From Thermincola carboxydiphila (GTDB lineage Bacteria; Bacillota; Thermincolia; Thermincolales; UBA2595): a DNA stretch of 43,551 nucleotides. Every line of letters starts with the position of its first letter. Within the stretch, counting starts at the first letter, position 1. Below, piece by piece: positions 1 through 43,551 of the stretch. A program made the position numbers and the translations under genes. The notes beneath the pieces are model-generated. The model did no database searches. It was not told the DNA's origin and was given only the letters and a program-made list of their open reading frames with translations. The DNA is taken from contig JAENZX010000031.1 in NCBI GenBank assembly GCA_016841045.1, forward strand, positions 1-43,551, given 5' to 3'.

Positions 1-64
1 ACGCTTCTGCACCATTCTCTTTTATTTCTTCTATGACTTCTTTAAAGGGGGCTACCGTTTCCAC
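1..64 (-). CDS. 5' end of a probable HdrD/BamD-like Fe-S protein (cut by window edge)
   Basis: Only the first 21 codons lie in the window. A GTG start at 62-64 follows a GGGGAGG ribosome binding site with a 9-nt spacer, and the frame stays open to the window edge, reading METVAPFKEVIEEIKENGAEA. It lies 34 bp downstream of bamC in the same direction, so it is very likely in the bam operon. In obligate anaerobes the gene after bamBC often encodes BamD, an HdrD-like iron-sulfur protein, and a short acidic helix before the first Cys cluster would fit that family. No cysteine is visible here, so the identity rests on position and a weak N-terminal resemblance. Confidence 0.5.
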   Translation of the reverse strand, partial: METVAPFKEVIEEIKENGAEA

Positions 65-98
65 GTCTTTTAACCTCCCCTTTCACTTTAATGTTTTA

Positions 99-647
99 TT
101 AGCCCTTCTGCGACATCCGGGCAATGGAATCAACCAGCTTTGGCAAACCATATTTATCTACCAGTGATTTTAAACTTGTCTCCATCTCACCAAGTTTAAC
201 CTGTTCCTCTTCTTCTTCAACTTCCTCTTCATATTCTTCGTATGTCAGGGCTTCCGCCAGGCACCATTGAACACACATAGGTGTCTCAATTGCCGGGTCG
301 TCTTCACACATATCACATCTTAGAGGAAGTCCGGAATCGGGTTCTTTAAATAAATCCCTGGCCGGGCAGGAAGCCCCGCAGAAGCTGCACTCGCTATATT
401 CTTTTCCATTTATTGTGTAGACGTTTCTGCCATCACATTCCGATTTCGTATATTCAGCAGCACGGATTGGTACATACTCATCATTAATTGGATCTATAAC
501 CATACGAATCCGGGATCTGGCCGGATTTATGCTGCTGTATTTCGGGTTTGCGTGAAATGCCGCGCAGGCTACCTCACATGCCCGGCAGCCATTACACTTA
601 TCCAAATCTACCTTGATTACTTTTATCTTCTTCTTTACTTTACTCAT
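99..647 (-). CDS. bamC: Class II benzoyl-CoA reductase, iron-sulfur subunit BamC
   Basis: A 182-residue ferredoxin-like protein that would carry electrons to or from the tungsten subunit BamB in ATP-independent benzoyl-CoA reduction. Cys clusters: CNGCRACEVAC near residues 18-28, CSFCGASC near 86-93, then CDMC and CVQWC near 112-130, enough for about three [4Fe-4S] clusters. A glutamate-rich stretch follows near 138-150. The start at 647 (MSKVKKK) is chosen because GAGGG lies just upstream and the ATG overlaps the bamB stop by 8 bp (ATGAGTAA), a sign of translational coupling; an in-frame ATG at 683 would extend the protein into bamB without family support. The tight link to bamB makes the assignment firm. 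A generic AOR-partner ferredoxin is the only alternative. Confidence 0.88.
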   Translation of the reverse strand: MSKVKKKIKVIKVDLDKCNGCRACEVACAAFHANPKYSSINPARSRIRMVIDPINDEYVPIRAAEYTKSECDGRNVYTINGKEYSECSFCGASCPARDLFKEPDSGLPLRCDMCEDDPAIETPMCVQWCLAEALTYEEYEEEVEEEEEQVKLGEMETSLKSLVDKYGLPKLVDSIARMSQKG

Positions 648-2598
648 TGTAGATCCCTCTCTGTTCCAAGTCTTCGCCAACATAACCCAGGTCTATTTCT
701 TCCAAATACTCTTTAGTAGGAACTCCATTATTATTAAACCCTCTAAATTTGTAGTACTCATCAAGAAGCTGGGCTTCAAGCTCAGGGAATCTTTTCTTCC
801 AATGGTTTTCCGGCGGCTTCTCGTCGGCTCTTCTCATTCCTCTTCTATTATTAAAGGCCCTGATTAAAGTACGGTTCCTTCTGGCTATTTTGGTTAGTCC
901 GTCCGGATCCAAATCCATGCCGGTCGCTGCTGAGATAAGCTTCGGATAATTGTGTATATGATAGGGTGGTTTCAGTGGGAAAGATGATAAACCGGCACAC
1001 ATTCCGAGAGAGTCATCAATATAATGCATTCTTTCCATCCAGTCAACAATTTCACAGCATTCCTGAACACCTGGGTAAAATGGCATTGAGTAGTCTCCGC
1101 GGAACTCCCATTTCTTAACAATATCCTTAAATTTCTCGTCAGGAGCCTGGATCCAATCTTTACAAAATTCTTCTCTTTCCTCCATGGTGGCAAACGGTGC
1201 TTGGGGGAACTGTCCTTCAATCTGGGTAATGTTTATCTTCTCGCCTGTAGCATACATGAGGAAATAAATAGGATTCAGCATTCCCAGCTTAAGAGGCAGC
1301 TGCTCATGTTTCTTAATATTATTGTGAGCAAATTCTTCCGCCCCATTGCCTATTTCTTTGGCAGCCCAGTAGGTACCTTTGGCTAAAACATCGCCTATCC
1401 CTTCCCGATGAACAATGGCGTCAAGTAACCAGTAGAATCTTCCCTCGGCATCATCCGGCATTCCAGGGAAGTCCTTCTCGGTCAAAATGCCCGCTTCTAA
1501 CAGTTCAAGGGCAAAGGCCATAACCTGCGGGGTAGAGAATCCATCTACTCCGTACTCGGTTGCGCGCTGAGCAATTCTAAAACCAAAATCAAGATCTGAA
1601 TAAGCCGCCATTGTATAAGTCAGCTTAGAGAAGCACTTCATCATGTAGGTCGAAATTCCCGGGACGGAAATTATTGCCCCACATTTCATAGGACAGTTAT
1701 AGCAGCTGATTAACCTTGTTCTCACACTTTCCTGAGTCTCTTTCCACTTCGTTTCAATTTCACCGTTCCAGAAATCTCTTCTCCGTGTGCGGGAGTTTCC
1801 CCACATGAAATTTTCAGTATGCCATTTCTCGTCAACATGCAGCATCTCCTGAGGAGACCCAAGCCCCTGCAAAATAGTCATTACATTAGGAATTGGATTA
1901 TCATTTCTGAATTTGATATAATCCAGTACTTCGTTGCAAAGCCCAAAAAATTCTGCCGGGCGGGCAACGTTAATATCCTTTGTGCCACGAACAGCAATTG
2001 CCTTTAAGCCTTTGTCTCCCATTACGGCGCCTATTCCTGCACGGCTGCAGCTGGACCTGCCCTGTTCGATGGAAGCAAAATAGACCCTATTTTCACCAGC
2101 TGCGCCGATAGCAGCCACGTGAGCGTTGGGCTCCTTTAACTCCTGTTTAATAAGTTCCTGAGTCTCAACAGCGCCTTTTCCCCGCAAATGAGAGGCATCA
2201 CGGATTTCTACTTTGTCGTTATTAATGTACAAATAAACCAGGTCAGGTGACTTGCCGCGAATAATCACTTTGTCATAACCGGCATACTTCAATTCCGGTG
2301 AAAAAAATCCTCCCATCATTGAAAATGCCATTAACCCAGTTTGAGGAGATATGGTAGAAACGATGGTACGGTTAGCGCCAGGAGCAGGTGTGCCGCCAAA
2401 AAGACCAGCGCTGAAAATCAATAAATTTTCGGGGTCAAAAGGCTGCACTTCCGGACCAACCCTGTCCCATAATATCTTTGCGTTAGTACCTAACCCCCCA
2501 AGATGAAGCTCAGTTAATTTCGGGTCGCTTTCTACCCTCTCGATGTTTCCTCGGGATAAATCAACTTCTAAATTATACCCTGTCTCTGCGTACCTCAT
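640..2598 (-). CDS. bamB: Class II benzoyl-CoA reductase, tungsten active-site subunit BamB
   Basis: A 652-residue aldehyde:ferredoxin oxidoreductase-family protein, matching the length of Geobacter BamB (about 653). The N-terminus MRYAETGYNLEVDLSRGNIE and the block PLKPPYHIHNYP near the C-terminus closely resemble BamB as I recall it, rather than ordinary aldehyde oxidoreductases. The cluster-binding CYNCPMKC lies near residue 300, and a fourth Cys (GMCAG) lies near 547. BamB holds a tungsten bis-pterin and reduces benzoyl-CoA to cyclohexa-1,5-diene-1-carbonyl-CoA. The ATG at 2598 has an AGGGG site about 8 nt upstream. A 508-bp upstream region rich in TGAATGG repeats probably carries the operon's control sites. 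A close paralogue acting on another aryl-CoA cannot be excluded. Confidence 0.9.
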   Translation of the reverse strand: MRYAETGYNLEVDLSRGNIERVESDPKLTELHLGGLGTNAKILWDRVGPEVQPFDPENLLIFSAGLFGGTPAPGANRTIVSTISPQTGLMAFSMMGGFFSPELKYAGYDKVIIRGKSPDLVYLYINNDKVEIRDASHLRGKGAVETQELIKQELKEPNAHVAAIGAAGENRVYFASIEQGRSSCSRAGIGAVMGDKGLKAIAVRGTKDINVARPAEFFGLCNEVLDYIKFRNDNPIPNVMTILQGLGSPQEMLHVDEKWHTENFMWGNSRTRRRDFWNGEIETKWKETQESVRTRLISCYNCPMKCGAIISVPGISTYMMKCFSKLTYTMAAYSDLDFGFRIAQRATEYGVDGFSTPQVMAFALELLEAGILTEKDFPGMPDDAEGRFYWLLDAIVHREGIGDVLAKGTYWAAKEIGNGAEEFAHNNIKKHEQLPLKLGMLNPIYFLMYATGEKINITQIEGQFPQAPFATMEEREEFCKDWIQAPDEKFKDIVKKWEFRGDYSMPFYPGVQECCEIVDWMERMHYIDDSLGMCAGLSSFPLKPPYHIHNYPKLISAATGMDLDPDGLTKIARRNRTLIRAFNNRRGMRRADEKPPENHWKKRFPELEAQLLDEYYKFRGFNNNGVPTKEYLEEIDLGYVGEDLEQRGIYNE

Positions 2599-2680
2599 AT
2601 TTCAACCCCTCTTACGCGTTTTCCCGGGCTTTGTCGACATCATAATGCCGACCGCCCTGCTTAATTTGATTGTACCTAAA

Positions 2681-3000
2681 AATGAATGGCGATTCATTAC
2701 CTTTTTGTCCAATGAACATATTCTCAGGTCAAACGGTCAAATGAATGGCTGTTCGGTTTTGGTTAGCAGTTGAACGGTTACATAGATGCTTTCTTACCAT
2801 TCACCCCAGTTTTTCTACCATTCAACCCCCATTACCTACCGCTTAAAGTTATTCAATTGTAATTTTCCGCCTTAGGAAAAGAATTGAAGCATCAGACTCA
2901 CTTCCCCGCATTTCATCAATCTTCCGCCTTATTCATTGCTAGCTATTTCAAATCTACATAAACACAGTGAACAACTATTCAGGATTTTGAATGGCTATTC
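2681..3000. promoter_or_regulatory. Cluster of TGAATGG operator-like repeats
   Basis: TGAATGG occurs forward at 2683-2689, 2742-2748 and 2988-2994, and inverted (CCATTCA) at 2797-2803 and 2818-2824. The inverted pair is 21 bp apart, two helical turns. At 2684, 2743 and 2989 the motif extends to GAATGGCnnTTC, an imperfect dyad. The best copy, AATGAATGGCGATTCATT at 2681-2698, has perfect 7-bp arms around a GGCG centre. This spacing and repetition is typical of binding sites for a dimeric regulator of the bam genes. The regulator is not identified; no TetR, MarR or GntR gene lies in the window. Confidence 0.5.
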
Positions 3001-3041
3001 GTTTTCTTACAATTAATAAGTTACATATTAATTACGTTTAT

Positions 3042-3093
3042 CAAAAGAAGGCCTCCTAAGATAGAATTCTATTCTTCCTCAGGAGGTCCTTCT
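3042..3093 (-). terminator. Intrinsic terminator of the benzoate-CoA ligase gene
   Basis: Inverted repeat AGAAGGCCTCCT (3046-3057) with AGGAGGTCCTTCT (3081-3093) and an AT-rich centre, followed on the minus strand by CTTCTTTTG. It begins 14 bp after the ligase stop. It is strikingly similar to the terminator at 7051-7110. Confidence 0.75.
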
Positions 3094-3106
3094 GCTAATT
3101 TATGGT

Positions 3107-4669
3107 TTATTCATCAAGCTGACGCAGTCTAAAGCGCTGGATCTTTCCAGTAGCAGTCTTTGGCAGCTCGGGAACGAACTTTATCCAGCGGGGGAACTTA
3201 TACGGAGCAATTCTGGTCTTAACAAACTTGGACAGTTCTTTAGCCAGTTCAGGAGTGGGGTCATACCCCTCTTTAAGCACCACAAAAGCTTTAGGCTTAA
3301 TAAGACCATCATCATCACCACAGCCAGTGACACCGGTCTCCAGAACAGCCGGATGATCCAGCAATGAGTTTTCTACCTCAAGCGGAGAGACCCATATTCC
3401 ACCAGCCTTAATCATGTCGTCACCGCGTCCTACATACCAGAAATAGCCATCTTCGTCCTGGTAATATTGGTCACCTGTATTGAACCACTCACCCTTAAAA
3501 GCTTCCTTGGTCTTTTCGTGCTTGTTCCAGTAGTAGGCAGCAGTACTGTCGCCCTTAACCTGCAGAGTTCCTACCTCATTGACCGGCAGGACATTGCCGT
3601 CCACATCAACAATCTTGGCCTCGTAGCCAGGAACAATCTTGCCGGTACTTCCCGCTTTGACCTGTCCTGGCAGGTTGCTGATGTAGATGTGTAAAATTTC
3701 CGTAGACCCGATGCCATCCAAAATCTCCATATTGTACATATCACGCCAACGTTCGAAGATAACTTTAGGTAGCGCTTCGCCAGCGGAAACACAATATCTG
3801 ATGCTGCTCAGATCATATTTTTCTTTGGCCCCTTCCACCTGGAGCAATGATGTATAAGAAGTTGGAACACCAAAGAATAAGGTGGGCTTGTATTTGTCAA
3901 TTACTTCATAAATATGATCCGGGGTCGGACGATTCGATGAGAGAATTGCCGTACCTCCTACATAGAAGGAGAAATAGAGGCCGTTACCCAATCCGTAGGC
4001 AAAAAATAGTCTAGCCACAGAAAAAGTTCGGTCATTTTCGTTAATTCCCAGAATCCCTTTGGCATAATACTCAGCACTATAGGCCATATCGTGATGCAGG
4101 TGTACTGTACCCTTGGGGAAACCTGTTGTACCAGAGCTGTAAAGCCAGAAAGCAGGGTCATCTTTAGATGTTTCTGCCGCCTCCAGTTGAGTCGACTCTT
4201 CACTTATAACATCATAAAAACTAAGGCAGTTGTCAACAGGAGCACCGACTACAATGATATGCTGTAGATATTTTAAATTACTGCGAACTTCCAATATACC
4301 GCCGACTAATTCTGAGCTAACTACAGCTACTTTAGCTCGGCTGTCATTTAACAGGTATTCGTAGTCTGCCGGCTTAAGCATAGTATTTGTAGGAATAGGC
4401 ACAGCACCAATTTTCATAGCGCCAAAGAAGCCGTATGCATACTCCGGACAATCTAACAACAATAAAAGCACCCGGTCTTCTAAACCTAAACCCAGCCCCT
4501 TTAAAGCATTACCAGTCTGGTTAACCCTCTCCCGTACTTCACTATAAGTTATTTCTTGATCTTCATAAAGAATGGCAATTTTGTCTCCCCGGCCTTCCTG
4601 CTCATGACGGTCAACAAAAAGGCTGGCGGCATTATAAGTATCTGTTCCTGCGGTTTTAGTTTCTTCCAC
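3107..4669 (-). CDS. Benzoate-CoA ligase family protein (BadA/BamY type)
   Basis: A 520-residue AMP-forming ligase that would activate benzoate or a close aryl acid to its CoA thioester, feeding BamBC. The P-loop YSSGTTGFPKG lies near residues 177-187, with GSTE near 322, GDQYYQDEDGYFWYVGRGDD near 400-420 and the C-terminal catalytic Lys in GKIQRFRLRQ. The segments FFAYGLGNGLYF and FFGVPTSY are typical of the benzoate-CoA ligase family. The start is GTG at 4669, with GGGGG 8 nt upstream. A good sigma-54 promoter sits at 4795-4812, so transcription should depend on the upstream activator (4992-7004). Exact substrate (benzoate or hydroxybenzoate) is not readable. Confidence 0.85.
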   Translation of the reverse strand: MEETKTAGTDTYNAASLFVDRHEQEGRGDKIAILYEDQEITYSEVRERVNQTGNALKGLGLGLEDRVLLLLLDCPEYAYGFFGAMKIGAVPIPTNTMLKPADYEYLLNDSRAKVAVVSSELVGGILEVRSNLKYLQHIIVVGAPVDNCLSFYDVISEESTQLEAAETSKDDPAFWLYSSGTTGFPKGTVHLHHDMAYSAEYYAKGILGINENDRTFSVARLFFAYGLGNGLYFSFYVGGTAILSSNRPTPDHIYEVIDKYKPTLFFGVPTSYTSLLQVEGAKEKYDLSSIRYCVSAGEALPKVIFERWRDMYNMEILDGIGSTEILHIYISNLPGQVKAGSTGKIVPGYEAKIVDVDGNVLPVNEVGTLQVKGDSTAAYYWNKHEKTKEAFKGEWFNTGDQYYQDEDGYFWYVGRGDDMIKAGGIWVSPLEVENSLLDHPAVLETGVTGCGDDDGLIKPKAFVVLKEGYDPTPELAKELSKFVKTRIAPYKFPRWIKFVPELPKTATGKIQRFRLRQLDE

Positions 4670-4794
4670 TGTTTTGTCCCCCTTTTTAAAATATTAGATT
4701 TCGTTCTCGCCATCTTTCGGCTTTAGCCCCTGCCATCAAGTAGATGCACAAGGTCCATACTCCCATAGAGCGTGTTAGCTTTGCTAAATATAAA

Positions 4795-4812
4795 GTGCAA
4801 ATTTAAGACCAA
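4795..4812 (-). promoter_or_regulatory. Sigma-54 (-24/-12) promoter of the benzoate-CoA ligase gene
   Basis: Minus strand reads TTGGTCTTAAATTTGCAC: GG, exactly 10 nt, GC, with the T-rich -12 element TTTGCA. It lies directly downstream of a sigma-54 activator gene and upstream of the ligase. Confidence 0.75.
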
Positions 4813-4866
4813 AAATCTTTTTTTCCCACCCAAACGTCATTTTTTCTGCCCGAAATGTTGTATTTC

Positions 4867-4878
4867 TCCGTTAACGGA
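4867..4878. promoter_or_regulatory. Candidate upstream activator site
   Basis: TCCGTTAACGGA is a perfect 12-bp palindrome about 60 bp upstream of the -24 element, where a sigma-54 activator would bind. A partly similar imperfect dyad (CCACT-N9-AGTGG containing CCAACGGG) lies at about 8944-8962, upstream of the second sigma-54 promoter. Inferred from position and symmetry only. Confidence 0.4.
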
Positions 4879-4922
4879 AATATCAGTTCCATTAACAGTA
4901 CAACAAATTACCCAAAATACAT

Positions 4923-4966
4923 AAAAATCGGTGCCACAGAGCACCGCGCCGGTGTTCTATCGCACC
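4923..4966 (-). terminator. Intrinsic terminator of sigma-54 activator 1
   Basis: On the minus strand GGTGC ... GGCACC encloses an inner stem AGAACACCG/CGGTGCTCT, followed by GATTTTTAT. It lies 25 bp after the stop codon and separates the activator from its likely target promoter. Confidence 0.75.
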
Positions 4967-4991
4967 AAGTTATATGAAGTCATTTTGATAA

Positions 4992-7004
4992 TCACTTTTG
5001 CAGTCCATATTTTGCTGCCTTCCGTACAATATTGGAGTGGTCGAGGCCTAATACCTCTGCCGCCTTCCTTATGGAAGGATAATTATCTAAAGCCATTCTA
5101 ATCAGTTTCTTCTCCAATATTTCCTTAGCCTCCGGAATTGGCATAAGCTCATTAACCATAATAGGCGAATGAAACTTGTTTTTAAACTTGGCAAGCTGCT
5201 CCCGAACCTGCCGGGCTTCTATCACTTCATCATCTGTAATGACCAGCAGTCGTTCCATGACGTTCTGCAGTTCCCTTACGTTGCCTGACCAACTATAGGA
5301 CTCCAGAATCGGCAGAGCATTAGGGTCAAGCCGCTTCTTAACTCCGTATTTCTCATTATAGGTCTGAATAAAGTGCATCGCCAGTGGAAGGATATCTTCT
5401 TTTCTTTCACGCAAGGGCGGGACTTCAATTGGAACCACATTTAGCCGGTAAAAAAGGTCTTCGCGAAAAGCTCCCTCCTGTACCCGTTCCCAAATATCCT
5501 GGTTGGTGGCAGCAATAATTCTGACATCCAGTTTAATAGGCTTCGTTCCGCCAATCCGGTATATTTCCTGTTCCTGGAGAACCCGCAACAATTTTACCTG
5601 AAGATTAGTCGGCATATCTCCTATTTCATCTAAAAGCAAGGTACCCCGGTCTGCTATCTCAAACATTCCTAGTTTTACCTCCCTGTTGGCTCCAGTAAAA
5701 GCCCCAGGTTCATAACCAAAAAGTTCAGATTCTAAAAGATTTTCCGGAATCGCTCCACAGTTAATTTGAACAAAACTACCTATATTGGCCCTGGAACTGG
5801 CATTATGAATAATCCTGGCCAGCACTTCCTTCCCTACACCTGATTCACCAAGGATTAGTACTGTAGCATCAGTCTGAGCTGTTCGGACTGCCAGATTGAA
5901 AATTTCCATCATTCCAGGACTCTTAGCAATAATCTTATCCTTTGAAAGACGCTCCGGAATGAACTGAGATAACTCTGTCTGGTACCGGCTGGCCAATAGT
6001 TTGGATTCTTTCAGTTCCTCATTGAGCTTATTTAGTTCTGTCATGTCACGGACATTAGTTACTACCCTGATAACCTTGCCGTCAGAACCAAATATCGGAC
6101 TGCCGGTAACAAGCACTTCTTTTCCAGTAATAATTTTTTGGACACCGGTAACTATTCTACCTTCCTGGAGCGCTCTTACGGTGACTGATTCATGATGAAA
6201 AATTCCGGTTTCAAACAGGTTATTAATCAACTTGCCTTCGAAGTGTGTTGCATCCAAACCTGTCAGACGGGCAAGAGCCTGGTTAATTCGTATGCCTCTC
6301 CCCTGGTCATCAGTAATCATGACTCCATCAAAGGAGGATTCAATAATCGCATCTAATTCACGATTCAGCTGCTGAACAGAAGCCAGTTCTGAAGAGACCT
6401 TCTCTAGTTCAGTGATGTCCTGAAAAACGGCCAGCGCCCCTGTAATTTTGTTATTACAGACAATTGGTGCGCGGTTGGAGATAATGGTTCGACCATTGGT
6501 TTCCAGTTTCTGTCCGTACTGGATGTCACCGGTCTCACAAGTCTCAGGCAGACGACTGGCTGGAAACAATTCTTTAATGTGCTTCCCAATTGCACTCCTA
6601 TCGACCCCCAGACGACGGCATGCCTCCTGGTTCAATAAAACGATATTACCGGCACGGTTGATAGCGATAATTCCGTTCGGCACACTTTCCAACAATGACC
6701 GAAAATTCCCATCCGAATCTTCAACAGGAAGCCACGAATCGTAATCCAGCAGAGCCTTCTCAGGAGCGTCATTTTCTCTATAAGTAGTGAATTCTGATTC
6801 CATGACGTCCTTTACTTTGCTCTCCGGCTCAGATTGCACTCTCCTAAGACCAACCGTTAACCGAAGCAAGCCAATGATTTGGTTATTTCTGACAACAGGC
6901 GCAGAGCAAACATCCTCGTTAATCATAGTTTCCAATGCTTCTTTTAAGGGCCGGTCAGGATCAAATACTAAAGCACTGGGTCTAACTAGTTTTTGAATCC
7001 CCAT
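4992..7004 (-). CDS. Sigma-54 activator 1 (CBS-PAS-PAS-AAA+-Fis)
   Basis: A 670-residue enhancer-binding activator. Order: CBS pair (about 5-105, the second shortened), PAS 1 (about 106-205, starting LLESVPNGIIAINRAG), PAS 2 (about 222-325), AAA+ (about 350-590) with Walker A GESGVGKE, the sigma-54 contact GAFTGA and Walker B TLLLDEIGD, then a Fis-type helix-turn-helix ending the protein. Compared with its paralogue at 9067-11163 it lacks 24 residues joining CBS 2 to PAS 1 and 4 more in the CBS linker, while DNA for residues after about 115 is essentially identical. AGGAGGG precedes the ATG. Only 46 bp separate it from the terminator of the permease gene upstream, so it may be expressed by read-through. 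Likely target: the adjacent ligase gene. Confidence 0.88.
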   Translation of the reverse strand: MGIQKLVRPSALVFDPDRPLKEALETMINEDVCSAPVVRNNQIIGLLRLTVGLRRVQSEPESKVKDVMESEFTTYRENDAPEKALLDYDSWLPVEDSDGNFRSLLESVPNGIIAINRAGNIVLLNQEACRRLGVDRSAIGKHIKELFPASRLPETCETGDIQYGQKLETNGRTIISNRAPIVCNNKITGALAVFQDITELEKVSSELASVQQLNRELDAIIESSFDGVMITDDQGRGIRINQALARLTGLDATHFEGKLINNLFETGIFHHESVTVRALQEGRIVTGVQKIITGKEVLVTGSPIFGSDGKVIRVVTNVRDMTELNKLNEELKESKLLASRYQTELSQFIPERLSKDKIIAKSPGMMEIFNLAVRTAQTDATVLILGESGVGKEVLARIIHNASSRANIGSFVQINCGAIPENLLESELFGYEPGAFTGANREVKLGMFEIADRGTLLLDEIGDMPTNLQVKLLRVLQEQEIYRIGGTKPIKLDVRIIAATNQDIWERVQEGAFREDLFYRLNVVPIEVPPLRERKEDILPLAMHFIQTYNEKYGVKKRLDPNALPILESYSWSGNVRELQNVMERLLVITDDEVIEARQVREQLAKFKNKFHSPIMVNELMPIPEAKEILEKKLIRMALDNYPSIRKAAEVLGLDHSNIVRKAAKYGLQK

Positions 7005-7050
7005 ACAGACCCTCCTGTAAACTGAAATTTGATTACAAAGAAAATAACAT

Positions 7051-7110
7051 CAGCAAAAAGCCTCCTAAGAAAATAGAAATTATATTCTAATCTCAGGAGG
7101 CCCTTCTGCT
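7051..7110 (-). terminator. Intrinsic terminator of the MFS permease gene
   Basis: Arms AGCAAAAAGCCTCCTAAGA (7052-7070) and TCTCAGGAGGCCCTTCTGCT (7091-7110) pair, followed on the minus strand by a T-containing tail. The 3' arm region and the flanking CTTCTGCTAATTTA match the terminator at 3042-3093. Confidence 0.65.
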
Positions 7111-7126
7111 AATTTAGATTTTTGAT

Positions 7127-8602
7127 CTATGCACTCTTAGCTTCAGATGTACTTTCGGATCCTTTTGACTGGACGGCGGAAAGTACCGGCTCCTTAATTA
7201 ACATAATACAAACTACACCAGCTACCATTAACGCTCCATTCAGAACAATCGGAGCAACCCAGTCACCAGTTGCGTCCCGGATAGCTCCAGAAACTACAGG
7301 AGAGAGAATAGCACCAATTTCAGCAATCAAGTTCCAAACACCGAAGGCACTGGCCACTAAGGCTGCCGGGGCAAAGTCGGTAGTAAGTGCAAAGGATACC
7401 GACCATGTACCGAACAGGAACACTCCTGCGAAGAAAACCAGCAGACCCAGAATTAACAGAGACTGACCACCAATATAGAGGTAATACGCAAGACCGAATA
7501 TGAACAGCGCATGCAGTCCCATTGCTAAGATCAATGCGGGCTTACGGCCATAACCGTTTTTGTAAAAACTGTCGGCAATTTTACCCATTAATGGCAGTCC
7601 GATAAGACACGCTAGACCAAACATCGCAGCAGTTACACCCGAAACACTGATACCTGATTTAGCAGCATCCTGAATTACCTTGATGGCCCAATAACTATAG
7701 AACCATAAGCTCCACAGGGTAGGCAGAGCTCCCCAGTATACCAGCTGCAGATTTTTATTGAAGAATACAGGCCCTACCTGCTTACCCAGACTGGTCATGA
7801 TATAAAACATAATTCCTAAAGCTAATAACAGAATCATAACTGAAACCCAGACATCGCCTACATTTAATACGGCACCAGCATATGCTACACCCATGATCAG
7901 TATAAAGAATACAAAAGCATACTTGGAAATGCTGATAAGTGCTTTCTTATAACTGTACTCGAATTGCAGTTCTCCCTCGCCCCGAACCTTTTGATTATCG
8001 GGTTTAATCAGCCACCACATGAGAGCAGCCACAGCCAGAGTCGGAATAGCCCATACATAAAAAGGGAAAAGCCATCCTTCCTCGGGTCCCCATAACTTAA
8101 CACCCAGATTTAAAGCCCAGGCCCCACCAATGGATGCACCCACTAGTCCCAAACCTAAACCGGCAAAAGAAATTCCCATCCCAACTCCCAGTTTATCTTT
8201 TGGGGTTGTTTCAGATATTAAGGCACGGTCATTGGAATAATAGCACCCTTCGCCCAAACCTGTCATTACACGGGTACCAAGAAGACCCATCATAGTTTTA
8301 CCAAAGATACCGGTTAAAAATGTTCCAATAGCAGCCCAAATTATACTAAGCACCAGAATCGGTTTACGACCAAAACGGTCACCAATATATCCGGCCGGAA
8401 ACTGCATTGCCATATAACCGGCAAAAAATAAAGTGCTGAGCATACCACCCACGGCATGAGGACTGGCCACATTAGCAAAAAAGCCAATTTTGTTTTGGAT
8501 CATATAGGTAACAATCGGTGACATTAGGTTTCTGTCTACATAGGCAATGAACCAACCAACTAAGAGCATTGCCCATACGGTATGGTAGTATTTAAATTTC
8601 AT
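7127..8602 (-). CDS. MFS permease, probably for an aromatic or organic acid
   Basis: A 491-residue, very hydrophobic protein with about 12 membrane segments and the MFS loop 2-3 motif GYIGDRFGRKP near residues 71-81. A hydrophilic loop with KPDNQKVRGEGE separates the two halves. The C-terminal tail is short and Ser/Glu-rich. It is the only gene between the second sigma-54 activator and the first, and has its own sigma-54 promoter (8864-8880) and terminator, so it is a single-gene unit controlled by aromatic-acid signals. AGGAGGAG lies upstream of the ATG. Substrate is inferred from context only; benzoate or a related acid is the natural guess. Confidence 0.8.
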   Translation of the reverse strand: MKFKYYHTVWAMLLVGWFIAYVDRNLMSPIVTYMIQNKIGFFANVASPHAVGGMLSTLFFAGYMAMQFPAGYIGDRFGRKPILVLSIIWAAIGTFLTGIFGKTMMGLLGTRVMTGLGEGCYYSNDRALISETTPKDKLGVGMGISFAGLGLGLVGASIGGAWALNLGVKLWGPEEGWLFPFYVWAIPTLAVAALMWWLIKPDNQKVRGEGELQFEYSYKKALISISKYAFVFFILIMGVAYAGAVLNVGDVWVSVMILLLALGIMFYIMTSLGKQVGPVFFNKNLQLVYWGALPTLWSLWFYSYWAIKVIQDAAKSGISVSGVTAAMFGLACLIGLPLMGKIADSFYKNGYGRKPALILAMGLHALFIFGLAYYLYIGGQSLLILGLLVFFAGVFLFGTWSVSFALTTDFAPAALVASAFGVWNLIAEIGAILSPVVSGAIRDATGDWVAPIVLNGALMVAGVVCIMLIKEPVLSAVQSKGSESTSEAKSA

Positions 8603-8863
8603 AATTGCTCCTCCTTATTTATTAGTTTTAGTCAGTAGACATCAAAATTTAATGACAATTTTCATGGTCAAACATCCGGCTAGTTATCTCTTTTATTGCA
8701 GCCGGGACTTCACCAAACTATCTGTTATTTAGACCCCCTTCTTTGATTATTAATTTGTCTTCTCCGTCGTATTTTTAGGTTCGGTCCCCCCTCTTCACCT
8801 TAATAGTACAAGAGCCACACTCCGTTTAAAGCAAGGAGTTTGTTTGACCCTGCTACGTTTATA

Positions 8864-8880
8864 TTGCAAAACCAAGGCCA
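8864..8880 (-). promoter_or_regulatory. Sigma-54 (-24/-12) promoter of the MFS permease gene
   Basis: Minus strand TGGCCTTGGTTTTGCAA: TGGC, 10 nt from GG to GC, and TTTTGCA. This is a near-consensus sigma-54 promoter placed between an activator gene and the permease. Confidence 0.8.
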
Positions 8881-8995
8881 AAAATCGACATTTTGTGTGC
8901 TTTTTCGCCCAAATGTCTTTTTTCTAAGTTGAAATGATGAATTCCACTGCCAACGGGAGTGGTCATGCCAACTAAAACCAAAAAGAAATCCAGGA

Positions 8996-9046
8996 AATTA
9001 AAAATTGGTGCTACAACACACCATACGATGTGCTGCCGCACCAATT
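8996..9046 (-). terminator. Intrinsic terminator of sigma-54 activator 2
   Basis: ATTGGTGC (9004-9011) pairs with GCACCAAT (9038-9045) around an inner CAGCACA/TGTGTTG stem, followed by TTTTTAATTT on the minus strand. It has the same GGTGC/GCACC architecture as the terminator of activator 1. Confidence 0.7.
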
Positions 9047-9066
9047 GTTTAGAGCCGTTTTGGAAA

Positions 9067-11163
9067 TCACTTTTGTAATCCATATTTTGCTGCCTTCCGT
9101 ATAATATTGGAGTGGTCGAGGCCTAATACCTCTGCCGCCTTCCTTATGGAAGGATAATTATCTAAAGCCATTCTAATCAGTTTCTTCTCCAATATTTCCT
9201 TAGCCTCCGGAATTGGCATAAGCTCATTAACCATAATAGGCGAATGAAACTTGTTTTTAAACTTGGCAAGCTGCTCCCGAACCTGCCGGGCTTCTATCAC
9301 TTCATCATCTGTAATGACCAGCAGTCGTTCCATGACGTTCTGCAGTTCCCTTACGTTGCCTGACCAACTATAGGACTCCAGAATCGGCAGAGCATTAGGG
9401 TCAAGCCGCTTCTTAACTCCGTATTTCTCATTATAGGTCTGAATAAAGTGCATCGCCAGTGGAAGGATATCTTCTTTTCTTTCACGCAAGGGCGGGACTT
9501 CAATTGGAACCACATTTAGCCGGTAAAAAAGGTCTTCGCGAAAAGCTCCCTCCTGTACCCGTTCCCAAATATCCTGGTTGGTGGCAGCAATAATTCTGAC
9601 ATCCAGTTTAATAGGCTTCGTTCCGCCAATCCGGTATATTTCCTGTTCCTGGAGAACCCGCAACAATTTTACCTGAAGATTAGTCGGCATATCTCCTATT
9701 TCATCTAAAAGCAAGGTACCCCGGTCTGCTATCTCAAACATTCCTAGTTTTACCTCCCTGTTGGCTCCAGTAAAAGCCCCAGGTTCATAACCAAAAAGTT
9801 CAGATTCTAAAAGATTTTCCGGAATCGCTCCACAGTTAATTTGAACAAAACTACCTATATTGGCCCTGGAACTGGCATTATGAATAATCCTGGCCAGCAC
9901 TTCCTTCCCTACACCTGATTCACCAAGGATTAGTACTGTAGCATCAGTCTGAGCTGTTCGGACTGCCAGATTGAAAATTTCCATCATTCCAGGACTCTTA
10001 GCAATAATCTTATCCTTTGAAAGACGCTCCGGAATGAACTGAGATAACTCTGTCTGGTACCGGCTGGCCAATAGTTTGGATTCTTTCAGTTCCTCATTGA
10101 GCTTATTTAGTTCTGTCATGTCACGGACATTAGTTACTACCCTGATAACCTTGCCGTCAGAACCAAATATCGGACTGCCGGTAACAAGCACTTCTTTTCC
10201 AGTAATAATTTTTTGGACACCGGTAACTATTCTACCTTCCTGGAGCGCTCTTACGGTGACTGATTCATGATGAAAAATTCCGGTTTCAAACAGGTTATTA
10301 ATCAACTTGCCTTCGAAGTGTGTTGCATCCAAACCTGTCAGACGGGCAAGAGCCTGGTTAATTCGTATGCCTCTCCCCTGGTCATCAGTAATCATGACTC
10401 CATCAAAGGAGGATTCAATAATCGCATCTAATTCACGATTCAGCTGCTGAACAGAAGCCAGTTCTGAAGAGACCTTCTCTAGTTCAGTGATGTCCTGAAA
10501 AACGGCCAGCGCCCCTGTAATTTTGTTATTACAGACAATTGGTGCGCGGTTGGAGATAATGGTTCGACCATTGGTTTCCAGTTTCTGTCCGTACTGGATG
10601 TCACCGGTCTCACAAGTCTCAGGCAGACGACTGGCTGGAAACAATTCTTTAATGTGCTTCCCAATTGCACTCCTATCGACCCCCAGACGACGGCATGCCT
10701 CCTGGTTCAATAAAACGATATTACCGGCACGGTTAATAGCGATAATTCCATTTGGCACACTTTCAAGTAACGACTGGGTTCTCTGACGATTGGCAGCAAA
10801 AGATTCCTGTAGATAAGCGGCCAGTTCTTTTTGATAGATAACACCTTTAAAATTCCCATCCGAATCTTCAACGGGAAGCCACGAATCGTAATTCAGCAGA
10901 GCCTTCTCAGGGTCTTCATTTTCTCTATAAGTAGTGAATTCAGTTTCCATGACATCTTTTACTTTGCTCTCCTGCTCATGCTTTTCACCGGAGCGCGTAA
11001 ACCTAAGACCAGCCGTCAACTGTAAAATGCCTGCTAGTTGGTTGTTTCTGACAACTGGTGCAGAGCAAACATCCTCGTTAATCATGGTTTCTAATGCTTC
11101 TTTTAAGGGCTGGTCAGGATTAAACACTAAAGTACTAGGACTAACTAGTTTTTGAATCCCCAT
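9067..11163 (-). CDS. Sigma-54 activator 2 (CBS-CBS-PAS-PAS-AAA+-Fis)
   Basis: The full-length 698-residue version of the paralogous pair. Two CBS repeats (about 5-58 and 72-125), a helical linker (about 120-132), PAS 1 (about 133-232), PAS 2 (about 250-352), AAA+ (about 378-618) with GESGVGKE, GAFTGA and TLLLDEIGD, and a C-terminal Fis-type helix-turn-helix identical to that of activator 1 except Ile for Val in SNIIRK. CBS pairs usually bind adenosine nucleotides, and PAS domains could bind the aromatic effector. AGGAGGG precedes the ATG. It has a 267-bp upstream region with a possible TATAAT box at 11220-11225, so unlike activator 1 it probably has its own promoter. Likely target: the permease gene directly downstream. 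Confidence 0.9.
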   Translation of the reverse strand: MGIQKLVSPSTLVFNPDQPLKEALETMINEDVCSAPVVRNNQLAGILQLTAGLRFTRSGEKHEQESKVKDVMETEFTTYRENEDPEKALLNYDSWLPVEDSDGNFKGVIYQKELAAYLQESFAANRQRTQSLLESVPNGIIAINRAGNIVLLNQEACRRLGVDRSAIGKHIKELFPASRLPETCETGDIQYGQKLETNGRTIISNRAPIVCNNKITGALAVFQDITELEKVSSELASVQQLNRELDAIIESSFDGVMITDDQGRGIRINQALARLTGLDATHFEGKLINNLFETGIFHHESVTVRALQEGRIVTGVQKIITGKEVLVTGSPIFGSDGKVIRVVTNVRDMTELNKLNEELKESKLLASRYQTELSQFIPERLSKDKIIAKSPGMMEIFNLAVRTAQTDATVLILGESGVGKEVLARIIHNASSRANIGSFVQINCGAIPENLLESELFGYEPGAFTGANREVKLGMFEIADRGTLLLDEIGDMPTNLQVKLLRVLQEQEIYRIGGTKPIKLDVRIIAATNQDIWERVQEGAFREDLFYRLNVVPIEVPPLRERKEDILPLAMHFIQTYNEKYGVKKRLDPNALPILESYSWSGNVRELQNVMERLLVITDDEVIEARQVREQLAKFKNKFHSPIMVNELMPIPEAKEILEKKLIRMALDNYPSIRKAAEVLGLDHSNIIRKAAKYGLQK

Positions 11164-11219
11164 ACAGACCCTCCTGTCCAGTAAATTTAATTACAATTAC
11201 TTTCCGTAATTATTTTCTA

Positions 11220-11225
11220 ATTATA
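11220..11225 (-). promoter_or_regulatory. Possible -10 box of sigma-54 activator 2
   Basis: Minus strand TATAAT about 55 bp upstream of the activator start; no convincing -35 at the right distance. Listed because activator 1 lacks any equivalent space. Confidence 0.35.
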
Positions 11226-11316
11226 CAGGTTTAAATAAATAAAATAAAGTCTCACCCCTCTTTTTGTCTCACCCTGCCTTTTGGGGACCGTCTAGGGGTA
11301 TCCCCCTACGATAAAG

Positions 11317-11353
11317 ATCCCTCCTACGGCAGTCATTCTTCCATAGGAGGGAT
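11317..11353 (-). terminator. Probable terminator of the aromatic-acid symporter gene
   Basis: Perfect 10-bp stem ATCCCTCCTA/TAGGAGGGAT with a 17-nt loop, 78 bp after the permease stop. The following T stretch (CTTTAT) is short, so termination may be partial. Confidence 0.55.
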
Positions 11354-11430
11354 ATAATTTTGCGTCTCCAAATAGGGGACTTAATTCGGTTTTATGTTCT
11401 GTAAAAATCCTTGTCTTCACCAGAACTACC

Positions 11431-12804
11431 TTAATGGGTAAGGTTGGCTGCAGCTCCCATTTTCTCATTAATTGTTTCCAAACCTTCACCCTTAACGTTT
11501 ACCTTATAGAACAGAACCATAAATCCGCAAATAAAGCATGGTATTGAGAAGATAACAAAATAGTTGGCGAAACTAAACCCTCCCACTTGCAGGTATCCGC
11601 CTAAAAGAGGTCCCACAATAGAACCCAAACGACCTATGGTAAGAGCCCAACCTACTCCCGTGGAGCGAACATGGGTGGGATAAATTTCCCCGGCGATTAC
11701 GTGTTGTGCAATTTGCGTTCCAATTATAAAGATACCAGTACCCGCTCCTGCAAGTAAAAGAGTCGTATTAGAAGTTGCATAACCAAATACCCATAAAGAC
11801 AAACCACCTAAGACGTAAAACAAACTTAACCCGACTTTGCGCCCGAACTTATCCATTACCAGGCCTAAGATAAATCCGCCAATGGTAGCACCAATAGACT
11901 GGACTATTCCGAAACTGTAACTCTTTACTAGAGAAAAACCAGACTTAACCAGCAAAGAAGGCAGCCAACTTGAAAGACCGTATATAACTAATAAATTGAA
12001 GAAGTAAGTTACCCATACAATTAAGGTCATACCAGCTAATCCTTTACCAAAAAGTGCCCCTACACTGCCTTTCTTCTGAACTACAGGTTGTTCAAAGTCT
12101 TCCGCAGTCCATTTTCTTGGTGTCGCACCAGTCAAAGCTTCAATTTTTCTCATATTCTCAATAGCCCCGGCATAATCCTTTTTACCCGCCAGGAAGCGAA
12201 CTGATTCAGGAAGATAGTGGTTAATTACAGGTATAAACAGAACCGGTAAAATTCCTATTAATAGCAAGGGCCTCCATCCAAGATTCGGAATAATAAGCAT
12301 TGCCATAAAACCTGCTACCGCCCAACCCAAGGTAAATCCACCAAACATTGCCGTGACTGCCTTTGCCCTTATTTTGGAAGGAGCAAATTCAGATACCAGG
12401 GTGATAGCTATTGGCATTGCGCCACCCATTCCTAAACCGGCAAGAAACCTAAGTCCTACGAATACTTCAAAATTTGGTGCGAAGAAGGCTGCTCCGCTAA
12501 AGATTGAAAAAATAGCAATACACATCATTAACGTTTTCTTTCGCCCAATTCGGTCAGATAACATACCAAAACCTGCGGCTCCTATCATCAGTCCCATAAA
12601 ACCATATGATGCCAGCGACCCTGCCACAACCGGCGTCAGGTTCCACTCCTTTAGTAGTTTGGGCATAATATATGCAATTACTTGGGAATCGTACCCGTCA
12701 AATATCAGGGTTAACCCCATCAGCAATAAGACCAAGCCATGAAAACGACTAAACTTTAATTGATCTATCCAACCGGTTGCAGTGATTTTATTTTGATTAC
12801 TCAT
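11431..12804 (-). CDS. Aromatic acid:H+ symporter (AAHS family MFS)
   Basis: A 457-residue MFS protein of the PcaK/BenK type. The membrane 1 motif FDGYD, near residues 37-41, is the DGYD signature of aromatic-acid symporters, and GMLSDRIGRKK near 81-91 is the loop 2-3 motif. The central hydrophilic loop (about 205-240) is typical. It would import benzoate or hydroxybenzoate with protons. It lies 52 bp downstream of the DhbE-like ligase in the same direction, so uptake and CoA activation are probably co-transcribed. GGAGGG precedes the ATG. Confidence 0.85.
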   Translation of the reverse strand: MSNQNKITATGWIDQLKFSRFHGLVLLLMGLTLIFDGYDSQVIAYIMPKLLKEWNLTPVVAGSLASYGFMGLMIGAAGFGMLSDRIGRKKTLMMCIAIFSIFSGAAFFAPNFEVFVGLRFLAGLGMGGAMPIAITLVSEFAPSKIRAKAVTAMFGGFTLGWAVAGFMAMLIIPNLGWRPLLLIGILPVLFIPVINHYLPESVRFLAGKKDYAGAIENMRKIEALTGATPRKWTAEDFEQPVVQKKGSVGALFGKGLAGMTLIVWVTYFFNLLVIYGLSSWLPSLLVKSGFSLVKSYSFGIVQSIGATIGGFILGLVMDKFGRKVGLSLFYVLGGLSLWVFGYATSNTTLLLAGAGTGIFIIGTQIAQHVIAGEIYPTHVRSTGVGWALTIGRLGSIVGPLLGGYLQVGGFSFANYFVIFSIPCFICGFMVLFYKVNVKGEGLETINEKMGAAANLTH

Positions 12805-12856
12805 AATTATCCCTCCATATTTTTTTCATACTTGTTTAACACTACCTTTTAGTTTG

Positions 12857-14506
12857 TTAACCTATTTTCGCCATCTTTTCCTTTTCAACTATTTCAGCAA
12901 TCCGTTCACGAAGTGTTCGCCTTAAAATCTTTCCTGCCGGGCTTAGAGGAAACTCGTCGACGACTTCGACTCTTTCCGGGAGTTTGAATTTGGCGATGTT
13001 CTGCTGTTTCAGGAATTCAATTAACTCCTCAAAAGTAATTTTCTCACCAGACTTAGGGAGAACCCAGGCGCAGGCTCGCTCTCCGTAAACTTCATCAGGC
13101 ATTCCGACCAGGCAGACATTTTCTACTTTAGGGTATTGTAATATCATGTTTTCAATCTCTTCACAACTAATCTTTTCCCCACCACGGTTTATAAGATCTT
13201 TAATCCTTCCTTCAGTATATAGGTAACCGTTAATTTTTTTGACTACATCACCGGTCTTGTAAAAACCATCCGGAGTAAAAGATTTTGCGTTGGCTTCTGG
13301 ATTGTTATAATAGCCCCGGATGGTGTAGGGCCCACGACAAATTAGTTCGCCTTTTTTGCCATCAGGCAACTCGCTGCCTGATTCATCCACTATTTTAATT
13401 TCATCATCAGGAGAAATCGGAGTCCCGGAGCTGTTCAGAATTAGATCTTCGTTATCATCTAATCGCGTTAAATTTAACAAACCTTCTGCAGTACCAAATA
13501 CTTCCTGAGGTATACAATTAAATTTTTCTTTCAGCTTTTTACGTAGTTCAGGCGCCAGCATGGCTCCACCATTTTGAATAACCTGTAAAGATTCAAGGTT
13601 ATACTTTTCCGGAATCGGGGAGTTAACCCACATTGAAACTAGAGGTACGGCAGCTGGTATGATAGTCACCTTTTCTTTTTGTACCAGGGAGAATACTGTA
13701 TCCGGGTCAAGAGCCGGGGCTATTACCACCTTACCACCATGGGCATATGCAGCAAGAATTCCAGGGCAGGCCAGGTTATAATTATGGGCCAGGGGTAAAA
13801 GCCCCAGGAATACGGTTTTATCGTTAAATCCGGATACTTCGCCACATTGCCTGCTGTTATAAACATAGTCATTATGAGTACGGGGAATGAGCTTGGAAAG
13901 TCCGGTAGTGCCTCCGGATAGCAGCATCAGGGCCACTTCTGTGGGTTCTGGCCGAGTCTTAGCTGCCAGTTTAGCCCACTCTGCTTCAACAGGGGTCTCA
14001 AGTAAGTTTTTAATTGAAATCTGTCCTTCTCTGACTTCGTCAGTTACAAATACATATTTTAGCTGTTCGCTTTTGATCTCATCTGCCAGGTCCCTGTAAT
14101 CAAACTTGCGGTAAAGTCCCGGAATAAAATATCCTACCGCGCCTGAAGACTTAATAAAGTGACCTATTTCATGCTGCCGGTGAGCCGCCAACGCCATTAC
14201 CGGTATTACACCGATTTTTACCAGGGCTAAAAAGCAGTATACGAATTCCGGTATATTAGGCAGTTGGTAAACCACCCGATCCAGGGGCTTTAGCCCAATC
14301 TCCAGGAAGTGAGCGGCTAGGCGTTCAACTTTTTCTCCTAATTCACTGTATGTTACACGTTGTTCCTCATATATAAGCGCTTCTCTAGAACCATACTTTT
14401 GAATAGTGGACTCAACCATTTCCCAAAGAGTAATATCAGTCCAATAACCTTTCTCACGATATAGTTTTATAAATTCCTCCGGCCATGGTGTACAATTTTT
14501 AAGCAT
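12857..14506 (-). CDS. DhbE/EntE-like aryl-acid AMP ligase
   Basis: A 549-residue adenylate-forming enzyme of the 2,3-dihydroxybenzoate/salicylate-AMP ligase branch: N-terminal CTPWPEEF and YREKGYW, PVMALAAHR near 108-116, P-loop LLSGGTTGLSKLIPRTH near 195-211, DLINRGGEKIS near 434-444, and the catalytic Lys in SPAGKILRR near 525. Siderophore enzymes of this type transfer to a carrier protein, but no carrier, NRPS or isochorismatase gene is nearby. Its neighbours are an aromatic-acid symporter and sigma-54 activators, so a catabolic role forming a hydroxybenzoyl-CoA (salicylate-type) is more likely. AGGAGG precedes the ATG. Confidence 0.82.
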   Translation of the reverse strand: MLKNCTPWPEEFIKLYREKGYWTDITLWEMVESTIQKYGSREALIYEEQRVTYSELGEKVERLAAHFLEIGLKPLDRVVYQLPNIPEFVYCFLALVKIGVIPVMALAAHRQHEIGHFIKSSGAVGYFIPGLYRKFDYRDLADEIKSEQLKYVFVTDEVREGQISIKNLLETPVEAEWAKLAAKTRPEPTEVALMLLSGGTTGLSKLIPRTHNDYVYNSRQCGEVSGFNDKTVFLGLLPLAHNYNLACPGILAAYAHGGKVVIAPALDPDTVFSLVQKEKVTIIPAAVPLVSMWVNSPIPEKYNLESLQVIQNGGAMLAPELRKKLKEKFNCIPQEVFGTAEGLLNLTRLDDNEDLILNSSGTPISPDDEIKIVDESGSELPDGKKGELICRGPYTIRGYYNNPEANAKSFTPDGFYKTGDVVKKINGYLYTEGRIKDLINRGGEKISCEEIENMILQYPKVENVCLVGMPDEVYGERACAWVLPKSGEKITFEELIEFLKQQNIAKFKLPERVEVVDEFPLSPAGKILRRTLRERIAEIVEKEKMAKIG

Positions 14507-14568
14507 AGTTTTTTCCTCCTTATTTTAGTTTTGTTCAATTAAACCAAATCAACTTCAAATTTGTTCTT

Positions 14569-14586
14569 TGGCACTTATCACCCCCA
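14569..14586 (-). promoter_or_regulatory. Weak sigma-54 promoter candidate for the DhbE-like ligase
   Basis: Minus strand GTGGGGGTGATAAGTGCC has GG and GC separated by exactly 10 nt, but the flanking bases depart from TGGCAC and TTGCA. Its position after the terminator of the third activator operon repeats the layout of the two better promoters. Confidence 0.35.
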
Positions 14587-14601
14587 CTATTTATTAACTA
14601 T

Positions 14602-14643
14602 AAAAAGCAAAAAGGATGCCAGCGAACTACTTCGCCAGCATCC
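14602..14643 (-). terminator. Strong hairpin terminator (or leader attenuator) before the DhbE-like ligase
   Basis: GGATGC (14614-14619) pairs with GCATCC (14638-14643), enclosing CGAA-CTAC-TTCG, and is followed on the minus strand by TTTTTGCTTTTT. If the ligase promoter is at 14569-14586 it ends the activator operon; if transcription starts further upstream it would act as an attenuator. Confidence 0.7.
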
Positions 14644-14806
14644 AACCACTCAGTCGATTTTTGCAATAATCTGAATTTTTATCTTAAGCAGTTTGATAAA
14701 AAATTTGATTGGTAGAAAAATGATACTGAATGAAAAAACTAATTTAAAATTAATTTTTTTATTTTTTTATAAAAGCAAATTGATACATTAAGATATTTAC
14801 AGGGAC

Positions 14807-14846
14807 AAAAGCAAAATTGGAACGAATTCGTTCCAATTTTGCTTTT
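14807..14846. repeat. Perfect 40-bp palindrome without a loop
   Basis: Two 20-bp arms meet at GAATTC (14824-14829) with no spacer and no mismatch; the flanks are A-rich on one side and T-rich on the other. It lies 72 bp after the stop of the Cys-rich gene. It could be a bidirectional terminator. Its core GGAACGAATTCGTTCC also resembles the GTTCC dyads next to it, so it may be an operator. Confidence 0.75.
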
Positions 14847-14861
14847 ATTTGGTACTTTTCC

Positions 14862-14887
14862 GTTCCAAGCGGAACTTTTGTGTTCCA
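14862..14887. promoter_or_regulatory. GTTCC-type dyad and half-site
   Basis: GTTCC-AAGC-GGAAC (14862-14875) is an inverted repeat, followed by TGTTCCA at 14881-14887. Together with GGAAC...GTTCC in the adjacent palindrome this gives five copies of the pentamer in about 70 bp. Candidate binding sites for the third activator (15439-17205). Confidence 0.4.
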
Positions 14888-14917
14888 ATAATGCCTTTCA
14901 ATGTGTTGCAAACTTAC

Positions 14918-15412
14918 CTATTGTTTTTTTCTGAAAAAGCGTCTGGTACAATTACTACCACCTGCAGCCAGACAGGTCTCAGTTTGTACTGAGAAATCAT
15001 TTGATATATTCTTTAACGCCGTCTGGAACCATTTGTCACATCCGGATTGACATTGTCCTAATGCTCCGTAATCTCTAAAAGAATCTATCCATGGACAGGC
15101 ATCATGGATAAGCAGAACGTCATTTCCCTCTTTTTCTAATCTGGCTTTCTCTCCCATAACAAGACTTGCTTTAACAAAGGCATGTACTATTTGTTCCAGA
15201 TCCCCAGTGTCTTTACCCCGTTTCCTATAACTCTCTGCTGTACCTTCGCCAACTAATTCCCAAAAGCGGTCAACTAATTGGAATGTTTCTTCTGCCCCAA
15301 GCTTCTCTTCAAGAACCATCCGCCAACGATGAAAAAAATCATGAGAAATCAAAATCATTGATCGCCAGTCTCTTTCCAGTTTCTTTGCCGCATCACTAGT
15401 ACGTACTTCCAT
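14918..15412 (-). CDS. Small Cys-rich protein, possibly L-2-amino-thiazoline-4-carboxylate hydrolase-like fold
   Basis: A 164-residue soluble protein with an N-terminal helical half and a C-terminal half with conserved-looking cysteines: DACPW near residue 106, GQCQSGCDKWF near 122-132, and ETCLAAGGSNCTRRF near 146-160. The C-terminal pattern recalls small proteins annotated as ATC-hydrolase-like; I am not certain of the family and no activity is implied. It starts 23 bp after the stop of the third sigma-54 activator, so the two are co-transcribed, which suggests a sensing or accessory role. The ATG at 15412 is used; a TTG one codon earlier is equally placed relative to GGGAGGAG. Confidence 0.65.
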   Translation of the reverse strand: MEVRTSDAAKKLERDWRSMILISHDFFHRWRMVLEEKLGAEETFQLVDRFWELVGEGTAESYRKRGKDTGDLEQIVHAFVKASLVMGEKARLEKEGNDVLLIHDACPWIDSFRDYGALGQCQSGCDKWFQTALKNISNDFSVQTETCLAAGGSNCTRRFFRKKQ

Positions 15413-15438
15413 CAAGCTTTCTCCTCCCGATTATGCAT

Positions 15439-17205
15439 TTAATTGAATTCCACCCGATATTTCTTCAATTTTCTCAGAACCGCAGTATGGGATATCCCTA
15501 ACATTTCGCCTGTTCGACGCAGATTCTTACATTTCTCAAATGCACGAAGGATTAATTCTTTTTCCTTTTCTTCCAATGCTTCTCTGAGCAACGGGATTTC
15601 CTCATCCACATCCTGAAAATTTAGTCTATCGACATTGGTTATCTGATTTAGTTCTATGTTACTTTGCTTTGATTCTGTAAACTCGTGTTCGCTGATAACA
15701 TCACTTGAACTTATCAGAACCAGCCGCTCTAATAAATTTCTTAGTTCCCGTACATTCCCTGGCCATTGATAACTTATAAATCTTCTCAACATTTGTGGTG
15801 TAATGACTTTTTTCATATTATATTGTTCATTTAGTTGGGCTAGGAAATACTCAGTTAATAAAGGAATGTCTTCAAGTCTTTCACGCAGAGGTGGAATTGT
15901 TATAGGAACAACATTAAGACGGTAATAAAGGTCCTGTCTGAACTTGTTTTCATCAACCATTGATTTAATATCTTTATTGCTGGCAGCAATTATTCGTACA
16001 TTAACTTTGATTACATTGGTTCCCCCTAAGCGGAAAAACTCCCCATCCTGTAAAACACGAAGGAATTTACCCTGCAGCTCCAAAGGCAAATCCTCAATTT
16101 CATCAAGGAAAAGGGTGCCTTCGTCAGCAAGTTCAAAAAGTCCGGGTTTACCCGAATTATTAGCGCCTGTAAAAGCCCCTTTGGAATAACCAAATATTTC
16201 AGACTCCAGCAAATGGCCTGGCAAGGCACTGCAATTTACTTTTAGAAATGCTCCTTTTCTATCACTCCAGGAATGAATCAGTTTTGCAAATACTTCTTTA
16301 CCTACTCCTGACTCTCCCTGCAGCATAACAGTCGCACCACTATCGGCGACACGCTTGATTAATTCAACTATTTTCAACATTTTATGGTTGCGGGTAATGA
16401 GTTCATTAGAACGTAATTGTTCTTCAAGCAGTTTATTAAATTCTGTCCGAAGGTGACCGCTGACTTCAAGTGATTGATTAAGCTGCTCCTGTAGTTTGAC
16501 GATTTCAGACATATCTTTAACATTTGTTACAACCCTGATTACTTTTCCAGCATCATCTATTACCGGTGTGGAGGTTACCATTACTTCTTTACCTGTATTA
16601 ATCCTTTGCAAATCCGTTACGTTTTTCTTTTCGAGCCGCGCTCGCTTTGCTACTGGTACATAAGAAAAGTGGCCTTCTTCCTGTAAGCAGTCTATCTTTT
16701 TACCCAAAAAACATTCCCTTGGTAAATTCGTTACTCTAAGTAGAGCTTTATTGAATTTCATTATATTACCATCGCCATCAGTAATTATTATCCCATCGTG
16801 GGAGGATGCTATAATTCCCTCTAGCTCCATATTAATTTGTTTAAAGGATTCTAACTCTGTAAGTACGTCTTCCAACTCGGTAATGTCCTGTAATATTGTA
16901 ACCGCTCCAATAATGTTGCCTTCATTTAACAAGGGAGTCCGGTTAACCATAAAGATTTTATCCTTGTGATAAAACTTCTTGCCATATTGAATTTGGCCTG
17001 TATTAATAACTGTTAAAAGTTCAGTATTTGGAACTAATGAAGTTATTGGTTTACCTATAACCTCATCACCTAACTCCAGCATCTGTTGGGCACGGTTGTT
17101 ACATACAATAACTATTCCTTTTCGGTTAATGGCAATTATACCACTATGAATGCAGTTTAGAAGTGAAGGGATAATATCGTTGGTGAAAATTTGAGTATCA
17201 GACAT
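15439..17205 (-). CDS. Sigma-54 activator 3 (PAS-PAS-AAA+-Fis)
   Basis: A 588-residue activator related to activators 1 and 2 but without CBS domains. PAS 1 spans about 10-110, PAS 2 about 128-230, AAA+ about 262-500 with GESGVGKE, GAFTGA (ELF replaced by EIF before it) and TLFLDEIEDLP, and a Fis-type helix-turn-helix at about 550-588 (RRTGEMLGISHTAVLRKLKKY). The protein is clearly diverged, so it is an older paralogue than the twin pair. AGGGGG lies about 8 nt before the ATG. It is followed by the Cys-rich gene, then by candidate operator repeats and the DhbE-like ligase/symporter operon, its likely target. Confidence 0.88.
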   Translation of the reverse strand: MSDTQIFTNDIIPSLLNCIHSGIIAINRKGIVIVCNNRAQQMLELGDEVIGKPITSLVPNTELLTVINTGQIQYGKKFYHKDKIFMVNRTPLLNEGNIIGAVTILQDITELEDVLTELESFKQINMELEGIIASSHDGIIITDGDGNIMKFNKALLRVTNLPRECFLGKKIDCLQEEGHFSYVPVAKRARLEKKNVTDLQRINTGKEVMVTSTPVIDDAGKVIRVVTNVKDMSEIVKLQEQLNQSLEVSGHLRTEFNKLLEEQLRSNELITRNHKMLKIVELIKRVADSGATVMLQGESGVGKEVFAKLIHSWSDRKGAFLKVNCSALPGHLLESEIFGYSKGAFTGANNSGKPGLFELADEGTLFLDEIEDLPLELQGKFLRVLQDGEFFRLGGTNVIKVNVRIIAASNKDIKSMVDENKFRQDLYYRLNVVPITIPPLRERLEDIPLLTEYFLAQLNEQYNMKKVITPQMLRRFISYQWPGNVRELRNLLERLVLISSSDVISEHEFTESKQSNIELNQITNVDRLNFQDVDEEIPLLREALEEKEKELILRAFEKCKNLRRTGEMLGISHTAVLRKLKKYRVEFN

Positions 17206-17370
17206 GAAATAACCCCCTGCATCTACTTCAAATTATTACTTTGATTTTAATGGCCAAAGGAACAATTACTCTTTACTTTTTCTCTAAAGAAACAAATTTC
17301 TCCTGCCCGCAGTCATGTTAGTAATTTTCCATTTTTTTTGCATACAGGAAATTATTATAGGAATAGAAAG

Positions 17371-17404
17371 GAAGCTATCACAAGTTTTTACTTATGATAG
17401 CTCC
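17371..17404 (-). terminator. Terminator of the OFA-type permease and the long operon
   Basis: Arms GAAGCTATCACAAG (17371-17384) and CTTATGATAGCTCC (17391-17404) pair with a 6-nt loop; the minus strand continues TTTCTATTCCTATAATAA. It lies 76 bp after the permease stop and probably ends the operon that starts near 31,900. Confidence 0.65.
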
Positions 17405-17479
17405 ATAATAGGTCACGTAACGAAATGTAATCTTAACCATAACGAGATATTAATTTTACAATTTGGTTTTTCCAAAAAA

Positions 17480-18706
17480 TTAAACTGCAATTGACTTGTC
17501 TTCCGTTTTTTGAATGGGTGCACTAAGTGTTAGAACAAAAATTACCGACAAAATCAAGAGTCCTGCTGCTACCATAAAAGCGGAATTATAAGACTTGGTG
17601 ATATCTACAATACGACCGGCCATTATTGGTCCTATAACACCGGCTACACCCCAGGAAGTAAATACCAAGCCATAATTGACACCGCCATTTTTTAGCCCAA
17701 AATAGTCAAAGGTAAGTGCAGGGAAAATGGATAGCAATGAACCGTAAGCAATTCCAGTGCAGGCAATTCCAAAAATCAACAGCGGGCTGGTAGTATACAA
17801 TTTAAATAAAGCCATGTTTATTGCCTGAAGCAAAAACATTGCAATTAAGGTTTTGTTACGGCCGATTTTATCTGAAAGAATTCCTCCTACGACCCTTCCG
17901 GCGGCATTAAAGATGGACAATATTGAAACAAATATAAATGCCCATGCTACATTAGCCTGCACCTTGGCTATAATTGCCAAGTGCCCGATAATCATTAAAC
18001 CCGCTACAGAGCCAAAGCCATACATTAGCCATATCTGCCAAAACTGAGGAGTTGCCAGCATTTCCATAGGTGAGTAATCACGTGATAACTTAGCTGCAAG
18101 CCCGGTAGACTTTGCTGGGGAGCCAGCCACAACATATCCATCAGGTGGGTTTGATATAAACTGGGACATAATTAAAATTACCAACCCGAAGATAATACCC
18201 TCCATCCAAAAAGCCTGTTTAACGCCGTAGTTATTAATAAAGTACTGAGTCATCGGGGCCACGTACACTGAGGCCAAGCCGACACCTGCTACTACCATAC
18301 CGCTGATAAGCCCTCTTTTTTGTGGAGGAAACCATTTAACTGCTGCCGGTGTCGTTGCAGCATAAGCTAAGCCTATTCCTGATCCACTGATTATACCAAA
18401 AGCTATGCTAAATATAGTAATTGATTCTGCAAAGCCGGCAATAACCATTCCGATTCCCGAAAGTAATCCGCCGATTGTTATAATAAGTCGTGGCCCCAGA
18501 CGATCTTGGAGTCTACCACCCGGAACTGACAAAAAAGCCAACATTAAGAGAGCGATGGTATATGGGACTTGAGCCTGAGTTTTGGTAAAACCCAAGTCTT
18601 TAACGAGCGCTGCCGCAAACACACTCCAGGCATAAATCATTCCGAGTGCCAAGTTTACACCAATTGCACACCATGTAACTCTCCATGCTTTGCTTGCGTT
18701 ATCCAT
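17480..18706 (-). CDS. MFS permease of the oxalate/formate antiporter (OFA) type
   Basis: A 408-residue membrane protein with about 12 segments, GMIYAWSVF in the first membrane segment and GGRLQDRLGPR in loop 2-3, both typical of OFA-type monocarboxylate transporters. The start at 18706 (MDNASKAWRV) is preferred because GGGAGGT lies 8 nt upstream; an in-frame upstream start at 18754 has no comparable site. It is the last gene of the long catabolic operon, 72 bp after the enoyl-CoA hydratase gene. It probably imports the acid substrate or exports a product; the substrate is unknown. Confidence 0.8.
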   Translation of the reverse strand: MDNASKAWRVTWCAIGVNLALGMIYAWSVFAAALVKDLGFTKTQAQVPYTIALLMLAFLSVPGGRLQDRLGPRLIITIGGLLSGIGMVIAGFAESITIFSIAFGIISGSGIGLAYAATTPAAVKWFPPQKRGLISGMVVAGVGLASVYVAPMTQYFINNYGVKQAFWMEGIIFGLVILIMSQFISNPPDGYVVAGSPAKSTGLAAKLSRDYSPMEMLATPQFWQIWLMYGFGSVAGLMIIGHLAIIAKVQANVAWAFIFVSILSIFNAAGRVVGGILSDKIGRNKTLIAMFLLQAINMALFKLYTTSPLLIFGIACTGIAYGSLLSIFPALTFDYFGLKNGGVNYGLVFTSWGVAGVIGPIMAGRIVDITKSYNSAFMVAAGLLILSVIFVLTLSAPIQKTEDKSIAV

Positions 18707-18778
18707 TTTTCTAAACCTCCCATTATTTTTTATCGGATACTCATATAGCCGCATCTTAATTTTGGGTGCTACTTTAGG

Positions 18779-19558
18779 TTACTTATCCGTAAAATTTGGC
18801 TTCCGTTTATCTATGAATGCGGCCATGCCTTCTTTACGATCATCACTGGCAAAAGAAATAATGACGTTTTGGATTTCCATAGTCAGGGCGGAAGCAATAT
18901 CTACATTAGCCCCTGAATTTATGGAATTTTTGGCCATTTTCATGGCAACAGCGGGCTTGGAAGCTAGCTTTTCAGCAAGCTTTTGGGCTTCCTCCATAAT
19001 AGAATCCGCCGGTACTACTTCGTTAACCAAACCGATCTTTTCTGCAGCAGCCGCATCAAAAACTTCACCCAGGAAAATCAGTTCCTTGGTTTTAGCAGCC
19101 CCGATAAGCCTTGATAGACGCTGGGTTCCCCCTCCGCCAGGTATTATGCCCAGGTTAATTTCCGGCTGGCCAAACTTGGCAGTATCAGCAGCTAAACGGA
19201 AGTCACAGCATAGGGCAAGTTCACAGCCACCACCCAATGCCAAACCGTTGATAGCAGCTATGACCGGTTTCCCCAGATTTTCGATTTTCTCGAAGGCTAT
19301 CCGGGAGCCTTGGCAAAAGGTATATGCTTCTATCGGAGTAAGGTTTACCATTTCAGAAATGTCAGCACCGGCGGCAAAGGCCTTATCCCCGGCTCCGGTA
19401 ATTATCACAGCTTTGACAGAATCGTCAGCCTGAAGTTCGTCAGCAGCTATAGCCAGTTCCCGGAATATTTGACTGTTTAGCGGATTCATCGGTGGACGGT
19501 TTAAGGTGATGGTTGCTATTCCGTTTTCTTTTTCTAGCTGAATTACTTCGTAAGCCAT
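18779..19558 (-). CDS. Enoyl-CoA hydratase (crotonase family)
   Basis: A 259-residue crotonase that would hydrate a 2-enoyl-CoA to the 3-hydroxyacyl-CoA. The oxyanion-hole segments AFAAGADISEM near 60-70 and ALGGGCELAL near 105-114 are present, and both catalytic-type Glu positions are filled (GGGCELA and GQPEINLGIIPGGGGTQR). The start at 19558 (MAYEVIQL) has GAGAGGAG 9 nt upstream and matches family length; an earlier ATG at 19585 adds 9 residues. Gene order with thiolase, 3-hydroxyacyl-CoA dehydrogenase and CoA ligases points to beta-oxidation of the dehydratase product, possibly cinnamoyl-CoA. It is a paralogue of the crotonase at 38500-39282. Confidence 0.88.
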   Translation of the reverse strand: MAYEVIQLEKENGIATITLNRPPMNPLNSQIFRELAIAADELQADDSVKAVIITGAGDKAFAAGADISEMVNLTPIEAYTFCQGSRIAFEKIENLGKPVIAAINGLALGGGCELALCCDFRLAADTAKFGQPEINLGIIPGGGGTQRLSRLIGAAKTKELIFLGEVFDAAAAEKIGLVNEVVPADSIMEEAQKLAEKLASKPAVAMKMAKNSINSGANVDIASALTMEIQNVIISFASDDRKEGMAAFIDKRKPNFTDK

Positions 19559-19594
19559 GTAGATCTTCTCCTCTCTTGTCGCCATACCAGATTC

Positions 19595-20788
19595 TTATGA
19601 AACCTTGATAACTACAGCAGCTCCGGTGTCCCCTGCCGCACAGCCGGTAAACAGGCCATAGCCGCCGCCACGGAGAACTAACTCCTCGATCAGTTCAATA
19701 ATCCCCCTGCCTCCGGTAGGACCTTGAGGATGCCCGTAAACAAGGGAACACCCATAGTTATTATAGCTCATTACATCTATACCCATTTCATTAGACATAT
19801 GTACATCATTAGCTATGAATGGGTTGTGGGTTTTAACTGCAGACAGATCCCTGGCGCTAATACCTGCCTTTTCCAGAGCCATCATGGCTGAGGGAACTAC
19901 GGCCATTGCCATATGAGCTTTTTCTGCCCGCGCGAAGCCGTAGGAAAGAACCTGGATTTCTACGTTCTTATTACTGCTGAGTTCTTGGGCTTTTTCCTTG
20001 GTTGTTACGATAATTCCACAGTTACCATCTGCCGGGTGGGTTTGTGAACCAAAACTGTGTACCCCACCCTCAATAACCGGTTTCAGTTTGACCAATGTTT
20101 CAAAAGTGGTCGGTGTAATCCCTTCGTCTGCTTCCACCACTCCCACTTCTTTTTTACTCTTTTTATATTCTACAGTGAACATGTACCTCTTTTGGAACTC
20201 TCGGTCATTAGCCAAAGCATCCCGGTATTGCTCATACCGCCTGGCAGTAACCGCGTCACACTCTTCCTTAGTAATATTGCCTGCTTTCTTGACTACATTT
20301 TCAGCTGTCTGAATCATGGCTACTTTACCATAGGGATCCTTATTGAAGTTTTCCATAACCCAGTTTTCTGAAATAGCCTCTCCTCCGGGTCCGTTGGGAT
20401 TAGGCCAAACGGCATGAGGACCATTGGACAGGCGGTCTGTCATCAGACAGAAGGCGTTACTGAAACTGCCAGTTTCCAGGCCAGCTGCTGCCAAGCCAAC
20501 ACAAGTGGTGGATGTAGAACAGGCCTGAGGAACATGGAGGGCGGTAGTTCTGTCTGCCCCCATTAGGGCTGCCGCCCAAGGACCTGAGTAAAACCAATGC
20601 TTTTGGAAAACAGTACTTCCTATATACACGTAATCAAACATGGTTGCTTGCATGTTCTTAGATGCCAGCCACCTTTTGGCAGTGGATGCGCCCAGTTCGA
20701 TAGAATTCTCATTTTGCAGGCTGCCCTGCCACTTAACAAATGGTGAACTATAATATCCTCCGTAAGGTATAAATGCTTTTGTATACAT
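19595..20788 (-). CDS. Divergent thiolase-family acyltransferase
   Basis: A 397-residue thiolase fold protein. The nucleophile Cys lies in QACSTSTTC near residue 88, the His in YGHPQGPTGGR near 350, and a second Cys in GCAAGDTGAAVV near the end, so the Cys-His-Cys set is complete, but all three motifs differ from the classical ones (compare [12 protein letters not shown] and CIGGGQG in the thiolase at 40236-41423). This suggests a special 3-oxoacyl-CoA substrate, such as a 3-aryl-3-oxopropionyl-CoA. The start at 20788 (MYTKAFIPYGG) has GGAGG 8 nt upstream. It sits between the dehydrogenase and hydratase genes. Confidence 0.8.
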   Translation of the reverse strand: MYTKAFIPYGGYYSSPFVKWQGSLQNENSIELGASTAKRWLASKNMQATMFDYVYIGSTVFQKHWFYSGPWAAALMGADRTTALHVPQACSTSTTCVGLAAAGLETGSFSNAFCLMTDRLSNGPHAVWPNPNGPGGEAISENWVMENFNKDPYGKVAMIQTAENVVKKAGNITKEECDAVTARRYEQYRDALANDREFQKRYMFTVEYKKSKKEVGVVEADEGITPTTFETLVKLKPVIEGGVHSFGSQTHPADGNCGIIVTTKEKAQELSSNKNVEIQVLSYGFARAEKAHMAMAVVPSAMMALEKAGISARDLSAVKTHNPFIANDVHMSNEMGIDVMSYNNYGCSLVYGHPQGPTGGRGIIELIEELVLRGGGYGLFTGCAAGDTGAAVVIKVS

Positions 20789-20813
20789 AAGCAATCCCTC
20801 CAATCATTGATTT

Positions 20814-21680
20814 TTATAAAACCTTTTTACTGTAGTCATACCATCCGGCACCGGTCTTTTTACCGAGGCGACCAGCCCGAACCAGAGATTTTACGGTCTG
20901 GGGAGGAGTCCATTTTGGATCTTTGGACTCATTGTAGAAATAGTCCGCAACAAACATTGAGATATCAATTCCGGTGAAGTCCATAAGAGTGAAAGGTCCC
21001 ATGGGATAGTTCAGACCCATAGTAACTGCTGTATCAATATCCTCTGGAGTTGCTATACCTTCTTCCACAATGCGAATTGCTTCCAGGAACTGGGGTATCA
21101 TAACACGGTTTACAATAAAACCGGGGGTATCCTTCTTAACCTCTACAGTGGTCTTGCCCATGGCTTGAGCAAGCTCAGACGCTATTTTAACAGTCTCGTC
21201 ACTGGTCGAGTAACCCCGGATAACTTCAACCAGCCGCATAACCTGAGCCGGATTGAAGAAATGCATACCACAAACCTTTTCAGGACGCGAGGTAGCACTG
21301 GCAATAACAGTAATTGACATGGACGAAGTGTTTGTGGTGAGAATTACCTCTGGACGGCAAATCTTATCCAGTCGTGCAAAAGCGTCCTTCTTAAGTTCGA
21401 GGTCTTCGATGATCGCTTCAATGACGAAATCGACAGTAGCAAAATCCTCCATATTGGTAGTGGTGGTAATCCGGGCCAGAGTTGCTTCCTTTTCTTCTAC
21501 AGTCATTTTCTGCTTTTCGATACTTTTATCCATCAGCAAGGTTGCACGCTTAATAGCTCCATCAACAAAACGCTGTTCAACGTCACAAAGGACTACTTCA
21601 AAACCTTTCATGGCAGCAAGATGGGCAATTCCTCCGCCCATGGAACCAGCTCCCAAAACACCAATTTTTTTAATTGACAT
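20814..21680 (-). CDS. 3-hydroxyacyl-CoA dehydrogenase
   Basis: A 288-residue NAD-dependent enzyme of the 3-hydroxybutyryl-CoA dehydrogenase family. The Rossmann motif GAGSMGGGIAHLAA begins at residue 10; TNTSSMSIT near 115-123 and the catalytic His in GMHFFNPAQVMRLVEVI near 137-153 are present, and the C-terminal domain carries GFIVNR and YPMGPFTLMDF. It would oxidise the 3-hydroxyacyl-CoA formed by the adjacent hydratase. GGGGG lies before the ATG. It is 25 bp from the thiolase gene. Confidence 0.9.
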   Translation of the reverse strand: MSIKKIGVLGAGSMGGGIAHLAAMKGFEVVLCDVEQRFVDGAIKRATLLMDKSIEKQKMTVEEKEATLARITTTTNMEDFATVDFVIEAIIEDLELKKDAFARLDKICRPEVILTTNTSSMSITVIASATSRPEKVCGMHFFNPAQVMRLVEVIRGYSTSDETVKIASELAQAMGKTTVEVKKDTPGFIVNRVMIPQFLEAIRIVEEGIATPEDIDTAVTMGLNYPMGPFTLMDFTGIDISMFVADYFYNESKDPKWTPPQTVKSLVRAGRLGKKTGAGWYDYSKKVL

Positions 21681-21733
21681 TGTTACTCCCCCTTATTTTC
21701 AATGTATACGTAGGTTAAAGGGTTTCCGATTTT

Positions 21734-23140
21734 TTAGAAGCCTACCTTACGATTGTCAATTACCCGCTTGGCTTTGCCTTCGCTGCGTACTATACTTTTT
21801 GGTTCTACAATGGTTACTTTGGCTGATAAAAGCAGAACCTGGTTCAACTGCTTTGCAATTTCCTTTTCCTTGGCTTCAATAGCTTCACGACCGGCAGCGT
21901 ACATTTCATTGCTTGCTTCAACCTGAACTTCTAAAGTATCCAGGTTTTTAACACGATTGACAATGATTTGATATTGTCCAATCAAACCTTCCTTATTCAA
22001 AAGAACACTTTCGATTTGTGACGGGAATACGTTAACCCCGCGAATAACCAGCATGTCGTCTGAACGGCCTGTTACCTTTTTCATCCGCAATGTGGTCCGG
22101 CCACAAGCACATGGGGTAGGATCTAGAACCGTAATATCACGGGTCCGGTAACGGATTACAGGAAATGCCTCTTTGGTAAGAGCGGTGAAGACCAGTTCTC
22201 CTTCAGTACCGTAAGGAAGTACTTCTCCGGTTTCTGGGTCGATGGTTTCGGCCAGGAAGTGGTCCTCCTGAATATGTAGTCCATCATGGCAATAACATTC
22301 AGCTGCAACACCGGGGCCAATTATTTCGGTTAATCCGAAAATATCAAAAGCCTCCAGATTTAGTTTTTCTTCGATTTCGCGGCGCATTTCGTCTGTCCAA
22401 GGCTCGGCACCAAAGAATCCAGCCCGAATCTTAACTTTTTCCTTAATGTCTACACCTATTTCAGCTGCCGTTTCAGCCAACGACAGGGCGTAAGACGGTG
22501 TACAGGAAATAGCTGTAGTTCCAAAATCCTGCCAGAGCATTATCTGGCGCTGGCTAAGACCACTAGCAGCGGGTACAACTGTAGCACCAACTCGTTCAGC
22601 ACCATAATGCATTCCAAGGCCACCGGTGAACAACCCGTAGCCGTAAGCATTCTGAACAATGTCCTTAGAGGTAACCCCTCCTGCGGTTAAAGTTCGCGCC
22701 ATAACTTCTGCCCACACGTTCAGGTCGTTTCTTGTATAAGCTCCTACAATGGGTTTACCTGTAGTTCCACTGGAAGCATGCAGTCTAACAATGTCCTCCA
22801 TAGGAACAGCAAACAAATCAAATGGGTAATTATCACGCAGATCTGTCTTAACCGTAAAAGGCAATTTACTAAGGTCTTCAAGAGAGTTAATATCATCCGG
22901 AGTAATACCCAACTCATCGAATTTTTGTTTATAGAAGGGTACGTTCATGTAAGAACGAGTTACAACATCCTTTAACCTTTTCAGCTGGAGAATTCTCCGC
23001 TCTTCCCGAGGCATACATTCATTAGTCTTATCCCAAATTAAATTTTGTGAATTCTTTACTAACTTAAGATTTGGCCCTACTTCGTGGGGAGACCCTGTGG
23101 ATTCTTCCCGAACAGCATTGTTTGGTATTAAATCAGCCAT
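21734..23140 (-). CDS. paaK: Phenylacetate-CoA ligase
   Basis: A 468-residue ligase of the PaaK family. Motifs include LHASSGTTGKPIVGAYT near 118-134, FFGAEPWTDEMRREIE near 242-257, IFGLTEIIGPGVAAEC near 267-282, YRTRDIT near 333, and the C-terminal Lys in RSEGKAKRV. PaaK enzymes are usually about 430 residues; this one has an N-terminal extension of about 36 residues before the conserved IWDKTNECMPREE. The extension is real as judged by AAAGGAGG just before the ATG at 23140. Next to iorAB it would salvage free arylacetate to the CoA ester. Confidence 0.87.
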   Translation of the reverse strand: MADLIPNNAVREESTGSPHEVGPNLKLVKNSQNLIWDKTNECMPREERRILQLKRLKDVVTRSYMNVPFYKQKFDELGITPDDINSLEDLSKLPFTVKTDLRDNYPFDLFAVPMEDIVRLHASSGTTGKPIVGAYTRNDLNVWAEVMARTLTAGGVTSKDIVQNAYGYGLFTGGLGMHYGAERVGATVVPAASGLSQRQIMLWQDFGTTAISCTPSYALSLAETAAEIGVDIKEKVKIRAGFFGAEPWTDEMRREIEEKLNLEAFDIFGLTEIIGPGVAAECYCHDGLHIQEDHFLAETIDPETGEVLPYGTEGELVFTALTKEAFPVIRYRTRDITVLDPTPCACGRTTLRMKKVTGRSDDMLVIRGVNVFPSQIESVLLNKEGLIGQYQIIVNRVKNLDTLEVQVEASNEMYAAGREAIEAKEKEIAKQLNQVLLLSAKVTIVEPKSIVRSEGKAKRVIDNRKVGF

Positions 23141-23175
23141 CTTTATCCTCCTTTTTTTTGGCAGTTACTTAGGTT

Positions 23176-23763
23176 TTAACCTTTTAACTCTCTGCCTGTT
23201 ATAAAAGCCTTCTTATTTAATTCCACGAATCTGGCAGGTACCAGATCGGAAATTACATTAAGCCATATTTCCGGAGCAATTTCCAGGTCAGCAGAAAGTC
23301 GTCCGAGCATGATTACCCCAGCCAAAGCCGGATTACCCAATTGCTGAGCCAGGCCAATAGCATCTATCCATTCAAAGTGTTGGGCCCGGAACTTTAATTC
23401 CTCTTCTATAGCACTTTCAGCCGGGTATACTGCCTGACCTGTTGAAACCGTCGGCGGGAACATCTTGTGCTTGTTGACATAAACCACAGAGGAAGGATTA
23501 AGATACTCGGTCCAACGGGCAGCTTCCAACATTTCAAATCCAAGTACAAACTCTGCTTTTCCTTTTTCAATTAGCGGAGAATAAACTTTCTTTCCCCAGC
23601 GAACCTGGCTTTCTACTCCACCGCCGCGCTGAGACATGCCATGTACTTCGGATTTCTTGACATCATAACCGGCCTTATAACCAACCTCAACCAAAATATC
23701 ACTTGCCAGAATCGTACCTTGTCCGCCAACACCGGCGACAATGAAGTCAATTTTATTACGCAT
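23176..23763 (-). CDS. iorB: Indolepyruvate ferredoxin oxidoreductase, beta subunit
   Basis: A 195-residue protein of the pyruvate ferredoxin oxidoreductase gamma-domain family: VAGVGGQGTILASDIL near residues 8-23 and EVHGMSQRGGGVESQVRWG near 41-59 are the hallmark segments. With IorA it oxidatively decarboxylates arylpyruvates to arylacetyl-CoA and reduces ferredoxin. The start at 23763 (MRNKIDF) has AAAGGAGGT upstream and begins 20 bp after the iorA stop; an in-frame start at 23865 lies inside iorA and adds residues unlike the family. Confidence 0.9.
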   Translation of the reverse strand: MRNKIDFIVAGVGGQGTILASDILVEVGYKAGYDVKKSEVHGMSQRGGGVESQVRWGKKVYSPLIEKGKAEFVLGFEMLEAARWTEYLNPSSVVYVNKHKMFPPTVSTGQAVYPAESAIEEELKFRAQHFEWIDAIGLAQQLGNPALAGVIMLGRLSADLEIAPEIWLNVISDLVPARFVELNKKAFITGRELKG

Positions 23764-23782
23764 CCTACAACCTACCTCCTTT

Positions 23783-25537
23783 CTACTGCTCCTCTGGTTT
23801 TTTGATTGCATTGAAGGGACAAACCTCTGCACACAGTCCGCAGCCATTACAGAGTATGCTATCAATAGCTACGTACTCTTCATTCTTAGTAAGCGGTGGG
23901 CAGCCAATCTTGAGGCAAGTCCCGCAGTTAGTACATGCTTCTTTGTCAACAACCGGCACCGGGTGCTTTTCTTTGACATTAAGTACACAGGGATATCTGA
24001 CAATGACAACTGAAGGTTCATCGGAATCAATACATTCCTTCAGGACATTCATGACATTATCAATTTCATACGGATTGACAACTTCCACCCGTTTGGCTCC
24101 AAGCCCGCGAACAACAGTTTCAATATCAATCCGCTCAGCAGGCTCCCCCAGCAGGGTCATGCCGGTTCCTGGATTGTCCTGGTGCCCTGTCATAGCCGTA
24201 ATCCTGTTATCCGTAATTATCAGGGTACTTACACCCTTGTTGTAAAGTACATCTATCATCGGGTGAATCCCGCTGTGAAAGAAGGTTGAATCCCCAAGAA
24301 CCGCAGCAGTCCGGCCTTTAACACCAACTTTATCTACCCCATGTACAACTCCAAAACCAGCGCCCATGCAGCCGCATGTATGCATTGCTGCTAACGGTGG
24401 TGCAGCACCAAGGGTGTAGCAGCCGATATCGCCAAAAACAGAGACATCGAGGCGCTTTAATGCATGGAACAATCCGCGGTGACCGCAACCCGGGCAGAGC
24501 ATTGGTGGACGCATAGGCAATTCAATGTTTACAGCGGATACATTTGCCGGTGCTTCGCTGATCAAACTGGCTTTATAGGATACTTCTCGAATCAGGGACG
24601 GACTAAATTCACCCATAATCGGATAAACATCTTTTCCAATACAATTAAGACCCAATACTTTGACATATTCTTCAATGAAAGGATCAAGTTCTTCGATGAC
24701 AACCAACTTCTTAACCCGCTTGGCAAAATCAAGAATCATTTGCTTTGGCAGCGGCCAGACCATACCCAGTTTTAGTATTGTAGCAGTGGGAAAAACTTCA
24801 CGGGCATACTGATAAACAACACCACTGGTTATAATGCCGATTTCGTCGTTGCCCGGCTCAATTTTGTTGATATCAAGGGTCTCTGCCAGAGCAGCCAGCT
24901 TTTGCAGTCTTTCTTCAACCACAGGATGGCGGCGACGCGCATTGGCCGGAACCATAACATATTTGGGGATATTTCGTTCATAAGCTGGAATTTCATCTGT
25001 GGGAATCACCCTGTTGCTTTCGTCCATATCAACCAGAGTACGGGAATGGGAAAGCCGGGTAGTGGTACGAATCATTACCGGGGTATCAAACTGCTCACTC
25101 ATTTCAAGAGCAATACGAACATAGTTTTTAGCTTCTTCGCTATCAGATGGTTCCAGCATGGGAACTTTTGCAAACTTGGCGTAATTGCGGTTATCCTGTT
25201 CGTTTTGGGAGCTGTGCATACCCGGGTCATCAGCGTTGATAATTACGAGACCACCCTTAAGCCCGGTATAAGATGAGTAGAAAAGTGATTCAGCGGCGAC
25301 GTTCATACCTACGTGCTTCATAGCACATAATGCGCGTCGTCCAGTATATGCAGCACCAATAGCCACATCCATGGCGACTTTTTCGTTAGGGGACCATTCG
25401 GCATAAATGGTATCATATGCAGCACAAGTCTTAACTACTTCTGTACTTGGGGTTCCGGGGTAGGCTGCCGCAAGCTGGACTCCGGCCAGATAGGCCCCAA
25501 AAGCAAATGCTTCGTTACCGGATAATAATTTTTTCAT
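23783..25537 (-). CDS. iorA: Indolepyruvate ferredoxin oxidoreductase, alpha subunit
   Basis: A 584-residue thiamine-diphosphate enzyme subunit. The N-terminal domain has AAAYPGTPSTEV near 24-35. The central region has LCPGCGHRGLFHAL near 352-365, the TPP-binding domain has GDIGCYTLGAAPP near 375-387 and GDSTFFHSGIHP near 425-436, and the C-terminus has a ferredoxin domain with CTNCGTCLKIGC near 535-546 and CNGCGLCAEVC near 565-575. It oxidises arylpyruvates (indole-, phenyl-, hydroxyphenylpyruvate) to arylacetyl-CoA. GGAGGTGT lies before the ATG. It follows the dehydratase genes after a 178-bp gap. Confidence 0.92.
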   Translation of the reverse strand: MKKLLSGNEAFAFGAYLAGVQLAAAYPGTPSTEVVKTCAAYDTIYAEWSPNEKVAMDVAIGAAYTGRRALCAMKHVGMNVAAESLFYSSYTGLKGGLVIINADDPGMHSSQNEQDNRNYAKFAKVPMLEPSDSEEAKNYVRIALEMSEQFDTPVMIRTTTRLSHSRTLVDMDESNRVIPTDEIPAYERNIPKYVMVPANARRRHPVVEERLQKLAALAETLDINKIEPGNDEIGIITSGVVYQYAREVFPTATILKLGMVWPLPKQMILDFAKRVKKLVVIEELDPFIEEYVKVLGLNCIGKDVYPIMGEFSPSLIREVSYKASLISEAPANVSAVNIELPMRPPMLCPGCGHRGLFHALKRLDVSVFGDIGCYTLGAAPPLAAMHTCGCMGAGFGVVHGVDKVGVKGRTAAVLGDSTFFHSGIHPMIDVLYNKGVSTLIITDNRITAMTGHQDNPGTGMTLLGEPAERIDIETVVRGLGAKRVEVVNPYEIDNVMNVLKECIDSDEPSVVIVRYPCVLNVKEKHPVPVVDKEACTNCGTCLKIGCPPLTKNEEYVAIDSILCNGCGLCAEVCPFNAIKKPEEQ

Positions 25538-25715
25538 GTTTACACCTCCTCATGATTTGGGACATTGGTCAGTTTTTTATCGCTAATTGACTAAAAGCCC
25601 GTTGCGACTTATCATAACTTTTTTGTTTGGTTGATCCCTCCCCTCAACGGCTAATCTTAACTGGAGAAGACAAATAATTCTTAACCAATTTACTGCTTAC
25701 AGATGAAATCGACTG

Positions 25716-26915
25716 CTATTGGTCTTTTCTCAGGCGTTCGAAGAAGGCTTCCAGCCGGATTTGTATCTGTCCTTCGGAAAAAAAACGCTGATCCGACATA
25801 TCGGCTTCAAATACCACGCCCGGCTTTCCTGTTCGTTCCGTAATTACCTGGCGTTTATCATAAAGTCCAAAGGAATTTGGCTTACAGCTGCGGTTTGAAA
25901 ACAATACAAAGCCGTCACATTTATACCTTTTCATAAAATCCATTTTCAGTTTGATTCGGTATTCAAAGCCTCGATTCACAAACTGCTCAGTATAGACTTC
26001 TGCCAAACTCTCCATCGGTCGGCTGACATCAAATTTGTGAGCCCAGGAGTGGGTATACTGAGATGCCACAACCAAAGCATCATTGGCGGCAAACAAATCG
26101 GAGAACCAGCGTAGACGCGGCCATACCGGGATATGGTCAAAATATATTTTAAAACGTTCATTGGGAATGGCCGTTATACCCTTGGCCACCCGCTCATCCA
26201 GTTCTTCCTTCAGGGCCATATAATAATCAACTGCAGTCTGAGTACCTCGCCAGGTAACAATCGGGGCCATATGGAAGCAAGCATCAAAGAAACCAAAGGG
26301 AGCCGGTTTCAGGGCTGCCGTATCAAGGCAGTCGTTCCAAAGCTGGGTAGCTTCACTGGCCAATTTAAGAACCTCTACCAGCCGTTCCATTTCAAATTTC
26401 TTGCCCGTGGTTCGCTCAAGAAAATCTACCATTTCCCAAAGCTGGTCAATGAAATAATTCTTGCCTAAAGGACTTACCTGGTCCTCAATCAGGGGCGAAT
26501 CCAGTAAAAAGTACGGTGCATTATAATAGCGACCGGCAGCCTCAAACCACTTAGGTAAACTACCGCATTGGGTATTGCAGCAAACGAGCAGGTCAGGCGG
26601 CAAAATATTTCCCACAGGATGATCTGTAGCATAGGCATCACCTATCCCACATCGGGCATAACCGCATAAGTCGTTAAAATAACCCCGTCGCTCAGCATAC
26701 TCTGATAATTTATCAGCTACTTTACGTGCAGCCCCAAGGGCACCAAAGTTTTCTGGATAATAAGGGAAGATATCCATTGCATAAATAATTTCAACTGGAA
26801 AAACTGCGGTAACCCAGGCAACAGGTATTCCTGATTTGCGATTTTCCTCGCCTTTGGCGTAATACTTAGCCATTAGATTCTTCAAGAGGCCTGCAGTTTT
26901 AAACGGTGCACTCAT
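25716..26915 (-). CDS. 2-hydroxyacyl-CoA dehydratase / BcrB-HgdB family subunit
   Basis: A 399-residue subunit of the radical dehydratase/class I benzoyl-CoA reductase superfamily. Cysteine groups CGYARCG near 82-88, CCNTQCG near 110-116 and the RSCKPNSFG segment near 346-354 can supply a [4Fe-4S] cluster, and the C-terminal EADMSDQRFFSEGQIQIRLEAF block is typical. Its start overlaps the stop of the next subunit gene (TAATG), so the two are coupled. Length and the single 259-residue activator resemble R-phenyllactyl-CoA dehydratase-like enzymes more than the four-subunit benzoyl-CoA reductase, but the sequence also has BcrB-like character. Confidence 0.85.
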   Translation of the reverse strand: MSAPFKTAGLLKNLMAKYYAKGEENRKSGIPVAWVTAVFPVEIIYAMDIFPYYPENFGALGAARKVADKLSEYAERRGYFNDLCGYARCGIGDAYATDHPVGNILPPDLLVCCNTQCGSLPKWFEAAGRYYNAPYFLLDSPLIEDQVSPLGKNYFIDQLWEMVDFLERTTGKKFEMERLVEVLKLASEATQLWNDCLDTAALKPAPFGFFDACFHMAPIVTWRGTQTAVDYYMALKEELDERVAKGITAIPNERFKIYFDHIPVWPRLRWFSDLFAANDALVVASQYTHSWAHKFDVSRPMESLAEVYTEQFVNRGFEYRIKLKMDFMKRYKCDGFVLFSNRSCKPNSFGLYDKRQVITERTGKPGVVFEADMSDQRFFSEGQIQIRLEAFFERLRKDQ

Positions 26916-28048
26916 TATTTGCTACCTCCCATCATTTCAATAAAGGCCTGTAATCTGGTACGAGCCTGGCCGAGGGAGGTATTGGCATACTCTGTTTCCA
27001 ACCGGATATTGGGAATGCCGGCCTTGTTCATTGCTTCCCTCATATCGTTATAATCATAGTTTTCAGGTTCACAGAATTTAAGGTGCAGGAAGACCATGCC
27101 CTGGACGCCTGCATTTTGGGCTGTTTCAACCAAAAATCCGCGGCGCTCCCGGGTGGTACTATCAAACCCGCCAAATGGAATACGATTTAATTGACGTACT
27201 GCCAAAGCGTCCAGCGGGTCACCGTCAGCAATGACATCAGGCCCCATATAACGGGCTCCCGTTAAAAGATCGTCGGCAACTACTACTGCTCCCAATTCTT
27301 CAATCATGTCCAGGATTTCGGGAGGTTCCCAGACCCCTCCGGAAATTGCCAGGCGAACCCGCTTATCATTAGAGGTTGAAATATTCGCTAATTCTTTAAG
27401 CAGCTCTTCAACCAGTGTTGTATGTTCTGCTTTATCCATGAACATTGCAGCTTTAATCACGGTATATAACATCCGCGAAGAAATTACCGCGGTGTTGGTG
27501 GAATGGTATTCGTAGAGGCGGCGTAAAACCGTCCGATTAGCATTAAAAACATTAATACTGTCTTTTAAAGCCTCATTTGTAATGACTTTCCCGGTACACT
27601 TTTCCAGATTATCCTTTAGCCGGGCCAATTCTCCCTTAAGATAAGTGCGTGCACTGGGACGGTCAATCTGGCGAGGCATCAGGTAGTTGTCGATATACGG
27701 GGTGCTCAGGGCGTGTCGCCAAATACCTACCAACATTCGGGTTGTATCACATGTATGGGGTATAATAATACCGTCCAGAAAATCCAGATTTCCGTTTAAC
27801 CCCTGTTCCAGGCACCCTCTCATCAATGAACAGGCCCAAGTCTGTAAATGTGCATCCGCCAAGTAAATATGCTCATTAGTACCTAATACACCTACTGGAA
27901 AAGCACCGGCAGCATGTATTAGTTCTTCAGGCACATCAGTCGGCAGCCATCCAATGACCTTTTGTCCTTGTTCCTTACGCTTTTTGGCCTCGGCATATGG
28001 TTCTGCTACAGCTGCATTAAATCGGGCCAATAGTTGCTCAATCGCCAT
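26915..28048 (-). CDS. 2-hydroxyacyl-CoA dehydratase / BcrC-type subunit
   Basis: A 377-residue partner subunit. Possible cluster cysteines are in WACSLMRGC near 71-79, HTCDTTR near 98-104 and LKFCEPENYDY near 325-335; HTCDT and KFCEPE are strongly conserved in this superfamily. The N-terminal region (residues 8-60) has the usual GWLPTDVPEELIHAAGAFP. With the partner gene it would form the heterodimer that removes water from a 2-hydroxyacyl-CoA through a ketyl radical, after ATP-driven electron transfer from the activator encoded just upstream (47 bp). An aryl-CoA reductase activity is the alternative. Confidence 0.86.
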   Translation of the reverse strand: MAIEQLLARFNAAVAEPYAEAKKRKEQGQKVIGWLPTDVPEELIHAAGAFPVGVLGTNEHIYLADAHLQTWACSLMRGCLEQGLNGNLDFLDGIIIPHTCDTTRMLVGIWRHALSTPYIDNYLMPRQIDRPSARTYLKGELARLKDNLEKCTGKVITNEALKDSINVFNANRTVLRRLYEYHSTNTAVISSRMLYTVIKAAMFMDKAEHTTLVEELLKELANISTSNDKRVRLAISGGVWEPPEILDMIEELGAVVVADDLLTGARYMGPDVIADGDPLDALAVRQLNRIPFGGFDSTTRERRGFLVETAQNAGVQGMVFLHLKFCEPENYDYNDMREAMNKAGIPNIRLETEYANTSLGQARTRLQAFIEMMGGSK

Positions 28049-28095
28049 ATCTATCTTCCTTTCCCGGTATTTTTTCCCGGTTATCTGGGATATTG

Positions 28096-28875
28096 TTATT
28101 CGTTACGGGCCAAATCTTGTGCAAAGAGTGCGGCACCATAGGCACCAATTAATTGTGGTTCCTCCGGAACAATAACTTTTGAACCTAGCTTTTTTTCAAG
28201 CTCCCTGACTAGCCCGATGTTTTTGGCTCCACCGCCGGTTATAGCAATACGCTCTTCAATTCTAATCATTTTCACCATGCTAACAATTCGTTCAGCAATT
28301 GCCTGATGTATACCAGCTATAATATCTACTTTGGGGCGACCTTTTGCCACTAGGGATATAACCTGAGACTCTGCAAATACTGTGCAGGTAATGCCAATTT
28401 CCTCAGGTGAATTAGACAGCAGTGCCAGCAGGCCCATGTCTTCCAGTTTGACTTCCAGGGCATTAGCCATCACTTCCAGGAAACGCCCGGTGCCCGCTGC
28501 ACATTTATCATTCATGACAAAATCATCGACGGATCCCTGGTCATCAATCTTGATACCCTTGCTGTCCTGCCCGCCGATATCAATTACGGTTCTCACATAA
28601 GGAAACAAGTGACCAATACCACGCCCAAAACAGGAAATTTCCGTGACCTGCTTCTGTGCAAAAGGAACTGAGATCCTGCCGTAGCCGGTAGCTACAGCCG
28701 CTCTTAGATCAGCAGCCTGCAGGCCTAACGGCATCAGAACTTCCTCAATTAATTTTTGTGAAGCAACCTTAATTTCCCCACCTGTTCTTTTGACAAGGGA
28801 TCCTACAACCTGGTTATCTTTTAAAATTATGGCCTTGGAATAAATAGACCCAATATCGATTCCTGCTACATACAT
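28096..28875 (-). CDS. ATPase activator of 2-hydroxyacyl-CoA dehydratase (HgdC/BcrA family)
   Basis: A 259-residue ASKHA-fold ATPase. GIDIGSIYSKAIIL at the N-terminus and VIDIGGQDSKGIKID near 97-111 bind nucleotide; NDKCAAGTGRFLEVMA near 121-136 and ITCTVFAESQVISL near 160-173 supply the two Cys of the cluster bridging the homodimer; ITGGGAKN near 213-220 completes the site. Such proteins hydrolyse ATP to inject a low-potential electron into the dehydratase. The length matches HgdC/FldI (about 260), not the longer BcrA, and only one copy is present, which favours a dehydratase over a class I benzoyl-CoA reductase. Confidence 0.9.
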   Translation of the reverse strand: MYVAGIDIGSIYSKAIILKDNQVVGSLVKRTGGEIKVASQKLIEEVLMPLGLQAADLRAAVATGYGRISVPFAQKQVTEISCFGRGIGHLFPYVRTVIDIGGQDSKGIKIDDQGSVDDFVMNDKCAAGTGRFLEVMANALEVKLEDMGLLALLSNSPEEIGITCTVFAESQVISLVAKGRPKVDIIAGIHQAIAERIVSMVKMIRIEERIAITGGGAKNIGLVRELEKKLGSKVIVPEEPQLIGAYGAALFAQDLARNE

Positions 28876-28947
28876 TTGGCTGATCCTCCCTTAAACTGCC
28901 TAGGATTTCCGGTGATAGTCTATTGAGTGATGTATCGCCTTTTATTT

Positions 28948-30546
28948 TTAGGCGTCACTCCACTTGCCGTACCTCTCCCTTAAGACCCTGTGCAGGATCT
29001 TACCAGTCCCGGTCCTGGGCATCTCGGCCTCGTTAATAAAGCGAACTGCCTTGGGTCGTTTGAAACCGGCCATTTTGTCCCGACAAAAGTCCATGATCTC
29101 CTTAGTGAGGTTTTCGCTGCCTGTGTATCCATCATGCAGGATTACTAACGCTACAACGATCTCGCCCCACTTTTCCTCGGGAACACCGATTACCGCCACA
29201 TCTCTGACCGCCGGATGACCGCCAACGACATTTTCCACTTCTGACGGGTAAACATTCTCTCCACCCGTAATAATCATATTGGCTTTGCGGTCGACCAGGT
29301 AATAGTATCCGTCTTCATCTCTTCTCGCCATGTCCCCCGCAGTACACCACTCACCAACAAACGTTTCCTTCGTCTTAGCGGGGTCATGCCAGTATTCTTT
29401 AAAGCACAGCGGCGAGCGAATATACAGCTCTCCAACCTCGCCCGGAGGTACATCGTTACCTTCCTCATTCAGAATCCTGAGCTGATCAATACCGAAGATT
29501 TCCTTACCAATAGAACCCAGTTTATTAAACTGATCTTCCGGTCTCAAGAGAGTAGCCAAACCTGTTTCTGTTGAACCATATGCCTCCCATAATTCCACCG
29601 ACTTGAAATGGTCCATGATAGCAAGCTTTAAATCCCGGCGTGCCGGGGCAGAAGAGATTAGAAGCTGTCTGATGCACCCTACATCGTAACGAGCCTTTAC
29701 CTCTTCGGGAAGGGCCAAAATCATAGTGTAGTGAGTCGGCACCAGGGACGTATAAGTAACTCTGTATTCAGCTATGGTCCGTAAAAGATCCTCCGGTTCG
29801 AAGCTAATCATGTTATATACCATTACCGGCGCACTGACGTAGGTATAGCAAAAGGAATAAAAGATTGAGTTTACATGGCACATGGGCATTACAATAAGGG
29901 GTTTATCAGTGGGTCTTACCCCTACATTCATGTTGCTGAGAAGATACTGGGCAATAGTATTTTCGTGAGTCCGCACAACCCCTTTGGGCCGGCCTGTCGT
30001 CCCCGAGGTATACATGATGACCCAGGGGTCATCTGAATCCACCATTACATCCGGTTCCGCCGGGTTGCTTTTATTAAGGACATCTTCGTAGTTAACATAT
30101 CCGGAGGGAACCTCACCCTCACCAAGGCAAATATAATTTTCCTGGGGAATCGACGTAATGTTGGCGCGGATACTATCGACATTCTTTACGAATGGTTCTT
30201 CCACGATAAATGCCTTACAATCGGAGTGTTTCAATATATACTCATAGTCTACCGGTGCCAGGCGAAACATAATGGGAACCGCTATCTGACCTCCTTTAGC
30301 ACAGGCTGCGTAAATCTCCATCCATTCAACACGATTGTAAGCAAGGACAGCAAACCTGTCGCCGTAACCAACTCCCATTTTTGCCAAAGCGTCTGACAGA
30401 CGGCACGCCCGTTCATTCCATTCCTTGAAGGTGAAGCTCTTGGACTTATCCTGGCATCCTAACCGGTCAGGATAATTAAGCGCATTTACTTTCAGTACCG
30501 TTCCGACGTGCATCCATTTGCTAGCAGTTTCTGTTCCTGTTTCCAA
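28948..30546 (-). CDS. AMP-forming acyl/aryl-CoA ligase
   Basis: A 532-residue ligase of the FadD/aryl-CoA synthetase type. P-loop MYTSGTTGRPKGVVRTHEN near 177-195, YGSTETG near 330-336, GDMARRDEDGYYYLVDRKANMI near 409-430, GENVYPSEVE near 434-443 and the catalytic Lys in TGTGKILHR near 518 are all present. The start is TTG at 30546, with AGGAGG 8 nt upstream. It lies between the 2-hydroxyacid dehydrogenase and dehydratase activator genes, so a 2-hydroxy acid such as an aryllactate, or its acrylate product, is a plausible substrate. Confidence 0.85.
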   Translation of the reverse strand: METGTETASKWMHVGTVLKVNALNYPDRLGCQDKSKSFTFKEWNERACRLSDALAKMGVGYGDRFAVLAYNRVEWMEIYAACAKGGQIAVPIMFRLAPVDYEYILKHSDCKAFIVEEPFVKNVDSIRANITSIPQENYICLGEGEVPSGYVNYEDVLNKSNPAEPDVMVDSDDPWVIMYTSGTTGRPKGVVRTHENTIAQYLLSNMNVGVRPTDKPLIVMPMCHVNSIFYSFCYTYVSAPVMVYNMISFEPEDLLRTIAEYRVTYTSLVPTHYTMILALPEEVKARYDVGCIRQLLISSAPARRDLKLAIMDHFKSVELWEAYGSTETGLATLLRPEDQFNKLGSIGKEIFGIDQLRILNEEGNDVPPGEVGELYIRSPLCFKEYWHDPAKTKETFVGEWCTAGDMARRDEDGYYYLVDRKANMIITGGENVYPSEVENVVGGHPAVRDVAVIGVPEEKWGEIVVALVILHDGYTGSENLTKEIMDFCRDKMAGFKRPKAVRFINEAEMPRTGTGKILHRVLRERYGKWSDA

Positions 30547-30626
30547 ATTTTTCGCCTCCTATTGTTGTTCCGGCATTGCAGTGTTCCTTCTATGTTCTTA
30601 TTTCATAGTTCACAATTAAACCAGGT

Positions 30627-31667
30627 TTATTGGGATACAGCTTCGAGTTGCAGGTGTGAATTTTTCTTAAAATCCGCATTTCCGGTTAACTCCTTTTGCG
30701 AGGATTTAACTACATTAATCAGCTCCTGCCCTTTTAAGTAGCGGTCGATGTTTTCCACAAACACAGCGCCAAAACGTGCTGCATACATTGTTGTCCAGCT
30801 AGACACGTGGGGGGTAATAGTAAGGTTGGGAGTATCCCAGAATTCATCCTCGGGCGGTAGATAAGACGGTAGTGGAGTTTTGATCCAAAAGGTATCATTA
30901 GCAGCACCTTCAATCCATTTTTCGCGCAACGCCTGCATCAAATCTTCTTTAATCACGAGAGACCCCCGTGCACAGTTAATCAAATAGCCTGTGGGCTTCA
31001 TCCACTTTAGAGATTCCTTGTTTATCATGCCAATGGTTTCAGCAGTTTCAGGGCAGCTTAAAACAACATAATCGCTTTGTTCAAAAACTTCTTTGATCTG
31101 GCTGGTTAAATAAACCTGATCGACAAATGGAATATCCATAATCTGAATTTCCGTACCAATTACACGCATGTCGAATGCTTTAGCTCGCTTGGCAATCTGG
31201 CGACCGATACCACCCAGACCGATGATACCAATGGTTTTTTCGCAAAGTTCTTCACCCTGGATACGGATAAATTTGTGTTCTTTCTGATTCTCCCTCATCT
31301 GATCGAATCGCTTGGAATGATTAAGCATAAGACCAAGAACGAATTCGGCAATAGGTATGCCTGAGCCACCGGGGACATTAATTAATGAAACATGCGCGGG
31401 AAGAAAGTTTGCCTTAACTATATGGTCATAACCGGAACTGAAGGTCATATACCATTTTAAGTTTGGCATTTTATTCATCCACGGCCCCAGGACAGGCCAA
31501 GTACCGATTATTTCCACATCACCAATTTTGTCATCCTCAATTTGCGATTCATGTGCATAGGTTAAAATTTTAAGTTCTCCATTTTTCACTAATTCAGGAA
31601 ACCTTTTTTTCACCACACCCGCATACTTTTCCGCTTCCTGTTGAACGATCATGATTTTAGTAGTCAT
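30627..31667 (-). CDS. D-2-hydroxyacid dehydrogenase homologue lacking the usual catalytic Glu
   Basis: A 346-residue NAD(P)-dependent dehydrogenase fold. The Rossmann motif GIIGLGGIGRQIAKRA lies near 146-161, the substrate-binding Arg is in INCARGSL near 230-237, and the catalytic His is in TITPHVSSW near 284-292. The usual DVF..EPLP segment reads NDTFWIKTPLP: the Glu that pairs with the His is replaced, here by Thr. The enzyme may have altered or no dehydrogenase activity. It is the first gene of the long operon, directly behind the leader RNA at 31731-31858. AGGAGG precedes the ATG. If active, it would convert a 2-oxo acid to the D-2-hydroxy acid. Confidence 0.82.
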   Translation of the reverse strand: MTTKIMIVQQEAEKYAGVVKKRFPELVKNGELKILTYAHESQIEDDKIGDVEIIGTWPVLGPWMNKMPNLKWYMTFSSGYDHIVKANFLPAHVSLINVPGGSGIPIAEFVLGLMLNHSKRFDQMRENQKEHKFIRIQGEELCEKTIGIIGLGGIGRQIAKRAKAFDMRVIGTEIQIMDIPFVDQVYLTSQIKEVFEQSDYVVLSCPETAETIGMINKESLKWMKPTGYLINCARGSLVIKEDLMQALREKWIEGAANDTFWIKTPLPSYLPPEDEFWDTPNLTITPHVSSWTTMYAARFGAVFVENIDRYLKGQELINVVKSSQKELTGNADFKKNSHLQLEAVSQ

Positions 31668-31730
31668 TTTTATACCTCCTGACTTATCTTAAATGTCTAA
31701 CTTAGCTCTTACAGAATGAAAATATAAAAT

Positions 31731-31778
31731 AAAAAACCAGCACCAATATTTTCATTAAGAAAATAGTGGTAGCTGGTT
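31731..31778 (-). terminator. Leader terminator in front of the 2-hydroxyacid operon
   Basis: Long stem AACCAGC-TACCA-CTATTTTC with GAAAATATTGG-TGCTGGTT on the minus strand, followed by TTTTTT. It lies about 65 nt before the dehydrogenase start and after the likely promoter, so it can only act as a conditional terminator for that operon. Confidence 0.8.
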
Positions 31779-31858
31779 ATTGATCTAACTGAAAAGATTT
31801 TTGGCGATCTCTGGTTAGAACAGCAGCTAACCTTAAAGGTAACCATATTTGATTACCT
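31731..31858 (-). ncRNA. Structured leader copy A: candidate attenuator or riboswitch
   Basis: On the minus strand three hairpins precede a terminator: P1 AAGGTAA/TTACCTT (31836-31858), P2 GGTTAG/CTAACC (31813-31832), P3 AGAT/ATCT (31795-31810), then a terminator with arms AACCAGC.../GCTGGTT (31735-31778) and six T. GGTTAGCTG in P2 can instead pair with CAGCTACC in the terminator arm, giving a possible antiterminator. A second copy at 32763-32887 keeps the fold with different P1 bases. It is not recognised as a T-box, TPP, SAM, lysine, cyclic-di-GMP or fluoride element. Confidence 0.65.
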
Positions 31859-31929
31859 TCTGGTTTCATATTTAAGTTTATATATTAAACATATACTTTC
31901 TTGTGGAATCCGAAACAGCATTTTGCTTT

Positions 31930-31957
31930 ATTATAGTATATATCACAGTATGTAAAA
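31930..31957 (-). promoter_or_regulatory. Likely sigma-A promoter of the long operon with direct repeats
   Basis: Minus strand has TATAAT (31930-31935) and TTTTAC or TTTACA (31951-31957) with a 15-16 nt spacer. ATACTGT occurs twice, 12 bp apart (31945-31951 and 31957-31963), overlapping the -35 region, which could be an operator. Confidence 0.5.
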
Positions 31958-31985
31958 CAGTATATAATATCTCGGCCAAATGTCA

Positions 31986-32405
31986 TTATTTGCTTGCAGC
32001 CGGTGGTGAAAAAAATTTAACGGTTGACCCTAATGAATTGTTTCTCGATCTGGACGGTAAGATGGGGGTCGCCTCTGTTTTTGGGTTAAACTCATTTTTG
32101 TAACTTAAGTATTCAGCATAAGCTTTTTTGGCGGCCGCTATAATGGCTTTATCTCCATGCCCCCGGTAATATTTGCTAATCTGTTCCAGAATATCCTTAA
32201 AATCAGTTTCTATGTTTTTATTAATAAAAAATTTGGTTATAAAATTGTTTCCTAGTTCAGTAACACTTGTCGTTTGAACTCTTACTATAATACCGTTTTG
32301 TGGCTCTATTTCTAATCCTATGCCAAAGACCTTGTAGATTACCTCACCTGTGATACCTTCAGGCAGTCGAGCATATCCGACACAAAGAATAGTTTCTGAA
32401 CTCAT
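31986..32405 (-). CDS. DUF3870-type protein, copy 1
   Basis: A 139-residue protein of unknown function. The conserved part (about 5-110) starts with ILCVGYARLPEGITGEVIYKVFG, then EIEPQNGIIVRVQTTSVTEL, and ends with YRGHGDKAIIAAAKKAYAEYLSY, a pattern I associate with DUF3870. The last 30 residues are a low-complexity tail unlike that of the other copy. It is soluble and has no catalytic motif I recognise. The ATG at 32405 is used (GGGAGGG 5 nt upstream); a GTG at 32411 overlaps that site. It lies just upstream of the leader and the long CoA-ester operon. Confidence 0.75.
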   Translation of the reverse strand: MSSETILCVGYARLPEGITGEVIYKVFGIGLEIEPQNGIIVRVQTTSVTELGNNFITKFFINKNIETDFKDILEQISKYYRGHGDKAIIAAAKKAYAEYLSYKNEFNPKTEATPILPSRSRNNSLGSTVKFFSPPAASK

Positions 32406-32513
32406 GTCCACCCTCCCTTTCTTTTAAAATTGTTTTAATTAGGGGCCAAGAGATTTATCCTCTTATCACCTCCCACCAGCTATTAAGTTAGGTTTAATAC
32501 TTTACCTTAGTAG

Positions 32514-32708
32514 TGACATGATAAACTAAAAAATTCGGTTAAAAAATCATCTCCCAATTTAGTAACGCAAGTAGCTTGAGCATTTACAATACTGCCGGTT
32601 TGCGGGTCTATCTCTAATCCTACACCAAAAACCTTATAAAGCACTTCCATAGTCGTACCTTCAAGCAGGCGAGCATATCCAACACAGAGAACAAGTATTG
32701 GAATTCAT
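32514..32708 (-). pseudogene. Frameshifted, truncated DUF3870 gene
   Basis: The minus strand starts ATGAATTCCAATACTTG, matching the start of the gene at 33056-33490, but one extra base near codon 5 shifts the frame into a stop. In the restored frame it reads LCVGYARLLEGTTMEVLYKVFGVGLEID and continues to FLTEFF, about half of the family length, then homology ends. A weak ribosome binding site remains. It sits directly downstream of leader copy B. Confidence 0.75.
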
Positions 32709-32762
32709 ATTAACTCTTCCCTTCATGTAAAATTAGCAGGCACTAATAACAGTTACAAAAAC

Positions 32763-32887
32763 AAAAAACCAGCCCCAATATTTTCATTAAGAAAATAGTG
32801 GTAGCTGGTTATTGATCTAACTGTAGAGATTTTTGCGATCCCTGGTTAGAACGGCAGCTAACCTTCGGGAGAACCATTTAGGTTTCC
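32763..32887 (-). ncRNA. Structured leader copy B
   Basis: Closely matches leader copy A over the P2-P3-terminator part (P2 at 32844-32863, terminator 32767-32810, T-tract 32763-32768). P1 is GGAGAACC/GGTTTCC (about 32868-32887): different bases from copy A, same hairpin. Changes within P3 and the terminator loop are few. It now leads only into a broken DUF3870 gene and the intact copy behind it. Confidence 0.65.
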
Positions 32888-33055
32888 TTTAGCTTCACAT
32901 ATTCTTTTATATTAAGTAATTTCAACCTATACCTATTTGAATTCTTACTTACTTTTAATTTAATATACAACAAGTTTCAAGTTCAGAATACAAAACATCC
33001 GTGAAATGTCATTAATTGCCTCCAAGCGGTTGATGATTAAAGTTAATCGGTAGCA

Positions 33056-33490
33056 CTAGCAGTCTTCCATAACCCAACCTTTCTCAATAAACCAGTCTCT
33101 ACAACTAAAATGCGTCTTCGTCACTAGCGTATGAACGTTGTCTATCTTCGGGTTTAGGTTGGGTTTTTGGTTAACCTCTTTTTTATAACTTAAATATTCA
33201 TTATAGGCTTTTTGCGCAGCCGCTAAAATGGCTTTACTTCCAGGTGCCCGGTAATTCCTACTAATCTGTTCCAAAATATCCTTAAAATCAGTTTCAACAT
33301 TTTTATTGATAAAGAATTTGGTTAAGAAATCGTTTCCAAGTCCAGTAACACTTGTTGTTTGAGCTCTGACTATAATACTGCTTTCCGTTTCTATTTCTAA
33401 TCCTAGGCCGAAAACCTTATAAAGCACTGCCATTGTCGTACCCTCAGGTAGGCGAGCATATCCAACACAGAGAATGGTATTTGAATTCAT
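33056..33490 (-). CDS. DUF3870-type protein, copy 2
   Basis: A 144-residue paralogue of the protein at 31986-32405, nearly identical over LCVGYARLPEG, FGLGLEIE, VRAQTTSVTGLGND, KFFINKN-ETDFKDILEQIS and KAYNEYLSYKK. After about residue 108 it has an unrelated tail with a Cys pair (FSCRDWFIEKGWVMEDC), perhaps fused by frameshift or recombination. AAAGGAGAG lies 5 nt before the ATG. No leader copy precedes it. Function unknown; the link to CoA-ester genes is positional only. Confidence 0.75.
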   Translation of the reverse strand: MNSNTILCVGYARLPEGTTMAVLYKVFGLGLEIETESSIIVRAQTTSVTGLGNDFLTKFFINKNVETDFKDILEQISRNYRAPGSKAILAAAQKAYNEYLSYKKEVNQKPNLNPKIDNVHTLVTKTHFSCRDWFIEKGWVMEDC

Positions 33491-33730
33491 ATCAACTCTC
33501 CTTTCAATTTAAATTGCCGGACATTAAAAATAAACTGTAAAAATAATCGAAGTTCCATTTCTTGATAAATTTTACTTATTTGTAACAATTATATTAATAA
33601 GTTAATCTCGCTTCTATAAATTTTTCTTTAATGAACAAATTTTAAGGCCCATTGGAACAGTTAGGTTCTTTAACTGCTTAATGTCTAAAATCTACCGTTA
33701 ATGAAGACTTTAAGTTTAAAGTGCACATTT

Positions 33731-33774
33731 TTAAAACCCTTCTATGATAGTTAAGATATTCTACCATAGAAGGG
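33731..33774 (-). terminator. Terminator of the EamA transporter gene
   Basis: Perfect 10-bp stem CCCTTCTATG (33737-33746)/CATAGAAGGG (33765-33774), followed on the minus strand by TTTTAAAAAT, 10 bp after the stop codon. Confidence 0.75.
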
Positions 33775-33784
33775 CTTCTCTATT

Positions 33785-34738
33785 TTATATATCCTTATTT
33801 GGGGTCTGATTTCCCACTTTAGGATCAGACCGCTTAACCGGCCTGGTCCCCCATATTACTCCCCAGAGAATGAGGGTACCACCAATAAAATGATATTGGT
33901 TAGGAACTTCCCCAAGTAAAAAATAACTCATCACAGCTGTAAACAGAGGAATCAGATTATAAAACATTGATGCTTTACCGGGACCTACCTGAGCAATACC
34001 TCGGTTCCAAAGCCAAAAGGCAATTACCGAGGGAAAAACGCCCAAATAGATGATTCCGATAATAGTCTTCCAGGTTATGGGGCCGACAGGGTGAAAATTT
34101 AATTCAATATAGGCCGCCGGGAATAGGGCCAGCAAACCAAAAAAGATGCTTATGGTAGTTAAAACAATCGGCGGGACAGTATGTACTGCTTTTTTTACTC
34201 CAATAGAGTACGCTGCCCAAACAAAGGCACCACATAGAATTAGTATATCACCCTGATTAAAATCTAGATTGGTTAATCGCGCAGGCTGTCCCTGCACCGT
34301 AATCCAAGCTACACCTAAAAACGATAAGATTAGTCCAATGATTTGTTTGCCCCGTAGTTTATCCCCAAGCACAAAGATAGAGAGCCCCACTGTAAGGGTT
34401 GGGCTAAGAGCATTTATCAGAGTGGCGTTAACAGGTGATGTCTGCTTAAGTCCTGTATATAAAAGGGTATTAAAAGCAAAAACACCTGTAATTCCGAGAA
34501 AAATTAACCATCCCCAGGTCTTTAGCGCCCTATTCTTAATTGTATACTTTTTCCGGTAATATAAAAAGACTGGTAATAAGCATAGAAACGCTACAGTAAA
34601 ACGTCCCGTTGTTAGCGCTGCGGGGGACAAAGTTAGTACCAACTGTTTACCAACGATAAAGTTGCTTCCCCATATCAGAGGAACTAATGTCAAAGCGAAA
34701 TACGGTGAATAGAATATCTTTGACAATATCGCTATCAT
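33785..34738 (-). CDS. EamA-family (DMT) transporter
   Basis: A 317-residue membrane protein with about ten segments in two repeats (each an EamA domain, about 15-145 and 160-295). The N-terminal PLIWGSNFIVGKQLV and the second-repeat segments are typical of the drug/metabolite transporter superfamily. The C-terminus is basic. It may export an amino acid or metabolite; no substrate is indicated. GGGGAGGAAG lies before the ATG. It has its own terminator and is the second gene after the FMN reductase, 50 bp downstream. Confidence 0.85.
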   Translation of the reverse strand: MIAILSKIFYSPYFALTLVPLIWGSNFIVGKQLVLTLSPAALTTGRFTVAFLCLLPVFLYYRKKYTIKNRALKTWGWLIFLGITGVFAFNTLLYTGLKQTSPVNATLINALSPTLTVGLSIFVLGDKLRGKQIIGLILSFLGVAWITVQGQPARLTNLDFNQGDILILCGAFVWAAYSIGVKKAVHTVPPIVLTTISIFFGLLALFPAAYIELNFHPVGPITWKTIIGIIYLGVFPSVIAFWLWNRGIAQVGPGKASMFYNLIPLFTAVMSYFLLGEVPNQYHFIGGTLILWGVIWGTRPVKRSDPKVGNQTPNKDI

Positions 34739-34788
34739 ACTTCCTCCCCTCTCCGGATTATTTTTTTAGTTTCCTTCTTTTGCCTGAT

Positions 34789-35625
34789 TTATTCCGGCTT
34801 AAGCCATATATCATTCCATTTATAACGATTTCTGACTTCTGCCAACTCCTCCCGGCGGGAAATAAACTCCTTAGCCTTTACACTGAGCCACCGTTGGAAA
34901 TGGTTCTGCAAAGTATCTTTATCAAACATGTTGCTGGCACCACCATAGACCCATCTGACGCCTTCATTGCCCACAAGCAGGCTAGCCCTTTGACCGCATA
35001 TAGGGCAAACTAGGGTCTGTGGGTCAACAAACTTCCAGGTTTGGGACCAACATGTAGGGCACTCGCCTTCCCTGACCTGACGAGCCTGCCCAAACAAAGC
35101 CTTTCCCATTTCATGGGCTCTGGTTAAAGCACCTTCACCCAAAACTCCCTCCCCTGGCAAAGCCCCAATAAACACCTGACTGTCCTTGAGATCAAAACCT
35201 AAAAACCTGGCAATAGTATTGAGAGCAGTAAGGGTATACCCCTCCCTACCGGCAATACCTGAAGTGGCAATAATCACACAGGGCTTACCCCATAACTCGT
35301 CGTATAGTTGAGCTAGGGCAATAACACGGTCAGCTAGTACTTTGATTACCGCTGCCGGTCCCAGGGCATAACAAGGAGCGGAGAGTATAATGCCGTCAGC
35401 TGCTTTAATCTTCTCAACCAGAAAATATAGATTATCATCAATAGGGCACCGCTTTCCTGGTATCACGCAGGTATAACATCCACGGCACAAGCCAAGATTT
35501 AAATCAGCCATCCTCAACAATTCCAGCTGACATTCATCTCCTGCTGCCGCCGCTACTTCTTTGGATAGCATCTCTCCATTAGCATATCTGCGTTGAGAAG
35601 CTATCAAACCTAATATCTTTTTCAT
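34789..35625 (-). CDS. NADPH-dependent FMN reductase-like flavoprotein with C-terminal zinc ribbon
   Basis: A 278-residue flavodoxin-fold protein. Residues 1-190 match the multimeric flavodoxin/FMN reductase family, with the motif LCRGCYTCVIPGKRCPIDD near 46-64, which in this family can bind a cluster or provide redox Cys, and SAPCYALGPAAVIKVLADR near 82-100. A second module near 195-225 has CPTCWSQTW...CPICGQ, a zinc-ribbon pattern not usual in the family. The ATG at 35625 fits the AAGGA site better than the one at 35631. Electron-transfer role is likely; partner unknown. Confidence 0.75.
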   Translation of the reverse strand: MKKILGLIASQRRYANGEMLSKEVAAAAGDECQLELLRMADLNLGLCRGCYTCVIPGKRCPIDDNLYFLVEKIKAADGIILSAPCYALGPAAVIKVLADRVIALAQLYDELWGKPCVIIATSGIAGREGYTLTALNTIARFLGFDLKDSQVFIGALPGEGVLGEGALTRAHEMGKALFGQARQVREGECPTCWSQTWKFVDPQTLVCPICGQRASLLVGNEGVRWVYGGASNMFDKDTLQNHFQRWLSVKAKEFISRREELAEVRNRYKWNDIWLKPE

Positions 35626-35670
35626 GCTCATTCCATCCTTTAACTCTTTATTTTAAAAAAATTTTCGTCT

Positions 35671-35700
35671 AACTTAATTTAACTTAATTTAACTTAATTT
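35671..35700. repeat. Tandem repeat, three copies of a 10-bp unit
   Basis: AACTTAATTT repeated three times without interruption, in the divergent promoter region between the FMN reductase and MoxR genes. Helical-repeat spacing could matter for a regulator or DNA bending, or it may be slippage. Confidence 0.8.
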
Positions 35701-35723
35701 CGGTTTGTGCACAAAGGTTAAAA

Positions 35724-35752
35724 TTGACTTTCCAAGTTTATTTTGATAATCT
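35724..35752 (+). promoter_or_regulatory. Sigma-A promoter of the MoxR-VWA operon
   Basis: TTGACT (35724-35729), 17-nt spacer, TAATCT (35747-35752); AAGGAGAG and the ATG follow about 35 bp later. Confidence 0.7.
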
Positions 35753-35786
35753 TGAATTGAATTGTTTTCATAAGGAGAGATGATAA

Positions 35787-36662
35787 ATGACAACAAATTT
35801 TTCGCGCTTTGAAGGTACTGAAGACTATATAGTTTCAGAAGATTTGCGCAATAGTGTTAACGTGGCAGTGGCCCTGTCTAAACCACTACTCCTCAAAGGA
35901 GAGCCTGGCACAGGTAAAACACTTCTGGCCCAGAGTATCGCAAAAGCCCTCGGTTTACAGCTAATTATCTGGAATATTAAATCCACTACCAAAGCACAGG
36001 ATGGACTCTATGTTTATGACACTGTACAACGCTTGTACGACACTCAATTTGGTAATAAAGACGTTTCTGATATTAAACAATATATTAAACTGGGCAAGCT
36101 TGGGGAAGCTTTTACTTCCGAACAACAGGTGGTACTCCTCATTGATGAGATTGATAAAGCCGATCTGGAATTCCCCAATGACTTACTGTGGGAGCTGGAC
36201 GTAATGAACTTCCATATCCCGGAAACCAGCGAAACCATCACTGCAAAGAATCGCCCTATCGTAATTATCACCAGTAATGCTGAAAAGGAACTTCCTGATC
36301 CCTTCTTACGCCGCTGTATCTTTCACTACATTTCTTTCCCTGAAGCAGATATGATGGAACAGATTATTAAAGTCCATTATCCAGATTTAGAGAATACATT
36401 GCTAAATGAGGCCCTAAAAGCCTTCTATTGGATTAGAAGTCAACATAATTTGCATAAAAAACCAAGCACCAGTGAATTACTGGATTGGGTTCAAGCCTTG
36501 TCCGCCGGTGGAATCAGCCCCGATCATATTTATCAGGAACTACCTTTCCTTGGCACCCTGTTGAAGAAGAACCAGGACTTTGATACTATATTGCGTCGGG
36601 TCCATAACCGGGGAACAGGGGAAAATCAGCAGACAGGAACCCGTATATTCCGAAACTGGTAG
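35787..36662 (+). CDS. MoxR-type AAA+ ATPase
   Basis: A 291-residue AAA+ chaperone. Walker A GEPGTGKT near 38-45, Walker B VVLLIDEID near 115-123, and the sensor segment PIVIITSNAEKELPDPFLRRC near 157-177 are present. MoxR proteins work with VWA-domain partners to insert cofactors or mature complexes. AAGGAGAG lies 8 nt before the ATG. It is 15 bp from the VWA gene and the pair forms the only plus-strand operon in the window. The client is not known; in CO dehydrogenase clusters CoxD/CoxE have this arrangement. Confidence 0.87.
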   Translation: MTTNFSRFEGTEDYIVSEDLRNSVNVAVALSKPLLLKGEPGTGKTLLAQSIAKALGLQLIIWNIKSTTKAQDGLYVYDTVQRLYDTQFGNKDVSDIKQYIKLGKLGEAFTSEQQVVLLIDEIDKADLEFPNDLLWELDVMNFHIPETSETITAKNRPIVIITSNAEKELPDPFLRRCIFHYISFPEADMMEQIIKVHYPDLENTLLNEALKAFYWIRSQHNLHKKPSTSELLDWVQALSAGGISPDHIYQELPFLGTLLKKNQDFDTILRRVHNRGTGENQQTGTRIFRNW

Positions 36663-36677
36663 AAAGCAGGGATAACT

Positions 36678-37883
36678 ATGTTCATTAACTTTTTCTACCT
36701 GCTCAAAAGAGAAGGTGTCCCAGTCAGTATCACAGAATGGATGACACTAATGGAAGCCCTCAGCAAAGGGATGGCCGCCTCTAGTCTGACAAGCTTCTAT
36801 TACCTGGCAAGGGCTATTCTAGTAAAAAGTGAAACCAACTTCGACAAATATGACTTAGCTTTTTCTAAATACTTTCAGGGTATAGAGACTCCCGCTCAGA
36901 TTAGCGATCAGGTTCTTAATTGGCTGGAGAATTCGCTGCCTCCTCTGGACATGAATATCGACTTAGAAGAAAGGCTCAAGTACCAGTTGGAAAACTTGGA
37001 CCTAAATGAATTAAAGAAAACGTTTGAAGAACGTCTGAAGGAGCAGAAGGCCGAACACCATGGCGGATCCAAATGGGTTGGTACTGGGGGTACATCACCT
37101 TTTGGTCATTCTGGTTATCATCCAGGTGGCATCCGGGTTGGAGGAGCTTCCCTGCGTCGCTCTGCAGTTAAGGTAGCAGGTGAACGAAAGTACTATGAAT
37201 TTCGAGGGGATGAAACCTTAGGTGTCAGACAGTTTGAGGTGGCCCTTCGAAAGCTGCGTCAATTTACTACCCGATTAGAGGGTCCTAAAGATTTGCTTGA
37301 CCTGGATACAACAATTTCTGAAACCTGCAATAACGCCGGTAAACTAAAACTTGTATGGACAAGACCCAGCAAGAATTCAGTTAAAGTTATCCTATTAATG
37401 GATTCTGGGGGTTCCATGGGACCGTACTACAGGCTCTGTAATCAGCTTTTTACGGCGGTAAATAAAACCACTCAATTTAAATCCATGGAAATTTATTATT
37501 TTCATAATTGTGTTTACGATCAACTTTATTTGACTCCAACATGTCGGCAAAGTGAGTCTATTAAAACCGAAGAATTTCTTCGGACCCATAATTCAGACCA
37601 TAAACTGATTTTTGTGGGTGATGCCACTATGGCCCCCAGCGAGCTTACAGAGGTAAACGGTATTATTGACTGGGGTATGACCAACGATGAACCAGGTTTA
37701 ACCTGGCTGGAAAGACTAGCCCATCATTTTCCCCATAATGTTTGGCTGAACCCAGTTGCTGAGACCTACTGGGAGTCTTCCAGTTCATATACTATTCAGC
37801 TTATTAAAAAGGTTTTCCCAATGTTTGAATTGACCGTTGACGGTCTTGAGCAAGCTGTTAAAAAATTAAAAGTCAGGCAGTAG
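36678..37883 (+). CDS. CoxE-like VWA-domain protein
   Basis: A 401-residue protein with an N-terminal helical region, a Gly-rich linker (about 134-160, HHGGSKWVGTGGTSPFGHSG) and a C-terminal von Willebrand A domain (about 215-395). The metal site normally reads DxSxS; here it is MDSGGSMG near 238-245, so the middle Ser is Gly, and GDATM near 311-315 provides a later site residue. This is the partner of the MoxR-type ATPase directly upstream. A bidirectional terminator follows. The likely job is maturation of an enzyme elsewhere in the genome. Confidence 0.82.
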   Translation: MFINFFYLLKREGVPVSITEWMTLMEALSKGMAASSLTSFYYLARAILVKSETNFDKYDLAFSKYFQGIETPAQISDQVLNWLENSLPPLDMNIDLEERLKYQLENLDLNELKKTFEERLKEQKAEHHGGSKWVGTGGTSPFGHSGYHPGGIRVGGASLRRSAVKVAGERKYYEFRGDETLGVRQFEVALRKLRQFTTRLEGPKDLLDLDTTISETCNNAGKLKLVWTRPSKNSVKVILLMDSGGSMGPYYRLCNQLFTAVNKTTQFKSMEIYYFHNCVYDQLYLTPTCRQSESIKTEEFLRTHNSDHKLIFVGDATMAPSELTEVNGIIDWGMTNDEPGLTWLERLAHHFPHNVWLNPVAETYWESSSSYTIQLIKKVFPMFELTVDGLEQAVKKLKVRQ

Positions 37884-37901
37884 AACAAGATATTTAAAAT
37901 T

Positions 37902-37929
37902 AATCCCCCATAGCAAATTATGGGGGATT
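37902..37929. terminator. Bidirectional terminator between convergent genes
   Basis: AATCCCCCATA (37902-37912) pairs with TATGGGGGATT (37919-37929), a perfect 11-bp stem with 6-nt loop, followed by GTTTTTATTT on the plus strand and TAATTTTAAA on the minus strand. It serves the VWA gene and the thioesterase gene, whose stop is at 37935. Confidence 0.85.
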
Positions 37930-37934
37930 AGTTT

Positions 37935-38393
37935 TTATTTATGTATAACATATAACCCTCGATATCTGGCCACCACTTCCTGGCCGTCTTTTATTAAAAC
38001 CTGCAGCTCCAATCGTGCCTTACCTACTTTTGCATAGGTCTTGAAGAAACGGTCTCTCTTTTCGTTATTTATCAGTTCACATTGAGCAATGAAGTCAGTA
38101 CTTATGGGCTTAATATATTCAATGGAACTTTTCTGTAAAACTATTTTAACATTTGGATCAAGACTTAATATATTACTAAATACCATGGCCCAGCCACATA
38201 ACGTCATTACACCATGGATGCTCCCTCCAAAGGCCGATGAATTAAAGCCAATGTTAGGACTTAGCTTTGCTCCTATTCTAACTTTCCGAGGCTTAAATTC
38301 TTCAACAGTCAGACCCATTTCTTTAGAAATTGGGATTTCTTTATGAAGAAGCTCTTCAAACTGTCTTTCATCAATATTCGTATACCCATTCAT
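37935..38393 (-). CDS. YiiD-type hotdog thioesterase
   Basis: A 152-residue hotdog-fold protein. SSAFGGSIHGVMTLCGWAMVF near 51-71 matches the thioesterase domain known from the YiiD C-terminus, and ARYRGLYVIHK closes the protein. It would hydrolyse an acyl-CoA, perhaps releasing CoA when beta-oxidation stalls. It is the last gene after the crotonase, with a hairpin at 38421-38458 in the 106-bp gap. GAGG lies upstream of the ATG. Confidence 0.78.
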   Translation of the reverse strand: MNGYTNIDERQFEELLHKEIPISKEMGLTVEEFKPRKVRIGAKLSPNIGFNSSAFGGSIHGVMTLCGWAMVFSNILSLDPNVKIVLQKSSIEYIKPISTDFIAQCELINNEKRDRFFKTYAKVGKARLELQVLIKDGQEVVARYRGLYVIHK

Positions 38394-38420
38394 AAGACAT
38401 CACTCCTCTGAATAGAGTAG

Positions 38421-38458
38421 CAGCCTCTCTCAGCAATAATCCGTTGCAGGAGAGGCTG
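38421..38458. repeat. Inverted repeat between thioesterase and crotonase genes
   Basis: CAGCCTCTC (38421-38429) pairs with GAGAGGCTG (38450-38458), with a further GCAA/TTGC inner pairing. A T-tract (38459-38463) follows only on the plus strand, the opposite direction to the genes. It may be an mRNA-processing hairpin or terminate antisense transcription. Confidence 0.6.
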
Positions 38459-38499
38459 TTTTTATCACCGCTTCATCGGTTAAACGAATAAGTCGGGCT

Positions 38500-39282
38500 C
38501 TATTTGGATTCGAAATTAGCAGGTCTTTTTTCTAAGAAGGCTGCCATGCCTTCTTTTTGATCGTAGGTAGTGAAACAAAAACCAAAACAGTTAGCTTCGT
38601 GAGAATATGCCCTGTCAGAATCCATTTCCAAACCTTCGTTGATAGCTTGTTTAGCTAATCTAACCGCGATCTGACCTTTAGAAGCAATTTTTTTGGCCAT
38701 TGCTTTTGCCGTTTCCAAAAGCTCTTCAGGGGGTACGATTTTATTAACAAGACCAATCCGCAAGGCTTCCTGTGCCTTAATAATATCTCCGGTAAAGATC
38801 AGTTCTTTAGCAATGCCTTTACCTACCAAACGGGGGAGCCGCTGCGATCCGGCAAAACCCGGAATAATGCCAAGATTAATCTCAGGTTGACCAAATTTAG
38901 CCTTTTCACTGGCGATTCTGATATCACAGCACATAGCCAGTTCGCATCCACCGCCTAAGGCAAAACCATTAATTGCAGCTATGACTGGTTTTTTATTGTT
39001 TTCAATTTGTTTTAAAACTTGCTGCCCCAAGATTGAAAAATCTCTACCTTCTAGGGGCTCTAAAACCTTCATATAGTCTATATCGGCACCTGCAACAAAT
39101 GCTTTATCTCCTGAACCGGTTAGAATAATAACATCGACATCGTCATTGCTTTCTAGCTCTGAAAATGCTCGACCAAGGTCCTTAACAGTTGCAGGATTTA
39201 ATGAATTCATGGCATTGGGGCGGTTAACATACACAACAGCAATCTTTTCTTCTATTTCTATTAACAGGTTTTCAAAAACCAT
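38500..39282 (-). CDS. Enoyl-CoA hydratase (crotonase family)
   Basis: A 260-residue crotonase, with AFVAGADIDYM near 61-71, ALGGGCELAMCCD near 106-118 and the second Glu region GQPEINLGIIPGFAGSQRLPR near 131-151. It hydrates short-chain enoyl-CoA such as crotonyl-CoA. GGAGGGAAT lies upstream of the ATG. It forms a tight operon with the dehydrogenase (19 bp), thiolase, electron-transfer protein and etfA, so this is the general beta-oxidation copy, distinct from the one at 18779-19558. Confidence 0.9.
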   Translation of the reverse strand: MVFENLLIEIEEKIAVVYVNRPNAMNSLNPATVKDLGRAFSELESNDDVDVIILTGSGDKAFVAGADIDYMKVLEPLEGRDFSILGQQVLKQIENNKKPVIAAINGFALGGGCELAMCCDIRIASEKAKFGQPEINLGIIPGFAGSQRLPRLVGKGIAKELIFTGDIIKAQEALRIGLVNKIVPPEELLETAKAMAKKIASKGQIAVRLAKQAINEGLEMDSDRAYSHEANCFGFCFTTYDQKEGMAAFLEKRPANFESK

Positions 39283-39301
39283 TTGATTCCCTCCAAGTTA
39301 A

Positions 39302-40159
39302 TTACTTCTTTGAGTAATCATAGAAGCCCCGACCGGTTTTTTGTCCCAACCAGCCTGCTTTAACCATCTTGCGAAGCAGGGGACATGCTCTGTATTTGGG
39401 ATCGCCAAAACCATCGTAAAGAACATCCATGATAGCCAGACAAGTATCCAATCCAATTAAATCAGCAAGAGCAATAGGACCCATTGGATGGTTTGCACCA
39501 AACTTCATTACACTGTCAATGGCTTCCGGCGTGCCTACACCTTCGTAGACACAAAAGATAGCTTCATTTATCATTGGAATCAACATTCTGTTTACGGCAA
39601 AGCCAGGAGAATCGTTAATTTCTACAGGAACCTTATTAATTTTCTGAGTCAAGGCTTCGATAGTTTTATATACCTCATCACTGGTTGCAATTCCCCGAAT
39701 TATTTCTACCAGTTTCATCACAGGTACCGGATTGAAAAAATGCATTCCAATTACCTGGGAAGGCCGTCCGGTAACAGCTGCAATCTCTGTAATAGGTAAA
39801 GAAGAGGTGTTGGTAGACAGTATAGCGTGAGCTGGTGCAACTTTATCGAGGGTTTTAAATATTTCGGCCTTTATAGCCATATTTTCTACCGCGGCTTCAA
39901 TAACAACATCTACATCACTTGCATCTTCTAAACTGGTAGATTTAATTATCCGGCCTAAAGCAGCGTTTTTATCTTCTTCAGACAATTTACCTTTAGCAAC
40001 ACTACGCTCCAAATTTTTAGTAATAATGCCAAGGCCTCTCTCAACAAACTCAGTTTTGATATCATTAAGAACTACTGTTATTCCAGCCTGAGCAGCGACT
40101 TGGGCAACACCCCCACCCATCTGTCCAGCGCCAACAACCATTATCTTTTTTACATCCAT
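39302..40159 (-). CDS. 3-hydroxybutyryl-CoA dehydrogenase
   Basis: A 285-residue NAD-dependent dehydrogenase. [14 protein letters not shown] begins at residue 11, the catalytic His is in [18 protein letters not shown] near 136-153, and [15 protein letters not shown] is near 220-234. It oxidises 3-hydroxybutyryl-CoA or a close homologue to the 3-oxo form for the thiolase encoded upstream. It is similar in length to the dehydrogenase at 20814-21680 but clearly diverged. GGGGG precedes the ATG. Confidence 0.92.
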
Positions 40160-40195
40160 TATCCTTGCCCCCTCTTTGATTTGCTGTAGTGATAA

Positions 40196-40225
40196 CCAGC
40201 CAATGAATTTACATTCATTGGCTGG
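40196..40225. repeat. Perfect inverted repeat between thiolase and dehydrogenase genes
   Basis: CCAGCCAATGAAT (40196-40208) pairs with ATTCATTGGCTGG (40213-40225) around TTAC. No T-tract follows on the minus strand, so it is more likely an mRNA-stability or processing hairpin than a full terminator. The AATGAAT/ATTCATT core also occurs in the bamB upstream palindrome. Confidence 0.75.
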
Positions 40226-40235
40226 TCGTAGTTAG

Positions 40236-41423
40236 CTATGCTTTAGGTCTTTCAACTACCATCGCAACACCTTGGCCCCCACCGATACATAGGGTCGCAA
40301 GTCCGTAGCGGGAATCTCTCTTTTCCATTTCATAAATAAGGGTAGTCAATACCCTGGTACCTGAAGCCCCTATTGGGTGACCAATGGCCGTAGCACCACC
40401 GTTAACATTGGTTTTCTCAGCTGGAAGTTCTAATTCTCTCATACAAGTGATGGCCTGAGAAACAAAAGCTTCATTGGCTTCAATTAAATCCATATCATTT
40501 ACAGTGAGTCCAGCCTTTTCAAGAGCTTTCCGGGATGCCGGGATAGGGCCAGTGCCCATGTAAGCAGGATCCACACCGGCTGAAGCGTAACTACGAATTA
40601 CTACTAATGGCTTCAGTCCAAGCTCCTTGGCCTTCTCAGTGGTCATTAACACCATAGCAGCAGCTCCATCATTTATACCTGAGGCATTACCTGCAGTAAC
40701 TGTTCCGTCCTTTTTAAAGGCAGGCCTCAATTTTGCTAATGCCTCTAAAGTGGATCCTGGTTTTACAAATTCATCTGTAGTAAACATTATAGGATCGCCT
40801 TTTTTCTGAGGAATAGCAACAGGTACTATCTCATCTGCAAAGCGGCCTGTTTCTATAGCTTTGGTTGCTTTTTGCTGGCTTTGTAAAGCAAATGCATCCT
40901 GTTCTTCACGACTGATGTTGTACTTGACAGCAAGATTTTCGGCAGTCATGCCCATGTGAACATCAGTGAAGGCACACCATAGACCATCTTTAATCATGGA
41001 GTCAACCAGGGAAGCATCACCCATACGCAGTCCCTTACGAGATCCGTTTGAGAGGTAAGGAGCCATACTCATGCTTTCCATACCACCGGCTACAACAATT
41101 TCAGCATCACCGGCCATAATAGCCTGGGCCGCCAAACCAACTGTCTTCAGTCCGGAACCACACACTTTATTAAGAGTCCAGGCCGGGACCTCCTGAGGTA
41201 AACCGGCTTTGATAGATGCCTGTCTGGCAGGGTTCTGACCCAAACCTGCTTGTAAAACATTACCCATGATAACTTCATCAACTTTACTTCCATCAAGGTT
41301 AATTCTCTTTAGGCTTTCGGCAATAACCAAGGCACCTAAATCAACAGCCGGTGTATTAGCCAAAGTACCCAGGAAGGAACCAACAGCTGTACGCACAGCA
41401 CTTACAATGGCAACTTCTTTCAT
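40236..41423 (-). CDS. Acetyl-CoA acetyltransferase (thiolase)
   Basis: A 395-residue classical thiolase that would cleave acetoacetyl-CoA to two acetyl-CoA. The nucleophile Cys is in NKVCGSGLK near 85-93, NEAF and GHPIGASG near 342-349 carry the His, and CIGGGQG near 380 the second Cys. The ATG at 41423 ([15 protein letters not shown]) is placed better from AAGGAG than the one at 41432. It shares an operon with the ETF-linked oxidoreductase 25 bp upstream. Confidence 0.93.
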
Positions 41424-41447
41424 TAAATTCATCTCTCCTTTATTGGA

Positions 41448-43427
41448 CTATTGGACACTTTCCCAAAGTATTTCTGCCAAATCCTTGGTTTTCACATCGT
41501 CCACCACATCTTTGGCTTTTGTTCCGTCTTCCAGCATAGTCAGGCAGAAGGGACAAGCAGTGACAATTAAATTAGAACCGGTTGCTAATGCCTGCTCAGT
41601 CCTATTCATATTTATTCTTTCACCATGCTCTTCCAGCCACATCCTACCACCACCGGCACCACAGCAGAAGCCTTTTTCCTTATTTCTCTCCATTTCAGTC
41701 ATCTTAAGACCAGGAATACTGCCAACTATTGCCCTTGGCTCTGCATAGATCTCGTTGTACCTGCCCAAGTAGCAGGAATCGTGATAGGTACAAGCAGCTT
41801 CGATTGATTTCTGGGGTTGTAATTTCCCCTGGCTGACAAGATTACTTAAGAATTCGGAATGGTGAATGACTTCGTAGTTACCACCAAATTGAGGATATTC
41901 GTTCTTAAGGGTATTGAGGCAGTGAGGACATGAGGTAATAATCTTTTTAACTCCATATCCGTTTAAGTTTTCAACATTCTCCTGAGCTAACATCTGATAG
42001 AGATACTCGTTACCTAACCTTCTGGCAGAATCTCCACAGCATTTTTCTTCTAATCCCAGAATACCGAAGGAAACACCGGCTTTTTTAAATAAGTTCACTA
42101 CTGCTGTTGCAACCTTCTTGTTACGGTTGTCAAAAGCTCCACTACATCCAGGCCAGTAGAGGTATTCTACATTCTGGTCTTCACCCAATTGAGTAATTTC
42201 CAAATCATCCGCCCATTCAGCCCTAGATTTCCAGCCTATGTTCCATGGGTTGCCATTATTCTCCATACCACGGAAGGCTAATTGAGCCTCCTGAGGGAAA
42301 TGACTTTCCATCATTACCAGGTTTCGCCTTAAATCAACCATCTTGGGTACATGTTCTACAAACATCGGGCATTGTTCTTCACAGGAGCCACATGTCGTAC
42401 AAGCCCAAACTTCGTCATCCTTTACCACTTCAGGAACCATTGGTTTTGATATCTCTTCATCATCTTTTTTGTTAAGCAAGAGAGGACCAACTTCTGTTAA
42501 ATGGTTTTTTAGATTCTGTGTGAAATTCTTAGGAGATAACGGTTTACCTGTTAAGTGCGCCGGACAGTTGTCCTGACAACGACCGCAACGGATACAGGCA
42601 TCGCCATCCATTAATTGTTTCCATGTAAACTGCTGAATTTCAGCTACCCCAAACTGCTCGAGTTCTTCATTTTCCAGATCCAAAGGCATAAGGCTTTGTG
42701 CTGCTTTACCTTTGGCCAGATACTGATTAAGAGCGCCGTAAATGATGTGTGCTAATTTAGAGTAAGGTATATAAGCAATGAAACCAAAGGTCAGTAGCAT
42801 GTGAGTATACCAGAATACAGCATGTATTGATTTTAAAGTACCAGGTTCTGCTCCACCAAACAAGGAGGCAATAGCGGCACCAACAGGTGTCCAACCAGCC
42901 CAAGGATCATTGGTAAATACAATTCTTAGACCTTCAAGTACAAATCCGGTTACTAAGATAGCCAAAATCAGAACCAGTGATATAGCATCGTCAGGCTTAT
43001 TATCAAGTCTGTCAGGCTTGGTGACATATCTGCGCCACATAGCCATACCAATACCAATGATAGCTAATAACCCAAAAATATCAAGGAATAAGGACAAACC
43101 TAGATAATAGGGGCCATTGAAGATTTCAATACCAAAGTCTGTGTGCACAACCAAAGAAGCTGTTCCTATCGCTAATACTATAAATCCCCATAAGATAAAC
43201 AAATGCATAATTCCTGGATATGCATCCCTAAGCAGACGCACATGTCCAAAGGTGTTGCTTATAAACCTTCCAAAACTGGCTGTGTCCTTGCGGTCCTCCG
43301 GCACACCAATTTTCCACAGCTTATACCTGGAATAAATACCATAACCAAAGATGATAAAAGTCACTACTGTTAGTAACCACATGAAAATATAAGAGCTATG
43401 ATACATTTCCACATCTCTCGTTGGCAT
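41448..43427 (-). CDS. Membrane ETF:menaquinone oxidoreductase-type Fe-S protein (EMO/DUF224)
   Basis: A 659-residue protein. About five to six membrane segments in residues 10-225 form a NarI/DsrM-like heme-b-type domain with His residues in several segments. A ferredoxin module follows with CIRCGRCQDNC near 276-286 and CTTCGSCEEQC near 344-354, then two CCG domains (PGCSG...EKCCGDSARR and DSCYLG...FCCGAGGGRMW). Proteins of this build take electrons from reduced ETF to menaquinone during acyl-CoA oxidation in syntrophs and sulfate reducers. Directly upstream lies etfA. GGGAGGGAG lies about 10 nt before the ATG. Confidence 0.88.
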   Translation of the reverse strand: MPTRDVEMYHSSYIFMWLLTVVTFIIFGYGIYSRYKLWKIGVPEDRKDTASFGRFISNTFGHVRLLRDAYPGIMHLFILWGFIVLAIGTASLVVHTDFGIEIFNGPYYLGLSLFLDIFGLLAIIGIGMAMWRRYVTKPDRLDNKPDDAISLVLILAILVTGFVLEGLRIVFTNDPWAGWTPVGAAIASLFGGAEPGTLKSIHAVFWYTHMLLTFGFIAYIPYSKLAHIIYGALNQYLAKGKAAQSLMPLDLENEELEQFGVAEIQQFTWKQLMDGDACIRCGRCQDNCPAHLTGKPLSPKNFTQNLKNHLTEVGPLLLNKKDDEEISKPMVPEVVKDDEVWACTTCGSCEEQCPMFVEHVPKMVDLRRNLVMMESHFPQEAQLAFRGMENNGNPWNIGWKSRAEWADDLEITQLGEDQNVEYLYWPGCSGAFDNRNKKVATAVVNLFKKAGVSFGILGLEEKCCGDSARRLGNEYLYQMLAQENVENLNGYGVKKIITSCPHCLNTLKNEYPQFGGNYEVIHHSEFLSNLVSQGKLQPQKSIEAACTYHDSCYLGRYNEIYAEPRAIVGSIPGLKMTEMERNKEKGFCCGAGGGRMWLEEHGERINMNRTEQALATGSNLIVTACPFCLTMLEDGTKAKDVVDDVKTKDLAEILWESVQ

Positions 43428-43483
43428 ATGAATACTCCCTCCCTTTTATTAAAAGCTCCCCTTTTAAATGTATAACTATTTAG

Positions 43484-43551
43484 TTATGCCAGAGCCTTTT
43501 TGAACTCTTCAGTCAGTACAGGTACTACCTGGAATAGGTCAGCTACTATAC
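43484..43551 (-). CDS. etfA: 3' end of electron transfer flavoprotein alpha subunit
   Basis: Only the last 22 codons are inside the window, reading IVADLFQVVPVLTEEFKKALA and stop. The GIVADLF..VP.LT pattern is the characteristic C-terminus of ETF alpha. Its stop is 56 bp before the membrane oxidoreductase gene, which accepts electrons from ETF in the same operon. Confidence 0.82.
   Translation of the reverse strand, partial: IVADLFQVVPVLTEEFKKALA

Follow-up and report, generated by a model that had tools for sequence, protein, structure and literature searches.

The window, a 43,551-nucleotide stretch of Thermincola carboxydiphila DNA, carries two copies of a leader-like RNA element beside genes that probably ferment 2-hydroxy acids, themselves probably derived from aromatic amino acids. 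Both copies and all neighbouring genes lie on the minus strand, where the order from 5' to 3' is DUF3870-A, copy 2, a DUF3870 remnant, DUF3870-B, copy 1 and a D-2-hydroxyacid dehydrogenase operon. The genes are as follows:

33056..33490, minus strand: DUF3870 gene A, 5' of copy 2 (Pfam PF12986, E 4.4e-21)
32528..32683, minus strand: decayed DUF3870 remnant just 3' of copy 2 (partial PF12986 match, positions 3-54 of 94; frameshift and truncation)
31986..32411, minus strand: DUF3870 gene B, between copy 2 and copy 1 (Pfam PF12986, E 1.3e-22)
30627..31667, minus strand: D-2-hydroxyacid dehydrogenase, first gene 3' of copy 1 (Pfam PF02826)
23176..30546, minus strand: rest of the conserved operon, comprising CoA ligase, acyl-CoA dehydratase activase, HadBC-like dehydratase subunits, IorA and IorB (Pfam and NCBIfam)

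The dehydrogenase gene is followed by genes for a CoA ligase, an acyl-CoA dehydratase activase, two HadBC-like dehydratase subunits, IorA and IorB, and then by a phenylacetate-CoA-ligase-like protein, a 3-hydroxyacyl-CoA dehydrogenase, a thiolase-like protein and an enoyl-CoA hydratase. Judged by its gene families, the operon seems to encode the fermentation of arylpyruvates, with what look like a reductive branch via aryl-lactyl-CoA and an oxidative branch via IorAB. Elsewhere in the window (4992-7004 and 9067-11163, minus strand), an MFS transporter gene lies between two near-identical PAS/sigma-54 activator genes; the first of these is without a stretch found in the second, and the pair resembles a recent duplication with deletion.

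The two copies differ in what follows them. An earlier reading of the sequence alone (hereafter the sequence-only reading) had placed one copy before the 2-hydroxyacid/CoA operon, and this describes copy 1, whose terminator ends ~64 nt 5' of the dehydrogenase open reading frame (ORF). Copy 2 instead precedes the frameshifted, truncated DUF3870 remnant (window 32480-32710, minus strand, between copy 2 and intact DUF3870-B), with no intact gene immediately behind it; intact DUF3870-B still lies downstream, beyond the remnant. Because the remnant sits between copy 2 and DUF3870-B, the DUF3870 cassette was probably triplicated, with one copy since decayed.

From 5' to 3', copy 1 comprises AACC, the P1 hairpin, AA, the switching strand GGUUAGCUG, an inner arm, an AAUAAC linker, CAGCUACC, the rest of the terminator and a U tract. 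The parts of both copies are listed here, the third sequence in each count being a homologous leader in the genome SKS3.bin3, described below:

31731..31866, minus strand: copy 1, whole conserved element, 5' end 31866 (alignment; covariance model R2 match 31864-31731, 146.9 bits, not an independent score, as R2 was built from copies 1 and 2)
31862..31865, minus strand: copy 1 anti-antiterminator strand AACC, whose partner is GGUU of the switching strand (minimum free energy (MFE) fold; ensemble)
31835..31860, minus strand: copy 1 P1 hairpin (z -4.3 against shuffles)
31824..31832, minus strand: copy 1 switching strand GGUUAGCUG, the antiterminator 5' strand (invariant in 3/3 sequences; pairing 8/8 in 3/3)
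31782..31821, minus strand: copy 1 inner arm, two helices with bulge UCA and apical loop CGCCAAAA; a possible binding site for ligand or protein (-9.7 kcal/mol alone, 2/500 shuffles as good; conserved)
31768..31775, minus strand: copy 1 CAGCUACC, antiterminator 3' strand and part of the terminator 5' arm (pairing and ensemble folding)
31731..31778, minus strand: copy 1 intrinsic terminator, stem and U tract (-21.5 kcal/mol, z -7.6)
31959..31986, minus strand: promoter-like ATGACA-16-TATACT, 5' of copy 1 (consensus scan)
32763..32897, minus strand: copy 2, whole conserved element, 5' end 32897 (R2 match 32895-32763, 148.9 bits, likewise not independent)
32889..32894, minus strand: copy 2 anti-antiterminator strand AGCUAA, whose partner is UUAGCU of the switching strand, in a register unlike that of copy 1 (MFE fold; ensemble signal up to 0.60)
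32868..32887, minus strand: copy 2 P1 hairpin (z -2.1; 11/500 shuffles as good)
32855..32863, minus strand: copy 2 switching strand GGUUAGCUG (invariance and pairing)
32814..32852, minus strand: copy 2 inner arm (-10.0 kcal/mol; 0/500 shuffles as good)
32800..32807, minus strand: copy 2 antiterminator 3' strand CAGCUACC (pairing and ensemble)
32763..32810, minus strand: copy 2 intrinsic terminator (-20.8 kcal/mol, z -6.4)
32985..33012, minus strand: promoter-like ATGACA-16-TATTCT, 5' of copy 2 (consensus scan)

The leaders are far better conserved than their surroundings. The two copies proposed by the sequence-only reading, which had left their strand unstated, are indeed present, with 104-nt cores identical at 98 of 103 aligned positions (about 95%; 94% by BLAST). 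By comparison, the stretch between DUF3870 and the core is 66% identical between copies 1 and 2, and the DUF3870 gene copies are 74% identical at the nucleotide level. Since the cores so exceed both flanks and genes, the leader RNA has, judging from these identities, either been kept by selection or been made uniform through gene conversion as the sequence around it diverged. Copy 2 matches copy 1 in conservation despite the decay of the gene directly behind it. BLAST found only two copies in the 4.16-Mb genome, and blastn found none in plasmids at E<=1e-5; on these grounds we rejected a repetitive or mobile element.

The element also occurs in one distant genome. Searching 398 Bacillota genomes with the two-copy covariance model yielded one strong match outside the source genome (87.4 bits, E 3e-15 per genome), on contig JAJZSN010000034.1 of the metagenome-assembled genome (MAG) 'Bacillota bacterium isolate SKS3.bin3', whose family and class differ from those of the window's genome. 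Gene order is the same there: DUF3870, leader (L059 5790-5921), dehydrogenase, CoA ligase, activase, both dehydratase subunits, IorA and IorB. The dehydrogenase protein is 77% identical to the window's, and SKS3.bin3 was the only dehydrogenase relative returned by a protein-pattern scan of 84,980 species. At the nucleotide level the leader core is 86% identical to that of SKS3, and its 66-nt switch region 88–89%, compared with 62–71% for the upstream flank, 68–69% for DUF3870 and 72–74% for the dehydrogenase, activase and dehydratase genes, so that, of the four operon genes compared, three fall below the core, as do the flanks and DUF3870. Because it combines conservation over such a distance with intact synteny, this pattern suggests that the gene cluster may have moved horizontally together with its leader. 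The CoA ligase gene is 85% identical (L059 7072-8688 versus window 28948-30546) where the other compared operon genes reach 72–74%, hinting at mosaic ancestry or unusual constraint. The SKS3 contig also bears a second, paralogous dehydratase module (L080 7339-10458; activase 81% and dehydratase subunits 64–71% identical), and a whole-genome model search found no second leader in SKS3.bin3.

Beyond these two genomes we detected no further members. The leader RNA belongs to no Rfam family tested: none of 4227 models matched anywhere over the window at gathering thresholds, in keeping with the earlier impression that no known riboswitch class fits, and the best permissive matches to the element were eukaryotic miRNA and snoRNA, plastid UTR and sRNA models, all far below threshold. 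Covariance searches of about 800 distinct Bacillota species, within which two phylum samples overlap, found no true member besides the SKS3 homologue. The sequence-only reading had looked to many homologues with covarying P1–P3 for support; with one homologue in about 800 species, a broad family is unsupported. Weaker covariance matches outside the two genomes, each inspected individually, were rejected because they lay within coding sequence (L068, L069, L070 and L071, with L068 antisense to it) or were bare terminators, coding overlaps or chance (L061 and L072–L079); L075–L079 gave no match to a model of the switch region. A degenerate pattern found no match in viral contigs, and an exact-pattern scan of 84,980 species found nothing, a weak negative, since even SKS3 falls outside so strict a pattern. 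The leader element is missing from the phylum's other DUF3870 loci, and the relatives searched have neither the leader nor a close dehydrogenase orthologue. What the sequence-only reading had named as contrary to it (no homologue elsewhere, a known Rfam family or a plain duplicated terminator) is not what we found: a homologue exists, Rfam gives no match and conservation extends well upstream of the terminator.

Both copies fold more stably than chance predicts. Whole-element z-scores are -7.3 for copy 1 and -3.5 for copy 2, and 0 of 200 shuffles fold as well. The terminator claimed earlier for each copy is borne out by strong stems of -20.8 and -21.5 kcal/mol (z -6.4 and -7.6), each followed by TTTTTT on the minus strand. 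Terminators and inner arms of copies 1 and 2 are beyond chance, the SKS3 inner arm is weaker (15/500 shuffles as good), and P1 z-scores across the three copies are -4.3, -2.1 and -1.2. Conserved unpaired stretches separate the conserved helices in the alignment of three sequences (apical CGC.AAA, UCA and AAWAAC).

Considering how the element could act as a switch, we found that GGUUAGCUG has two alternative partners, CAGCUACC in the terminator 5' arm, which makes an antiterminator, or the RNA 5' end. Pairing of GGTTAGCTG with CAGCTACC is possible in both copies, and terminator and antiterminator states are mutually exclusive, as the sequence-only reading had proposed. We computed ensemble folding on growing transcripts of copy 1, copy 2 and the SKS3 leader, an equilibrium calculation that differs from cotranscriptional folding. 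The UAGCUG/CAGCUA antiterminator has a probability of 0.71–0.91 until shortly before the terminator 3' arm emerges, then drops to <=0.09 within 5–10 nt as the terminator reaches 0.71–0.83, in 3/3 sequences. Once the terminator forms, part of the switching strand pairs with the RNA 5' end, again in all three. A local P2 hairpin, GGTTAG/CTAACC, had also been proposed; its probability is about 0.00–0.02 at every length from 96 nt on, because CTAAC pairs with a downstream GTTAG in the longer inner arm.

Strength and covariation of individual helices say less than the agreement of the three sequences. The antiterminator duplex alone is of modest strength, matched by 14–59 of 1000 local shuffles (1.4–5.9%) and by 81–219 of 1000 whole-upstream shuffles (8–22%). 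In 3/3 sequences its stem is paired at 8/8 positions, the one substitution (G-C to G-U) preserving pairing, and neither it nor the inner-arm helices contain a pair changed on both sides among these three sequences from two genomes. One such pair occurs in the terminator and three in P1. The covariation earlier seen in P1 is weak: every copy has a hairpin at the equivalent place, but of 11 aligned pairs only 3 changed on both sides, and unpaired cells amount to 21%. From three sequences, near-absent covariation in the core counts neither as proof of the structure nor as grounds to reject it; support for the structure comes mainly from the agreeing two-state behaviour together with excess conservation.

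Combining these observations, we regard the element as probably a rare, previously unreported cis-acting transcription attenuator, of a family absent from Rfam and used twice in series. An intrinsic terminator lies on the coding strand between a putative promoter, recognised as a consensus match only, and the first gene, and computation gives a mutually exclusive antiterminator with conserved pairing in 3/3 sequences. In the best reading, the attenuator serves an aryl/2-hydroxyacyl-CoA pathway, either as a riboswitch or as a protein-bound RNA. The sequence-only reading's candidate, a new riboswitch or attenuator, thus stands as to the attenuator, supported by the exclusive folds, the homologue before the same operon and the lack of an Rfam match; the same evidence decides neither for nor against a riboswitch.

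The attenuator could work as follows. As RNA polymerase proceeds, GGUUAGCUG would pair with CAGCUA(C/U)C, enclosing the inner arm to form the antiterminator. When the terminator 3' arm emerges, the unassisted RNA would rearrange into the terminator, and GGUUAGCUG would then be partly captured by the 5' end, through AACC/GGUU in copy 1 and SKS3 and AGCUAA/UUAGCU in copy 2. A factor bound to the conserved inner arm, loops included, would keep the antiterminator in place and so turn the operon ON. We infer cis action and ON polarity, and likewise the effector, slightly likelier a pathway small molecule than a protein: an aryl 2-oxo- or 2-hydroxy acid, its CoA ester, or an amino acid. The gates would act in series, in the order DUF3870-A, gate 2, remnant and DUF3870-B, gate 1 and dehydrogenase operon. 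Tandem riboswitches in one operon are reviewed in PMC9481103. The present pair resembles that arrangement in having two copies in series before one operon, each with a terminator, and is unlike it in that DUF3870-B and about 0.9 kb separate the two gates.

The attenuator may be a small-molecule riboswitch, with the inner arm and its internal loops binding a metabolite of the 2-hydroxyacyl-CoA or aryl-pyruvate pathway, a possibility that we hold tentatively. Conserved unpaired stretches between conserved helices, a single catabolic operon behind the leader and the absence of a recognised dedicated RNA-binding regulator gene beside it speak for a ligand. Against it count a distribution so narrow that about 800 genomes yielded a single homologue, the scarcity of covariation and the simple topology of the inner arm, in which no multi-stem junction was seen. 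ON-type terminator riboswitches share with this leader a conserved enclosed arm, a closing stem whose 3' strand lies within the terminator, and mutually exclusive states; the leader is unlike them in having no Rfam match, three examples, almost no core covariation and only a candidate ligand. T-box leaders likewise combine an amino-acid-related operon with a terminator and antiterminator, but no Rfam T-box match occurs in the window and the present element is far shorter. With three sequences from two genomes and weak covariation in P1 only, the element falls below the comparative standard for a riboswitch class, and its novelty is that of a new family within a known kind of regulator. More tentative still is the full proposal, in which a very rare and new class of riboswitch would sense a 2-hydroxy or 2-oxo acid, aryl or branched, or its CoA ester and induce the reductive fermentation operon through two serial gates around an IscU-like DUF3870 gene.

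A protein bound to the inner arm could instead be what stabilises the antiterminator, as in LicT/SacY, HutP or ANTAR systems, a version of the attenuator that seems to us doubtful. Imperfect bulged hairpins are typical protein sites. The leaders of these systems (for LicT/SacY, the RAT) have the same logic, in which an antiterminator hairpin overlaps the terminator; here, in contrast, no Rfam family of this type matched and no adjacent protein of those families was recognised. DUF3870 is the only upstream-adjacent gene in both genomes, and its modest model (mean pLDDT 71) has IscU (PDB 2z7e) as its best match (Foldseek E 0.017, probability 1.00), a lead that predicts an IscU/SufU-like iron-sulfur scaffold rather than an RNA-binding fold. 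A role for DUF3870 as the RNA-binding regulator is thus not supported. The IscU link found no confirmation when the PDB was searched with a sequence profile, and the literature library searched returned no paper on DUF3870 function. Both DUF3870 genes (31986-32411 and 33056-33490, minus strand) adjoin an operon for an iron-sulfur 2-hydroxyacyl-CoA dehydratase, and help with the dehydratase's iron-sulfur clusters, rather than RNA binding, would fit the predicted fold.

The main rival to attenuation is a stand-alone gene for a trans-acting small RNA, with its own promoter and terminator, lying between DUF3870 and the operon; we think it unlikely. Promoter-like hexamers stand at equal positions relative to the element in copies 1 and 2, although the region's total of such matches is not above chance, and the RNA ends in a terminator. 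The persistence of copy 2 beside a decayed gene would also be explained by a trans-acting RNA, or by gene conversion; a cis role for copy 2 is possible too, because intact DUF3870-B still follows it. A conserved overlap of antiterminator and terminator would be purposeless in a plain small RNA, and the position directly before the dehydrogenase gene, repeated in the second genome, fits cis control.

That the element is a mere conserved terminator of DUF3870 mRNA, duplicated with its gene and carrying a functionless upstream part, is improbable. An intact DUF3870 gene does lie directly upstream of all three copies, but the 66-nt switch region, mostly 5' of the terminator stem, is the part that outstrips flanks and DUF3870 in identity to SKS3, and DUF3870 loci elsewhere in the phylum are without the element. 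Attenuation by a leader peptide, the trp-operon mechanism, we reject almost entirely, for no short ORF is conserved: ORFs of 30, 45 and 22 codons do cross the element in copies 1 and 2, but their frames differ between copies and SKS3 offers no ATG, GTG or TTG start for an ORF of at least 8 codons across the switching region.

If confirmed, the attenuator would add a new family of RNA control to the strictly anaerobic chemistry of (R)-2-hydroxyacyl-CoA dehydratase pathways; in the library searched we found no paper joining a riboswitch to this dehydratase. Were it a protein-bound attenuator, it would be an ordinary addition. Leaders confined to two genomes escape comparative screens, and this one may offer a concrete, if small, gauge of the number of riboswitch-like RNAs still unseen.
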